Shown here piece after piece: positions 1 to 64,000 of a DNA stretch of 64,000 nt. The stretch is taken from contig WPIO01000065.1 of assembly GCA_009760855.2 (NCBI GenBank), forward strand, positions 1,769,001 to 1,833,000, written 5' to 3'. How positions within the stretch are numbered: position 1 is the stretch's first letter; each line of letters starts with the position of its first letter. The notes beneath the pieces were generated by a model that saw nothing but the letters and a program-made list of their open reading frames with translations, was not told the origin of the DNA and did no database searches. The DNA comes from Cristatella mucedo (Eukaryota > Bryozoa > Phylactolaemata > Cristatellidae). The position numbers and the translations under genes are program-made.

Positions 1-200
1 ACCATTGGCAGAAGTGCCAATGCCATCCCTAGCAATGAGTCTTCTATATTAAATTTACTGCCCACCTTACTACTGTAACATATCTTATGCATATCAATGC
101 ATAACTAAGGCTTGCAGTAATTGCTTTCATGGCCTCTGGGAGTGAATCTGGTCTCCAGTTGAACGTTAGACCGTTAAAATATGCAAGCAGGCCCACTTAC

Positions 201-308
201 ATCTTCAATTTTGCACTGTGTCTGCAATCCCTTAAGTTCTATCAAAGGCTCAAACGTGCCATTGTAACTTGGAATATTTTGGTGTACAGACATGGGCCTA
301 AGGCTGAG
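201..308 (-). CDS. Candidate downstream exon of the NPAT-like gene
   Basis: An acceptor GATGTTTTCGCAG sits at 309-310 and a donor GAAGAT|GTAAGT at 195-200. The 108 bp between them are open as LSLRPMSVHQNIPSYNGTFE followed by PLIELKGLQTQCKIED, phase 0 at both ends if read this way. It lies on the right strand and side for a later NPAT exon. No recognised motif supports it, and the exons linking it to 3610 (which ends in phase 1) were not settled. Confidence 0.35.
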
Positions 309-772
309 CTGCGAAAACATCGGCAATCGATGGGACTACCACATCGCCCATAGTCCAAAACACGCTTGTATGTCTGAAATGGGTCAATTAGCAAGCCGCT
401 CACCAGTAGTTTGTGAGGTCACGGGATCTACTGGCGATCATGACAATGCGATGCATTCTTTTTTCTAGCGCTACGACATCTCGAATGAGGCGTGCCCATG
501 CTTCAGCCCCTTGTTCTGAAGCTTAGGCAAATAGGGGAGAGGTCAAAGATAAATGTGATACTTGGGGGGTAATTCTGGGTATGTCAGAGACCATGACCAC
601 CCTCGTGCTATGTTTCTGTAGTAGTATACCATTGCATCCGTTGCCTTCACACAAGAACCAAAAAATGGAGAAAAATGTAGGTGCTAATGCAGTGCTCATG
701 GAGAGAGTAATCAAGGAACCAAAACTTACAGAGTGCAGAAGTGGTCTCTAAGACCTTCATGAAACATATGTG

Positions 773-875
773 GTGAAAAATGAAGCAACTGCAAGATTCC
801 ACGAGTAGAAAACACTTATATGCTGAAGTGAAAATGGAGCAACTGAAAGGGTCCACGAATAGGAAACACTCTTAA
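773..875. repeat. 55-bp tandem duplication, diverged
   Basis: GTGAAAAATGAAGCAACTGC at 773 and GTGAAAATGGAGCAACTGAA at 828 open two similar 55-bp units. Confidence 0.65.
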
Positions 876-944
876 GAAACCCATCAAGGTGCATTAACAG
901 AGGTAAGACCAACCTAATTGCCTTTGCAAACCATTCCTGAAGAG

Positions 945-1745
945 AGAATGTCAAGACAATACAAAATTTGTCCGACAATCAAATACTTGTTTAGAGTACC
1001 TTTCGAAAGACAAAAATGATAGAAATGGGATCGGAAGTTCTGACGACTCTCCCCGTGAAACAAAAATAATTATGCAAACCATATCTAACCCAGATGTAAA
1101 CGGAAGCAACATATATGCAAATAACAAATTTACCGATCTCTGCATCATATGCGACTTGTATTCCAACTTGGCGAATCTTAGTAATAATAACAATAATAAT
1201 AACAATGTACTTAATAAAGCGCCCTCAGAGAACTTAATCTCTTTCTAGGTGCTTTAAATTTGCTGCAAAGGGAAATGCAATTAAATAGTAAGTAAAATCA
1301 TGCTTGAAAAACAAACAAAATGAATAACATGGTTAGGGGTGACATGCACAGGGTCAGCATGCAAATGTGGTTAGTGGCAGCATGCACAGTCAGCACGCAT
1401 AAGCACGTGAAAGACGAATCACAGGGACCCACTAAATGCTGTCCTAAATAGGTGTGTTTTTAAGTTCCTTTTAAATGTGGTGAGGTCAGGGGATGTTCTG
1501 ACGCAGGTCGGGAGGCAGTGCAGCTGTGAAGCTTGCTAGGCGCAGTCTTGTGACTTTCATACAGCTTAATTTCCAATGCAGGTTTATGCCACGTAAAATC
1601 CATAACTCGGCTAATACTTCACGTAAAGAAGTGAAATTTTAAATACGACGTCAGCTCTGCTTGTTTTAAACGGCTCTAGAAAAATTTCTGATTTCGGCTG
1701 GATTCATTTTGCTGTACATGCCCATGATTATAGAAAATAAAGCTC
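945..1745 (-). repeat. Repeat family C copy, split by LINE B
   Basis: The reverse complements of 1540-1745 and 945-1183 match consecutive parts of 7290-7765. Shared strings include GAAGTATTAGCCGAG and AGTCGCATATGATGC. The interruption is exactly the LINE B copy at 1184-1540. Family unknown, no coding seen. Confidence 0.7.
1184..1540 (-). mobile_element. LINE family B 3' end, inserted into family C repeat
   Basis: From 1184 rightward: (AAT)n, then the reverse complement of the conserved tail (AAAGCGCCCTCAGAGAACTT), the TGACATGCACAGGG/TCAGCATGCAAATG region and the last codons of ORF2 near 1.48-1.54 kb. It splits a family C element whose halves lie on either side. Confidence 0.8.
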
Positions 1746-2777
1746 CAGGACATTTGATGACGTATACAGACCAAAACTGAGTGGAGAGCAACAATGTAGA
1801 GTGAAAGACACAAGTAGATACTCAGAAGATGCTGATACCACCACTATACATCAAATTGTGCCTTGTGAATTTATTTTTCACAGATAAGATTAAGCAAATG
1901 GCAGCCCTCGAGTAGCTTCAAAATTTCTACCCAAATCCATCTGACATTAAGGTCAAAGCAGGGGCTTTGTACGACCAAAGATAAAAAAAGGTCATCGGCT
2001 GCAATTACTTCCTCCAAAAACTCACAAGTAGGGAGAGAGCAGCTCTAAGCAGCTTCGTCAGAGTGGTTCGAGGGTTCAGGGCAGTGGTATGGCAGAAAAC
2101 TGTGTAGAGCTGGTTGAGACTATGGTGAAAAACTAAGGCCAAATGGGCTGCAAGATGTCCTTCAAAGCTAATATCCTTATTACTCACCAAAATAAATTCA
2201 AGAAGAACATGGTTGATTGCCTTATTTCCTTACTAAATGTGAACCCAAGATGCATGTTGTCTGTTTCTAATTGGTAAATTTCAAAGTTCTCACTATCTTA
2301 ATCACAACAGCAGCATTTGTGGGGTATAACAGTCATTTTCAATATGTTTGAAGCATAAGCATGTGTGAGAACACTTAATAGTCAGAAACATAATATTTTC
2401 TTTAAATACTAATACTACCGGGTCTTCCAGGCTTTTTTAAAATCCCCGTTTAGCAGAGCAGTAACTAAATGTTTACTCAAGTGTAATGTAGATCTGATAA
2501 ATAAGTGAAAGCCACTGCATAAGTAATATATGGTCTACAAAATGAGGCACTTATTACCTGCATTCTACCGACAAGCTGGGCAGTGCTAACTGTTAAATAA
2601 AAAAAAAGGTCGTATGCAGCAAATAATGCAGTGATATAATTCTGAGCAGATAGTTTAGTTATGATTGTTACACAACATGTGGTAGCCTGTGGCAAATTTA
2701 ACGATGAAAAGGCGAATTGGTAGGTCAGACACCTTCTAATGTGGCCTGCATTTTGTTCTATTAAGGTGCCATTCAGA

Positions 2778-2935
2778 AATAATAATAATAATAATGCACT
2801 TGATAAAGCGCCCTCAGAGAACTCAATCTCTCTCTCTAGGCGCTTTACGTTTGCTGCAAAGGGAAATTCAATTGAATGGTAAGTAATATCATGCTTGATA
2901 AACCAACAAAATGACTAACATGGTTAGGGGTACTA
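2778..2935 (-). mobile_element. LINE family B 3' tail
   Basis: (AAT)n followed by AAAGCGCCCTCAGAGAACTC and the CGCTTTACGTTTGCTGCAAA segment; strongly 5'-truncated. Confidence 0.75.
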
Positions 2936-3609
2936 CATCAGCATCAAATACCTGCAGTAATATTCACGTTTTCCATGCTATTTCAGCATATATTGGGTGT
3001 CCAAAGCCTCTAGCATACATAAATCAATGCAAAAATACTCTTGCTGAGCACGGGCCTTACATAGGATTCCAAAGGAAGAGAGATAGTTCGAAGTTAAAGC
3101 ATGTACATCAATAAAAAAGACTGACAAAAAAGGAAGCAAGAAAATGTCAACAAAGTGGGGTAGCTTAGACATCACTTAGCAACGTACCACTTCCTTTGCT
3201 CACCCAATCTTGTTCCTTCCAATGCTCTTACGGATTATAAGCAAATAAAGAAAACTTGCATCTCCCACACAATTGTGGAAGGATGATTTAGAATAATGAA
3301 TTTGAAATAACTTTGCTATCAGGCATCACAAAGACTTCGATTGCTACACCAATAGTCTTAATGCAGATTATATACATATGGAGGCATAATAACGGAAGGA
3401 AACTACATATCGAAAACAGATCAAGCTGCTCTACAATAAACAAGAGCGACTCAGCAGAACAAAGCCTCTGCACTGCTTGACAGATACTCACGCACAACTT
3501 GCGATAAACCCTCAAAATAACAATGAGTGCATGCTTCATTTGCTGCACAAAAGCCAAGATTGACATGCCAGAGCACTTAGAAATTGGCAAAAAACAAAAA
3601 ATTCCTCAC

Positions 3610-3700
3610 CACAATCCATAAGCGCATGGAAATCACCGAATGTCGGATCATTGCGAGTGATTGCCAATACCTCTCTGATGGCAGCCTCGGTTTCAGATTC
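3610..3700 (-). CDS. NPAT: NPAT-like exon 6 (EEAI..IL..T..DP motif)
   Basis: Acceptor GACTCTTTATAG then GAATCTG at 3700; donor GATTGTG|GTGAGG at 3609. The 91 bp run phase 0 to phase 1. It encodes ESETEAAIREVLAITRNDPT followed by FGDFHALMDCG, corresponding to the conserved acidic helix shortly after the AENINK motif in NPAT. The exon joins exon 5 directly in phase. Confidence 0.83.
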
Positions 3701-6700
3701 CTATAAAGAGTCTCAGATAGATGTAATGACGAAAGACTGGCAGATAAAAAACAAGATCCACCAGAACAGCAAAGATCTAAATGATTTTATCATAAAGCTG
3801 TCAGTATGCTTAGCTTATTATTATTATTATTATTTATTATGCAATGCTTGAACTCTTAACTGTCGGTTAAACATCCTACAGCTTAATACACAATGTGCCA
3901 CTAGGTTTTAGCTCAGGGGTAGGGTGCTTGCTCTTGCCCAGGTCGTGAGTTCGACTTCCGAAGTGGGCAATCCTTTATTGCTCACTGCAAGCAGGTAGGA
4001 CAGCCGCTAAGGCTCTTAGATAAATAAATGAGTCTGTTGAACATTAGTCAGCTGCTTACGATAATAATAATAATAATAACAACCACACCTTCAGTTCCAA
4101 TGCTAATTAAGCTTGAAACTCTTACCCCACAGACATCACATCTGATGACTGACATTTAAAGCTAACTATAAACCGACCTATTTATCACAGTCTATGCCTT
4201 GTTAATATGAAACATTCTTTATGTGCTTATCGGTGCTACAATTTTGCATGCATAGACAGTTAATATACCTCCTTTTTCAGCTACTTAGTTCTCTTAGAAT
4301 GATAAACAATCACCATACCATTTATAATAATATTATTATTATAAGCTATGGTTCCTGCAGGCTGTAAGACCGACCCCCACTCCCAGCCAGAACAAGCCGA
4401 AGGCTTCAGGGCAGGCAGAGATGGGAGACCATAGCAGGGATCGAGCAAGCTGCCAATGCGTTGTTCTGATGTTCCACTGGTGTAGGCAGAAAGCCACCCA
4501 ATTTAAGTTGGGAGCAAGCAATTTCCGGGTGCTTGCAAGATTCTATTTTGTGGGCACTAATAGCTTGAGTAACAGGATCGGACTTCCAGAAACAATGGCT
4601 GAGCCTGGCAATCATTTGGTGTGGCCCCAGCTCAACCGTTACCTGCTTTCGGCACTCTAAACAAAGAAGCCCCTGAAAGTAAAATAACACATTCATACAT
4701 TGCATGGCTCGCATATGGCACAGCAATGCATTTGGCGAGTGGGCATATGAGCAAGATAGCAAACCACCTTTAAAGCCCGAGCTAAAGCACAACCATTCAA
4801 GGACGTCGAGCATTCTCTTTGGACAGCAGCTGTCGAGCTACTTTCTGCCTGCCTGAATTTGAGCACGTAGAGCAGCCAGATAAGGGCTCTGGTCACCAAT
4901 CAGTGAAGATAAAATGATCGAAGCTCAGCACTAAATTACAATTAAAAATACAAATGGATTTAGTCAGTGCATCAGGATTCGGTCGTGCACATGACGGGTC
5001 ATTTAAAGCAAAGGCTACAGGCCCAGTTTTGATAGCAAAACAGTAAAAATTCTACAGCTCACCATAAAAGTTTCGATGACTCAGGTGGTCGATTTAGGTG
5101 TTACAACATGTTGTAGAAGAATATGCATGACAGAGAATGTGACAAACGGTAGCACAGGTGATAAACAACAAACAGTGCAAATATGGTTTGCCTATTACTT
5201 TTCTAACTATTAATTTGTTGTAAGGCAAGCAACTATATCAAATAAACAACCCGAAAGAGATGCACGTCTAGTAACGGGACTTTAAGGCAGCTGAAGTACT
5301 GAATGGGCTCTGGTGCTAAGTTCTGCAGCTTGTCTTGACAAGCATAGCCCTACATCCAAAGTATTGAGGGAGTTGCTTGGAATGGCCAGTAGTCTCAAAT
5401 GGTGGGATAAACCTTGCCTAGGTCAGATCCGATCCAGGCAAGATACAGCAGGTGCACAAAGTCTTTCATGGGCGATGGCTCATTGGACTTTAAAAAGTTG
5501 CCTAGTAGCTTTGTGAAATTGAACTGGAGTTTCGAACAAGGATGCAGTGACTGCTGTTGGTGGTGAGTAGCTGAGCCATCTTGTTCAAAAGTATCTAGAG
5601 TGAACATAGGGAAGCGAACTTCAGCAATCCAGTTTGCAAGTGACCAACTCAAGAAGCAAATTTTCTGTTATCAAACGATCCAGACTAACCGGAGAGTGGT
5701 ACTGTCACAAACGTTTAGGTCACTGACTAGGCTTATCCATATGAAGTGTTCAGAAGGCAGCCTGAGTGGAGACGTTTCAGGCAGGATTTGGAACATAACA
5801 ATGTGGAAGCATAGTCGAAAGTCACAAACCAGGGTAGTACATGTAGCTATTTGTTACTTATCAGTGATTGCTAGGTTCACGAAGTTAACAAACATTAAGA
5901 TAATTACACAAGAGTTCACATTCAGGTTCTGCATGGCTATGCAAGAAGCCTCGGGTGCAAAAGACAGCTAGAACCGAGTACCACCGATGATTGATGACTG
6001 AGTGATGCTGAATGGTGGGTAAAGGCTGCCTTCCAAAACTTCAATTTGTTGGGCCTACCCCTATACCAATCATTTTTACTAAAGTAGAAGATTTGTGGAC
6101 AAGCCGGTAGCCGATGCATCAAGATACACATTCGACACAACTAAAATCTTTGGAGGGGTGGCAAGTTTTTGGCAAACCATGCATCAGCAGCACTTGAGGT
6201 CGACAAAAAAGTGCATAAAAACCAGTAAGTCATCAATGAGGAAATGTTATTATAGAGGCATTCAGAGACGGTTACACTAGCAAGTCGTTCACCATTACAG
6301 GGAGGGTATGCATTTGACCAGAGCTAGTAGTGCCAGGTTCCCTGTACGGTATATGAACATCAATCAAGCCAATGCGTGGGTTGCTTAACTACACTAAGCC
6401 GGCCTCCAGCATCTGTTATTTGCAAGAGAAACTAACAGTTTTAGCAGAAGACCCCAAAATCGGCTCGAACGGCATGCAGGGCCGAGAGTCATCAGCATAG
6501 AATCGGAAACTAGAGATATGGACCGATGGTGGTACTTGCCCAAGCAACGTCAGATGAAGCGAAAGAGCGGCGAACCGTTAGCTGACACCAGCGGAACTCG
6601 TTCCCTGGCACAGAGACTTTTTCCAAGTTCTAGAGCCTAGAGATTCTGGAGCCTAGAGGTTGTCTTACATCGAACTCACCTCAAAGCGAACAATGGGCTC

Positions 6701-9700
6701 ATCAGTAGGCACAGCAGCGACTGTGGCAGCAACATCAGCAGCACTGTGTGCTTCGTCCGTGCCCCTCTCAGTGCTCTTCCTGGTCAGATGCTTGTTGATG
6801 TTCTCGGCCAGATGCTCTTGCCACTTGGTTGCTTCAAGGAGCTTCTCAACTAGGCACTGAAACAAGATGAACCCGATTCAACACAGGCGGGGAAGTCATC
6901 TGCCGGGAAGATGCCACCATAGCTCACACAGAGCACAGTAGCTCTGATAAGAGCCACACGAGCAGCCGGCGGCGTTACCAAGAGCAAGGGGTTACTAACC
7001 GGCATCGGAAATAGGCCTGACAAGTTTTCAATTGCTTCTTCCTTGCCAGGACTCCTCAAGTTCTTACCAGGGGTCATGCGCTTCTTCCTTTCTGTTGAGC
7101 TGTAAGAAAAGCAAATTCTACATCAAGAGAATGGCTTCCGATTTATAGACAGACTCGGACCCAAGGTGCTTAGTGCACACGAAAATAGCTCACACAGGCC
7201 AGAGAAGTGCCTGATACGCTCTCTGTTAGAAGGAAGGAACTCGATGAAAAACGTATATGCCATCAAACGACCTCAAGCCTTTTCTGTAATCACGGACATA
7301 TAGAGCAAAATCTATCCAGCCGAAATCAATTTTAATTGCGTGATTTGAACCAAGCAGAGCTGAACTCGCATTTCAAATTTCAGTCCAATACGTGAAGTAT
7401 TAGCCGAGATATGAAATTTACAAGGCACCAACCTACCCTGGAAATGAAGCTGTATACAAGTCACAAGAATGCACCTCAACAAGCTTCACGCATGTATCTC
7501 GATCTAACAAGGTTCGACAAGATGGGATAAAGTCGCATATGATGCGGAGAATGGAACATTTTTCTTTTACAGATTTATTACTTCCGGTTTACATACGGTT
7601 AGACGTGGTTTGCATAACCATTTTTTTCTTTCATGCAGTAGTCGTCACAACTTCCGATCCCAGTTCTAACATATTTGTCGAAAGGTATCCTAAACAAATA
7701 TTTGATCGTCGGACAAATTTTGTAAGTACTTTCTTGACATTCTCCCTTAATTCTACTCCACGAGCAACCAGATCCGAGTCGAATAAACGCTACGATTTTG
7801 TGCCCTGCTCTCCTCCGCGTTAACAATGACATTCTACGTGGCAACGACGACGGGAATGTCACTGCCCTAGCTCTGCTAGATCTGTCTGCTGCCTTCGACA
7901 CCATTGATCACGAAGTTCTGCTTGAACGATTGAGAACAACGATCGGTCTGGCAGACGAAGCACTGGCGTGGTTTAAATCATACCTGTCTGATCGTGTTCA
8001 ATCCGTGTCGTGTGGGGGTCAGGTCTCAGACATGAGAAGGGTCACCTGTGGAGTCCCTCAAGGGTCTGTACTCGGTCCCTTGCTGTTCTCCATTTATACA
8101 CAACCTCTGGGAAAAGTGATTAAGGCCCATGGAATAGGATATCACTTCTATGCTGACGATACTCAGTTGTATTTGTCATTTAAACCGTCGGAATCTGCTG
8201 CAGCAACTGAGAAACTGAATGCTTGCCTTGCCGATATTCGATCCTGGATGTCGGAAAACTTCCTGAAATTAAATGACGATAAAACCGAACTGCTGCTCAT
8301 AGGACACCCTAAGCGTGTGGCTGGATTAAAAGGCTTTGCTGTTCTAATAGGTGATGCTATTGTGCGACCTTCACCACGTGCTCGTAATCTAGGTGTCGTG
8401 TTCGACAGCTGCCTCAATTTCAAAAGCTTCATTCAGAAGACTGCCTCTACAGCTAGCCATCACATCCGATCCCTATCCAAGATTAGGAGCTGTCTCCCAC
8501 AGTGGCTTGTAAAAACATTAACTAGCTCTCTAGTTCTGTCTCGGCTTGATTATTGTAATTCCCTTTTGGCTGGGCTGCCAAAGAAAGCTATTATGCCACT
8601 ACAGCGGACTATGAATATGGCTGCAAGGCTGGTCTTCAAGTCCCAGCGGTTTGAGCACGTGTCACCTCTGCTAAAAGAGCTAGGATGGTTGCCGGTTGAG
8701 CAAAGGATACAGAGCAAAGTTCTTACGCTGACCCACAAGGCCGGCCACGGCTTGGCTCCTTCGTACCTAGCTGAACTGCTGCATCAGTTTCAGCCTGTTC
8801 GCGCCCTCAGGTCCTGTGTGGACAATAAATTAGCTGTCCCATTCCTCCGCTTAAAGACAGTTGGCGACCGAAGCTTTAGCTTTGCAGGTCCTAGACTGTG
8901 GAACTCGCTTCCACAATTCTTACACAACGACATCTACTCTCCAACTGCCGACTATGGCACATCTTTTTCAGCGGTCCTGAATGCTACTTCTATGCTACTC
9001 ACTACCTCAACTGCTCTCCTGACTCTGCTATGCTTCCCACTTTCTCTTTGTTGCGTGAGACGAAGTCTGTTGGCTACCGAATGCGTACCGAAAGCTGCTT
9101 AGGCTGTGAGTGCGCTATACAAAACTCTCCTGCGTAACACCCACATGGCCTTTATGACTTTGTGGAGTTACTGACGGAGATACATGCATACATAGTTTTC
9201 TATTCATTGCGGGTCTAGTCTCTACACAAAAGCCGTCTAGGTCTTGCCCCTATATACAATTTCTGTAGGTCTTTCTGCCCCAGATGAAAATCCTGGCTCC
9301 ACCACCGGAGAGTGCAATTAAAAACATTTAAAAACGGCTATGCATTTTTAGGAAATGCAGAACATTTGTATGCCTGGGAAGGCAGTTATTTAATAGCGAT
9401 CTGCAACCATCCTCCATACCAGCTTCACGTAGCTCCTCTTTATTTTCTTACCACGGAACTACTAAAACTCACGAATTTTTTTTATCTAAGAGGGCAAAAC
9501 AATCATTCGACTGAACTGCCCGAGAACCCAAATGAACTTTGTTAATTCAATGATTACTGACCGTTATAAATGATACTCTCCAATTCAGCTAATTCGATAG
9601 AACTATAACAATTGCTTTCACCAAGCTATACTAGCTGAAATGATCGAAATTGATTCACTATAACGATTGTCACGGCAGGCTACTGTTTAAGGAATATTCT

Positions 9701-12700
9701 GTCTAAAAGCTTCACGGCTTTGGGTAATATGAAGTTGTCTAAATGCATTTCACGGCTTTGGGTAATATGAATTTAGGCAGAGACAACTGCAGCAACAGTC
9801 CTTATGGCTGTTCAGTCATAGGACACTGGGGTATCAAGGGGGGCGTCCAGTGACACCATCGCGAGGTCACCCTTCAGGTTAATGCCATGCCCACTAGCAC
9901 CTTGGTATATTGAACCCCTATCTAATTTGAACAAAAGGAGCATAATGCCAATGAGGGGGTAAGAGCAAGCATTTATTGCAGTACTTAAAAAATAACCCCA
10001 ACTAGCACAGTATCCACAAGATTCAAGCAAGTAGGTATATTATTTAGAATTTGCAAAACTAACCATTTAGCCACGGGCCATGCTTTCAACAACACTACAG
10101 GATGGAGCAGAATTAGCAACAACAGACTGAAATAACTCAACTACAGGAAACTCATTTAGTCAAAATACCATAAATGTCATCCTTGCAAACTGATGTTTCT
10201 GAGAATGTTAGACGATGCTGATAAACGCTAACAATGGATCACCTAGAGGTAAAGCTATTTAGCTACAGGGGCACCAAGCTTAGCGCAGCTCAATGTTCAA
10301 GCATATTGGGAAATGCTTGAAGTGTCTGCGTTACCGACTCGATACAACGCTGGGGATGGGCAAACTTGAGAACTGGATGGTAAGCAATCGATCAGTACAA
10401 CCTGCCACTCTTTTCTATTTAACTGGCAAGGCAAAGTAAAGTAGAGGTCAGCTGATTCAACGGCCTCAGTCATAGTCATAGCCACAGTCGCAGCAGAAGA
10501 GTCTTAGCAGCTATCCCTCCTGCACGAAGTGTGCTACAAACAATTGCTAATTACCACGGTAAGACTACGGCGGGAAGTAACAGTATGCACAAAATGTCTG
10601 CGCAGAAGCATTTGCAGAGCGCTATTCCACCGAACGAAAAAGTGACAGCTACAGCCGTCAGAGAGGAATATTAGCGGTACTAGCAAAGTTAGTACATCCG
10701 ACATGTACAGGTATATGGCAGTGTCCCACCCCTCGAAAAGGAAAGAAACGCACGAGCGGCACGCTAAAGGGATTCCACGCTAAAGGGATGCACTGACATC
10801 ATGCAAGCTACAGGTATCAGGCTGTCGACATCGAAGACTGAAAAAATAAGGAAAAGCCACAAAACATCACACAACCAGTTATAATTACTCACTATTACGA
10901 TTGACTTCAAAGTTTTGTCGCTCACTTTTAGGTCACTTCATTCTTTGGCTCCAGCCTATCTCTCAGATCTACTCCCCCCATCAGGCCAAGCATCGTACCA
11001 CCCGCTTTTCGGAATCCAACAGTCTACAAATACCTTGTACAAACCTCAAATCCTTTGGAGACCGTGCATTTAGTTCGTGTGCTCCCAAAGCCTGGAACTC
11101 CCTCCCGACCTGCGTCAGAACATCCCCTGACCTGACCACATTTAAAAGAAACTTAAAAACACCTATTTAGGACAGCATTTAGTGGGTCCCTGTGATTCGT
11201 CCTTCACGTGCTTATGCGTGCTGACACTGTGCATGCTGACCCTGTGCATGTCACCCCTAACCATGTTATTCATTTTATTTGTTTTTCAAGCATGATTTTC
11301 CTTACCATTTAATTGCATTTCCCTTTGCAGCAAATGTAAAGCGCCTAGAAAGAGATTAAGTTCTCTGACGGCGCTTTATCAAGTACATTATTATTATTAT
11401 TATTATAAATTAATGGTAATAAGGCACACAGAGGCAAAGTAGCAGAGCCGAGTGAGCGAATGTCACCAATAAGGCAGCCGAGCTATCGAACAGGTTCACA
11501 AAAGCAATAAAAAAAAAAGAAACAGTCAGAGAAGACTGGAGCAGAGCCAAGCAGTAACAAAGCATTGGGCGACGAGATGGTACGACACAATAGGCGGCTT
11601 ACCTCCTTTTCCTTCGCGGACTACCAGTCGAAGCAATGCCATAGGGCACAGCCGCACCGGCTGACGACACAGGAGAGGTTGCAGCACCTGCAGGACAAGC
11701 GAAGCTCGCTTCAAAAGAAGCTTCGCCCATGTCTGCCACAGTCATCGGGTCCGAGCTGGCCTCCGGCGCCACTTCCTGCACGCCGACTTCATCGCGCGAC
11801 ATTGCTTGCAGCCCCATCGGCAGCGATGCGGGCACGGCACTGTTGCACGAGCTCTCGAGACAGCCGGCGTTCGAGCTCTGCAGGACTGCACTGCGCACAG
11901 CTGGTGACGACGACGACGATGCGGCGGCAGCGACGACCGCTGTCGCGAGAGGCGAGGCGGCGTACAGCGGCCGTGGGGGCGAGGCGAGCGCCGCCGCTGC
12001 ACCACCAATGCACGCTGCCGCCTCTCTGCTAGTGGCTGCTGCAGCGGCAGGCAGGGCAGCAGGTGGCACAGGTTGCGGCGGCGGCGCTGGCAGCACGACC
12101 GGCAATGGCCGCGGAGCGATCGGCGTGGCCATCGCCAGCGAGCCACAGGCAGTGGCAGCGGCCGGTACGAGAGGCGACGCCGAGGAGCGGCCGACAGATG
12201 GCACGGCAGCAGCGCTGGTCCGGCACGGCGCCACGGCCGTCGGCAGGGCAAAGTCGGCTGCAGGGCAGTCCGAAGCTGCGCCACTGCCGCCCATCAACGA
12301 CGACGACTGGCCATCTCGCTGGCCGTCCAGACGTCGGCACTGGCTGCTGCGGATGCTGCCACCGAGCTGTCTGTGGAAGGCGCGCTGTGTGCTGGCGCCG
12401 AGCACCCTCTGGACGCGCGTGCTCGCGGCTGAGCCGAGGCCGTGCACGAGCTTGAGCTGGTTCACCACAATGTCGAACCGACGCCAGAGAGCGCTCAGAG
12501 TGCCCCAGTCCTGGGGTTGAAGGTCTACGACGCAAAGACAAGCGCCGGCTGCCGCTCGGTCCAGACAGACATGGTCGAATCGGTCGAGCACACGACTTTG
12601 CTGAGGTGGGCAGCTAGCAGGCCCCCCCCTCCAGATCATGCTCGCACAATCACGGCCGAAAGCTCTTTGGGTTTGACTGCTGCAGCAGGCAATCCTTTAT

Positions 12701-15700
12701 TGCCCACTGCAAGTGTGCGAAATGGCAGGCAAGGCCCTTCGGCTGCTATACAGGTTAGATCGGCAAATCGCCTGATCTTCACCTTCAACCCTCCACACAC
12801 GGCAGCATGCTCTTGGGGAGCTATCGACGACTAGACAGCGCTAGTGCAGCAAATGTAAAGTGCCTAGAAAGAGATCGAGTTCTCCGAGGGCACTTTATCA
12901 AGTGTGTTATTATTATTAAGTGGCTGCAACAGTCTCACCCAGGCGTATGTTTTTGCCTCCAAACCAGATTGTTACGTCTGACAGCGCACAAGCACGAAAT
13001 CGGAGACAGCTGGAAGAATGACGGGACACTACACTGCATCTTTCTCTCTATGGATGTAAGGGTGTACAGAGGCAATAAATACCATGCACATCATACTAAT
13101 AGCACACGGCACCAAGGACTGAGCAGCATGCATTCAAGGGGTATCTGCAGTACCACCTATGCAGAAACTGTCCTGAAGGATTACACATAACGCTTTCTTA
13201 GCAAACTGCTCACAAATGCAACTAAAGGTATGTAGAGTATTGCATAGGACAAAACCTGGCATGCTTCAAATACGATTACACTCAGGTATATCACCTAGCT
13301 TTTATTTAGCATTCTGTGCATGACTCAAGGACACGCGCGACCAGCTTGAAGCATGATCGAGCAGGTTTGTTTGACCAAGTAGATTTTGACAAGTAAGAAA
13401 GGCTCAAACAGAGTCGAGGCAACTGACTTCAGCATCTACCTAATCCAAATGGCTCCCCCAAGTGCACTTAAGCTCAGCCCTCCAGATCTACTCTAAAAAT
13501 GTAGTGCTTGGTTCTGCTACCTTGCAATTAGCTAGTCATACTATCTCATTTCGTGCATCACTAATGCACTCAGTGACCACATACCCGATATGACCACATA
13601 CCCGATATGACCACACACCCTACAGCAGACTTGCAATCACGGAAACAGATCAGTTCTGCAACTGTGCATTACGTGCCAGAATAAGGAGTACGTGATGCAA
13701 GGGGAGGCCCAAGGAATAAGTAATTCAGAGGAGTAAGCTGTAGCAAGAAAATCAAGGGACCTAAAAGTGAGTGACCCTATCTTGAACTAAATGCACTGCT
13801 TGGTGGGTCAGTGCAGGTTGCAGTGAAGTGGTGTAGTGTGGGACTTGCGATTTTCGCGACATCCTTCTGCTTTCGTCAAGCCGCTAGGATAATTTGAGCC
13901 AGTAAAACGAGTTTGCCAGCAGAGAATACTTTTCTAACCCCCCTATTGTGTGCTACTTGGTGGGAAGCCGCAGTGCAGCCACAACTCAAGTTCTCAACTT
14001 CTCTATAAACAGTATTATTGAATGGTTCCAATCCATTCCAATCAGCCATTGGTTGCTCACTAGGTTATCCATCGGTGGTTCCTTCAATCAGTTGCCTCTT
14101 CACAGTGGCTTTTATGTTTGCTTTAGCATGCTCACGTAAGCATGATGCTTGCTTTTGCATCCTTAATATCGTGCATGTCACTTCCCTTGGGTATAGATTC
14201 TCTAGCAGCTAGAGATAAAGTGCATGCATACAGATTAAGTTCTCTTATGGTGCTATACAAACGACATATTATTACTATTGTCATTATTTATAGTTCGGTG
14301 GCCTGAATTTACAGTTGTCCATACGCAGCTTGTGGCCTACACAGGGATGTAGATTTTAGTAGGAGATTTTTAGGCTGAAATTAAGCCCCACATTCTACCG
14401 AAATAGATTTTCTACTTGTCACTAGCGATGGATGTCCTTTAAGCAATGATAGCAGACAGGTATCTTTCCTGGTCCTCACCATCTGCATTCCACACCAGCG
14501 ATGCCCGGATCCTTCAGAATAGATCAAATACAACAGTGGTCCGACAGACAAAATTTTGGGCTATGAGACCGTCAGGTTTCTTTCAGAAGGCCTCTCACTT
14601 TGTGGGTTCTAAAAAGGTCTATTGTTAGACCCTTGCTGTTCTTTAACTGAAGAGATTTTCCTGAGCACATCACTAGATCACATTTTTATTTTGACACCTG
14701 AGCTTTACCTACCCTTTTTGTAAGTTACAGGTAATGAAAAACCAAACACTTGGATTGCAGGCATTAGGTCCTAGATTTTGGTCAACTTCCCTCAACTAGG
14801 CGATGGTAGAATTTGAGTCCTCTTAAGAACAGCTAAACACATACCAGTGTTGAGGGACTTGACATTTTCAATTAGAGGTACACGTGATCTGCTATTGTCT
14901 ATGTATCCTCTTTAATGGACACATTGTTTCACACATCTGTCTACCACGTGACGAACTTATTCATTAAAAGAGCCAACCGCTACCGTTGCCATTCTTCACG
15001 TTCGCATTAAATCCATAGTTAAGGGCTACCTAAAGCAATGGATACCAATAGATCTCACTAGTTCCCCGGTTCCTTCTACAATAGACTATTGCAACTCTAT
15101 TTTGACAAGACTGTCAACAATGCGATCGATCACCAATATTTAGCCCTAAATGTGGCCGTTAGGCATCTCTATCCAAATATATCAACCTATTTTTTGCTTT
15201 GAACTACACTTGCATGCCCTGCCTCAGCTCGTTCACAAAAAGGTTGGATGATTCAGCAGCTACATTTATATAGCAGCAGAAGAAGAGTCTCAACAGCTAT
15301 CAACACCGCTCTCAGCGGGCAATAAAGGATCGCGCAGTGCAGGATTCAAACCCTCAACCTTGGTCGTGAAGAGCAGCACATTGCCCCGGGGCTAAGGCCA
15401 CGATCTGGCCGAGCTGGCTCAGCAGCACCAGCCTCTATGTACCATCGTGTCATCTCTCGACAATAAATCGGCTGTCCCTTTGCTGAGGTGTGCTGTGGCT
15501 AGAACAGGTATGAGCAGAACCAGACTTACCAATATCGGTGTTGTCAAGTCATATCATTCGATCTTGCAAGCTATCAACTACAAGGTCGGCAATTGTCACA
15601 TCAACCAGTAAGCAGATAGCTACAACGAAACTTCGCTAGCGTGGGATGTCACGGTAGACCGAGCGTCTCGTAAGGGGTGCACAGCAATCAACTCCACAGA

Positions 15701-16805
15701 TCCCTGAAAGGCATATGATGGTAATCTTAGCCTTGAGGAGTATAGTATACGATGGGGGTTTCATTTCCAATATCAAAAGCACGCCCTGCATTCAGCCAAT
15801 CGGAAGTAACTACAACGAGGCAAATTCTCTCAGGATGCTATACAAATCTTTTTTATTCCTATCACTATCATTAAAACTGGAACCAAGTCTAATAAGATGA
15901 AAACGGTCATTGACTATCCTTGGTATAGCTACTTCTACGTAGACTTCTAAAATTATCGGCCGGTATGACTACGTTCCCACAAGACGACAGCCAGCAAAGT
16001 GAACGGCACACAATTTCAGAGGAGACGCACTAGGCATGCTCACCTTCTAGCCTGAGACTTCTATATTCGTTGAGGATGGACACCAGCGATTTGCCATCCA
16101 CCTGCAATGGGTACGACAGGCCTCCTTTGAGTAGCACGGCATATTCCTTCAGATGACTACATTCCTCCAGAAATACGTGATAAGTCTTTGCACAGCCTTC
16201 GTCCTTTAGGTAACCTATTCGAAGAAGAGATAGAGTGCGAGGTGATACGATGCTACCCACGACGCTACCAAAATCGTTGCTACAGCCTTCCAAAAGGCGC
16301 AGGAAATTCCCCTGAGAAAATACTGTATCCGGGGCTTCAGACCTGACTGCGACCGCACGACCTCGGCGCTGCAGCCGAACAGCACAAAGCGGTGAACAGG
16401 GGAAAAGGGCAAGCGTACGCTCGCGGCATGAACGCGACCATACGTGATAGGCTTCCAACTTGGCCTAGCTCGGAACGCAACTAGCGGACAAGAAAAGCTC
16501 GCTCAGAGCACACCAATTGAGAGATACGCCGCCTATTCCTAGCGAGTAAACAACCTTGCAGAACGAAACGACTAGTAGCTGGCGCGGGGGGGGGGGGAAT
16601 GAGGAGGCAATAGCCGGTAGATTAGCAATGGAAGACGATGGTACTAGTGAGGGAACCAACGAGAACACGCTACGATTAATATAGTTCATTCGTTCAAGAC
16701 TTCCATTCCATAGCCCTTTCTGAGCCACGTCTTACCCAGAACCAATCGGGCTACCTCGGACGGCAAGTATGCGGCCACGGACGGTACGAGCTCGAAGCCG
16801 GTCAT
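3610..16805 (-). CDS. NPAT: NPAT-like gene (histone transcription coactivator), six linked exons, 3' end outside window
   Basis: Six exons on the minus strand join in phase: 16736-16805, 16044-16214, 11603-12524, 7000-7099, 6680-6856 and 3610-3700, giving 510 codons before the open 3' edge. Seen: an ATG at 16805, a LisH-type start (LPSEVARLVLG then YLKDEG across the first junction), SHLKEYA, GKSLVSILNEY, a later ALWRRFDIVVNQLK helix, a basic RRKR/RKKR stretch, WQEHLAENINKHL, and finally EAAIREVLAITRNDPTF. The same order of elements is found in vertebrate NPAT. Known for the family: NPAT works in histone locus bodies downstream of cyclin E/CDK2 to activate replication-dependent histone genes, and LisH is needed for this. 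Inferred: this is the NPAT orthologue. The remaining C-terminal exons must lie left of 3.6 kb and outside the window. Introns 2 and 3 are loaded with LINE copies. Confidence 0.85.
3903..4035 (+). mobile_element. SINE2 (second tRNA-derived SINE family)
   Basis: TTAGCTCAGGGGTAGGGTGC (A-box-like), GAGTTCGACTTCC (B-box-like), then the family-specific GCAATCCTTTATTGCTCACT and GCCGCTAAGGCTCTTAGATA, ending AAATGA. Other copies are at 15262-15405 and 55898-56040. Confidence 0.7.
5390..6300 (-). mobile_element. Decayed retroelement-like region
   Basis: Minus-strand frames carry HFLIDDLLVFMHFFVDLK, resembling an RT catalytic strand, and about 60 codons later VSNVYLDASATGLSTNLLL, resembling an RNase H start. 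An open piece, LANWIAEVRFPMFTLDTFEQ, continues to 5395. Many stops and shifts. The family is uncertain. It lies in an NPAT intron. Confidence 0.3.
6680..6856 (-). CDS. NPAT: NPAT-like exon 5 (LAENINK motif)
   Basis: Acceptor ATCTTGTTTCAG then TGCCTAG at 6856; donor TTTGAG|GTGAGT at 6679. The 177 bp are phase 0 at both ends. It contains EKLLEATKWQEHLAENINKH, the most recognisable internal NPAT motif, then an acidic tail ending PTDEPIVRFE. Confidence 0.85.
7000..7099 (-). CDS. NPAT: NPAT-like exon 4 (basic segment)
   Basis: Acceptor TTTTCTTACAG then CTCAACAG at 7099; donor ATGCCG|GTTAGT at 6999. The 100 bp run phase 2 to phase 0. It encodes STERKKRMTPGKNLRSPGKE followed by EAIENLSGLFPMP. The basic Ser/Pro-rich block ahead of the AENINK motif occupies the same place in vertebrate NPAT. 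Phase agrees with both neighbouring exons. Confidence 0.78.
7290..7770 (+). repeat. Repeat family C, uninterrupted copy
   Basis: About 470 bp with recognisable landmarks: CAGCCGAAATCA, AAGCAGAGCTGA, GTGAAGTATTAGCCGAG, AGTCGCATATGATGC, GTTTGCATAA and CGTCGGACAAATTTTGTA. The other copy is at 945-1745 in reverse. It lies directly upstream of the family A LINE. Non-coding by eye; identity unknown. Confidence 0.65.
7786..9190 (+). mobile_element. LINE family A (CR1/L2-like), 5'-truncated, open RT frame
   Basis: A 434-codon open frame (7798-9102) encodes the RT and C-terminal part of a CR1/L2-type non-LTR retrotransposon: [82 protein letters not shown] and FAGPRLWNSLP. The endonuclease and first RT motifs are missing, so the copy is 5'-truncated near 7.79 kb. 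No stop or frameshift interrupts what remains, suggesting a fairly young insertion. It sits in NPAT intron 3, antisense to that gene. About 90 bp of 3' UTR follow, with a GCGCTATACAAA motif also seen in the SINE1 tail. Confidence 0.88.
9701..9772. repeat. 38-bp tandem duplication
   Basis: TTCACGGCTTTGGGTAATAT occurs at 9711 and 9749. Confidence 0.8.
10885..11406 (+). mobile_element. LINE family B 3' end
   Basis: The plus strand encodes [20 protein letters not shown] and SPDLTTFKRNLKT, then the 3' UTR, the hairpin tail GTAAAGCGCCTAGAAAGAGA and (ATT)n at 11386-11406. It lies in NPAT intron 3, antisense. Confidence 0.85.
11603..12524 (-). CDS. NPAT: NPAT-like exon 3, long GC-rich Ala/Ser/Pro-rich exon
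   Basis: Acceptor TTTGCGTCGTAG then ACCTTCAACC at 12524; donor AAAAGGAG|GTAAGC at 11602. The 922 bp run phase 1 to phase 2. The first residues, QDWGTLSALWRRFDIVVNQL, match the helix that follows the LisH region in NPAT. About 250 residues of low-complexity Ala, Ser and Pro follow, and the exon ends in SPRRKR. High GC content leaves several other frames open on both strands here; I treat those as shadows. Residues about 82-387 of the model. Confidence 0.78.
12674..12720 (+). repeat. SINE2 core fragment
   Basis: GCAATCCTTTATTGCCCACT followed by GCAAG matches the SINE2 core only. Confidence 0.4.
12838..12918 (+). mobile_element. LINE family B tail only
   Basis: About 80 bp: GCAAATGTAAAGTGCCTAGA through CTTTATCAAGTGTG and (TTA)n. 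A minimal 5'-truncated insertion just upstream of NPAT exon 3. Confidence 0.75.
14430..15215 (+). mobile_element. LINE family A-like relic
   Basis: Broken plus-strand pieces follow the RT order of the 7.8-kb copy. A decayed GVPQGSVLGPLLF-like stretch lies near 14.61 kb, FIKRANRYRCHSSRS near 14.96 kb and TIDYCNSILTRL near 15.08 kb, with stops and shifts between them. It lies in NPAT intron 2. Confidence 0.5.
15262..15405 (-). mobile_element. SINE2 copy
   Basis: The reverse complement shows GCCTTAGCCCCGGGGCAATG, GGGTTTGAATCCTGC, GATCCTTTATTGCCCGCTGA, GAGACTCTTCTTCTGCTGCT and ATATAAATG. Confidence 0.7.
16044..16214 (-). CDS. NPAT: NPAT-like exon 2 (rest of LisH domain)
   Basis: The acceptor TTCTTCGAATAG precedes GTTACC at 16214 and the donor CTAGAAG|GTGAGC lies at 16043. 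The length is 171 bp, phase 1 to phase 1. It encodes YLKDEGCAKTYHVFLEEC, SHLKEYA and GKSLVSILNEY, which are the second LisH helix and the conserved segment after it. The frame is open further upstream to about 16458, but that extension has no Met and is replaced by exon 1. Confidence 0.88.
16736..16805 (-). CDS. NPAT: NPAT-like exon 1 (start codon and beginning of LisH)
   Basis: ATG at 16803-16805, then MTGFELVPSVAAYLPSEVAR followed by LVLG. The exon ends CTGG|GTAAGA in phase 1 at 16736. SEVARLVLG is the typical opening of the NPAT LisH helix, and the phase-1 end fits exon 2 exactly. The start was chosen because it is the only ATG in this frame directly ahead of the LisH. Confidence 0.85.
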
Positions 16806-17529
16806 AACTCCTCTAGCGAAGGTCACGCGACACGTTTGGCGAGGCAGTCACGATCAACGAATTCGACGCACGTGCGTCTGAATCGGGCGACGCGCTTCAT
16901 TGGGTGCCCATAACCATCGACAGCCCTTAGGATTCGCAATAACCCTTACTACGGCGCCAACTACCCGCGCCACACTCGCAAGGTTCAAGGACGCACTTAC
17001 AGACCTGCCCCATAGGTATCTCACCCGCGTTACTAAGAAGGTTCAGAAAAATTCTCGCATACAGTTTGTATTTGAAAATACACTATTATTTGTTTGGTTT
17101 TTATTTAAATTTTTATCTGAAAGCGTTGAGACTATATTGAAGGTCATCTGCTCGAACAGCCGCACAGAAGGTACTTCTGGAAGCGACTCATTGCTGGAGG
17201 CTGCAGAACTAGTGGCAATATCAGTTATGGAATCCCAACAAAGATTAGTGAATATTTTGCAATAGCGATGCTATTTCATTCGTGAGCTCAAACACACTAA
17301 GTAAATTTTCGTTTGATAGTAGAGACCATGGAATGTATGTACCCACTAGAATACAATATCGCTGTCGAAAAAACTGTTCCGCTTCAAATTATGACTATCA
17401 TCCCATCAAATATTAAGAAAGTGAGACGAGTGCAACTATTGCACATGCAAATCGCACCTGTCTTAATAACTTCCAAAGGTAAGAATCGTTGTAATTGTAA
17501 TGCTGTGAAATGGTTAGCCACTGATGCTT

Positions 17530-18015
17530 TAATAATAATAATAACAATACACTTGATAAAGCGCCCTCAGAGAACTCAATCTTTCTAGGCGCTTAACATT
17601 TGCTGAAAATGAAACACGATCGAATTGTGAGTGGTATTGTGCTTGATAAACAATATAAACAACATGGTTAGGGGTAACGTGCACAGGGTCAGCATGCAAG
17701 TGTGGTTATTGGCAGCATGCACATGTCGCATGTCAGCACGCATAAGCACATGAAGGACGAATCACAGAGACCTACTAAATGCTGTCATAAATAGATGCGA
17801 TTTAAGTCATTTTTAAATGTGGTCAAGTCAGCGGATGTCGTGACGCAAGTCGGAAGTAAGTTCCAGGCTTTCGGAGCATACGAACTAAATGCACGTTCTC
17901 CAAAGGATTTGAGGTTTGGTAGAGGTATAGGTAAACAGTTAGATTCCGAAAATCGGGTGGTACGATGCTTGGCCTGGTGGGGGCTTTGTAAGTTATTTCA
18001 TTCTGGCTCCAGTTA
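17530..18015 (-). mobile_element. LINE family B 3' end
   Basis: (AAT)n, tail, TCAGCATGCAAGTG repeat region, then the reverse complement of the SFGDRAF..APKAWN coding end. It lies between the NPAT start and the NSUN7 stop. Confidence 0.82.
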
Positions 18016-19562
<1,547 letters not shown>

Positions 19563-19592
19563 AAGTGGCGCACCTTCGGCGTGTTCTTTTTA

Positions 19593-19741
19593 AAATATAA
19601 ATAATTCATTTATATAGCGCCCCAAGAGAACTTAGTCTCTATTCAGGCGCTTCACATACGCCTCGGGGCTCGAGCCCACTACCTCAGTCAGACCTTGGTC
19701 GTGGCGAGCACCTTAACCGCTAGACCAAACCAGCTCGGCAT
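19593..19741 (-). mobile_element. SINE1 copy, full length
   Basis: The reverse complement reads GCCGAGCTGGTTTGGTCTAG through GCGCTATATAAATGAATT. Same orientation as its neighbour at 19443. Confidence 0.83.
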
Positions 19742-20372
19742 TCCAGAAGACGTTATCACTTTTTTAAAGAGGCTCTCAAAAAAACTGTGATTAACAAATT
19801 TCTGAGGGGTTAGAAACCTATTTCGGGAGGAGTTCTAAGAGAATGCCTTAACCTTGCGCAATTCATCGAAATGTTGAGGTTGCAAGGGACCTTAGTCCTG
19901 GGTTCTCCGGTTGATTGATGTCATTGAAGGGTGGTGTCACACTTTCGGACGGAAGAGCTGAGTGCCGAATGAATAGGCTATGTACTACTACAGCTAGTTT
20001 TGGCGTTCTTTAAAAAGAGCAAGTATCGACCAGCGGAACCGTTGCATCGGAACCCCACAAATGATCATTTAAACTAATTTATCTGCAGCGCGAGTTTTAC
20101 TAACATGATGTCCTAGCAATGAATTTATGACTGCAATAAATAATGAATGGCTTTGTAGGAAAAATTGTTCACCTGTGAAGAAACACTTGCAGCCTTCGCT
20201 GAATGGATATCGACGACTTTCGCGAAACTGAGATGATTCACACAGTTGACAGCGGCAAAGGGGAGAAAACTGTTTAACCAGAGCACATGATATCGAAGGC
20301 ACAAATGATCTCCATGGCTAGCAGTTGCACTCGCACATAATTCATACCCTGCAACAACAATAGCAGACCGTA

Positions 20373-20378
20373 TTTATT
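20373..20378 (-). promoter_or_regulatory. Possible polyadenylation signal of the NSUN7-like gene
   Basis: AATAAA on the minus strand about 230 nt after the stop. It is the first canonical hexamer I see downstream. Confidence 0.4.
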
Positions 20379-20406
20379 AAAAAAAAACGTGACTCGCAAC
20401 TGCTTT

Positions 20407-20407
<1 letters not shown>

Positions 20408-20493
<86 letters not shown>
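20408..20493. repeat. (CT)n microsatellite in the probable NSUN7 3' UTR
   Basis: About 43 CT units. In gene sense it is a GA run between the NSUN7-like stop (20610) and the AATAAA at 20373. Confidence 0.93.
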
Positions 20494-20500
<7 letters not shown>

Positions 20501-20609
20501 ATATTCTCCTGCCGTGACTTGCTCCCATTGCGCAAAGCAGGCATCAAAGCACTCAAAGCCCGGAAATCTGCCATCCCAAGTTGCAAGGAACCATCGGCGG
20601 TGGCAAGTA

Positions 20610-20837
20610 TCATGTATTTTTTCTGTCCTTATGCTTCGCCGACAAGCCGCTACCGAAGGCCACAGTTAAAGAGTTCTTTGGTTTCCTTCTTGCGAGAGGA
20701 CTGGATCTCGCTTTGGACGCGTGCTTCGGGCTCAGGTGGCCCGGAGCGGCAGCTCTGTCGTCACTGCCGAGCAGCCCAAGTGCGGCAGCTCTTGCAAGAA
20801 CGTCTTTTGCTGATTGCTTTGTCGACTCGGCAGCTGC
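20610..20837 (-). CDS. NSUN7: NSUN7-like terminal exon 9
   Basis: Acceptor TTGCTTGTAG then GCAGCTGCC at 20837; TGA stop at 20610-20612. The 228 bp are phase 0. It encodes [20 protein letters not shown] and GLLGSDD, matching the [14 protein letters not shown] segment near the C terminus of NSUN7. It ends in a basic tail, [13 protein letters not shown] then KHKDRKNT. A longer plus-strand frame overlaps it and is a shadow. An AATAAA on this strand lies at 20373-20378, about 230 nt past the stop. Confidence 0.86.
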   Translation of the reverse strand, partial: AAAESTKQSAKDVLARAAALGLLGSDDRAAAPGHLSPKHASKARSSPLARRKPKNSLTVAFGSGLSAKHKDRKNT

Positions 20838-23800
20838 CTACAAGCAATATATCGTAGTACCATGGAAAAATGGCGTGCCACCAAAAGCACAGCTTCTGCG
20901 GCTAAAGCGACCGCAAGCGTTTCGCATGCCATCTAGCTTCGCAGGTGCGCGCCATACGCTACAATATACTGATCTACAAACTTTCTGAAAGATTTTGAGG
21001 AAGATACATTTAAAACAAGAGCCGAGTATATCGATAGGTCTGGCAAATGCTGACAGACCAGGCGCCGCTTGAAGCGAATCGTGGTCAGACAGCATTCAGA
21101 ACGTGTCGTCCGACGGTCAGGTCTCTCAGCTAGCAGAGCTGTCGCATGCGGGTTTCCCTGCGGCGATATGTATTCCCGATGTCTTGTCTCCTACATCCGT
21201 GCAAAGTCTCTCAAGGTGATAATTTAGATCCCCGACATCGGCTTACTAGTACCTCTATGCCGGCGTCATGCAGACGTACTAATCATTTTGCTACCAGTCT
21301 CTTGGCTGATAGAGAAATACTTACCAAAAACCTTGCCCTGACCTATTCCAAGTGTTGCTACTTTGAGTGCAGTTGAAGTGCTGCAGCTTTGGTCGCCTCA
21401 CGCCATTTGATTCTCACAGGAAAATAAATTAGGCGTCTCTTTCTTTTTCTTTGGTTTCAAGTTAATACCTATCCTGGTCACAAGAGCAACGTTTGTTGGA
21501 AATATTGGTCATTTTATTTAGTTCTGAGACATAAGCAATTAGGACATAACACTTATTATTCAGTTACCAGAATTTCTTAAATAGTAATATAACTCTTCTA
21601 TATAGCTCTCAATAGAACCAAATCTCTATCGTGGTGCTTCATAACTCGCTGCGAGCGAACCAGCAACAACCGTGAACAACATTCACGCTTTGGCGTGCTT
21701 GAACAAGCACCCAAGTCTTAGAAAAGCATGCAGAAGCAGACACTGCATGTTAGTAGAACGCCTGCATGTTAGTAGAACGCCTGCATGTTAGTAGAACACC
21801 TGCATGTTAGTAGAACGCCTGCATGTTAGTAATATTTGCTGGATAATTCAGAGGTAATTGAATCGCCGTGAAAGAAAGTTCACTGGGGTGTGGTAAAAAA
21901 AAGCATATAGCTCTTGCCTTTTGTCGTGGAGTTCACAGTTTCGTAAAGCACAAGCATTTACAACTAACTAATTCTGACCGAGCCAACACAGCCTGGAACT
22001 GGAAGGTTTTTAGCTTCCTTCCCTTATACTTCCTTTCTTGTGGTAAAATAAAGAGATGACATGGTGTCTGTCAGCTAGGTAGCTCGAAACTTTCGGATTA
22101 TTGCAACTGAAGGCACAATCTCCACGAGATTTGAAGATAGTTATGGGCATAGTAAATCAACGGGAGCTAGAAGCGTGGGCGGTCCGACGGGAATCCTGAT
22201 ACGAAATTAATACAGATTGGTAGGCCAAAGCAATAGAATGGAAGGACCTAAATGCGAGTCACAGAAGCTTGAAGCAGATACGCTGCTCGATAAGGCAGCC
22301 AATGAATAGTCTGTGAGGATTGGTTTAATGAGGCAGTGAATATATTTGCTGAAGATAAACATGGAGGCATACAATTGCCTAAACAGTAAGCGTCTTATAT
22401 AATGAAAAAACTAGCTGAATAGAGTTCACTAGTCCGAGGCTGTTTATGCATGATACGGCAAGCTGTGGGTCAACCACTTGGTCCAAGGTAACCTTTCGAC
22501 TCCTATTTTATTAATGTGTCTAGGATCTCCAAATAGTATTGCTGGTTTAGTTGTGTAGCGCTGTACGAAGTGGCCACCGCGACGCAGCCCCTCAAATCTT
22601 GGACGACAGAGTGCTAGTTTTCCGGGCAACGCGGCCGGTAAAAACTGACGAACAGAGGAAATAGGAAGCCATCACAGGCGTCTCATGGTCAAAGGCACGT
22701 GCATCATTCTCTATCCTCTCAACTGTGTTGTGTCTAGGAACCTGCAGTGTTGTAATATATGTTGTTTCTAGGAACCCCAAGTAGTACCATTTAGTTTCTA
22801 TTACGTTGTTTGGCGCACTCGATTGTAAACCGATGGGAAATTAAGCAGCCACCCCTTCTCTGCGAGTCACGTGACCGACTCGCGTCCAAAAGCCTGCCTA
22901 ACTGGGACGGTCGTTGAAGGTTACGCAGCGTGCACCCACAATGTAGTTAACGGCGGTACTAGCGAGTGTCCTTTGCTGATGTACGGTATGCGATTTTCTA
23001 TGAGCGGATCACTTCTCTGCAGCTTGAGCATCAGCCACGTTCCAGGCCGACTTGCGAAAGTCGCTCCAGAGAAAGCAGGCGAATGCGTCGCTCCAGAGTT
23101 CGGAAGCCTCGCTCTCGCGCGGCTCACCTGCCGCTTGAGCGCAGCAACGAAGCAGCCACTTCTCGACTCCGAGGGCGCGAGGCGAGCAAATCTGTCTGCA
23201 GCAGCAGCAGACGCTGCCAGCGCAGTGGCTGTCTGCGATCCCTGCTGGAAGATGGCCGCCGATTGAAACGACGGCCTTGCGGCGGCCGATGCGGCTGCCT
23301 GAGATATGCAGTCGATCGCCTTAGATATGCAATCCTCGTTCTCCGCCGTCCGGACCGATCGCGTCATGTATATCACATCGTTAATGTTGGGCACTAAGAA
23401 AGACAAGCACACAGCGAAGATCAGTCCAGAGTGAGCGACGTGAAAATCTTCTGATCTCCGTTTTCTGCGTGGACGCGCAGTTCGTATGCTGTGGAAAGCT
23501 TTTGCCAAGCGTCGAGCAGGACTAGCAGTGTTGTGACCAACGAAGTTCGATCCTGCGAACTACTAGACAGCAATTAATGAGGGCCAGCGAGAGACGAGAG
23601 ACAACGATAATAGAGCGCGTAGGTAACATGGCGAATTAGCAAAGACCTGCACTTATCGCTCCTCGGAGCCAATGAAAAGAAACTGGCGTTGCATTGGTGA
23701 GATAAATAATAATACGCGGGGAGTGGGAAAGATTTCACCTTGACAGAGTAGATGATTTAGCTCAAACTTTGAAAAACCAGCGGACTAGTTGTTAACTTTA

Positions 23801-26800
23801 CATCACAGCGACAACGCTTTCATCTCTGCTGGTTCGCAGCGCTGAAGCGTACTTGTTAAAGCAACCGCCACTCACCCGATAATAGCCATCTCAGCTGCGA
23901 CTGCAGGTCAGCCAGTCTTCTACTGAATTCCTCCAAGGGCGGAGTATAGGCAGTTGAATATTTTAGCAGTTTTATGTCTATAAAGTGATTCACAAATAAA
24001 GTTATACACTGAAAAACAAACAACAAACATCCTATTGAAGAAACGAAACCATTCCGGATTCCAAAATAAGTTAAAACAATAGAATGCATTGGGAAACTAC
24101 TTCCTTTAAAAAACTGACCACTTTTTTTATTTAAATTTTTAATCGTTGCATTGTTAAACCATCCGCAATCATAGAAAATTAATCAGCTCGTTCAGCTGCT
24201 TCACTTGAAGACCGCTGGCGCCCGAAGCTTCTGCTCTACCGGTCGTAGACCGAGGAACTCACACCAATAATTCTTACGCAACGATATCTTATCTGGTTTG
24301 GCTCACCGGGTTAAGGTGCTCGAATTTGATGGCCGTGAGCATGGGCTCAAGCCCTGCATCATACGTGACGAGCCTGGATGTAATTTAGGTTCTCTTAGCG
24401 TGCTATACACATGAATTATATTTTACATATTTTTTCACTCCTGATGCATTTTCTTGCTTTGCTTTAAGAGTCTATGCTAAGTTTAAATTCAAGGAAAATA
24501 CTTAAAGAGTATACGTTAACGTGTAACGTGGCTCACCTTCACTGTCTGTTAAGAGGAACAAGACTGGATTCGCCACACTTGTCTTACTACAGTTGGCGGA
24601 CATCAAAGCTGCTTGAACTTTGGCAAGTCGGGCATCTGAAGGATCCATCTCCGCGATCGCTTCGTCCAAGACTTCAACATCTTGGATAGAGTCAAAGAAT
24701 AACTCAAGCAGGAAAAGGCACAGTGCAAGTCGGATTATCCATTTGTTACGAACGGGATCCATTGTGACCACAGCAGCCTTCCTTACAACAGAGCTAGAGC
24801 CGAGATTTTGAAGTCCAGGGGTTGATTCATGCTCGCTACCGAGACTTAACGCTGATACTTTATGGAGTGCAGCACTCAATTTGTCTTGCTTGATTTGCTA
24901 CGCTTGACATTCAAAATAAATCTCGGTTACTATAGAAAACAGTCTAATATACTTAAGTTTATTCATATGGTGAGGGCATCGGCACGTTATGACAAGCTTA
25001 TTTCTGGAAGTAGTTGCAAGTAAGCAGTTTATGACCACGACTGCAAGCGCTTGTCGTTGCGTTGATAAATAGTTTATTTCCGAGTTGTCTCCTAGAATTA
25101 TTGTGCCTCAAGGTAGCCAAAAGGTAACGATGAACTCCAGAAATCTTTTTTGCATGCGCCATCTTGGTGTTTCTTCTTTTCAACCATTCTCTCTCATCCG
25201 GTGGTGGAAGAAAGAAGCCATAATTCTTTTTGCTTCGGACGCTGCTTTTCGCACGCGGCGACTTTCGCCACTACTCGCCATCGTCTGGTCATCACCTGCT
25301 CCCCAGTTAGCAGTGACACGAAGAGGCCTTGAAAACATTGGATCCTGGATGTCGGCAATTGTACTTCAACTAAAAGACGATATAACCGAATTGTAACGCA
25401 TAGGACACACCACGAGTGTGGCCAGACTAGGAGATTTTGCACTTCTAATTTACAACGCTGTTGTATGAGCGGCACCGTGTGCTCGCAACTTAGGTGATGC
25501 CTTAGACAAATGCCGACATTTTAAAGTTTCATTAAGAAGACTGCTTCCACAGCTAGCCATTACGTTATTTCCCCATCGGAGATTAAGGACTGTCTACCAC
25601 AGTGGCTTGGAAAACATTTAAATAGCTATCCGATACTGTCTAGGATGGATGGTAGCAATTTCATTTGGTTGGGCTACCTACAAAAAGCCACTAGGCCAAT
25701 GCAGCTGGTAATGAATGTGCTTTCAAGGTTAGTTAAAGAAAATGCCAGAGATTCAGCCACGTGTCTTCTTTGTGAAAGAGCTGCGATGACATCCGGTTGA
25801 TCAATGGCTACGGAGGCTTAGGCTATAAGTTCGCCGTAGAAAAGCCTCCTGAGCAATGCCCACTTAGTCTGTGTGGCTTTGTGGGGTTACAGAAGGAGGT
25901 ACAGTGCATTGCAGTCCTTGTATTTCTTGCTCTGCGAAGTAAGCTACGCAGAGCCACCCCAGCCTTTTAGAGTTGCAAGTGGGCAAAACCGTGTTATCTT
26001 CTTTCACCTCGGCGGCATTGTGCGGGTACTCTTTTTTCTGCCTACTCGGGGCTTTAGCGAGGTTACAGTGTTGAACTTAGGCAAGGTATTGACACCTGCA
26101 CGAAGGAGAAAAATATCAACAATTAAATGATCGAGAAAGAAACGGAATGCGGTATAGGTAGGCGGATTTGGCAGAACTGCTATCTAATCTCTGCAGCCGC
26201 TCTCTATCCGCTATTATTGATCCAATGTATTCGGGGTAGCAACGGTGTAGCCTAGAGAAACTAGCAGTGAGACGGGTGTGGATGGACTGTATGAACGGAT
26301 TGACGCACACTCGGTGAGTGCTTGCCATGCAAAGACATCATGATACTTTCACAAAGATGATTCTAGATCAGTAATGAGGATAATCCGTATGCTCCACAGC
26401 AGTCAAGCCGTAAAATAAATTGGTATGTAGAATGGCTTGGTTGGAAGGTGACGTAGGAGCATTATTACTGCCCCACCCGTCTCCCCAGTGGGTGCATGCA
26501 AAGCACCACAGATGTGCATAGCGACCGACAGCTGCTCGGAGTTACACTCGCAGCTGCACTTGTTCGAACTTTGCAGCAGTGCACACGAAAAGAGGCGAAG
26601 GGAATGAAGAAGAGTACATTTTTCTTGACGGTAGCGCAGCTAGCTGCTCAGACTAGTCACAGATCAGCAGTTAACTGAAAGGCCTTGACGCCGTTGCACA
26701 GGAAGTAGCCCCCCCCCCCCCGATCAGCGACCTCCAGGTATCGGCCCGCAACGGCAGCGGCAAAATGAGGTCCCAGAAAAAAGCTGTCCTGGAATATTCG

Positions 26801-29800
26801 CGAGGGAGATCGATAGACAGACAGACAAACAGAGAAGGATGCTGTGTTCGACACACATGCTAGCTGAGTGCCGAACGGCAGAGGCTTGCTTGGACTCCCA
26901 AGTCGCTGCAGAGATGTTTCACACCCACCGACTGTCGCGGACGAGGTCCGACGGGTAACTGAAAGTGAAGGTCATCTGATCAAACTGCCTCATTTTGCTA
27001 AGCAGCAAAAGAACCTTATAGGCTATCCCCATCGTTTGCAGTGGGTAGTATAGAACTGTTTGCCGCACGACTCGAACCCGCGATCGGGGTCGTAACATGC
27101 GAGCTCCTGACCCCTGGGCGGAGACCCAGGGATGGCCGGTCACGACCCCTTACCGGCCACATGCGCCTAGGCCGCTGAGTGGTGCGGGCTCTTTCTCTAC
27201 TCTACACTACCCCTTTTCGCTGTTTCCTAGTCCCATCCTGGTTCGAGCCCTTGCCTGTTGACCCTTCTTTCGAACCTTCTTTTCACCTTTTTATCCCCTT
27301 CTGTTGGAGCGTGTGGAGGTGTGGAATCCCATTCATCGGCGCCAATTCCCGGCAGTGAAGTCTACAGCAGCAAAGCCTTCTGCGACCGGCCGGCTCTGAA
27401 TCAGTCGCGCCAAGCGGCGACGACTCGCGCTGCAAGCACACTAGTTGGCCTGGAGTGGCCCCGCATGTAAAATACACGACGTGCTCACGCCCACGCTCGC
27501 GAATGCCGGTCGGCCTCATGCGGTCCTTCGACGCACAATGCTCAGAGGTACTCACAGCCTCACTGGCTGCCGGCTTGCGGGCATCCATGGCTAGCGAACC
27601 CACCCAGGGCGACGTCCAGATCTTAATTTTTGGCTCGAAAGCGAGGCCTCGGACCGCAGATGCTAGCTCGAAAGACTTTTGGCCAGAAGCTATTGGACAG
27701 TGACCCAGCATATTAGAAGGATACTCGTTGCACCAAGAATCCGCAAACGTTCCTTAACGGCGACGTTTTCCTCGGGTGCTGGCCGACAAGCAGAGAGGCG
27801 CCAGATGCGGCCAGAGTAACCCATCTCCCTCATCATAGCAGCTATATGAGCCGACGTGTTGCCATTGCCGTCATCGATGTGCACGACGTCGAAGTCGGCA
27901 GTCAGCATGTCGCGCATTGCACGAGCGGCCAGACAGCTCGTGTAGTCCTAAAAGACAGAAGGGCCTGTGACGATTACGACAGAGCTGTCTCAAGAGTCAT
28001 GTGAAGGAGGCTCACTTAACTAACTGCGACTCTAGAAGTGCAAGCAGCAGGCGATACAATTGCTCACACAATAGGAAAAGACCCGGTGAATGTAAATAGA
28101 CGATATTTCGTCAAGGTGATCCCAATGGAAATATTTTCTGCACCGATTGGTAATCGGGTACCTATTGGTGTGGCTCTAAGTATTGCATACATTTATCGAC
28201 CGTTAACATTTCTGTGTGGACAGCTTGAATTTATCGACTGACATTGGCGAGTCTTGCTTTCCGCTGTTCAGCGTCAGCATTGTGAACCAGCTAGGTTATG
28301 AAGCTGCTAATTATTAGCGAGTCAGCTGGTTGTCGCTCACAACTCTTACTGGTCACGTGCAGCCCTTTTTTGCTGTGGAATAGGCATCTATACGTTACGA
28401 ACAAGGACTCGTCAATCTAATATCGGTGCAGCAGCTACGACCCGTTAGCCGTCCCTCGAGGTGCAAGCACCGCATGCACTTGTCCTGCGTCTGCAATACC
28501 AGCACCGGCTAGTGGAGCTTTGTTTTTGGCCAAATATTTGAGTTCTGCAGCAGCTAAAGCGATTTCACAATAGTTATCAGTCATCCAAACGTGAATGTCT
28601 TGGGTGGAGATGGTCAGGGAATTACAGTAAGTACACAATCGGATGAGGAGTTGAAGGATATTATAGAGCTGATTGTCATTGCCGTAAAAATGAGAGCCAT
28701 GACTGCACGTCGGTCAGGGAGAGAGTGTAGATAGCGAAGAGAAGGGTTCTAAGACCGAACCCTGATGTACCACGGGTCTTTAAAGGCTCTTTAGATCGCC
28801 GATAGCCATTTGCATTTACACTCTGGCATCTCTCAATGAGGCAGGTCCTAACACAGTTCGCACCGTGCCAGTTCTACCTAGGCGTGTGGCGCGGTTCTCA
28901 AGAAAGACCTGGTGGTCAATAGAGAGGCTCTGTGCGATTCTTTCAGGTATCTACTGAGATAGAGCTAAAGCGAATGGTGTTTGCCTGTCTCCAGCCACCA
29001 AGTAAAGTCCTGGTAATCTGCGTGTCAGGAAAGCCAAGGGTTCAGAAGATACATTTTGACAGGCTTCCTTTTCACCAAATGTGAAGTGACAAGAAGAGGT
29101 TAGGTTCTCTTATTGTGAAGTCTGAAGTTATACTATTATTTTGAGGCCTAGTTCGGTGTTTTCATCACTTTTGACAATGAAGGTGATTAGAAGACAGCTA
29201 CAGTGATAGCTGTAGAGAAAGCATCTGAACATCCTCGGTAGCAATTAATGTTAGAGCCTGAGGAGGTTGCGAAGCCGAACGCTGCCGTCTACCGCAGAAG
29301 GCTATGTACTGTCCATTTTATTCTACCGTTTGACAAAGACCTTCTCAACGAGGAAGACTTGTGTAATGTTAATATTACTAGTAAATCATCTGTATAGCGT
29401 CGAAGAGAGCCAACTCTCTATCGAAGCGCTCTACTGCTCGTTGTAAGAGTGGCAACAAACAATATTTAATGACAAGGAAGATATCCCGCACGAGCAAAAA
29501 ATATAAATATAATTCATTTATATAGCGCCCCAAGAGAACTTAATCTCTATTCAGGCGCTTCACATATGCCTCGGGGCTCGAGCCCACGACCTCAGTCAGA
29601 CCTTGGTCGGGGCGAGCACCTTAACCACTAGACCAAACCTAAGATGCACGAATATGTATGCAATGCTACAAAAGAAGACAATCAGACCGCTGGCTAGTGG
29701 AGCGTATGCGTTTAGTCGATCCGTTTTGAGTTAATCAATGATACGCAAATGACAATGGTTAGGAGACTGATGCCACGCAATCGATGTGTAGACGTTAAAG

Positions 29801-30438
29801 TAAATTTTATGCTGCCATAATGGCTGGTGCTGTACACACGCGCGTCTCTGTGGACTTGGAGTATACCGCCCTACTTTAAGGACGTGGACTAATAATAAGG
29901 TGCGGGTGCTCTTGATTACTTCCGCGCTTACGTTCAGGGAGGGCGTTCATGATATCTATCGTGCTCTGCTACCGCCGCCACAACACATGCACGCCGCATC
30001 GCTGCGGCTTCTAACACTGTTGGCAGTGCCTCGAGGCATTGCTTGGCAGTGCTTCGAGGCATTGCTTGTCAGTGCTGTTGGCACTGCTTGGCAGTGCTTA
30101 CTATTGGCAGTGCCTCGAGGCGCATACTTCACCCCTGCCTCTGCCGTGCGTCTGCGAAGACTGGCACCGTTTCAGCGCCGTGTTTTGTCCAAAGGATTTC
30201 AATAGAAAAAACAGACCGTGTGCGCTCGTAAAACTATTTCAATTCGCTTAATTTGTCTTAGTTTGTTCCGCAGCATCTCTCCATATTTCTTACGGTGTCT
30301 GTGTGCACTCCCATAGAGCACTAGAGTGCAGATGAGAGGGTCTCCCACTTTCTCTCCGCTTCTCGCTCTCTCTACATCCTTCTTTCCTTCTTTTCCGCTC
30401 TGTCTCTATTACCCTCGCTTACCTCACTCTTTCTCTCG

Positions 30439-30530
<92 letters not shown>

Positions 30531-33500
30531 CTCTCTTTCTTTCTCTTACTCTCTCTCTCTCCCACCCTCTCTCTCTGTCTCTCTCTCTCTCTTTCTCTAG
30601 CTCAACAACGAAGACGGAAATAAAACGCACAATATCAAGGCCAGACGTGGCACTTGATTCGACACTCACCTGAACCACGAGGTGTCCGTTTTTCACCAAA
30701 GAATGAGCCATTAGTTCTTGCATGCAGTCCGGTGGAAATATGACTGTATCGTCGCAGAAAGCGTCAAAACGGTAAGTTCTTCCGCAAGGGACACCGTCGT
30801 AGTCCGCTTGCCTGTACGAATCCTTTGAAAGCGCTCTGATAACGTCTTCCTTGCTTAAACGCAGTACACAATAATAATAACAATAGTAATAATAATACAT
30901 TTGACAAAGCGCCCTCAGAGAACGCAAGCTCTTTCTAGGCACTTTACATTTGCTGGAAAGGAATATGTGCCTGTTATTGTCTGTGCTTTCTAGCAGTGCC
31001 GGAGCTTGCGTCAAAATCGAGACCAACTTTTGACGAACTCCGCCGTGTTCCAATACCGCGGGTTCACCTGCGTGTATTGATGATGCACGTACCAGTCGCT
31101 AGCAATGCTACAGAGGTCAGGCGTCACCCGTATTCGTCATACGTCTGCTGGCAATCACACCCTTTACGAGAGCCGCGTTTAAGGCTTTGTCCTGTCCGGT
31201 AATGGAAGCTCCACACTCCGTTTGTAACACTGCACTGTACGATGATGCATCGCTTAAGAGACACTTTCCGCAGACCTAGCCGACCGCTGGTGAATTTTAG
31301 GGGGGGGGGGCAGGGGGCTAACGACCACCTTTGATTTAGTGGTTGCCAGAAAATTGGCTTAACGGGGCAAATCGATCTGCCGGGACACGTTCGTACGCAC
31401 AATTCTGGCGCACAATTACGAGTCGGAGGGGGCTACAGCTTTTCAAGAGCTTTCTTGCTAAGCAAGTTAAAACAATGTCATGCCTTTTAATACCAGGTCT
31501 GCTATTTTAAAGACGGCTGATAATTAGACTTGGCCAACTGGCATTATCCGCAGGAGGTCACCTACAAGTATCTTGCCATTCAGACTTTTCAGCCATGCTG
31601 CGGTATCTGCTTGCACTTGCAGCTCTGTGAGGCGGTGGCAATAGCTGAGCAAGCAACATCCACCCCAAAGACTGCAAGAGCCTTCCTTAAGGGCTCACCA
31701 CCATACAAGAATTGTTTGCCTCGTCTCTTTATACCTGCGTACTGTTGCTTTGGTCGGCGCAGGGTCAGTTTCTAGCAACACCGAGTACAGACGAAGGCGC
31801 TTGCCATAAGTCGGACGAACTCACCTTGATTGCAGACTGTTTATCCAAGCATGCACGAGATGAGTGCCCTGCGACGGACTCCACTTAGCTCGTGACGAAT
31901 CGGGCAGTAAGCCATCGATACTTCGCACGTTCGCGTCAATCTTTATCCGAGCTAGTGCTGCGTTCATCTTGCAGGCGACGCTGCGAATGGCTAGATCTAC
32001 GGAAACGACGTCATCCGACGAGAGGTCCCCCTTTCGGCAAGGAAGTGGCTGGAATTTTCTTAGCTGAGAGTCGCAAAGCATTACCATGACCAGAGGCTCT
32101 ACCTCCAGCAGCTGAAACATGCATCGGGAAGCAATCAGGTGGTATCTTGACCAAGTTTCCTTTCTGGGCAAAGGGCTAATTCAAGGCAGCTTCACTCTGA
32201 GGTCCTAGGCGGCGAGCAAGTTTGCGATTGCTGAAGGATCAGTTTGGATTCAGGAGGTCCAGTGCTTCCGCGGCAATCGTACACTCCAACTCGAAAGCCT
32301 GCCCGTTAATCGCAGACTGTAGCATATCTGAATGCCCTACTTACTCCAACCATAATACAACCTAGCCATAGCGTGCATTCTAATCTTTGTAGCTGCCAGA
32401 ACCTGCAGCCGGACACGAGCTGTCGAGATCAAACGGTTTGAGGTGACGCATTCTTCTGCGATAAACAAGCAACGGTCAACATCGGTCATGAGCAGCTTTC
32501 AAGACTCGTATTGGTTTTTTAGGGGGGTCTCTTAAAAGACACTTTAAGCCTCAGTCCTTTCCTTGTTTACTTAAGAAAGGGCTCGTGTGTTTAGGGTGAG
32601 TCTAGGTCGTGGGAGAGACAAGTGCTTCTCCTAAGGACTCAGTGGTAGGCAAGGAATGACGGGCTTATGCTAATGCATACTAGCGCGTAGAAACGGCACT
32701 TATGTGACCAGCTAGCTACGCAGTCTCAGAGAATTCTCGTCCATGCTGTGCTCACTTGTGTAGTAGTTGCTCCTATAGTGAGTGGGCCTAGCTTGAACTT
32801 GTTATAAACTGGCAATTTTTACGGTGTGACTATTTTACTTCTACCTTTATACAGAAAAGAAAACAATACAATTTTGAATGTAAATCCGTCTGTAAACACA
32901 ATGCTTCGGCGTTTCTTAAAATCTGTGTCATTTGTGATATTTATAGAATTGTGGTTCAGCTATAATGAGTGTCATTAAAAATTAATTATCTGAGAAGATT
33001 ATTTACTAGTTTTTATATCTAGCTATGACATGCAATCTCAAAGTCAAAATTGAACAATAAATTGTGCATTGAATCACCATGAAATATTTCTCAATAAGCT
33101 TTTCAGGACTATTTGAAATTAAGTGATTATATAATTACGAAAGCACGTAATTTACCACGCCTGGGTCGATGTGAGGCACCTCTCGAGATATCCTGCCGCG
33201 GGATTAAAAGCTGCAACTGACGCTAACTCATGTATGGTCCATAGTTCGTAGGCTCAAGGTTAACCTCGCATGATTCAAATTCTATTGGGCACTGACAGGT
33301 CGCAAAACGAGTTTAATGATTTCAGCTCCAAAATTAATTTTATTATTTGCTGATAGCGGCTGCGCCCAACATTCAATTTATTAAACATTTATAGTTATAT
33401 TTAATGGCAAGCAATAGTGAAGAGTGGGCTTTCAATCCCCGCATTATGTAATTACGTATTTAAAAGCCTATCTTAGGAGATTATCTCTCAATGAAATGGT

Positions 33501-34862
33501 AGAAAATGCCTCGGTCGTAGACTTTTGGTGAATACGAGATAAAGGCTCACTCAGCAAATGGTTTCAATTTTGTGCGACGAATAGAAAGAACAATAGAGAC
33601 ATAGGAGAACAATAAAGAACAATAGAGGCAGAGTGTAATAGAGCAGTAAGCGCACACTAGAAGGGCAATGAGAATGAATAGACAGGAAGCGAAAGCAGCA
33701 GCCTCCTCAGAAGCAGAAACCTCAGACACAAGAGACGTAATGTTGCAACAACGCTACTGACGATAGGCCAGACGAGCTACGGAATTTGTACTTAGTGCAG
33801 ACGATTTTTTGCGGGCAATGCGTTTAAGTGAGCCCGGGGTGGAATGGCTGGCCGAGGTCAATCGGCTGATCGAGACTCCGCCGTTAAGCTATTCGTGGGC
33901 GAACAAAATTGAAGAGCCTGACCGAAACAGTCAGTCTTAGCGAGGGTCTGCCGATCGATCGGTCTGCCGCTCTGACGCCATTGCGGCTGAGCGTTAGCAA
34001 AGCTATACTCTTATTTACACGGTCATTTATTTTAATACTGAATGTCATGTACCCGCGATTTTTCTTTGACACACGCTTGCTTGCAGTGATATTAATAGCC
34101 CCTATTTCAGGGCTAGCAATAGAAGCAAATCTCTATCCAGATGATTTAAAACTCACTGCAAAAGAATCAATAACTATGAGTGTATTGCAACCAAAGCGTC
34201 AATCTGGGAAAAGAAAAAAAAGGAAGCAAGTTTCATTCTTAGACAAATCGAAAAAAGGCACAAGATGACGCACTCGGCCGCACGGTTTTGTGGCGCCCCT
34301 CTCTATTGGCACGCACTGAAGCACGCAGCGTGTAAGCACGCAAAACACGCCGGAATCATCTACCGGCTCGCGGAGAGGAGCGCGGAGAAGAGCTCGGGAA
34401 GCTGAGGAGAGCGGATGCGTCGTAAGCTGCGACTACAATATTCAGAGTCAATGCAGGCGGTGATAAGTCATAAGCGAAGGACACTTTATCGTTTCATAAG
34501 AGCTTAATAATATAAATATAATTCATTTATATAGCGCCCCAAGAGAGCTCGATCTCTATTCAGGCGCCTCACACATGCCTCGGGGCTCGAGCCCGCGACC
34601 TCAGCCAGACCTTGGTCAGGGCGAGCACCTCAAGGCCTGATCACTAGAAGATTTCGGTTTAGTGCGGTGAACGGCGAGATGCCTGAAGCCGATGATTAGT
34701 TGGTGCGGGAGGACACTCGAGGAGTATGCTTTTTCCGGGCGACTAGCAATCGAAATCGTCTCGCAGGGGTGCACAGTAGATTGGTCCCGAATGGACGTAC
34801 GAGCCTGATTCAACAAATGCTTTGTTTCTTACACACACACACGCACACACACACACACACAT

Positions 34863-34922
<60 letters not shown>

Positions 34923-37900
34923 TTATATATATAATTCATTTGTCTAGCGCCCAAAGAGAACTTGATCTCAATTCAAGCACTTCACACATGCCTCGGGGCT
35001 TGAGCCCACGACCTCAGCCAGGCCACGGTCGGGGCGAGCACCTTAAACCCTGGACCAAACCAGCTCGGTGGCGTCAGTTTCTTGTGGTTATCAGTCTTGG
35101 TTCGCCAGACTCACCGCATGTCAAGACAGTACCGATGGCGTCGGAGACAAAAAGCCGTAGCGATGCAGTCTGCTGCCCACGTGGAATGCCAAGTTCCACG
35201 TGGGCAGGCCTCGTTGCTTGGCCACCGGCCGCAGAGAGCACCGATTACGAATAGCCTGATCCCCCACCGACGACCGGCGTCCGGAGGTGAGCGGGGCACG
35301 AGCAATGCAGCTGTACTTATCCACTCCCTTCTGGGCCGCCACGGCCAGGGTATCGACAGTTCCGTCGAATGGAACCTGCTGTCGAAAATAACTGCGTCCG
35401 GGCCGTTTCTGACGACGATCTTTCTCTCTGCCTGGCTCGTCAACCGATGTATAGTAATTTGCCTGACCACTACGCCCATATTATGTCCAGCCGCATAAGA
35501 AACCGTATGCTGCCACATCAAGTCAGCTATTACTCTCTTAGCATGCCGCCACCTCAAAGGATCTCTAATTTGTGAGTCACTGGCATTTATAGTACCCAGC
35601 CACAGCAGGTATGGCCAATCGCTGGCCTCTTACAGCGAAGCGAGCCCTTCGAAAATACACGCCTTTCCGCTCAGCAGCGCATAGTCGCACTCTTGCTTTC
35701 TGCTGAAGTGCACGCTATCCGAGGTAGAAGTCCTGTAAAATACGCTCAATGGTGCCTTTTGGCATCCGATCATCACTCACTAGGAATCTAAAGCTTCAGC
35801 TCCTTCTCCAGGTCGAGTTGTAGAGCAGTCTACTCAAAAAACCGTGAACCGCATTATTCGCATTATCGCGATGCACTGGTCAGACTCCAACGAGGGAACA
35901 CGGTTAAGGACTGGCACTTTGTGGTAGTGGAAAACATGACAACGCTAGCAGCCTTGGGTATAGACTTCAATAAAAAAGTTCCTCAGTGGTAATTGAGGGA
36001 TGCCAGGGACTCTTACATGAAGAATATAATTTGTAAGATAGCGTACTTCCATAAGAAATGCCGGCGATTCCGGAAAGTAGTGTTATCTTCTGGGTTAGAA
36101 AAGTGAACCTCATGAACACACCGGTGACATTTTGTGTCTATCAGTCAATTGACCATGCTGAACCTGTTTCAGAATTAGTGTGCTCGGGGCGATGGCAACG
36201 ATGGGAATAGCCTGCATGAACTTGATGTGGACACGATAGCATTCCATTTCTTAGGGAAGCAGAGGTAATAACTAACAAGTTTATATCAAACATTTTCCAA
36301 GAATTTTCCAAATACTACCAGGTTTTAGGAATTTTTAATGAGCTCTAGCTCAACTCAATGCTGAAGCCGCAAGCATTGCCTGTGCGACTTTACCAAAAGA
36401 GCATTCCACCCGCTCTCCGTGCCGTAGTTAAGAAGAGGCTAAGTTAAAATGCTGGAAGACGGTATCATTGCAAAATTCCCAAGTCAACCCCAACAAATGA
36501 TTGTCAGAGAACGCTCAGGAGACCATGGAATTTGTGTCAATTATTGCCAACTTAATATGATCTTTGTGAGAAGCAGCTACCCATTGCCGAATTTCACAGA
36601 GGCGGTTTATCAGCTTCACAAATACAAGAATTTTGCATGCCTCATTACGACACCTACTTACCACCACATTCAATTCGCTTTAGCAGATAGACTAGAAGCG
36701 GCTGTGCCATTACCATTACATTTGTGGCCTATACCAGTATTCTAGTATACTATTCAAACTCAACAATGCACCCGGATACATCCCAGTGTGTTGTCAATGA
36801 GATCATTCATTTACTTGACACAAATTGTTTCGATAATACTTCGACGACTGAATCTGCTTTCATGAAATCATTTTGTTTGTTTTTTAAGCATGATTTTACT
36901 TACCATTTAATTGCATTTCCCTTTGCAGCAAATATAAAGCGCCTAGAAAGAGATTAAGTTCTCTGAGGGCGCTTTATCAAGTACATTATTATTATTATTA
37001 TTATTATTATGAATATTAGGACGACCATCTTCCTCACTCCGATAAATTCCTGAGCCTTTCAAGGTCATCTATCATCGCCGAGCTGATTTGGCCCAGTGGT
37101 TAAGGTGCTCGCCCCAACCAAGGTCTGGCCGAGGTCGTGGGCTCGAGCCCGTGGCGTATGTGAAGTGCCTGAATAAAGATTAAGTTCTCTTAGGGTGCTA
37201 TACAAATGAATTGCATTTAATTTTTTTTTTTATCTAGGGTCAAACTGTCTGAAAGAAGTATTGCTCTGCCTTATAGGAGGTGTATAAGGGGGATCGGATT
37301 GTTGCAGTAAGTCAATGCCGCAACCAATTTCAGTCACTCGTGATTGGCAAATACTTGAGGATATTGATGAACTGTAATAGCTTCTAGGACTTGTCTTCGG
37401 AACTGGCGAAGTACACGAGGTCTCAACACAAATCTTCAATCTCAGTGGCAAGAATCATCATTAAGCGCAAGATCAGTGACTTATCGTGTCAAATTAGACA
37501 CACATGTCGCGGGGCATGACATTTCTTAGTACACTTACACCGTTTACTGCACTGTAAAGAACCACAACTACTGCTGAAAGCATACTATTAACTTCAGGAT
37601 AAACAGCGTTAATTCACAGGAGCCTGTATTGGCAGAGGATAGTTGGGAAAGCTACAGATGCTTTACCAAGAATTGAATACCGGCTCGTTGGCTTGGCCCA
37701 GTGGTTAAGGTGCTCGCCCCGACAGTGGTCTGGCCGAGGTCGTCGGCTCGAGCCCCGGCGCATATGTCAAGCGCCTGGATAGAGATTTAAGGTCTCTTAG
37801 GGCGCTATACAAATGAATGTTTTTTTTAAATAGACCCGATAGCGGTCGTGATAATAATAATAATACATAAATTAATGCAAATAAGGATGATCATGTAAAA

Positions 37901-40900
37901 GAACGATTTGGGAAAGCGGCTAGTTTTCTTCAACGCTGCCATAGCCGCCGGAATCTAATCAGCTGTCTGCTACGCCCTCAGCAAATGACGATCTACCACC
38001 AGCTGCAACAATCGGTCTACATTAAAGAAATTGCGAGGACTTGAATCAGCCCGATTCTGATTATACGATAGCTACACACACTAGGTCAAGAGCTATCGAA
38101 TCTCAAGTAAGGCTCCATGACTATGTCGCTGAATAAATCGTGGAGCCATCCAAGCAAACAACAGAGGAAGAGACAGTGACAAGACTTCGATACACCAAGG
38201 TCGTAGCAGTCAGTTACCACCGTGCATGGTAAATAAAGGGTCGTCTTTACTACTGCGTGTCTTATTACGGAAACTGCGAGCAAAAGATCATGCTGCCAGC
38301 GCGTCCAGCGTCCAGCCGTGCCATTTCTTTTGCGGCCGTCCCTAGTAACAATATGATAGCGGAAACTTACGTGCGGATGCTGAACGAAAAGTGCGGTATC
38401 CAAGGCCAGGCGCTCGAGAATGTATTGATCTGCAAATTTAGTAATTAAAAAATAAGCGCCTATCCTCGCGGGGCTTATATAATTAAATGAAGGGTTGACA
38501 GGGAGCAAACTAGATTGACGAAGCAGCAACGATCTCGATAGATCGGTATAACCCAAGTCATCCCGATCCTGCCTTGGCGTGCGCCCAAGAATGCAGTGCC
38601 TTTTTATTTATCACCGTTTGTAGCTCCACAGCCACGAAGATTAAGTGGGTGTCACGCTGGAGAGTTTTTTCTAGCGAACTCCAAGCCTAAGTGGATTACA
38701 GTATGCATCATAAGGTAGCGAAGAGAGTTTATCTCACGGAATAAAGAGAAAGTGAGAAGCGTTTCTTAGTCGGAAGGGCAGTCGAGGAAGTGAGTAGCAT
38801 GGATGTAGCAGCAAAGGTGGATTGGAAAAGATGGGCAGTTCTGTCCGCAGCTGAAGAGCTGATATCGCTGCGCAAGAAATATGAAAGTGACTTCCATAGT
38901 CTAGGATCTACGGAGAGCAAAAAACTTTCGTCGCAAACGGCGTTTAAGCGCAGGGCAGCTGTTGCGTGCTTTCGAATTATTTTCTTGTATTTTTCTTTGC
39001 CTTTATTCGCTCAAACCGTGATTTTCGTCTTCGCTGCAATTCGACTAGCGCTGGACTGAAATGCGCGACAAGAGGTAGAGATGGAGTTACACCAGGGGGA
39101 GGCGCCGTGGAGTCACCGAGAGCTCTCACAGCTCTCTACTGCTCTTATAGCGAAACTCTACTACTCTGGCAACGAGACGTAAGAGATAAGACCGCGGCTT
39201 CCAGTCTTCCGAGATACAAATCCGCCGATTCTCCATTCGGATAGGAGCTTCTTTTTTGAGTGTCGAGTCAGACGAAGGTCCTGACGTAGGTGAAAGGTGA
39301 TAACCAGGCTTTTGGAGTACGGAAGCTGAAGGCGCGATCTCTTCAAAGGACAGCTAAATGTCTCGAGTCCCAAGAATTTATGGGAATAATGAAAAATATT
39401 CACAACTCCGGCAAATGAACCAATCCTCTAATGATGCGCACGGTATTGCGCTCTGACAATAATACAAAAGCAAGTGTCAGTCATTCTTAAGCCTACATGC
39501 TAAAGCAACAAGAATACGCTCGGAGCCACTAGTTAGTATGACTCTGGCAAGTAAAATGCTCTGAATCGCGTGCGGAAAAGTAAGCGCAGCATGAAGGAAT
39601 GCAAGAGATAAATTCTCTGCAGAAAACGACGTGAAGTCTGATTAAGAAGTATGCAAGACAGTTAGGCCAGAGCAAGAGAATTAAGAAACCTAAATGTCAG
39701 TGATAAAACCTATGCGATCGATGCGAGCCCTCTGCAGGAGAGTGAGAAGAAGTATAAAATGGTAGTCTCAACGTTAACCACAGTCAAGCCTTACTGTAGA
39801 GCTTTTTATCAAATGTACAAGTCTTACTGCGTGGGCAAGAGACAATTTATTAATGAGTTACGGAAGTCTAGACGAGCTTAAAAAATTGCGTGGACCGGCT
39901 TGGCTTAAATGTCCTCGTTAAAGTTGCTCGACTTTTGCAGTAATTCCTACCGTAAAGTAGGGAGACTTGATAGAGGAGCTAATGTGGTCATCTAGTGAAA
40001 GATAATTTTGGAAAAGGACGCTTGAACTCCGTGCACAGGTGACAGGACACACGCTGGGTGAGCCCATCTAGATGGTTGGGTTTTCCATTACATGACTAGC
40101 GCTAGGTTTTCCCATAACTGGTTAGTTGGTTATATCCTTGGATTTGAGAAAGCTCTATGTCATCCAAGTGCGATTTTGATAAATGAATTGAATTTATATG
40201 TATATATAATTCATTTGTATAGCGCCCTAAGAGAACCTAATCTCTATTCAGGCACTTCCTATGTGCCACGGGTCTCGAGCCCACGACCTCGGCCAGACCT
40301 TGGTCGGGGCGAGCACCTTAACCACTGGGTCAAACCAACTCGGTGAATTTCAGCAGTCTCACTAGCAAGTGGGTTAACATGTGACTGCTGCACATTGACG
40401 TCAATGCTCTGAATTCGTTCGCTGAGATAAAGACTTAAATCATTGCAGTGCAGTGCCCATGATGCCCAGAGAGTTGACAGGTGCTCAAAACGGTCTTGGT
40501 GATTAATAGTATCACACTCTGTGGAAAGAACCAGCAAGAAAACAGAGAAACTCAACGTAAGTATGAATCTCTGAGAGGGTCGTTGTAGACTTGATACAAT
40601 GCTGACTCTGTGTGGTGGCATAGTAGAAAGCTAAAACATCTGACTGAAACTTGCTTGCTAGGTTTGATGTTGTCATGTAAGAGTTTAGCTGATCCACCAC
40701 AACTCGTTCCAGTGTCTATGAAAGGATGGGCATCAAGGAATCTAGAAGGAAGTTTCTTAAGTTCCTCTTATTCTTTGAGTGGACTTCTGAATGAGTTGTC
40801 TGATACTAGTCTCTTTGAAGAATTCAAGAACGATACTTGATTCTAAAAGGATGTTAGTTACACAAATTGAGGCATGCAAAAAAGAGAACAGTAAGCTTGG

Positions 40901-43765
40901 GGTCTAGAGAGATAGCTAACTTCTTAAATTAGAAAATTAACTAAAAGATACAGTCAGCACTACATGTCGTTAAGGCGTAAAATAAGGTAGCTGACGAAAA
41001 GGAAGTTAAAGAGTCTGGTGGCGATTTGTCTTTCGATATATCTCAGATCTTACCTCTCTTGTGGAGAGAGTAGGTTAGAAAAAAGATCTGCTAGATCGCC
41101 ATGGGGATCTCTAGGTATGGTGGTGAGAAATCTCGAGCAACAACAAAAACCACATTGTGAGTAGTATGAGAACTCGTGACATCCTAATAAGCCGTTATGT
41201 TTCTTCCCGTGAGTAAGATTAAAAGTAAAAATCTACGAATCTTCGAAATTCCATGTACGAGATAGGAATGACTATATTTTTATAACTTTTTTTTGAGATC
41301 TCACAATTGTTAGGCCTTCGGACCCCGTAGATGCCTTTGGTGAAGCTTTGCATTTCCGCGTTCATATCGTGCACAATGCAATGCTAAAAGGAGTAATAAT
41401 ATTAATAACACGTGTGATAGAGCGTCCTCAGAACTCTATCTCTTTCTAGGAACTCTACGTTTGCTGCCAATGAAGCATGATCGAATGGTTAGTGTTAGCT
41501 GCTCATAGACAATAAGTATAACACTGTTAGGGGTGACATGCACAAAGTCAGCATGCAAATATGGTTAGTGGCAGCATGCATAGTGTCAGCACGCACAAGC
41601 AAATAGAGGACAAATCACATGAACCTACTAAATGCTGTGATTAATGGATGCATTTTGGTTTCTTTTAAATGCAGTCAAGTCAGGGGATGTCGTGACGCAA
41701 GTCGGAAGTGAGCCCCAGGCTTCTGGAGCATACGAACTAAAGGCACGGTCTCCAAATGATTTGAGGTTCGTACGAGGTATAGGTAAGCAGTTAGTTTCCG
41801 AAAAGCGGATGGTACGATTCTTATCCTGGTGGGAGAGTAGATTTGATAGGTAGGCTGGAGCCAAAGAATGGAGAAACCTAAAAGTGAGTGACAGAACCTT
41901 GAAGTCAATGCGTTGCTTGACTGGGAGCCAGTGCAGGTCGACTAGAAGTGCTGTGATGTGGCAACTGCGACGCTCACGGCAGACAAGCCTAGCTACAAGC
42001 GCCTGATTGAACAAGCCGGAATACCAGTGAGTTACAGAATTCAAGACGGAATGTTAAAAATTCATGGACCATTTAGATAGAGTATCCCTGACTAAAAAAA
42101 GCCCATAATTTTAGCCGTGTTATGTAGCTGAAAGGAGGCAGACTTGATTGTAGAGCTGATGTGGTCGTCTAACGAAAAGTCACTTTGGAACATGACACCT
42201 AGATTTCGTGCAGATTCAACAGGAGATAAGCTTACAGAGCCGATTATGAGCGTTAGCCTTTCCAATTTCTGAGTTACACTTGGTTTGCATATAACTAATA
42301 AGTTGGTTGTATCATCATTCAATTTAAGAAAATTTGCTGCCATCAATGTGTGGAAATCAGCAATACATGCAGCACGAGAGTTGAGAGAGTTCAAGGTGCT
42401 CGAAGGCTGCGAGGGATCAAAGCCAAGGTACAAAAGAGTGTCATCTGCATAGAAGTGAAAGCCTAGATTGTGCTTGGCAATCACATCAGCAAGAGGGAGA
42501 GTATAAACCGTGAAAAGAACAGGACCTAGCACGGAGCCCTGAGTACCCCATAATTTAGAGGTTCTTCGGATGCTCTTTATCTATTAACATCCTGGAGCTT
42601 TGGAGTCTCTCACTGAGATTGGACCTGAACCATTGCAATGCAGTGCCAGTGATGCTCAGGCGAGATGAGAGGCGCTCAAGAAGGAGTTGGTGATCGATTG
42701 TATCAAAAGCTGCCGAAAGATGGAGCAAAACAAGCTGAGATGCACTAACTAAGGCTGCATTCCTAAGTAGGTCGTTATACACCCGAAGCAATGCTGACTC
42801 TGTGGAGTGATTAGTTCTAAAATCAGTCCGAAAATTACTGGTAAGGTTGAAGTTTCAATATATAAGTTCAGCTGGTCTGCCACGACTCGCCATAAAGGAG
42901 TCGGATGACCAAATCTCTGCGTGGGCAGGTAAGAGGTCGGCTATCGATTTGAGGGTTACGGGCTGAAGCCGCTACCTTCAATAAAGAGGCGAAATGTCAA
43001 CAGCCTTAATTGCTTTTATACGGCCGTCACAGTGGGACGTACTTTGGCATTTCACTAAGCTGTCTGGGTGTTCCAGCAGATGATAAAGATGGGGAATGCT
43101 CGCTCTTTGTATCTTTCTCTTTCGTGCACGTAAAGCTTTCGTGAGTGCTCGCCAGTGCCAGCGCTAGTTGTAAAATGAAGGAATCACGTGGACCGCTGGG
43201 CACAGCTGCTACAGCAAGCTTCCAATCCAGTGAGCCCGCTACGTGGGTGACGGTGGTGGAGCTTGAGACTCGTTTGCTGCAATCCCACCGCTCCTCGCCT
43301 AGTAGTGTCGAGCACAGTCGTAAAAATATGTCAAAAAAAGTAGGCTAGCCTACTCAGACATATTCCTTTCTATCGTGGCAGAGGCGCTTTAGCTGTGGGC
43401 GTGCTGCTTGCCGTTAGCCGACTAGAATTGCCTGCTATATATAAAGCTCATTCCCGCGAAAGGGATTGCAGCGAAATTACAGGTCCTTACTGTGTGCCCA
43501 AGATCCAAAGAGACTTACATTTCAGCGTAGCGTAGACGAGCTCATGCGTCAGCCTTCTCTCTTCGACGCTCGAAAAGCTCAAGGTCCTCGGAACTTGAGA
43601 CTGATCCGCTGCTAATTGTCTGTAGCGCTGTCCGAGAATCAGTCGGTATGCTTCGTCATCTGACCTCGGTGAGTGACGCAGGCTTTCGTATATATCGGCA
43701 GCCTTTTCGAATATGGCGTGAGTGTAAGGGCTTGGTAGCTTCTCTGAAAGCAGGTACCTCGACAT
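20610..43765 (-). CDS. NSUN7: NSUN7-like RNA methyltransferase-family gene, nine exons, 579 aa
   Basis: Nine minus-strand exons join in phase: 43519-43765, 38371-38429, 31825-32111, 30670-30853, 27725-27947, 24537-24680, 23876-23977, 23128-23393 and 20610-20837. Landmarks follow vertebrate NSUN7 in order: [53 protein letters not shown] (about residues 254-260), the SAM-site region [14 protein letters not shown] (282-295), [15 protein letters not shown] (351-365), [23 protein letters not shown] (421-435), [20 protein letters not shown] and [13 protein letters not shown] near the C terminus. Known: NSUN proteins transfer methyl from SAM to cytosine-5 of RNA; NSUN7 is linked to sperm motility. 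Odd: the motif VI Cys (TCS) reads TRS (Arg427), so the cytosine nucleophile is missing. Cys364 of motif IV is kept. Vertebrate NSUN7 is somewhat longer (about 718 aa in human). Confidence 0.88.
21744..21831. repeat. 19-bp tandem repeat, about 4.6 copies
   Basis: TGCATGTTAGTAGAACGCC repeats at 21744, 21763, 21782, 21801 and 21820 (the last partial) with one substitution. In the NSUN7 last intron. Confidence 0.9.
23128..23393 (-). CDS. NSUN7: NSUN7-like exon 8 (motif VI, Cys replaced by Arg)
   Basis: Acceptor GTCTTTCTTAG then TGCCCAAC at 23393; donor AAGCGGCAG|GTGAGC at 23127. The 266 bp run phase 1 to phase 0. It encodes [20 protein letters not shown], an Ala-rich stretch, then [20 protein letters not shown]. 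The codon at 23359-23361 reads CGA (Arg427), where active family members have the motif VI Cys of TCS. Plus-strand frames over this GC-rich exon are shadows. Confidence 0.86.
23876..23977 (-). CDS. NSUN7: NSUN7-like exon 7
   Basis: Acceptor ATCACTTTATAG then ACATAAAAC at 23977; donor TTATCGG|GTGAGT at 23875. The 102 bp are phase 1 at both ends. It encodes [20 protein letters not shown] and [13 protein letters not shown]. The LA..Q..QL pattern ahead of motif VI fits the helix that precedes the catalytic strand in the family. Confidence 0.78.
24290..24425 (+). mobile_element. SINE1 copy, diverged
   Basis: TGGTTTGGCTCACCGGGTTA head, GGGCTCAAGCCC B-box-like, TTAGGTTCTCTTAGCGTGCT tail. It lies 110 bp downstream (low-coordinate side) of NSUN7 exon 6. 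Confidence 0.7.
24537..24680 (-). CDS. NSUN7: NSUN7-like exon 6 (motif IV Cys)
   Basis: Acceptor GACTCTATCCAAG then ATGTTGAAG at 24680; donor CAGTGAAG|GTGAGC at 24536. The 144 bp are phase 1 at both ends. It encodes [20 protein letters not shown], then [21 protein letters not shown] is the motif IV position (PCS in the family), and its Cys is kept as Cys364. Confidence 0.83.
25325..25905 (+). mobile_element. LINE family A relic (3' half)
   Basis: The translated pieces [33 protein letters not shown] and [18 protein letters not shown] follow the 7.8-kb copy with in-frame stops. It ends in the same 3' UTR (GTGGCTTTGTGGGGTTAC). It lies in an NSUN7 intron. Confidence 0.7.
27055..27140 (-). repeat. 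tRNA-like / SINE2-like head
   Basis: The reverse complement contains GGGTCTCCGCCCAGGGGTCA, GGAGCTCGCATG and the B-box-like GGGTTCGAGTCGTG, resembling the SINE2 head. The 7-bp stem CCCTGGG/CCCAGGG lies at 27112-27131. It does not fold as a complete tRNA by eye. Confidence 0.35.
27725..27947 (-). CDS. NSUN7: NSUN7-like exon 5 (SAM-binding region)
   Basis: Acceptor CTGTCTTTTAG then GACTACACG at 27947; donor GCAACGA|GTATCC at 27724. The 223 bp run phase 0 to phase 1. It encodes [11 protein letters not shown], then [20 protein letters not shown] and [21 protein letters not shown] stands where active NSUN enzymes carry the Gly-rich SAM loop (A-P-G-x-K-T type), so the loop is divergent, as it also is in vertebrate NSUN7. 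The donor is weaker than the others. It was chosen because the joined GATNVEVL matches the family across the junction. Confidence 0.82.
28440..28960 (-). mobile_element. LINE relic (RT region, family A-like)
   Basis: The minus-strand frames carry [20 protein letters not shown] (decayed PQGSVLGPLLF) and then [20 protein letters not shown] (decayed [16 protein letters not shown]). The exon-like open stretch 28438-28595 belongs to this relic, not to NSUN7. Confidence 0.65.
29500..29639 (-). mobile_element. SINE1 copy, full length
   Basis: Reverse complement: GGTTTGGTCTAGTGGTTAAG, GGGCTCGAGCCCCGAGGCAT, GAAGCGCCTGAATAGAGATT, GCGCTATATAAATGAATTAT. In an NSUN7 intron. Confidence 0.84.
30022..30129. 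repeat. 23-bp tandem repeat, diverged
   Basis: GGCAGTGCCTCGAGGCATTG plus CTT repeats at 30022, 30045, 30068 and, less well, to 30129. Open reading frames over it are a by-product. Confidence 0.75.
30438..30600. repeat. (CT)n microsatellite, interrupted
   Basis: Long CT run with CTTT and CCCACC interruptions, starting about 70 bp inside the intron after NSUN7 exon 4. Confidence 0.92.
30670..30853 (-). CDS. NSUN7: NSUN7-like exon 4
   Basis: Acceptor TGCGTTTAAG then CAAGGAAG at 30853; donor GGTTCAG|GTGAGT at 30669. The 184 bp run phase 2 to phase 0. It encodes [20 protein letters not shown], then [20 protein letters not shown] and ends KNGHLVVQ, the strand that leads into the methyltransferase fold. 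A long GA/CT microsatellite begins about 70 bp into the following intron. Confidence 0.86.
30868..30968 (-). mobile_element. LINE family B tail
   Basis: Starts with (AAT)n at 30872, followed by AAAGCGCCCTCAGAGAACGC and CTTTACATTTGCTGG. It inserted about 20 bp upstream of the acceptor of NSUN7 exon 4, so it forms part of that splice-site neighbourhood. Confidence 0.78.
31825..32111 (-). CDS. NSUN7: NSUN7-like exon 3
   Basis: Acceptor GCATGTTTCAG then CTGCTGGAGG at 32111; donor CAATCAAG|GTGAGT at 31824. The 287 bp run phase 0 to phase 2. It encodes [20 protein letters not shown], then [20 protein letters not shown] and HAWINSLQS, all aligning in order with NSUN7. Plus-strand frames over this exon are shadows. 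Confidence 0.87.
32200..34505. other. NSUN7 intron 2, AT-rich part
   Basis: Nothing recognised; 32.8-33.5 kb is strongly AT-rich. Confidence 0.5.
34510..34640 (-). mobile_element. SINE1 copy, head truncated
   Basis: Reverse complement: GAGGTGCTCGCCCTGACCAA, GGGCTCGAGCCCC, GAGGCGCCTGAATAGAGATC, GCGCTATATAAATGAATT. Confidence 0.8.
34831..34914. repeat. (CA)n microsatellite on a SINE1 tail
   Basis: CA units with CG and TG interruptions, continuing into TATATAT and a minus-strand SINE1. Confidence 0.94.
34915..35069 (-). mobile_element. SINE1 copy with microsatellite tail
   Basis: Reverse complement: CCGAGCTGGTTTGGTCCAGG, GGGCTCAAGCCCCGAGGCAT, GAAGTGCTTGAATTGAGATC, then TATATAT and the CA array at 34831-34914. 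Confidence 0.8.
35173..35207. repeat. Perfect 14-bp inverted repeat
   Basis: CTGCCCACGTGGAA, loop TGCCAAG, TTCCACGTGGGCAG. In NSUN7 intron 2. Confidence 0.9.
36375..36770 (+). mobile_element. Gypsy-type LTR retrotransposon RT relic
   Basis: The plus strand shows [17 protein letters not shown], a frameshift near 36.44 kb, then [44 protein letters not shown] and [20 protein letters not shown]. This is the order of the Gypsy RT entry region (L..GII..S.SPW, R.CVDYR.LN, YPLP). No LTRs, protease or integrase were seen. Confidence 0.65.
36868..37011 (+). mobile_element. LINE family B tail
   Basis: GTTTTTTAAGCATGATTTTA, then ATATAAAGCGCCTAGAAAGA and (ATT)n to 37011. It follows the Gypsy relic. Confidence 0.8.
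37077..37216 (+). mobile_element. SINE1 (tRNA-derived, LINE B-type tail)
   Basis: A clean reference copy. A-box-like TGGCCCAGTGG at 37089-37099, B-box-like GGGCTCGAGCC at 37139-37149, then GTGAAGTGCCTGAATAAAGA and TTAAGTTCTCTTAGGGTGCT. The tail copies the family B LINE hairpin. Head about 75 bp tRNA-like, total about 140 bp. Confidence 0.82.
37680..37825 (+). mobile_element. SINE1 copy
   Basis: CTTGGCCCAGTGGTTAAGG, GGCTCGAGCCCC, CAAGCGCCTGGATAGAGATT, GCGCTATACAAATGAATG, then a T-rich run. Nearly full length. Confidence 0.82.
38371..38429 (-). CDS. NSUN7: NSUN7-like exon 2 (59-bp small exon)
   Basis: Acceptor CTAAATTTGCAG then ATCAATAC at 38429; donor CCGCAC|GTAAGT at 38370. Phase 1 to phase 0. 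With the split Tyr codon it reads [20 protein letters not shown], which fills exactly the gap between the exon 1 and exon 3 homology blocks. It lies about 5.1 kb from exon 1 and 6.3 kb from exon 3. Confidence 0.8.
38640..38935 (-). mobile_element. LINE family A 3'-end fragment
   Basis: The minus strand encodes [20 protein letters not shown] followed by [13 protein letters not shown], matching the C terminus and 3' UTR of the 7.8-kb copy. It lies about 200 bp upstream (in gene sense) of the small NSUN7 exon 2. Confidence 0.75.
39950..40720 (-). mobile_element. LINE family B relic split by SINE1
   Basis: 39950-40185 aligns by eye with 42120-42320 of the longer copy. 40346-40720 encodes [20 protein letters not shown] and [11 protein letters not shown] (the [14 protein letters not shown] and LSERLQS region). 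The block between these LINE parts is replaced by SINE1 (40186-40345). Confidence 0.65.
40186..40345 (-). mobile_element. SINE1 copy inside a LINE B relic
   Basis: Reverse complement: CCGAGTTGGTTTGACCCAGT, GGGCTCGAGACCC, GAAGTGCCTGAATAGAGATT, GCGCTATACAAATGAATT. Flanked on both sides by family B LINE in the same orientation. Confidence 0.82.
41391..42895 (-). mobile_element. LINE family B, longest copy (RT to 3' tail)
   Basis: Minus-strand frames in order: [20 protein letters not shown], then [20 protein letters not shown] and [54 protein letters not shown]. The 3' UTR, the tail at 41410-41470 and (AAT)n follow. Frameshifts near 42.04 and 42.54 kb break the ORF. CR1/L2-type; the endonuclease is missing. 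Confidence 0.88.
43519..43765 (-). CDS. NSUN7: NSUN7-like exon 1 (probable start codon)
   Basis: The exon body runs from acceptor ATACTTTTTGCAG at 43768 to donor CTGAAAT|GTAAGT at 43518. An ATG lies two bases inside it (43763-43765), giving [20 protein letters not shown] and then [10 protein letters not shown]; it ends [18 protein letters not shown]. The helix around [10 protein letters not shown] matches the family's SYELAF..LK segment. I prefer this ATG, with a non-coding or short coding exon upstream. The alternative coding exon at 46898-47090 would also fit the phase. Confidence 0.78.
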
Positions 43766-43899
43766 CGCTGCAAAAAGTATGCGCGGCTTGAGTCGCCACG
43801 CTACTGATCTCTCAGCAATCATACCATCAACCTGGCTGGAAGTTTCTAAAAATTTTAGAAGTTACATGCGCACAATCGACCATCCAAAATTTCAACTTG

Positions 43900-46880
43900 C
43901 ATGCCCTATTGGATGCAGGGAAAGGAATACTTTCGCTTCAGCCTTAGCGTGGGACCGTCGAGCAATGACAATTTGATGAAATATCTTCTACTTGAGCTCT
44001 ACACGAATAGCAGCCTTCTCAAAGTGAAATCCTGCGTTGCAGGCCTAAGATAAGACTTTGGCGCTATGGTAAGCCTGAACCCTGAAAAGGCGTAGTTTAA
44101 TTTCAAAGCAAGTCGCATCTCACTCACTTTCCTGTCAAAGAGTGGCTAATTTACAGCCTCGTTTGAGCAACCGGACGAAGAGCACGAGTGACCGTCGCCT
44201 GCTTGCCGCTGAGAGTAGCGAATTGCAAGCAGCAGCAGCATTCGAACTAGCGACTTGATAGACTGTGAGTACGTATCCGCTTGGCTAACAATCAGTAGTC
44301 ACTGCTTAACAGGTCAAGAGCAGAAGAACGTCATTCAAAATGCACAGAAATTACTTGAACAATATTCGGTCGAATGCTGGTGGTTTTAACGCCTCAGTTC
44401 CCTTGCTTTAGTTTTAATGCGACGATCATAACTAGCATAATGGCACCATTCACGGTGTTATCAATATATTTCTAGGAAAGTTCTCGATCACCAAAAGTAA
44501 GCCGTGTTGGTGAGCACTCAATGAGAGAAATGTTCACTATATTGAAATTATACTTCTCATTTTGCCTCGACATGGTTCAATGCTAGAGCCATTGAAAATG
44601 ACAGGCCGGAAGTTTGATATCCTTAGGAGATGTACAAATAGAACCTTTAGCTTGACGCTGTTTAGCATGGCAGTATTCAGAGCTGATTTTAAAAAGCATC
44701 AACTGGCCATTCTATGGTTGGAGGGTTCTAAAAGACTTTAGCCAGAACCACCGCAGGAAGATGACGGAAGAGCCATTCAAAAGGTGTTTTTAGCATCAGG
44801 TTGGGCCTCATAGGCCTTCTCGGGCGCTGAGTGACCCAGAACTTGCTCGGCAAACCGCTACGAAAGCCACTTTAGTACCCCCGTACAAATATGGTAACCT
44901 CTTAAAAATCGTAGCCTATTTTGAAAAAAGAGGTGTCGATTCAGCAAGCCGAATGAATAGACGCTTACCAGAAGTGCTGAACGGCCCCACTAAGTGCTCC
45001 ACAATGGGAGAGCGAGAGAGGCTTGGCGCCAATGGAGCGTCTACTGCAAACCTCTCCACAACCTCTTTCCGTGAGTCCGGCAAGATGGTGCGCCAAGTTG
45101 AAGAGCCTGAACTAGCGTATGTAGCTCATCATTAAAATCAATCATGCCTTGCTGCACCTGCCTTCGGTAAGCGATTGACATGCATGCATAGAATCTGCCG
45201 GCGATTCATCGTGGGGGCAAACTATTTATGTAATCTAAATTTAAAGATGGTCAGCACGTCCGTACGTTCCGTACTAGCGACTCAATGCTAATTCGCTACC
45301 CGAAGCTGACGAATAAATTTACCAGAATTAGATTTATATTCACTTTACAAAAAATACTAAATTTTAACGCTGAGATAATTTCCCTTGAATTTCTACGGGA
45401 AGGCCGTACGCACATATTCAGCCATTCATGGGGTACCAATAACGCAGTGGCGGAGAGGTCACGGGCGGGGGGGGGTTCTTCTACTTGCGTAGACGTTCGA
45501 AGTCGTGCAGCAGCTGACTCCGGTTGCGGTGACCGCAGCAGGCGCAGTGGCTGCCGCTTGGCACCTAGTTTTCAATAATAAGTATAGAATTTGCGCAATA
45601 TGAATTCTATATTCATGTAATACGCGAGATTCTGATCGAGCACGAAAGTGTATGCGAAGATTTAAAAGCTGAGAATTGGAATCTCCATGCTGTGCGACAT
45701 GCAAAAAAGTAGTCTCGATAGGTCAACCGGTAAAGCGCCGGACGTGTAACCTCAAGGTAGCCTTGTCGGCGCCTTTGTGTGCAAGTCGAATGAGTTACTT
45801 CAGGCGACGTTCCGATCTCTGGAGCATCGGCTGCTGCGATCAGCTGTCTCGCCTCTGCAGCTGCCAGCTCAGGCCGACGACTCGCATGAGGGTCATGTGA
45901 CCCCACAATCGCTAGCTCCACTTTCTGCCCGTAAAAGCAGCGGTCTGTGCGAACGCTATCGCACCTCCTCTCCTCCTTCACGCTCCTTTGGAGTGGTCGA
46001 CCAAAGCGTTCGACCACTAAAAAGCTGTGTAGCGCCACTCGTCCGCCTGCGTCAATGCAGACGTCGATCATCGTTACAACCCGTGCGTAAGGCCATCGCC
46101 CTCTCTTTTCTCTCGCGGGCGTCCCCACACCCCGATCTAGCAGTGACAGCGCAGGCTCGAATGCTCAGCCGGGCGGGCGATCTTTTCTTTGTGAAGTAGA
46201 GGGATTTACACCGCTACTCTGGTCTCTCGTTCTCTCTCCCCCTCTCTCTCTCTCTCTATCTCTCTATCTCTCTCTTTCTCTATCTCTCTCTATCTTTACC
46301 TTAGCCTGTAAGATCTTACGGATGGTTGTGTAGTGCTATTTCGGCTAAAGGTCGATAGTAGAAAGCCTGCTTCTTACCACTGAAGCTGCAATCGAAGGGT
46401 AGCGCTCGTCCACTGTCGGATCACATCTAGATGCCGCTTGCTATACGAGCGAGATCGTATGCAGTGGCACGCAGCGTCGCAACCTCCGATCCGCACGTCC
46501 AAACCAATCGCAGCTGCCTCGAAGTGCAGAGCAGACGTAAGACGTCTTGCTACCCATATGACCAATACATGCTACCTGGTATCAATGCGTCTGTAGGTCG
46601 TACGGCTTTGCTTCGGTCTCGTACAATAGCGATAAAAGCAAATAAATATTGGCTCGAGGGTAACAGCCACTCGGCGCGGAGATTAGAAAGCCTCTTGCCA
46701 CACAGGCTCGCTGTCCACATGGCCAAGCTAGAGCCCGGCGCTCGGCGCTGGCGGCGGCTCGTGAAGAGGTCACTCGTGGACCTGCCACTGTTGCTTAAGT
46801 GGCCCGTTCACGATCTCGGCGTCGTCGAGCGTGGTTCGCCGTTGCTCGGCTCGTTAGCGAGCCGCGCTGTCCATGGCGCA
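43900..46880. other. Region upstream of NSUN7-like exon 1
   Basis: 45.4-47.3 kb is GC-rich and CpG-containing and could hold the promoter. Several open frames on both strands, none recognised. 45715-45775 looks like a decayed tRNA D-arm and anticodon arm. Confidence 0.4.
46225..46300. repeat. CT-rich low-complexity tract
   Basis: Imperfect TCTC/TATC units. Confidence 0.8.
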
Positions 46881-46897
46881 ATCAGCTAATTGCTTAC

Positions 46898-47090
46898 TTG
46901 TGTTCGAGCACCTTGTCGAGCGATGCCGGCACTCCAGTGCGGCGAGGCGTCTGAGCGACGGGCAGGTTAGCGAGCCGTTCGTGCCAGCCCGAGTACGGGG
47001 CAACTTGACGTCGTCACTTGGTTCTGCAGAGGCAGCGCTCCTAGTTCGAGCCGCTCGATTGCCAAGCAATCGCTGGGAATCGATTGGCAT
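46898..47090 (-). CDS. Candidate alternative first coding exon of the NSUN7-like gene
   Basis: ATG at 47088-47090, then 64 open codons (MPIDSQRLLGNRAARTRSAA at the start) up to donor ACACAA|GTAAGC at 46897, phase 1. Joining it to the exon at 43767 keeps the reading frame and would give a 644-aa protein. The region is GC-rich and CpG-containing, as expected near a promoter. No family similarity supports it, and other frames are open as well. Confidence 0.3.
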
Positions 47091-47424
47091 GCTAGGGAGT
47101 TAGGTAGACGCTTGCTTGCCTGGTCGTGGTTGGTCAGCCGGTGGCAGCTCTTGGTTCTCGTAGCTTGTACCGTGGCTCGAGCTGTCAAGCTGTCGGCTTT
47201 CCTCGCTCCTCGACCACCCTCGTGGAGGCTGCGATGGTCGTCTGCTCGGTTTCTCGTCTCGGCAGGACGGTTATAGCGGACTTTGCCTGAACCAGTAAGA
47301 CACTACGGCAGTGCTTTAGATTACTAGCGATCGTGCTGATAATCTCAACGTCCGGCGCCTAATCTGTAATGAATAGGAACCTAATATCTCACAACATGTA
47401 TGTACGACATATGTATCTCCACCT

Positions 47425-47700
47425 GTAAGACTTGGTGGGTGTTTCGCAGGAGAGTTTTGTACAGCGCAAACTCACAGCCTAAGCGTCTTTTGGTACGCAT
47501 TCGGTGGCCAACAGACTTCATCTCACGCAACGTAGAGAAAGTGGAAAGCATAGCTGAGTCACAAGAGCAGTTGAGATAGTGAGTAGTACGAAAGTAGTGG
47601 ATCAGAACGGCTGGACAGGATGAGTCATAGTCAGCAGCAGGAGAGTAGTTGTCGTTCCGTAAGAAATGATAGCAGACGGCAGCAGATACAGAAGGCTTAA
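47425..47700 (-). mobile_element. LINE family A 3'-end fragment
   Basis: The minus strand encodes YHFLRNDNYSPAADYDSS and AMLSTFSTLREMKSVGHRMR, plus the GGAGAGTTTTGTACAGCGC segment of the family A 3' UTR. Short, 5'-truncated. Confidence 0.72.
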
Positions 47701-48453
47701 CAAAGCTTAATTTAGTGTCATTGACCTTTTTAAAATATTTCGACTCACATTCTTTTTCAGTGAGATTGTCTACGCTCATTTTGAACTGCTCATATTGTTA
47801 CTTTTATGTTGCCGCCATTCTCATCGGCGCCCTGTGTCTAGCCGACCGGTTGGCAGAAGTTAGCTGATTTATAGTAGCTGACCTGCCCAACGTTAATAAC
47901 TGAACCAATGCTGATAAACCTGCTGAACGATAATACATAGTGCCGAAAGAGCTGTGAAAGCTGGCACCCCAACACAAGCGCGCAGGACGAAACCGCACCT
48001 ACAAAAGCGCGAAATTCTAGCAGCCCCGACAAAAGTGTGCAACTGTAATAATAATTTTTTTAAATATATGATTTAACTGATTTAACCGGATTTGCGTTCC
48101 AAAGAAATTACTATAATCCCAAAAGAAAAATATTGGTTTTACTGCTGGTGTGAAAGTAATAGTAGTACGTGCTGTTTCGTCGTGCCTTTATAATGCAAGC
48201 TCTGAATCCTGAACATACAGAATACCGTGACGCTGAAAATCTGTGAATGCACGTAAAAATAATTTTAGCTTTGAGCCTCGTTCCGGTAGCGGATGTTCCT
48301 GCTGCTTTCAAAGAATTGGCCTACGACTGCCCTCTTCTATTGGCACCACTGATTAACTAGTAGGAAGATATATACATTGGCAGACAGCTAAGAGGTCGAC
48401 GCGCAAATCCAAGGTCTAATTTGTAACTGCGGAATTGTTGAGGTCTCCCTATT

Positions 48454-49760
48454 AACTGCGACACAGCCGCCATTTCTAAAATAGACATAACACTGCTTCT
48501 TTGATTCCAAATTATACAAAATAATGTTACGGGTTTATCAACTAAACTTCATGCAATTGTGCATGCACGTTCACATGCTATCATCTCATATGGCCCGCGT
48601 CAGCCAGCCTATATTCAAACGGCGATACAGCTGCCATTTCCACAATAAGCGTTTCGCAGCTGCAGTTTTGGATATCACTTTATAGAAAAAAGTTTTCCGG
48701 GTAGACCAACCAAATTTCCCGACACAGCGCATGGGCTTTCTCATGCTATGAACTCCAATGGCCCGGACCAGTGAGCCGCTCTACATATTCCAACGGCGAT
48801 ACAGCTGCCAATTTCATGATAGTGGTGTTATAGAACTTTGATATTGACGCCACGTTGTAGATAAATGTGTTTCGGGTTTACGCACCAAATATCACGGACA
48901 TTGCGCCGGCGTGTTCTAATTCTTTGACCTCGATTGGCCCGGGCCCTCACAGGCCGTAGCAATATACCGAATCAGCAAAACTTGGTGGGTAAATCCGGAA
49001 CACTGTTTTCCATAATAGGCAATAGAACCACAGTTCGACGATGCCTATTGTTGGAATAGTAGGTGTATCACAGTTCGAAAACGCAGAGCCGGCCGGGCCA
49101 TTGCTTGGGAGCTGGCATGGGCTATATCATGAAATTAGGTTGGTAAAGTCAAAACTCATTTTACTGCAACATGAAATAAAATTGCGGACAATGGTGCAAA
49201 TGGCAGCTCGGTATCGCGCAGTTCGATAACGTAAGGAGGCTGGCTGGTCAGGGCCATTGGAGGTAATTGCTCGAGAAAGCCATGCACTATGCCATACAAC
49301 TTAGTTGGTCAACCCGGAACGCTGTTTTTATAATGCGTCCGGAATCAAAACTGAAGTTATAGGAGGCGTACTACAGAAATGACAGCTTTATCGCGGTTCG
49401 AAATTGAACGGTGGCCCCGGCCAATAGAGGTCATTGCAATAGAACGCGGATGCACGACGGCACGAAATTTTGAGGGTGAATCCGTACCATCATGAATTCC
49501 AATTTATATTTGAATTAAAACAACAGTTTTGCTATGCTAATTGTGGAAATAGCATCTGTATCGCCGTTCGAATCTGCAGATATGCTCGCTGATCGGGTTC
49601 ATTTGAAGCTAAGTATGAGAACGCGAAAGCGCAATAGAATGAAATTTGGAGCGTAAACCTGCAACATCATTCCGTATAATTTGGAATCAAAACCGCGGTG
49701 TTCTGACTGTTATTTTGGAAATGGTATGCATGCTGTATCGCAGTGTCCCGCAGTTATTCG
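48454..49760. repeat. Satellite array, about 165-178-bp monomers, with an internal inversion
   Basis: The motif GCGATACAGCTGCCATTTC recurs near 48458, 48622 and 48796. From about 48.97 kb its reverse complement (GAAATGGCAGCT.TATCGC type) recurs near 49055, 49197, 49375, 49545 and 49709. Monomers also share the AT..TGGCCCGG and CATGC.CTTTCTCATGC segments. Copies are diverged. Orientation flips near 48.95-48.97 kb. Confidence 0.75.
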
Positions 49761-49769
49761 TGCGACTCG

Positions 49770-50960
49770 AATGTCTGTGCTCGAAACATCGACTACCTCC
49801 TTCGGAACAGTTCTAGTTGGAGATTACCTTAAAGGAATCGCACACAACCTGTGCATCTAATTAAAAGTATGCTAACATTATATTAATCTTTGAGTTCAAT
49901 ATGTAAAGTCTAGAATAACTCCCTTGAAGTCTTTGCTTAGTTAAAGACAGATACATACGTATTTCAGTACAGATGCAGTCGCTTTACCTTAATTTGAAGC
50001 ACGACCGTCAACTACGCAGTTGATGGTTTACATACGGTTTACATAGTCTCAGATGGATTCCAGAAGATTATACCTATCTATAAGCAACATAATCTCAAAC
50101 CCAACACAATTTCATCGCTTTCTGGAAATCAGCAGTTTTTGAAGTACAACGCGCCGATATTCGGCAAACTACCGTTTGCACCAAGTCAGTGCTCAAGTTC
50201 CAGCAGCTCGGCTTATGCTACAGTGACATCTAAAATTGCAAGAGCGCTTAGCTGCACGGGTTCCCAAAGATTGTGTCAAGAGTCGGCCGCCTTCGTCATA
50301 GTAACCGAATTGTAACATCATACTGAGAACAGTTCAAGTACGCTCAGAATTACCTAAGCTTGTATCATCTAATACCTTACATTATGAACAGTTCAGAACT
50401 TAGCGTTGATTAACTTGACGTCTTTCAACTTCTATTGAATTGACAGCATGCTGCTTTTAGCAGGATATACTTTCTCTCCAAAACATGCTATTAAACCAAC
50501 AAGCATTTCCAGCCTATTGCTATTCCCGTAGGGCTACGATAACAATGCAGCACGGCGCGGGATCGTCAGTTGAACGATAAAGCCTCTTACAAAGAAGGAG
50601 TAACATGCTTTGAGTTAAGTGCAGGGGTGGGCAAACTTTTCGGACTGCTAAGTTATTTCGGGAGGTCAAGAAGGCGCACGCTAGGCCGCACTACCCACCT
50701 AACCAACCCCCCCCCACCCCCGGACCGGCGGGCCCAGCAACACAAGGCCGACGGCGTGTCGGGCTGGCGGAGTGGGCGTTACAAGACAAACGGACGCGCA
50801 CGGACGCTCGCACGGCAATTACAGCAGGGCAGACATTTATCATCCCTCCCCGCTCAGACGGTCCGGTTTCATACAAGTGCCCGACGTCAGTTCTAAAAAA
50901 TTAACTCGGGTCATAGCTTGAGCTTCAACCAGAAGTAATGCAGGGGAACAGAACCGCGAC
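49770..50960. other. Unannotated stretch
   Basis: No repeat or gene recognised. 50.65-50.88 kb is GC-rich with overlapping open frames. Confidence 0.4.
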
Positions 50961-50965
50961 AATTT

Positions 50966-51665
50966 AATGATAATAATAATAATGCACTTGATAAAGCGCC
51001 CTCAGAGAACTCAATCTCTTTCTACGCGCTTTAAATTTGCTGCAAAGCGAAATGCAATTGAATGGTGAGTAATATCATGCTTGATAAACAAGCAACATGA
51101 ATAACATGGTTAGGGGTGACATGCACAGGGTCAGCATGCAAATGTGGTTAGTGGCAGCATGCACAGAGTCAGCACGCATAAGCACATGAAGGACGAATCA
51201 CAGGGACCCACTAAATGCTGTCCTAAATAGATGTGTTTTTAAGTTCTTCTTAAATAAGGTCAAGTCAGGGGATGTTCTGATGCAAGTCGGTAGTGAGTTC
51301 CAGGCTTTGGGAGCATACGAACTAAATGCACGGTCTCCAAAGGGTTTGAGGTTTGTACGAGGTAGTGGTTAACTGTTGGATTCCGAAAAGCGGGTGGTAC
51401 GATGCTTGCCCTGGTGGGGAGTAGATCTGAGAGACAGGCTGGAGACAAAGAATGAAGTGACCTAAAAGTGAGTGACAAAATCTTGGTCAATCCGTTGGTT
51501 GACTGGTAGCCAGTGCAGGTCGGCTAGAAGTGGTGTGATATGGCAGCTGCGACGCTCACGACAGACAAGCCTAGCTGCGGAGTTTTGTACCAGCTGCAAT
51601 TGCCTGATCGCACATGCCGGTAGGCCAGTAAGCAGTGAGTTGCAGAAGTCGAGACCACTATTAAT
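50966..51665 (-). mobile_element. LINE family B 3' end
   Basis: (AAT)n and tail at 50968-51040, the TGCACAGGGTCAGCATGC region, then the reverse complement of the coding end through the CNSLL.GLP region near 51.62 kb, with frameshifts. Confidence 0.85.
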
Positions 51666-52454
51666 AACTAGGGGTATGCTAGGCCGGACTGGAGTACTTG
51701 CTAGTCCCTACCTGGCCCAAAAGGCTGAAACTTGCCGACCTCTGGTCCTGAGCTTGCATTTCAGGAGTTGCTGTTCATGAAACGGAACTTATCAACTATG
51801 CTTGGTTTTATTGTGCAATATATCCAAATAAAACCAGCGATGTTCTGCGACCTTGCCTGAGAATGCACCGTGGCGGTGTGTCGCGACCCTACTAGAGAAA
51901 TATTTAGCTCTTGGTCACTGGTAGCTTTTGTGAAAAGCACAACGCAGTCACTTCAAGCATGCTTTTCCTGCAATTTGGCAGGAAGCTTCCTGGCGAGACG
52001 CGGGCGTCCATGAAAACAAGCCTCCCATCCACTGTCACTTTGGCCAAATATTGACACCCTTTTCGTCACTGGGTCTGAGCCCGAAAAAAGTTCTTTGCCC
52101 ATTAAGCTAATGTCTCCTGTATGGTTTACGGGTTCGGGTACTTACATTAGTAATAACAAGAAGACACTCGTGCAGCACAAACATAATCGTATCGTTGCTC
52201 AATCAAGAGTAGAGTGTAGGAGTCTTGCACACATGCTCTAGGTCTGACCAGCTGTGGGCAAAGTAATAGGTCCTGTCTCGTCACACCCGACCGACATCCA
52301 GTGTACACATAACCGATGAATGCTTGGCCACCTCTGAACAAAACCCCTGACTGAGGGCCGAAGCATGGCATCTATCAGGAAAACATAGTTTGCACAGCAA
52401 CTGGTAAGAGTAGCAAGCAAAGCATAGTTTTCTGAAAATCACACACCAACATTT

Positions 52455-52945
52455 TAGTTCACTTTTTGGCTCCAGCCTATCTCTCAGATCTACTCCCCAC
52501 CTGGCCAAGCATCGTACCACCCACTTTTCGGAATCCAACAGTTAACCACTACCTCGTACAAACCTCAAACCCTTTGGAGACCGTGCATTTAGTTCGTATG
52601 CTCCCAAAGCCTGGAACTCACTACCGACTTGCGTCAGAACATCCCCTGACTTGACCACATTTAAAAAGAACTTAAAAACGCCTATTTAGGACGGCATTTA
52701 GTGGGTCCCTGTGATTCGTCCTTCATGTGCTTGTGCATGCTGACACTGTGCATGCTACCACTAACCACATTTGCATGCTGACCCTGTGCATGTCACCCCT
52801 AACCATGTTATCCGTTTTGTTTGTTTTTCAAGCATGATTTTACTCACCATCCAATCGCGTTTCCCTTTGCAGCAAATGTAAAGTGCCTAGAAAGAGATTG
52901 AGTTCTCTGAGAGCGCTTTATCAAGTGCATTACTATTATTATAGC
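52455..52945 (+). mobile_element. LINE family B 3' end
   Basis: The plus strand encodes the [26 protein letters not shown] end (two frames), then the 3' UTR, the tail GTAAAGTGCCTAGAAAGAGA and (TTA)n at 52930-52942. Confidence 0.85.
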
Positions 52946-53387
52946 TGTCACAGTGGCCATGTGGTGATGGTCTGGGCAACCGAATTAATAGGCCGAAGAG
53001 AACAACCAGCCTTGTGACACAGGTAGTTGAAGTCAGCTATGCTATCATTTTCTGAGTGCAGAATAAAATGATGCAATGATGTTCTTAAGCAAGCAAACTA
53101 GAAACCATGCGAAACCTTCAGAAAACTTTAATAACCACCGGGGCACACAAAAGTCGGGGCACCCTCAATTTCATTAAACTATTCGCACATGCAAGGCAGC
53201 GAAGTGTCTGCAATAAGACACGCATAATCGCGTGCACTTCAAGCCACACTTCGTGGTCGTCCCTAGGGTATTGCAAAACAGTCAAGACCATCCGGCACCG
53301 GGTAAATGGCGCACCCCGTATTCGCAAACCGAGTAAAGGAGACGATGCACAGCTGCTTCAGCCTGCCGTTTACACAACCAGTCTCAG

Positions 53388-53413
53388 CCCGAGTCAGCTC
53401 GTGCTGACTCGGG
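53388..53413. repeat. Perfect 11-bp inverted repeat, 4-nt loop
   Basis: CCCGAGTCAGC, loop TCGT, GCTGACTCGGG. About 500 bp past the PPM1L-like stop in gene sense. Confidence 0.88.
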
Positions 53414-53910
53414 GCCTGCAGCAGTTCTCATGCAAGCCACACTTTGTCCGACGGCAGATGATGAATCGCTGCATCAGCAACTTCGTCAGCGTGGTAATTA
53501 GTATGTGCAACGTGAATACTAGATATGCACGTGTGCCAATAAGCACCCTACTCGGAAGGCAAGCAACTCACGAATAAAAGTGGCCGGAGCTGCTTCTTCT
53601 GGCAGCCGACACAAATGCTCTCCAACGCGAAACCAACACGGAGCTAGCAAAATTTAAGAAAAATACAAATAATTTACTCATCTGTTGAAGGATATGGCTC
53701 ATCAATGAAGCGCATGGCAGCAGCACCGACAAGAAGACCGGAAGCTCACAAGCAAGTGACTGGTCCAGTCTTCGGCGTGCATGCAGCATGGGTGTGAGCT
53801 GCACTGCAGCATCACTTCCGTAACCACACCGAGCAGAACACTTAGAACGCCACCTGGCAGTTTAGAAAGTGCGCACTACTGAGGGGATAGCTAAAATATC
53901 AAAATCAAAG

Positions 53911-54294
53911 TCACCCTGTAGATGCAACTTGTCTGGGAACTTCTCTTAGATTCACTACAATAACGGATATGTTATCTGTAGATCCCCTACTATAAGCTTC
54001 AGCCACCAGACTCTTGGCTCCGAAATCGAGCTCTCCAAGATGTTCGCTTATATAAGCTACAGCATCGTCATTGCTAAACACGTCCCACAGGCCATCAGAT
54101 GCCAGAATAATGAAAAGCGGCCGATGCTCGGCCAAGTTGAACGCTCGAACATCCGGCTGAGCTGACACAATATCATTACGCTTGAGTTCGGCGTCGCCTA
54201 GGGCCCGCGAAGTGGCAAGAATGCCGTTGACGCGCCAAACTCCAAAGAACATGACAAAGCCGCCGGCATTTTCGATTCTTTCTTTTTCGGAAGG
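53911..54294 (-). CDS. PPM1L: PPM1L-like terminal exon
   Basis: Acceptor TCTACTTTTAG then CCTTCCG at 54294; stop TGA at 53911-53913. 384 bp. It encodes ERIENAGGFV, WRVNGILATSRALGD, ILASDGLWDVFSNDDAVAYI and STDNISVIVVNL, the C-terminal half of the PP2C fold with its metal-binding acidic residues present. Confidence 0.92.
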   Translation of the reverse strand, partial: PSEKERIENAGGFVMFFGVWRVNGILATSRALGDAELKRNDIVSAQPDVRAFNLAEHRPLFIILASDGLWDVFSNDDAVAYISEHLGELDFGAKSLVAEAYSRGSTDNISVIVVNLREVPRQVASTG

Positions 54295-55477
54295 CTAAAA
54301 GTAGATAGCAGCAGAATACTGTGTAGGATCTAGCACAACTGTCACTTGACCACTGGCTGGCTCCAAGCAGACGAGCGCATATATTTTTACGCTGCTGCTT
54401 CCTTGGCAACTGGATTTGTAATGCACCAGCACAAGGAAGCTGAAAGGTTACGAAAAAATTGTGCCTTGCGGCTAAGAAAGAATTAATTAAGGTTTCTACA
54501 GAATTAGAATGCATTTAGAATTGCAATTAGAATGCAAAAAGGTTTTTCAGCATCGGCCAGGCTTGACCTTAGGCAACTGGTCGGTTACTACATGCAGACG
54601 CGAGCAGAGGCAAAAACAGGACAGAAAAAATGGCGCCCAAAGCCGAGCAGCACTAAGATGGAACCGCGAAGTGTAGGCGCTCTAAAATGCAACATGCTAA
54701 GTTAATGGGGTATCCATGCCACAACAATTGAAACCAGCATGTAGCTCCGCCCACTAGGCAGGTACGGGCTGGCACGAAAGAGTATGCAAGAGAAGAGCAT
54801 CTTACACTGTCAGGCTTGTGATCGTATGACAGTGGAATTGCTTCTTTATTGTGATTACACATGACGGCCCGTGAGTCGCCCACGTTGGCTACGTAGAGAT
54901 GACCCTCGAGATGCAGGGCCACCAGGGCCGTGGTGCCTGCCAGCGAGAGAAGACGCCCTGCACTGCCACGTCACAACAGAGTGTCGATCGCTATCGACCT
55001 GTATCGCCAGCCAATCCTAAGAACGATCGCCCGCAATCTAGCAAATGCAAACCAACTTCAAAATCTCTCCGACATGACGAGACTCTCGCGATATGACTAG
55101 GGCCATGACTGTGATTTCGCTTCGTGGGCATTGTGGCGCTCGAAGTGTAGATTCTCGAGCTGGCGCTCGAGAGCCAAGCGTGGCAGTCGTCTGGGTGGGC
55201 ACTGTTGTACAAGCTACGCGGGCTCTGCTCGGACAGACGAGGCGACTTCTGGCACTGTCGAGCTGCTCCTGGACCCACAACGCAATGCACGCACAGCGAC
55301 CAAGATACCTGACTGGTCGTATGCTGACCGCAGGATGCTGAGCAGTTGCCTGTCGACGGCGACAATTTCATCCTTGAGCAGAGCAGAAACAGTCTCGGCG
55401 TCGAAAGTCACACTGTCATTCACCAGCCGAGTTAACAGACGCTTGAACACGGTTTTCTCGGCATACTCGGCAGAAAA
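53911..55477 (-). CDS. PPM1L: PPM1L-like PP2C Ser/Thr phosphatase, C-terminal three exons
   Basis: Exons 55309-55477, 54806-54936 and 53911-54294 join in phase (phase 1, then phase 0) and end at TGA 53911-53913, giving 227 residues. Seen motifs in order: FSAEYAEKTVFKRLL, EIVAVDRQLL, YDQSGTTALVAL, LYVANVGDSRAV, SYDHKP, ERIENAGGFV, WRVNGILATSRALGD, ILASDGLWDVFSNDDAV and GSTDNISVIVV. These are PP2C motifs, including the metal-binding Asp of SDGLWD and the DN near the C terminus. Known: PPM1L is a Mg/Mn-dependent phosphatase at the ER that acts on stress-kinase pathways. The N-terminal exons with the DGHGG motif are not seen up to 64 kb. Another PP2C subfamily member cannot be excluded. Confidence 0.9.
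54806..54936 (-). CDS. PPM1L: PPM1L-like exon (VANVGDSR motif)
   Basis: Acceptor TCGCTGGCAG then GCACCACG at 54936; donor GACAGT|GTAAGA at 54805. The 131 bp run phase 1 to phase 0. It encodes TTALVALHLEGHLYVANVGD then SRAV and SYDHKPDS, a classic PP2C block. Confidence 0.9.
55309..55477 (-). CDS. PPM1L: PPM1L-like exon (after DGHGG)
   Basis: Acceptor GTTGACAG then TTTTCTGCC at 55477; donor CAGTCAG|GTATCT at 55308. The 169 bp run phase 0 to phase 1. It encodes FSAEYAEKTVFKRLLTRLVN, then EIVAVDRQLLSILRSAYDQS. It is followed by a 372-bp GC-rich intron. The large CA microsatellite lies just upstream at 55.54-55.62 kb. Confidence 0.87.
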
Positions 55478-55533
55478 CTGTCAACCGTAAATACACAGTG
55501 GACTAAGCCCAGCATGCAAGACAAGGGCATTAT

Positions 55534-55534
<1 letters not shown>

Positions 55535-55629
<95 letters not shown>

Positions 55630-55660
55630 CACGAGCGTTCGTGTATGTGTGTGTGCATGT
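55535..55660. repeat. (CA)n then (TG)n microsatellite
   Basis: About 43 CA units to 55621, then CACACACACGAG and a GTGTGTG stretch. It lies just upstream, in gene sense, of the PPM1L-like exon at 55477. Confidence 0.93.
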
Positions 55661-55897
55661 GTGTGCACGCGTGTGCATGCGTCCCCGAATGCATAAATTC
55701 ATTGTGTGAAAAACTATCACTCACAACACATTCACAAGAGATTAGGCATAACGGCCATTATAATAGGTGAGATGAACCGCTCCTGTTTAACGAATGCTCC
55801 TGTTTTAGCATATACTAGATTTACTTCTCTTATAATCTAAATGACGATAACATGAAACTCAGAGGAACCCTAAACGAATATTAGAATATGTCTTTGC

Positions 55898-56040
55898 CCC
55901 TGGGGCTTCGCCCAGGAAGTAAGGTGCTCGTTCTTCAGGACCCTAAGGGTTCGAGTCCTGCAGTTGGAGGTCCTTTATACCTACTACAAGCAGTGATGAT
56001 AGCCGTTAAGGCTCTTCTGCTGCTATATAAATGACTGTTA
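55898..56040 (+). mobile_element. SINE2 copy
   Basis: GGGCTTCGCCCAGGAAGTAA, AGGGTTCGAGTCCTGC (good B-box), GGTCCTTTATACCTACTACA, GTTAAGGCTCTTCTGCTGCT and ATATAAATGA. Confidence 0.72.
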
Positions 56041-56327
56041 AATCAGCTAGCCTATACCCTTTTTGCACAGCCTAATCAGAGGCACCGTTGTAACAACTTC
56101 ACCGAATGCTGTATGTGGGCCTCCGTTTTTGATAATTGCCTTCCGTATAAGTTGCCGACTTATCGCTAGGCTAGACTTTGGCAGCTCAGTATTGGCAGGC
56201 AAGCAGGCCAAAAAGCCTAGTAAAAGAAGCCTACAGTCGGTGCTCGCCACGGCTGTCAGGTCAGGATCCTGAAAACCAATCAATGCAGTGTCACGAGTCC
56301 ACAGTGCTAAAAGAACTGCCAAGTCTG

Positions 56328-56435
56328 ATAATGATAATAATAAGAATAATACATTTGATATAGAGCCCTCAGAGAACTCAATCTCTTTCTGGGCACTTTA
56401 TGTTTGCTGCAAAGGAAGCACGATTGAATGGTTTA
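56328..56435 (-). mobile_element. LINE family B tail
   Basis: (AAT)n, then TAGAGCCCTCAGAGAACTCA and TTTATGTTTGCTGCAAAGG. A SINE1 copy follows within 20 bp. Confidence 0.7.
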
Positions 56436-56451
56436 AAACCACAGTTCTGCC

Positions 56452-56600
56452 GTCCAAGTTTGGCTCAGTGGTGAGGCACTCGCCTTCAATGACCGAAGCC
56501 TGTGGGCTCGAGTTGTGCAACATAAATAAAGCACAAGGATTGAGATAAAGTCCTCTTAGGGCGCTCCACGAATGACTCATATTTATATTATTCATTTCCT
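56452..56600 (+). mobile_element. SINE1 variant copy (first of a duplicated pair)
   Basis: CAAGTTTGGCTCAGTGGTGA head, GGGCTCGAGTTG B-box-like, GATAAAGTCCTCTTAGGGCG tail. The segment 56495-56640 recurs at 56996-57134. Confidence 0.7.
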
Positions 56601-56994
56601 CTGACCCCCCCCCCAAAGCTCCAGTCAGCACTCGGCTGCTTAGTGCCTAGCCATATCGCTGCTGGTGACTCCTCAGCCCTCCCTGCCCTGCCCTGCCCCT
56701 GCGCTGCACCTAAGCAGCTGCTGCTGCTCGGAGCCTCCTGTCTGTGAAGTCACTGTGACGGCTGAGGCCCATGAAGCACTAGAAGGTGGTTAGTGGCTGC
56801 AGTAACTACAGGCTGACGAGTACTCATATTGGAAATCCTAGGCTCTTGTGCCTGCTTTGTGGTAGTCGATGCAGCTAATCTCAGAGCAAGATTAGGACCC
56901 ATACTTGAATCACAGACTCACAGGCTGGGGGAGACACGAGGAGTCGTAGAGTTGCAGCCGGTGGCAAGTCACGGTTGGGCAGGACATGATTCTA

Positions 56995-57110
56995 TGGCCG
57001 AAGCCTGTGGGCTCGAGTTGTGCAACATAGATAAAGCACAAGGATTGAGATAAAGTCCTCTTAGGGCGCTCCACGAATGACTCATATTTATATTATTCAT
57101 TTCCTCTGAA
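56995..57110 (+). mobile_element. SINE1 variant copy (second of a duplicated pair)
   Basis: Lacks the tRNA-like 5' part. From GGCCGAAGCCTGTGGGCTCG on, it repeats the 56.5-kb copy almost base for base, including flanking sequence beyond the SINE end. Confidence 0.68.
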
Positions 57111-57134
57111 CCCCCAAGGCTCCAGTCAGCGCTC

Positions 57135-59090
57135 TAAGCGCTCTAATTCCTGGCCAACATGCAAAGTAGTTTGCTGATGAGTGGCCAGAAAGACTTGTCT
57201 AAAACACTCGAGAAAGAAGCCGAAGCAGACTTATCCTTTCTGTGGCACAACCTGCAGGGGACATCTTGGAGTGTACTTTAACGAAGCACACACAACAAGC
57301 ACGATGCTTAAACACAGCAATAATGGCCTTACCTAGAAAAGACAATGCCATCATCGGGATGCTAATATGCTAGGCAGATGCAGCAACCGATTGTAAACAA
57401 GCTTGGAAGGAACTTACTTTTAAGGAACTTACAAAAAAGGTATCACACATCAAATTTCTTATTTAAAGTTCAAGATCCTTGGCTATTTCAAAGCAAACTA
57501 CAGCCAGTGAAAGATGCTAAACAAAACCATCACGTAGAATTCGCTAAGACTCTTGCCCGTATGCTATTGCCATGCAATCAAAACTAAGCATAATGAGATT
57601 GCCAGCAATTGCAGGTAAGGTGAAAATGATCTCCTTTGGCATACTTGTTTGTGTTATTCTAAGCCTGCTGTCACTTGTACACAACCAGCTTTAAGAATGC
57701 CAAGTTCAGCAAGAACAGCTGTCAAACTGACAAGTTAGCATTTGCATATAAGTGCTGTCTATCTGCAAATGCCAACTTTAGCCGGTCGTGAGGACGGTGC
57801 TTTTCTGCTGGTTTGACTTTAGGTCTATAACTTCAAAAACCTTACGTGATGAAGCCTACGGTATCAATTGAAAACTATACCTGCACCGAGAAAACCCACG
57901 TGAGCAGCAAACTGCCATTTCAGATTGGCCATGTAGAAGAGTCGCTAGCTGGCCGCTGTCTTTTCGTTCGTTACTTGGGTGGTCATGTAAATGCTACATC
58001 AACGGATGCACAGAACTTAAACTAACTGAATGCAAAGTCTGGGTGAGTAGCAACCCTCGATAAAAAATGTGGTCTACTTAACTGATAGCTGGCAGCAAAT
58101 CCGTGCAGTGAGGGTCATTGATTGGCTTGAGACAGTAAATAAAAATAAAAAGCTAAACTTTGATTGGGTTCTAAGCATATTGCTGGCACGGCAGGGATGC
58201 CAAGTTACCAGCAATAGTCGAAATTGTGCAGTGCACTTAGAACCACAAAGACCTGCTGTGGCTACCCCTCTTAAGCCTTGTCAAAGGATGGACTCAAAAT
58301 TCCCAATTCATGTATCACTTGATCCCAACCTGATGCCATGCACAGTAGCTTGGACCCAGCAGCATGAAGATCGAGTGTAGCACATGATAGCCAATAATGT
58401 TTTACAGCTTACTTTGGGGGTGCAACACAATGACTATCACTACAGTAATGATGCCCACACATCGAATGTTAAAGGTTAGGGATCGGCTTAAGTAGATCGG
58501 CCCTAAGGCTTAAGCACAATTCAACAATACTGGCCCAGCTGGTAGAGCTACCGACCCAGGGCATGAAGTTCGAGCACCTCGCCACTAGACAATCACCTTG
58601 CCACTAGACAATCACCTCGGTCATTGCTAGCTAGCCAACCTCTAATCCTTTCTTTTGGATACTGGCCATTCAGTTCCTGAGCGCCAAAAGCCTAAAAATT
58701 TCCACCGACTGACACCACGTCGCCAGTGTTGATAGCATTTAAAGCAAGTTAAATCCTACCTGCACCTCCCAGCATTTACTCCATACTCGTGAATTATTCC
58801 CAATGTGCTTACAAGCAACGAAATTGCACATGTTGTTATCATTTTTATCAGCATGCTTTCTTTCTAGCATGTGTTAAATTCTTAGATAGAGATTAGATTT
58901 CCCCTAAAGTGAAATACAGGCAACTTATTATTATGATGATAAAGATAGTGGAATCATAGGTGCACAATAGAAAAATGCTGATGACCATCAGCCATCTTTT
59001 TAGCCACTCCCAGGTCGGCCCCTTACCTAGCACGATTCCTTGCACGATTTAAAGCTCGTTTTTCTAGCTCCTGTCACCAAGATAGGTAAG
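57135..59090. other. Unannotated stretch
   Basis: Only a decayed SINE-like head (58.53-58.60 kb) and a tail-like piece (58.87-58.93 kb). If PPM1L continues rightward this is intron. Confidence 0.4.
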
Positions 59091-59099
59091 ACCAGAGAG

Positions 59100-60135
59100 T
59101 CCATCTACACGGTACATTCCCACTATAGACTCCCCACCCTCAGCTCCCTGCGTTAGCTCAATGGCCACCTTCAAGGATGCGTTAAGTAACCTTGCCTTAA
59201 AGGTCATCTCCCAGTCCATGAAGACTACTAGCCATCTAGAGTACATATTTACTGCTCTCCTGAGATGCCTACACTTGCTACACTTGCCCAGCATAACTGG
59301 CATTATAAAACCTGTCCTTAGCCTCAGGTCTTGAATCTGCATTATTCAAAAAGGCAGTTGTTCTGCTATTCATTAAGAACTCAACACTAGACCAGGATAA
59401 CTTGGGCTACTTCTGCCCACTCTCCCTATTGCCGTTTCCATCAAGGACACCAAACCGAGCACTGGCTCCTAACCTAGGAGTGGCGTCTCAACTCCACCCA
59501 TACCTGGCAGTTATTATGCAGCGGCCCGAGGACCCTGAACGCACCCCAAATGATTAGCCCCGCATGCCAATATTCCGAATCCTACAAACGCAGGTGCTGC
59601 TAATGCAATTCAGATGAGTGAGCAAGAAACATGTGACTGGAAGATTAGTGGCAACGTCATCTAACTCCGGCTGACAGATTAGCCCCAGCTTGCAGTGAAG
59701 GCTAACGATGACTTTTGCCTGTCATTTCTGACCCCCCTCTCATTGTACCTTTGGATATGGCATCGATGCAATTTTTAGTTCCCGAATCTCAACCCCGAAT
59801 GTCTGCTGGAAAACGGTCCAGCTCCGTGACCTTCCAGCACTTCCATTTCATTAAAGGCTACGACGAAAATTCCATAATCTTTCACGGCAGAGCGGTGGGT
59901 TTATGCGTACTGACGCTGTTGCATGCTGCCACTAACCACACTCGCATGCTGACCCTGTGCGTGTCACCCTAAGCATGCTATTCTCCATCCTAAGCATGCT
60001 ATTCTTGTTGTTTATCAAGCATGGTACCACTCAACATCCGATCGTGTTTGCTTTGCAGCAAATGTAAAGCGCCTAGAAAAAGATTGAGTTCTCTGAGGGT
60101 GCTTTATCAAGTGTATTATTATCATTATTATAATG
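59100..60135 (+). mobile_element. LINE family B pieces (RT entry region and 3' end)
   Basis: 59.34-59.52 kb reads FKKAVVLLFIKNSTLDQDNL then decayed SLLPF..ASQLHPYLAV, the start of the RT domain. 59.90-60.135 kb holds the family 3' UTR, the tail GTAAAGCGCCTAGAAAAAGA and (ATT)n. The middle is missing or unrecognisable, so these may be two insertions. Confidence 0.65.
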
Positions 60136-60204
60136 TTCAAGCATTAGAAACTCTCAAACCGATTACTGCTCAGCTCCCACATTGGCATATTACACAACAA
60201 GTCA

Positions 60205-60330
60205 ATGAAGCATCAGCAAACCCCTTTGAACTGTGCAGCCCGATTTGTTGACAGAAGGAACAAGTTTGCATCAGTCTTTCCATTGCTAAAGGATCTTGCC
60301 TGGCTGAACGTCGACCAGCAAAACCAGTGT
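60205..60330 (+). mobile_element. LINE fragment (family A-like), broken by SINE1
   Basis: The plus strand reads NCAARFVDRRNKFASVFPLL and KDLAWLNVDQQ, equivalent to AARLVFKSQRFEHVSPLLKE in the 7.8-kb copy. A SINE1 copy starts right after it. Confidence 0.5.
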
Positions 60331-60425
60331 ACTGGTTTAGCCCAGGGGATAAGGCGCTCATCTTTGATGGCCAAGATAGTGGGCTGGAGCCCTTCCACAT
60401 ATCAGACGTGCTTGGGTAGATATTA
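60326..60425 (+). mobile_element. SINE1 copy, 3' truncated
   Basis: GGTTTAGCCCAGGGGATAAG head, GTGGGCTGGAGCCC, then CGTGCTTGGGTAGATATTAG. It lies between two LINE pieces. Confidence 0.6.
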
Positions 60426-61233
60426 GACGACCACATCAGCTCCACAGTCAAATCTGCCTACTTTCAGCTACATAACATTGCTAAAATTCGGGCTTGCTTA
60501 GATAAGGATACCGCATCCAAGTTGGTCCATGCATTCGTGACATCCCGTCTCGACTTCTGTAACTCACTGCTTGCTGGCCTACCGGCGTGTGCAATCAGGT
60601 GATTACAGCTGGTGCAAAACTCTGCAGCTAGGCTTGTCTGTCGTCAGCGTCGCAGTTGCCATATCACACCCCTTCTCGCCGACCTGCACTAGCTCCCAGT
60701 CAAGCAACTGATCGACTTCAAGGTTTTGTCACTCACTTTTAGATCAATTCATTCTTTGGCTCCAGCCTATCTCTCAGATCTACTCCCCACCAGGGCAAGC
60801 ATCGTACCACCTGCTTTTCGGAATCGAACAGTTAACCAATACCTCGTACAAACCTCAAATCCTTTGGAGACCGTGCATTTAGTTCATATGCTCCCAAAGC
60901 CTGGAACGCACTCCCACTTGCGTCAAAACATCCCCTGACTTGACCACATTTAAAAAGAACCTCAAAACACACCTATTTAGGACAGCATTTAGTGGGTCCC
61001 TGTGATTCGTCCTTGATGTGCTTATGCATGCTGACACTGTGCATGCTGCCACTAACCACATTTGCATGCTGACCCTGTGCATTTCAACCCTAACCATGCT
61101 ATTCATGTTGTTTATCAAGCATGATATTACTCACCATTTAATCGCGTTTCCCTTTGCAGCAAATGTAAAGCGCCTAGGAAGAGATTGAGTTCTCTGAGGG
61201 CACTTTATCAAGTGCATTATTATTATTATTAAG
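60426..61233 (+). mobile_element. LINE family B 3' half
   Basis: The plus strand reads DDHISSTVKSAYFQLHNIAK, LVHAFVTSRLDFCNSLLAGL, ARLVCRQRRSCHITPLLADL and [19 protein letters not shown], with a few stops, then the tail and (ATT)n to 61232. A fragment of SINE1 tail (GCGTTATACAAATGAATTAT) follows directly. Confidence 0.83.
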
Positions 61234-61429
61234 TTCCCATATGGCGTTATACAAATGAATTATAAAAGTGCAAGACACTTCTTTCGGGCTACACATAATG
61301 CAAGGGGTTAGGCTACCTCCTTCTCAGCTTGAGCGGCTCAGCAACAAGCCAGCCAGTGTCAGGAGATCCATAGCACCCAATAAACAACCTCCTCCACTCA
61401 GTCAGCTCAAGCCAGTCAAGAAAGGGGAG

Positions 61430-62150
61430 CAGATCGATGGCAGGTCGAGCTGCTGGAATTCTATACCAGAGCAGGTGCAGCAGGTTCTTTGAAAGCGTTG
61501 GAGACTGGCGTCTCTGCCTCGTCTGGGCTACTTCTGGGACTTTGCCACCATCTTGCATAGCCTATATTATAAATTTGTCATCTGCCTTAGGTTTTGTCCC
61601 GACATATTTCCAAAGGGCTATTATCACGGCCACTTAATAAGAAGTCAACGCTAGACCAGGAGAGCTTCCCATAACTTTTGCCCAATCTTACTACTGCTGC
61701 TTTTATCAAAGACACTAAAACAAGAAGTAGTAGACCTGTCCAGCTCTTACATTCAAACCTCAAACCTTGCAAGTTCCAGTGATTTTTTCGAGTAAATAAC
61801 TCAGCGGAGTAAGCACTGCTACCAGTGTATAACGATCTACTCAGAAATGACGACGTAGACTCTCTTTGCCAGTTCTGTTCGGATCTCTCGGCAGCTTTTG
61901 ATTGATGATCAAATCCTTCTTAAGTGCCTGTCGTCTCGCCTTGGCATCACAGGCACTGTGTTAAAATGGTTTAGGTATTAATTCACCGGGAAAATTAAGA
62001 GAGTATATGTAAAATGAAAATGATAATGCACTGAGCATTTGACATAATGGGGGCAACAGGGATCCATTTTAAGTCCACTCATTTTCACAGCACATACTCT
62101 ACCTCTTGCCTACATAATCACCAAGCACAATCTAGGCTTTCATTGACACC
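61430..62150 (+). mobile_element. LINE family B 5' RT half
   Basis: Plus-strand pieces in order: AYIINLSSALGFVPTYFQRA, KQEVVDLSSSYIQTSNLASS, DDQILLKCLSSRLGITGTVL and GQQGSILSPLIFTAYTLPLA. This is the earlier part of the family B RT, from a different copy than the 3' half to its left, since the order is reversed. Confidence 0.65.
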
Positions 62151-62660
62151 CGTAAGCACAATCATGCATGCTCCTTTTTTCTAAAATACCTGTATGTTCT
62201 TAACAGACCAAAGAGACTCGAGCAATCACAGTGAATAGGCAAACAAGCATGCACACATGCTTGCAGATGTAGACTTTAGTGAGAACCACACAACAGGCTC
62301 TAACCGGCCGGCAGGTCAAATAGGACACTTTGAGGCACACCTGATGCTATCCTTTGAGCCATTGCAGCTCCACTAGGACTGGGAGCACCATTTTAGATAA
62401 GGACTAGGATTGTTTCTGAGATATGAAAGCAGGCTAGCTAAGGCCTGTTCATATGACACAGCTTCCCGGGGTTAGTGTGAATGGGGCTTTTAAGAACTGA
62501 GCTCCAAAGACTTGTCAGTTATGCTCCCCCATCAGAATTGGACTTGCAAAAGCACAATCTGCTTACAGCTGGAAGCAGAGTGTAAGCAGACTGGTACAGC
62601 TAGAAACGAGTTAAGATCACTTTCGTGCACTACACGTCAACACAGCAGCAGCACAGTCTG

Positions 62661-62815
62661 TCATCCAAAAGCAGTGCTGTCCCCTTCTGTCCATCGCCCA
62701 GTGGCCGTGGACAGGGCAGTGAGCTCAGCATGGGTACCGAAGCCCAGCATGGACATGCGAGCACTCTCAACGGCCAGACGAGAAAGCTCGTACAACACTT
62801 GGTCAATGGATGCCG
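62661..62815 (-). CDS. Candidate terminal exon of an unidentified gene
   Basis: An acceptor GTAGCCGCTGCAG precedes CGGCATCC at 62815. The phase-1 frame is open as ASIDQVLYELSRLAVESARM followed by SMLGFGTHAELTALSTATGR and a short tail to TGA at 62661-62663. Composition looks protein-like and better than the overlapping plus-strand frames. I recognise no family. If the PPM1L-like gene begins right of the window, this would be nested in its intron. Confidence 0.3.
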
Positions 62816-64000
62816 CTGCAGCGGCTACTACCGGCAAGGTCAAAATGTAAGAACAGCATGTGTCAAACCTGGTGAGCGTAGAATCGTTCATAACACCACC
62901 ACTACAGTTTAGTTGACCAGGATTTGGGACATATTAGGATCACATCGGTCACTCAATGCTGTAGCTTGGCTGGTATGGAGCATTTGGCAGAAGAGGCAAA
63001 GACAGCTAGCTGTAGGAGCAGACAGTCAGGCATGCACAGACACCGAGTGGTAGTCAGAATGAGATGGTGCATCTTCCGGTGCCATTTACTTTCGACGAGC
63101 TATAGATTACTAGCTTTTGGCAGGCTCTTAAAATGCTGAAACCGAGGTGAGCCTAATTTAGATGGCAAAGGGAAGTAACGTCCACTAGGCATACAATGTG
63201 GAAAATCAAATAATTTGCCAACACAATAGTACAGTAAGCTCATCCAGTCTCACCCTTCTCCCTATAATGCTGAAGATTGTGCGTGCTCAATATCTAGTGG
63301 AAATTTGCTCTGCTAGGACCTCCTCTACCCCCCTCCGCGACAAATTCACAGTTCTGTGGATACTGACACCACCGATTCACCACTTTCATTGTATAAAGCG
63401 ATATGATTATATCTGCTTACTTTCGGTCACCAGGATTCATAATTTATGAGAGTACCTTCAACCGGTCAGGCAGGGCTGACAACTGCATGCAAGCTTCGCT
63501 ACACCTTGGTTGCAACTTTTGGCGTTTATAGCAACGCTCCGTTGATAGTGACACCGCTAGAAAGTGCTAGGTTGCTTGTAACATTATCGCCAAGTTGCTG
63601 CACGACCTGACTACTCTTGACTGGAAACACGGAACCACTAGATGCTGTTACTATCTTGATCGTTATAAAACGTACGCATGCTGCTAAATCTTTTGAATTA
63701 TGAGTGCTTACGATATTGGTGATGCCTAAAAAATAAGCACTAGGAACAAGATTTGTCATGACTTATGGCTTAGACCTAACGGACTGGATGTCTGTAGTGA
63801 GAGCAAGTCAGCTGTACATTGGGCTTCGAGATGGTGAGCTGTAAGTGATGCATACGGTTGCCCCTCTGCGGCATTAGAATATATCCTGCTACTTTAGCGA
63901 TATGAACTTGTTACATTAAGGTATGGGATTGCTGCAATGCTCTGCATTGGTAGCAGTAACAACATCGGATTGCTAGCATTACGGTAACCTGGGATGTGTT

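Follow-up and report, generated by a model that had tools for sequence, protein, structure and literature searches.

The gene described here raises the question of whether an animal protein of the NSUN7 type, in which arginine stands where NSUN enzymes carry their attacking cysteine, still methylates cytosine or is maintained for some other role. In the account of the reaction given in PMC6409601, the cysteine of motif VI attacks C6 of cytosine and the cysteine of motif IV helps to free the product; threonine precedes the catalytic cysteine in all seven human NSUN proteins. Published opinion on NSUN7 itself is divided. As summarised in PMC12785897, full loss of NSUN7 in the mouse harms the sperm tail, while animals with a presumably inactive variant are fertile; binding of RNA by the protein has been demonstrated, and a scaffold function independent of catalysis is held to be likely. 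Yet the introduction of the same paper states that NSUN7 catalyses m5C, and NSUN7-dependent m5C is described in papers on eRNA and, for mRNA and circRNA, in PMC12564306.

Among the literature matches listed, no title or abstract opening concerns a Cys-to-Arg change in NSUN7. Mammalian (mouse) NSUN7 is reportedly called catalytically inactive in the title of a 2025 paper, and a re-arranged catalytic site in NSUN7 is likewise said to figure in a 2025 title. Since mammalian NSUN7 is already titled inactive, the idea of a “pseudo-methyltransferase” is known for this family; the new element is that the nucleophile itself is missing and that a retained pair of paralogues shares an arginine in its place.

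The first member of this pair (copy A) lies in the window, by which we mean the whole 64,000-nucleotide stretch of Cristatella mucedo DNA that was analysed; the second (copy B) lies on contig C343 of the same genome. Modelled from its splice sites, copy A is an NSUN7-like gene on the minus strand at 43822-20610, with ten exons, 591 amino acids, an open frame throughout, nine GT-AG introns and agreement of all exon phases. The start codon of this model is assumed, exon 7 is weak, and a short human sequence guided the choice of exon 2. The exons are as follows:

43519..43822, minus strand: exon 1, MIAERSVAW...ATLK, with the assumed start codon and the donor AAAT/GTAAGT.
38371..38429, minus strand: exon 2, with the acceptor TTTGCAG and the donor GTAAGT.
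31825..32111, minus strand: exon 3, ending in AWINSLQ, with the splice sites AG/GTGAGT and a counterpart exon in copy B.
30670..30853, minus strand: exon 4, ending in GHLVVQ, with the splice sites AG/GTGAGT and most of the NSUN5_fdxn-like match.
27725..27947, minus strand: exon 5, with the motif I loop, the acceptor TTTTAG and the donor ACGA/GTATCC.
24537..24680, minus strand: exon 6, the remnant of motif IV, with Cys383 kept and the catalytic Asp replaced by Ser.
24205..24230, minus strand: exon 7, small and uncertain, fitting in phase, with the weak donor CAA/GTGAAG.
23876..23930, minus strand: exon 8, ending at TATCGG/GTGAGT, its donor in phase with exon 9.
23128..23393, minus strand: exon 9, motif VI MTRS (Arg439) and the tail strand, with the acceptor TTTCTTAG/TG and the donor GGCAG/GTGAGC.
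20610..20837, minus strand: exon 10, with the acceptor TTGTAG, phase 0 and the stop TGA.

For exon 2, open stretches between AG and GT were ranked by their score against a human sequence of 20 amino acids that is taken to be approximately right. The accepted form is third by score (32.5); the two forms ahead of it (36.5 and 33.0) share its acceptor and have weaker donors, and it was preferred because of its GTAAGT donor. The donor of exon 5 was initially placed at TTCTTG/GTGCAA and was changed after comparison with copy B, because ACGA/GTATCC yields LGATNVEVL, which resembles LDVTNVQLF of copy B. Exons 7 and 8 correspond to a single, longer, fused exon in copy B.

The original prediction had described exon 9 at 23393-23128 with the codon CGA at 23361-23359 and a frame open through all exons; the splice sites and phases of this exon proved sound, its position is as described, and the frame stays open over the ten-exon model. 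That prediction had nine exons where the present model has ten, so that the residues numbered there as Arg427 and Cys364 are here Arg439 and Cys383; exon 9 is identical in the two.

Some features of the surroundings may be recorded in passing. The window's introns and genes would suit an animal genome. Intron 9 holds a 19-base tandem repeat (window 21743-21831, 4.7 copies, 97% matches), and intron 1 holds two non-LTR reverse transcriptase-like pieces on the minus strand, at 42095-42580 (PF00078 at 25.7 bits, below the cut-off) and 41631-42053 (no PF00078 match). A PP2C-type protein phosphatase in two exons, which we take to resemble PPM1L, occupies 53914-54970 on the minus strand (PF00481, E 4.9e-30 and 1.2e-13); a further open stretch, at 55217-55480, has the look of a 5' portion of the same gene and has no Pfam match. 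Searches of the window for tRNAs and Rfam families gave nothing.

Copy B came to light when the organism's own genome (572 Mb in 688 contigs) was searched with exon 9. Among the best candidates scored there were eight matches, namely the window, the place on C343 (copy B exon 9 at C343:2546137-2546400, E 7.6e-8, 33%) and six poor ones that start at E 0.055; with exon 5, the window and copy B had E below 1 and one further match stood at E 1.22, again among the best candidates scored. In these searches of the own genome with exons 9 and 5, no third clear NSUN7 copy was found among the candidates scored. Exons 3 to 10 of copy B were found, with phases equal to those of copy A where exons correspond; its 5' exons were sought around the C343 place and not found. 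Exon 4 of copy B has the donor CAG/GCGAGT and hence a GC-AG intron, against CAG/GTGAGT in the window copy, and a long CT-rich simple repeat (L007, G000:C343, about 2546000) follows directly after its exon 9. Prokaryote and viral contig collections, which hold no animals, returned 28 and 26 pattern stretches, of which none was confirmed as a relative.

The position of the arginine was read from a profile of the two copies, for which human NSUN5 (2b9e, E 1.3e-19) was the sole convincing hit among the four solved sequences listed, the other three having E 0.16 or worse. In this alignment vvymtrsvraienedvv stands opposite LVYSTCSLCQEENEDVV, and the core of the motif VI strand, ymtrsvraiened, opposite YSTCSLCQEENED. 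The motif VI stretch is separate and weak when taken alone (14.1 bits, i-Evalue 0.18), and it lies in the correct order behind the first stretch (57.7 bits). Judged from this alignment, the arginine of MTRS occupies the place of the motif VI cysteine: CGA (Arg439) in exon 9 of copy A sits where human NSUN5 has the cysteine of TCS. The earlier assignment of MTRS to the nucleophile strand thus gains an independent footing. Copy B has VVYMTRSS in motif VI, with the arginine codon CGC as against CGA in copy A, and reads VVYMTRSSNAIENEQVVSKALD, TAGCSASAVANP and VIHVDCGNGAATAHIS; arginine therefore replaces the cysteine after threonine in both NSUN7 copies (2/2). The original prediction had named a second intact NSUN7 copy, with this one unexpressed, as something that would speak against it; such a copy exists, as far as its exons were found, yet it has arginine too.

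Since CGA is two positions apart from TGT and TGC, a single base error is no explanation for the arginine. An alternative exon that could supply TCS was also looked for in the gene, without success: over window 20000-44500, read in all three minus frames, TC[ST] followed by a close EN gave no match, nor did the strand pattern ending in TC[ST], while TR[ST] followed by EN gave one match, which is the exon 9 motif. In the 60 kb around copy B there is one match to TC[ST] followed by EN, interrupted by a stop, and one to the TC[ST] strand pattern, in another frame and beside a stop; both are read as chance.

The arginine is one of several departures from an active NSUN site. In the 2b9e alignment, motif IV of both copies pairs with LLDPSCSGSG of NSUN5 and the motif I loop of both with ACAAPGNKTSHLA. 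The Asp that NSUN5 has in motif IV is Ser in copy A and Thr in copy B, the Asp of motif I is His in the NSUN7 copies, and the Lys of motif I is Thr in copy A and Ala in copy B. The motif IV cysteine is present in both (SANCS in copy A, TAGCS in copy B), and the motif I loop reads D-x-GNG with the Lys lost. A retained motif IV cysteine and a divergent SAM loop had been noted in the original prediction, and they are found in exons 6 (24680-24537) and 5, respectively.

Generic family models give mostly weak scores. PF01189 (cut-off 27) stays below its threshold in both, at 16.3 bits in copy A (residues 307-513) and 18.8 bits in copy B; PF21148, the NSUN5_fdxn-like model (cut-off 24.5), is exceeded by copy B with 25.4 bits and fallen short of by copy A with 18.6 bits (residues 211-278); NCBIfam nop2p matches both, far under its cut-off. 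No NSUN7-specific model of Pfam or NCBIfam matched either copy. Nor did Pfam show PF01189 or NSUN when the minus strand over 22.5-31.5 kb and 31-41 kb, which covers exons 2 to 9, was translated unspliced in three frames; single exons are too diverged.

Identity with NSUN7 is suggested by comparison with a human NSUN7 segment whose letters we take to be approximately right, which provides a lead: both copies are colinear with it, with 121/423 (copy A) and 123/417 (copy B) residues identical, 29% each, and BLAST against this one subject gives E 4e-46 and 1e-46. A motif IV cysteine without the Asp and a divergent SAM loop appear to be common to both copies and this human segment, and the C-terminal tail KDVLARAAA to copy A and the segment. 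Both align with NSUN5 (2b9e) across the fdxn-like and methyltransferase parts, but NSUN5 carries APGNKT, DPSCSG and TCS and the copies do not; on these motifs the copies were set apart from NSUN5, of which the genome contains a separate, canonical representative (NSUN5-like, with DPSCSGSG and STCSV).

The other NSUN genes of the same genome serve as a control. A PF01189 search found five places, which we read as four genes and name provisionally by their motifs. They are a NOP2/NSUN1-like gene (L001; LLDAPCSGTG, YSTCSI), an NSUN6-like gene (L002; LLDAPCSALG, YSTCTL), an NSUN2-like gene (L003 and L005, 3 kb apart and taken as one; ADVPCSGDG, YSTCSF) and the NSUN5-like gene (L004; LVDPSCSGSG, YSTCSV). 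TC in motif VI together with Asp in motif IV thus occurs in 4/4 of the other NSUN genes read and in 0/2 of the NSUN7 copies.

The two copies have been apart for a long time and have remained under constraint. They are identical at 153/392 aligned residues (39%), with pS 0.773 (saturated), pN 0.440 and pN/pS 0.57; as silent sites are saturated, this ratio shows constraint on the protein and is no true dN/dS. In 200 random pairings the mean pN/pS was 1.006 and the minimum 0.90, which in these coding sequences argues against decay for a pair at 0.57. Because the arginine is common to both copies, it was probably fixed before the duplication and then kept in both, its age being read from the paralogue pair only. 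A duplication later than the split from vertebrates would fit the similarity values, as the copies are 39% identical to each other and 29% each to the human NSUN7 segment.

We think it likely that this animal has an NSUN7 without NSUN-type cytosine-5 methylation, that the protein of the window is one of two old, constrained arginine paralogues, and that it works as an RNA-binding or scaffold protein. Published dissent notwithstanding, both copies are best read as pseudo-methyltransferases that would bind RNA or serve as scaffolds. From the known mechanism, with the attacking cysteine replaced by arginine and the base-holding Asp gone, the NSUN reaction presumably cannot run. Constraint in two copies implies that the protein still has some function; it would most likely keep the fold and bind RNA by the former active-site face, in an RNA-binding or scaffold role such as has been proposed for mammalian NSUN7 in sperm, and the arginine probably contributes to holding either RNA or the domain core where the covalent bond was once formed. 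Against this reading weigh the PF01189 and nop2p scores below their cut-offs, the papers that describe methylation by NSUN7, and the retained motif IV cysteine, which a pure loss of chemistry would not demand.

The NSUN7 family probably lost parts of its active site stepwise, with loss of the nucleophile in the lineage studied here. The chemistry may have failed earlier, with the cysteine then lost under relaxed constraint before the fixation of arginine, because the motif IV Asp and the Asp and Lys of motif I are gone in both copies and because human NSUN7 apparently also has neither this Asp of motif IV nor the common PGGKT loop and keeps TCS. This bears on the original prediction of a selected loss of cytosine-methylation chemistry: that the motif VI cysteine is essential for the reaction holds, but selection on the loss of the cysteine itself does not follow, other residues being gone as well. 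A bolder version, in which the arginine was gained under selection, turning NSUN7 from a covalent methylase into a non-covalent RNA “clamp” that then gave rise to two specialised copies, perhaps of male germ cells, is speculative and rather unlikely to be right.

As to the alternatives, TRS may be what NSUN7 ordinarily has across many invertebrates, so that this lineage would not stand out; we give this somewhat less than an even chance, and it is compatible with the pseudo-methyltransferase reading. An arginine common to two copies that are only 39% identical must be old, which favours a wide distribution; human NSUN7, where threonine precedes the catalytic cysteine (PMC6409601, in its account of the human proteins), differs from the Thr-Arg of both copies, so that TRS is not universal in animals.

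It is rather improbable that the protein is still a methyltransferase with “re-arranged” chemistry, in which Cys383 of motif IV would take over the nucleophilic attack, as its counterpart does in DNMT2 and DNA methyltransferases, and Arg439 would hold the base or a phosphate. The motif IV cysteine is the same in both copies, the D-x-GNG loop is similar to that of class I SAM enzymes in general, and the re-arranged NSUN7 catalytic site reportedly named in a 2025 title points the same way; the Asp that should precede the cysteine is nevertheless gone (Ser/Thr), as is the Lys of motif I, and mouse NSUN7 is said to be catalytically inactive by title. DNMT-type enzymes do use the motif IV cysteine, and the likeness to DNMT2/TRDMT1 would exist only if this chemistry were true, but by description their motif arrangement differs (PMC6409601).

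A decaying pseudogene, an assembly error or a wrong choice of exons, to which the weak Pfam scores, the uncertain exon 7 and the exon 2 chosen with a short human sequence could be thought to point, is very improbable in view of the in-phase fit of all ten exons, the presence on a different contig of a paralogue that has YMTRS spelt by another arginine codon and matching phases at corresponding exons, constrained amino acids, an arginine codon two changes from cysteine and the lack of a TCS exon in the gene, in agreement with the original prediction, which had also judged decay unlikely.

In the papers cited here, whether NSUN7 methylates or has a non-chemical role is argued from mammals. If both copies are indeed pseudo-methyltransferases, an animal with two constrained, nucleophile-free NSUN7 proteins would represent a “natural experiment” for the non-chemical view, and the arginine suggests a testable RNA-holding residue. 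For the family, this would mean that annotation alone is not enough to credit NSUN7 with m5C.
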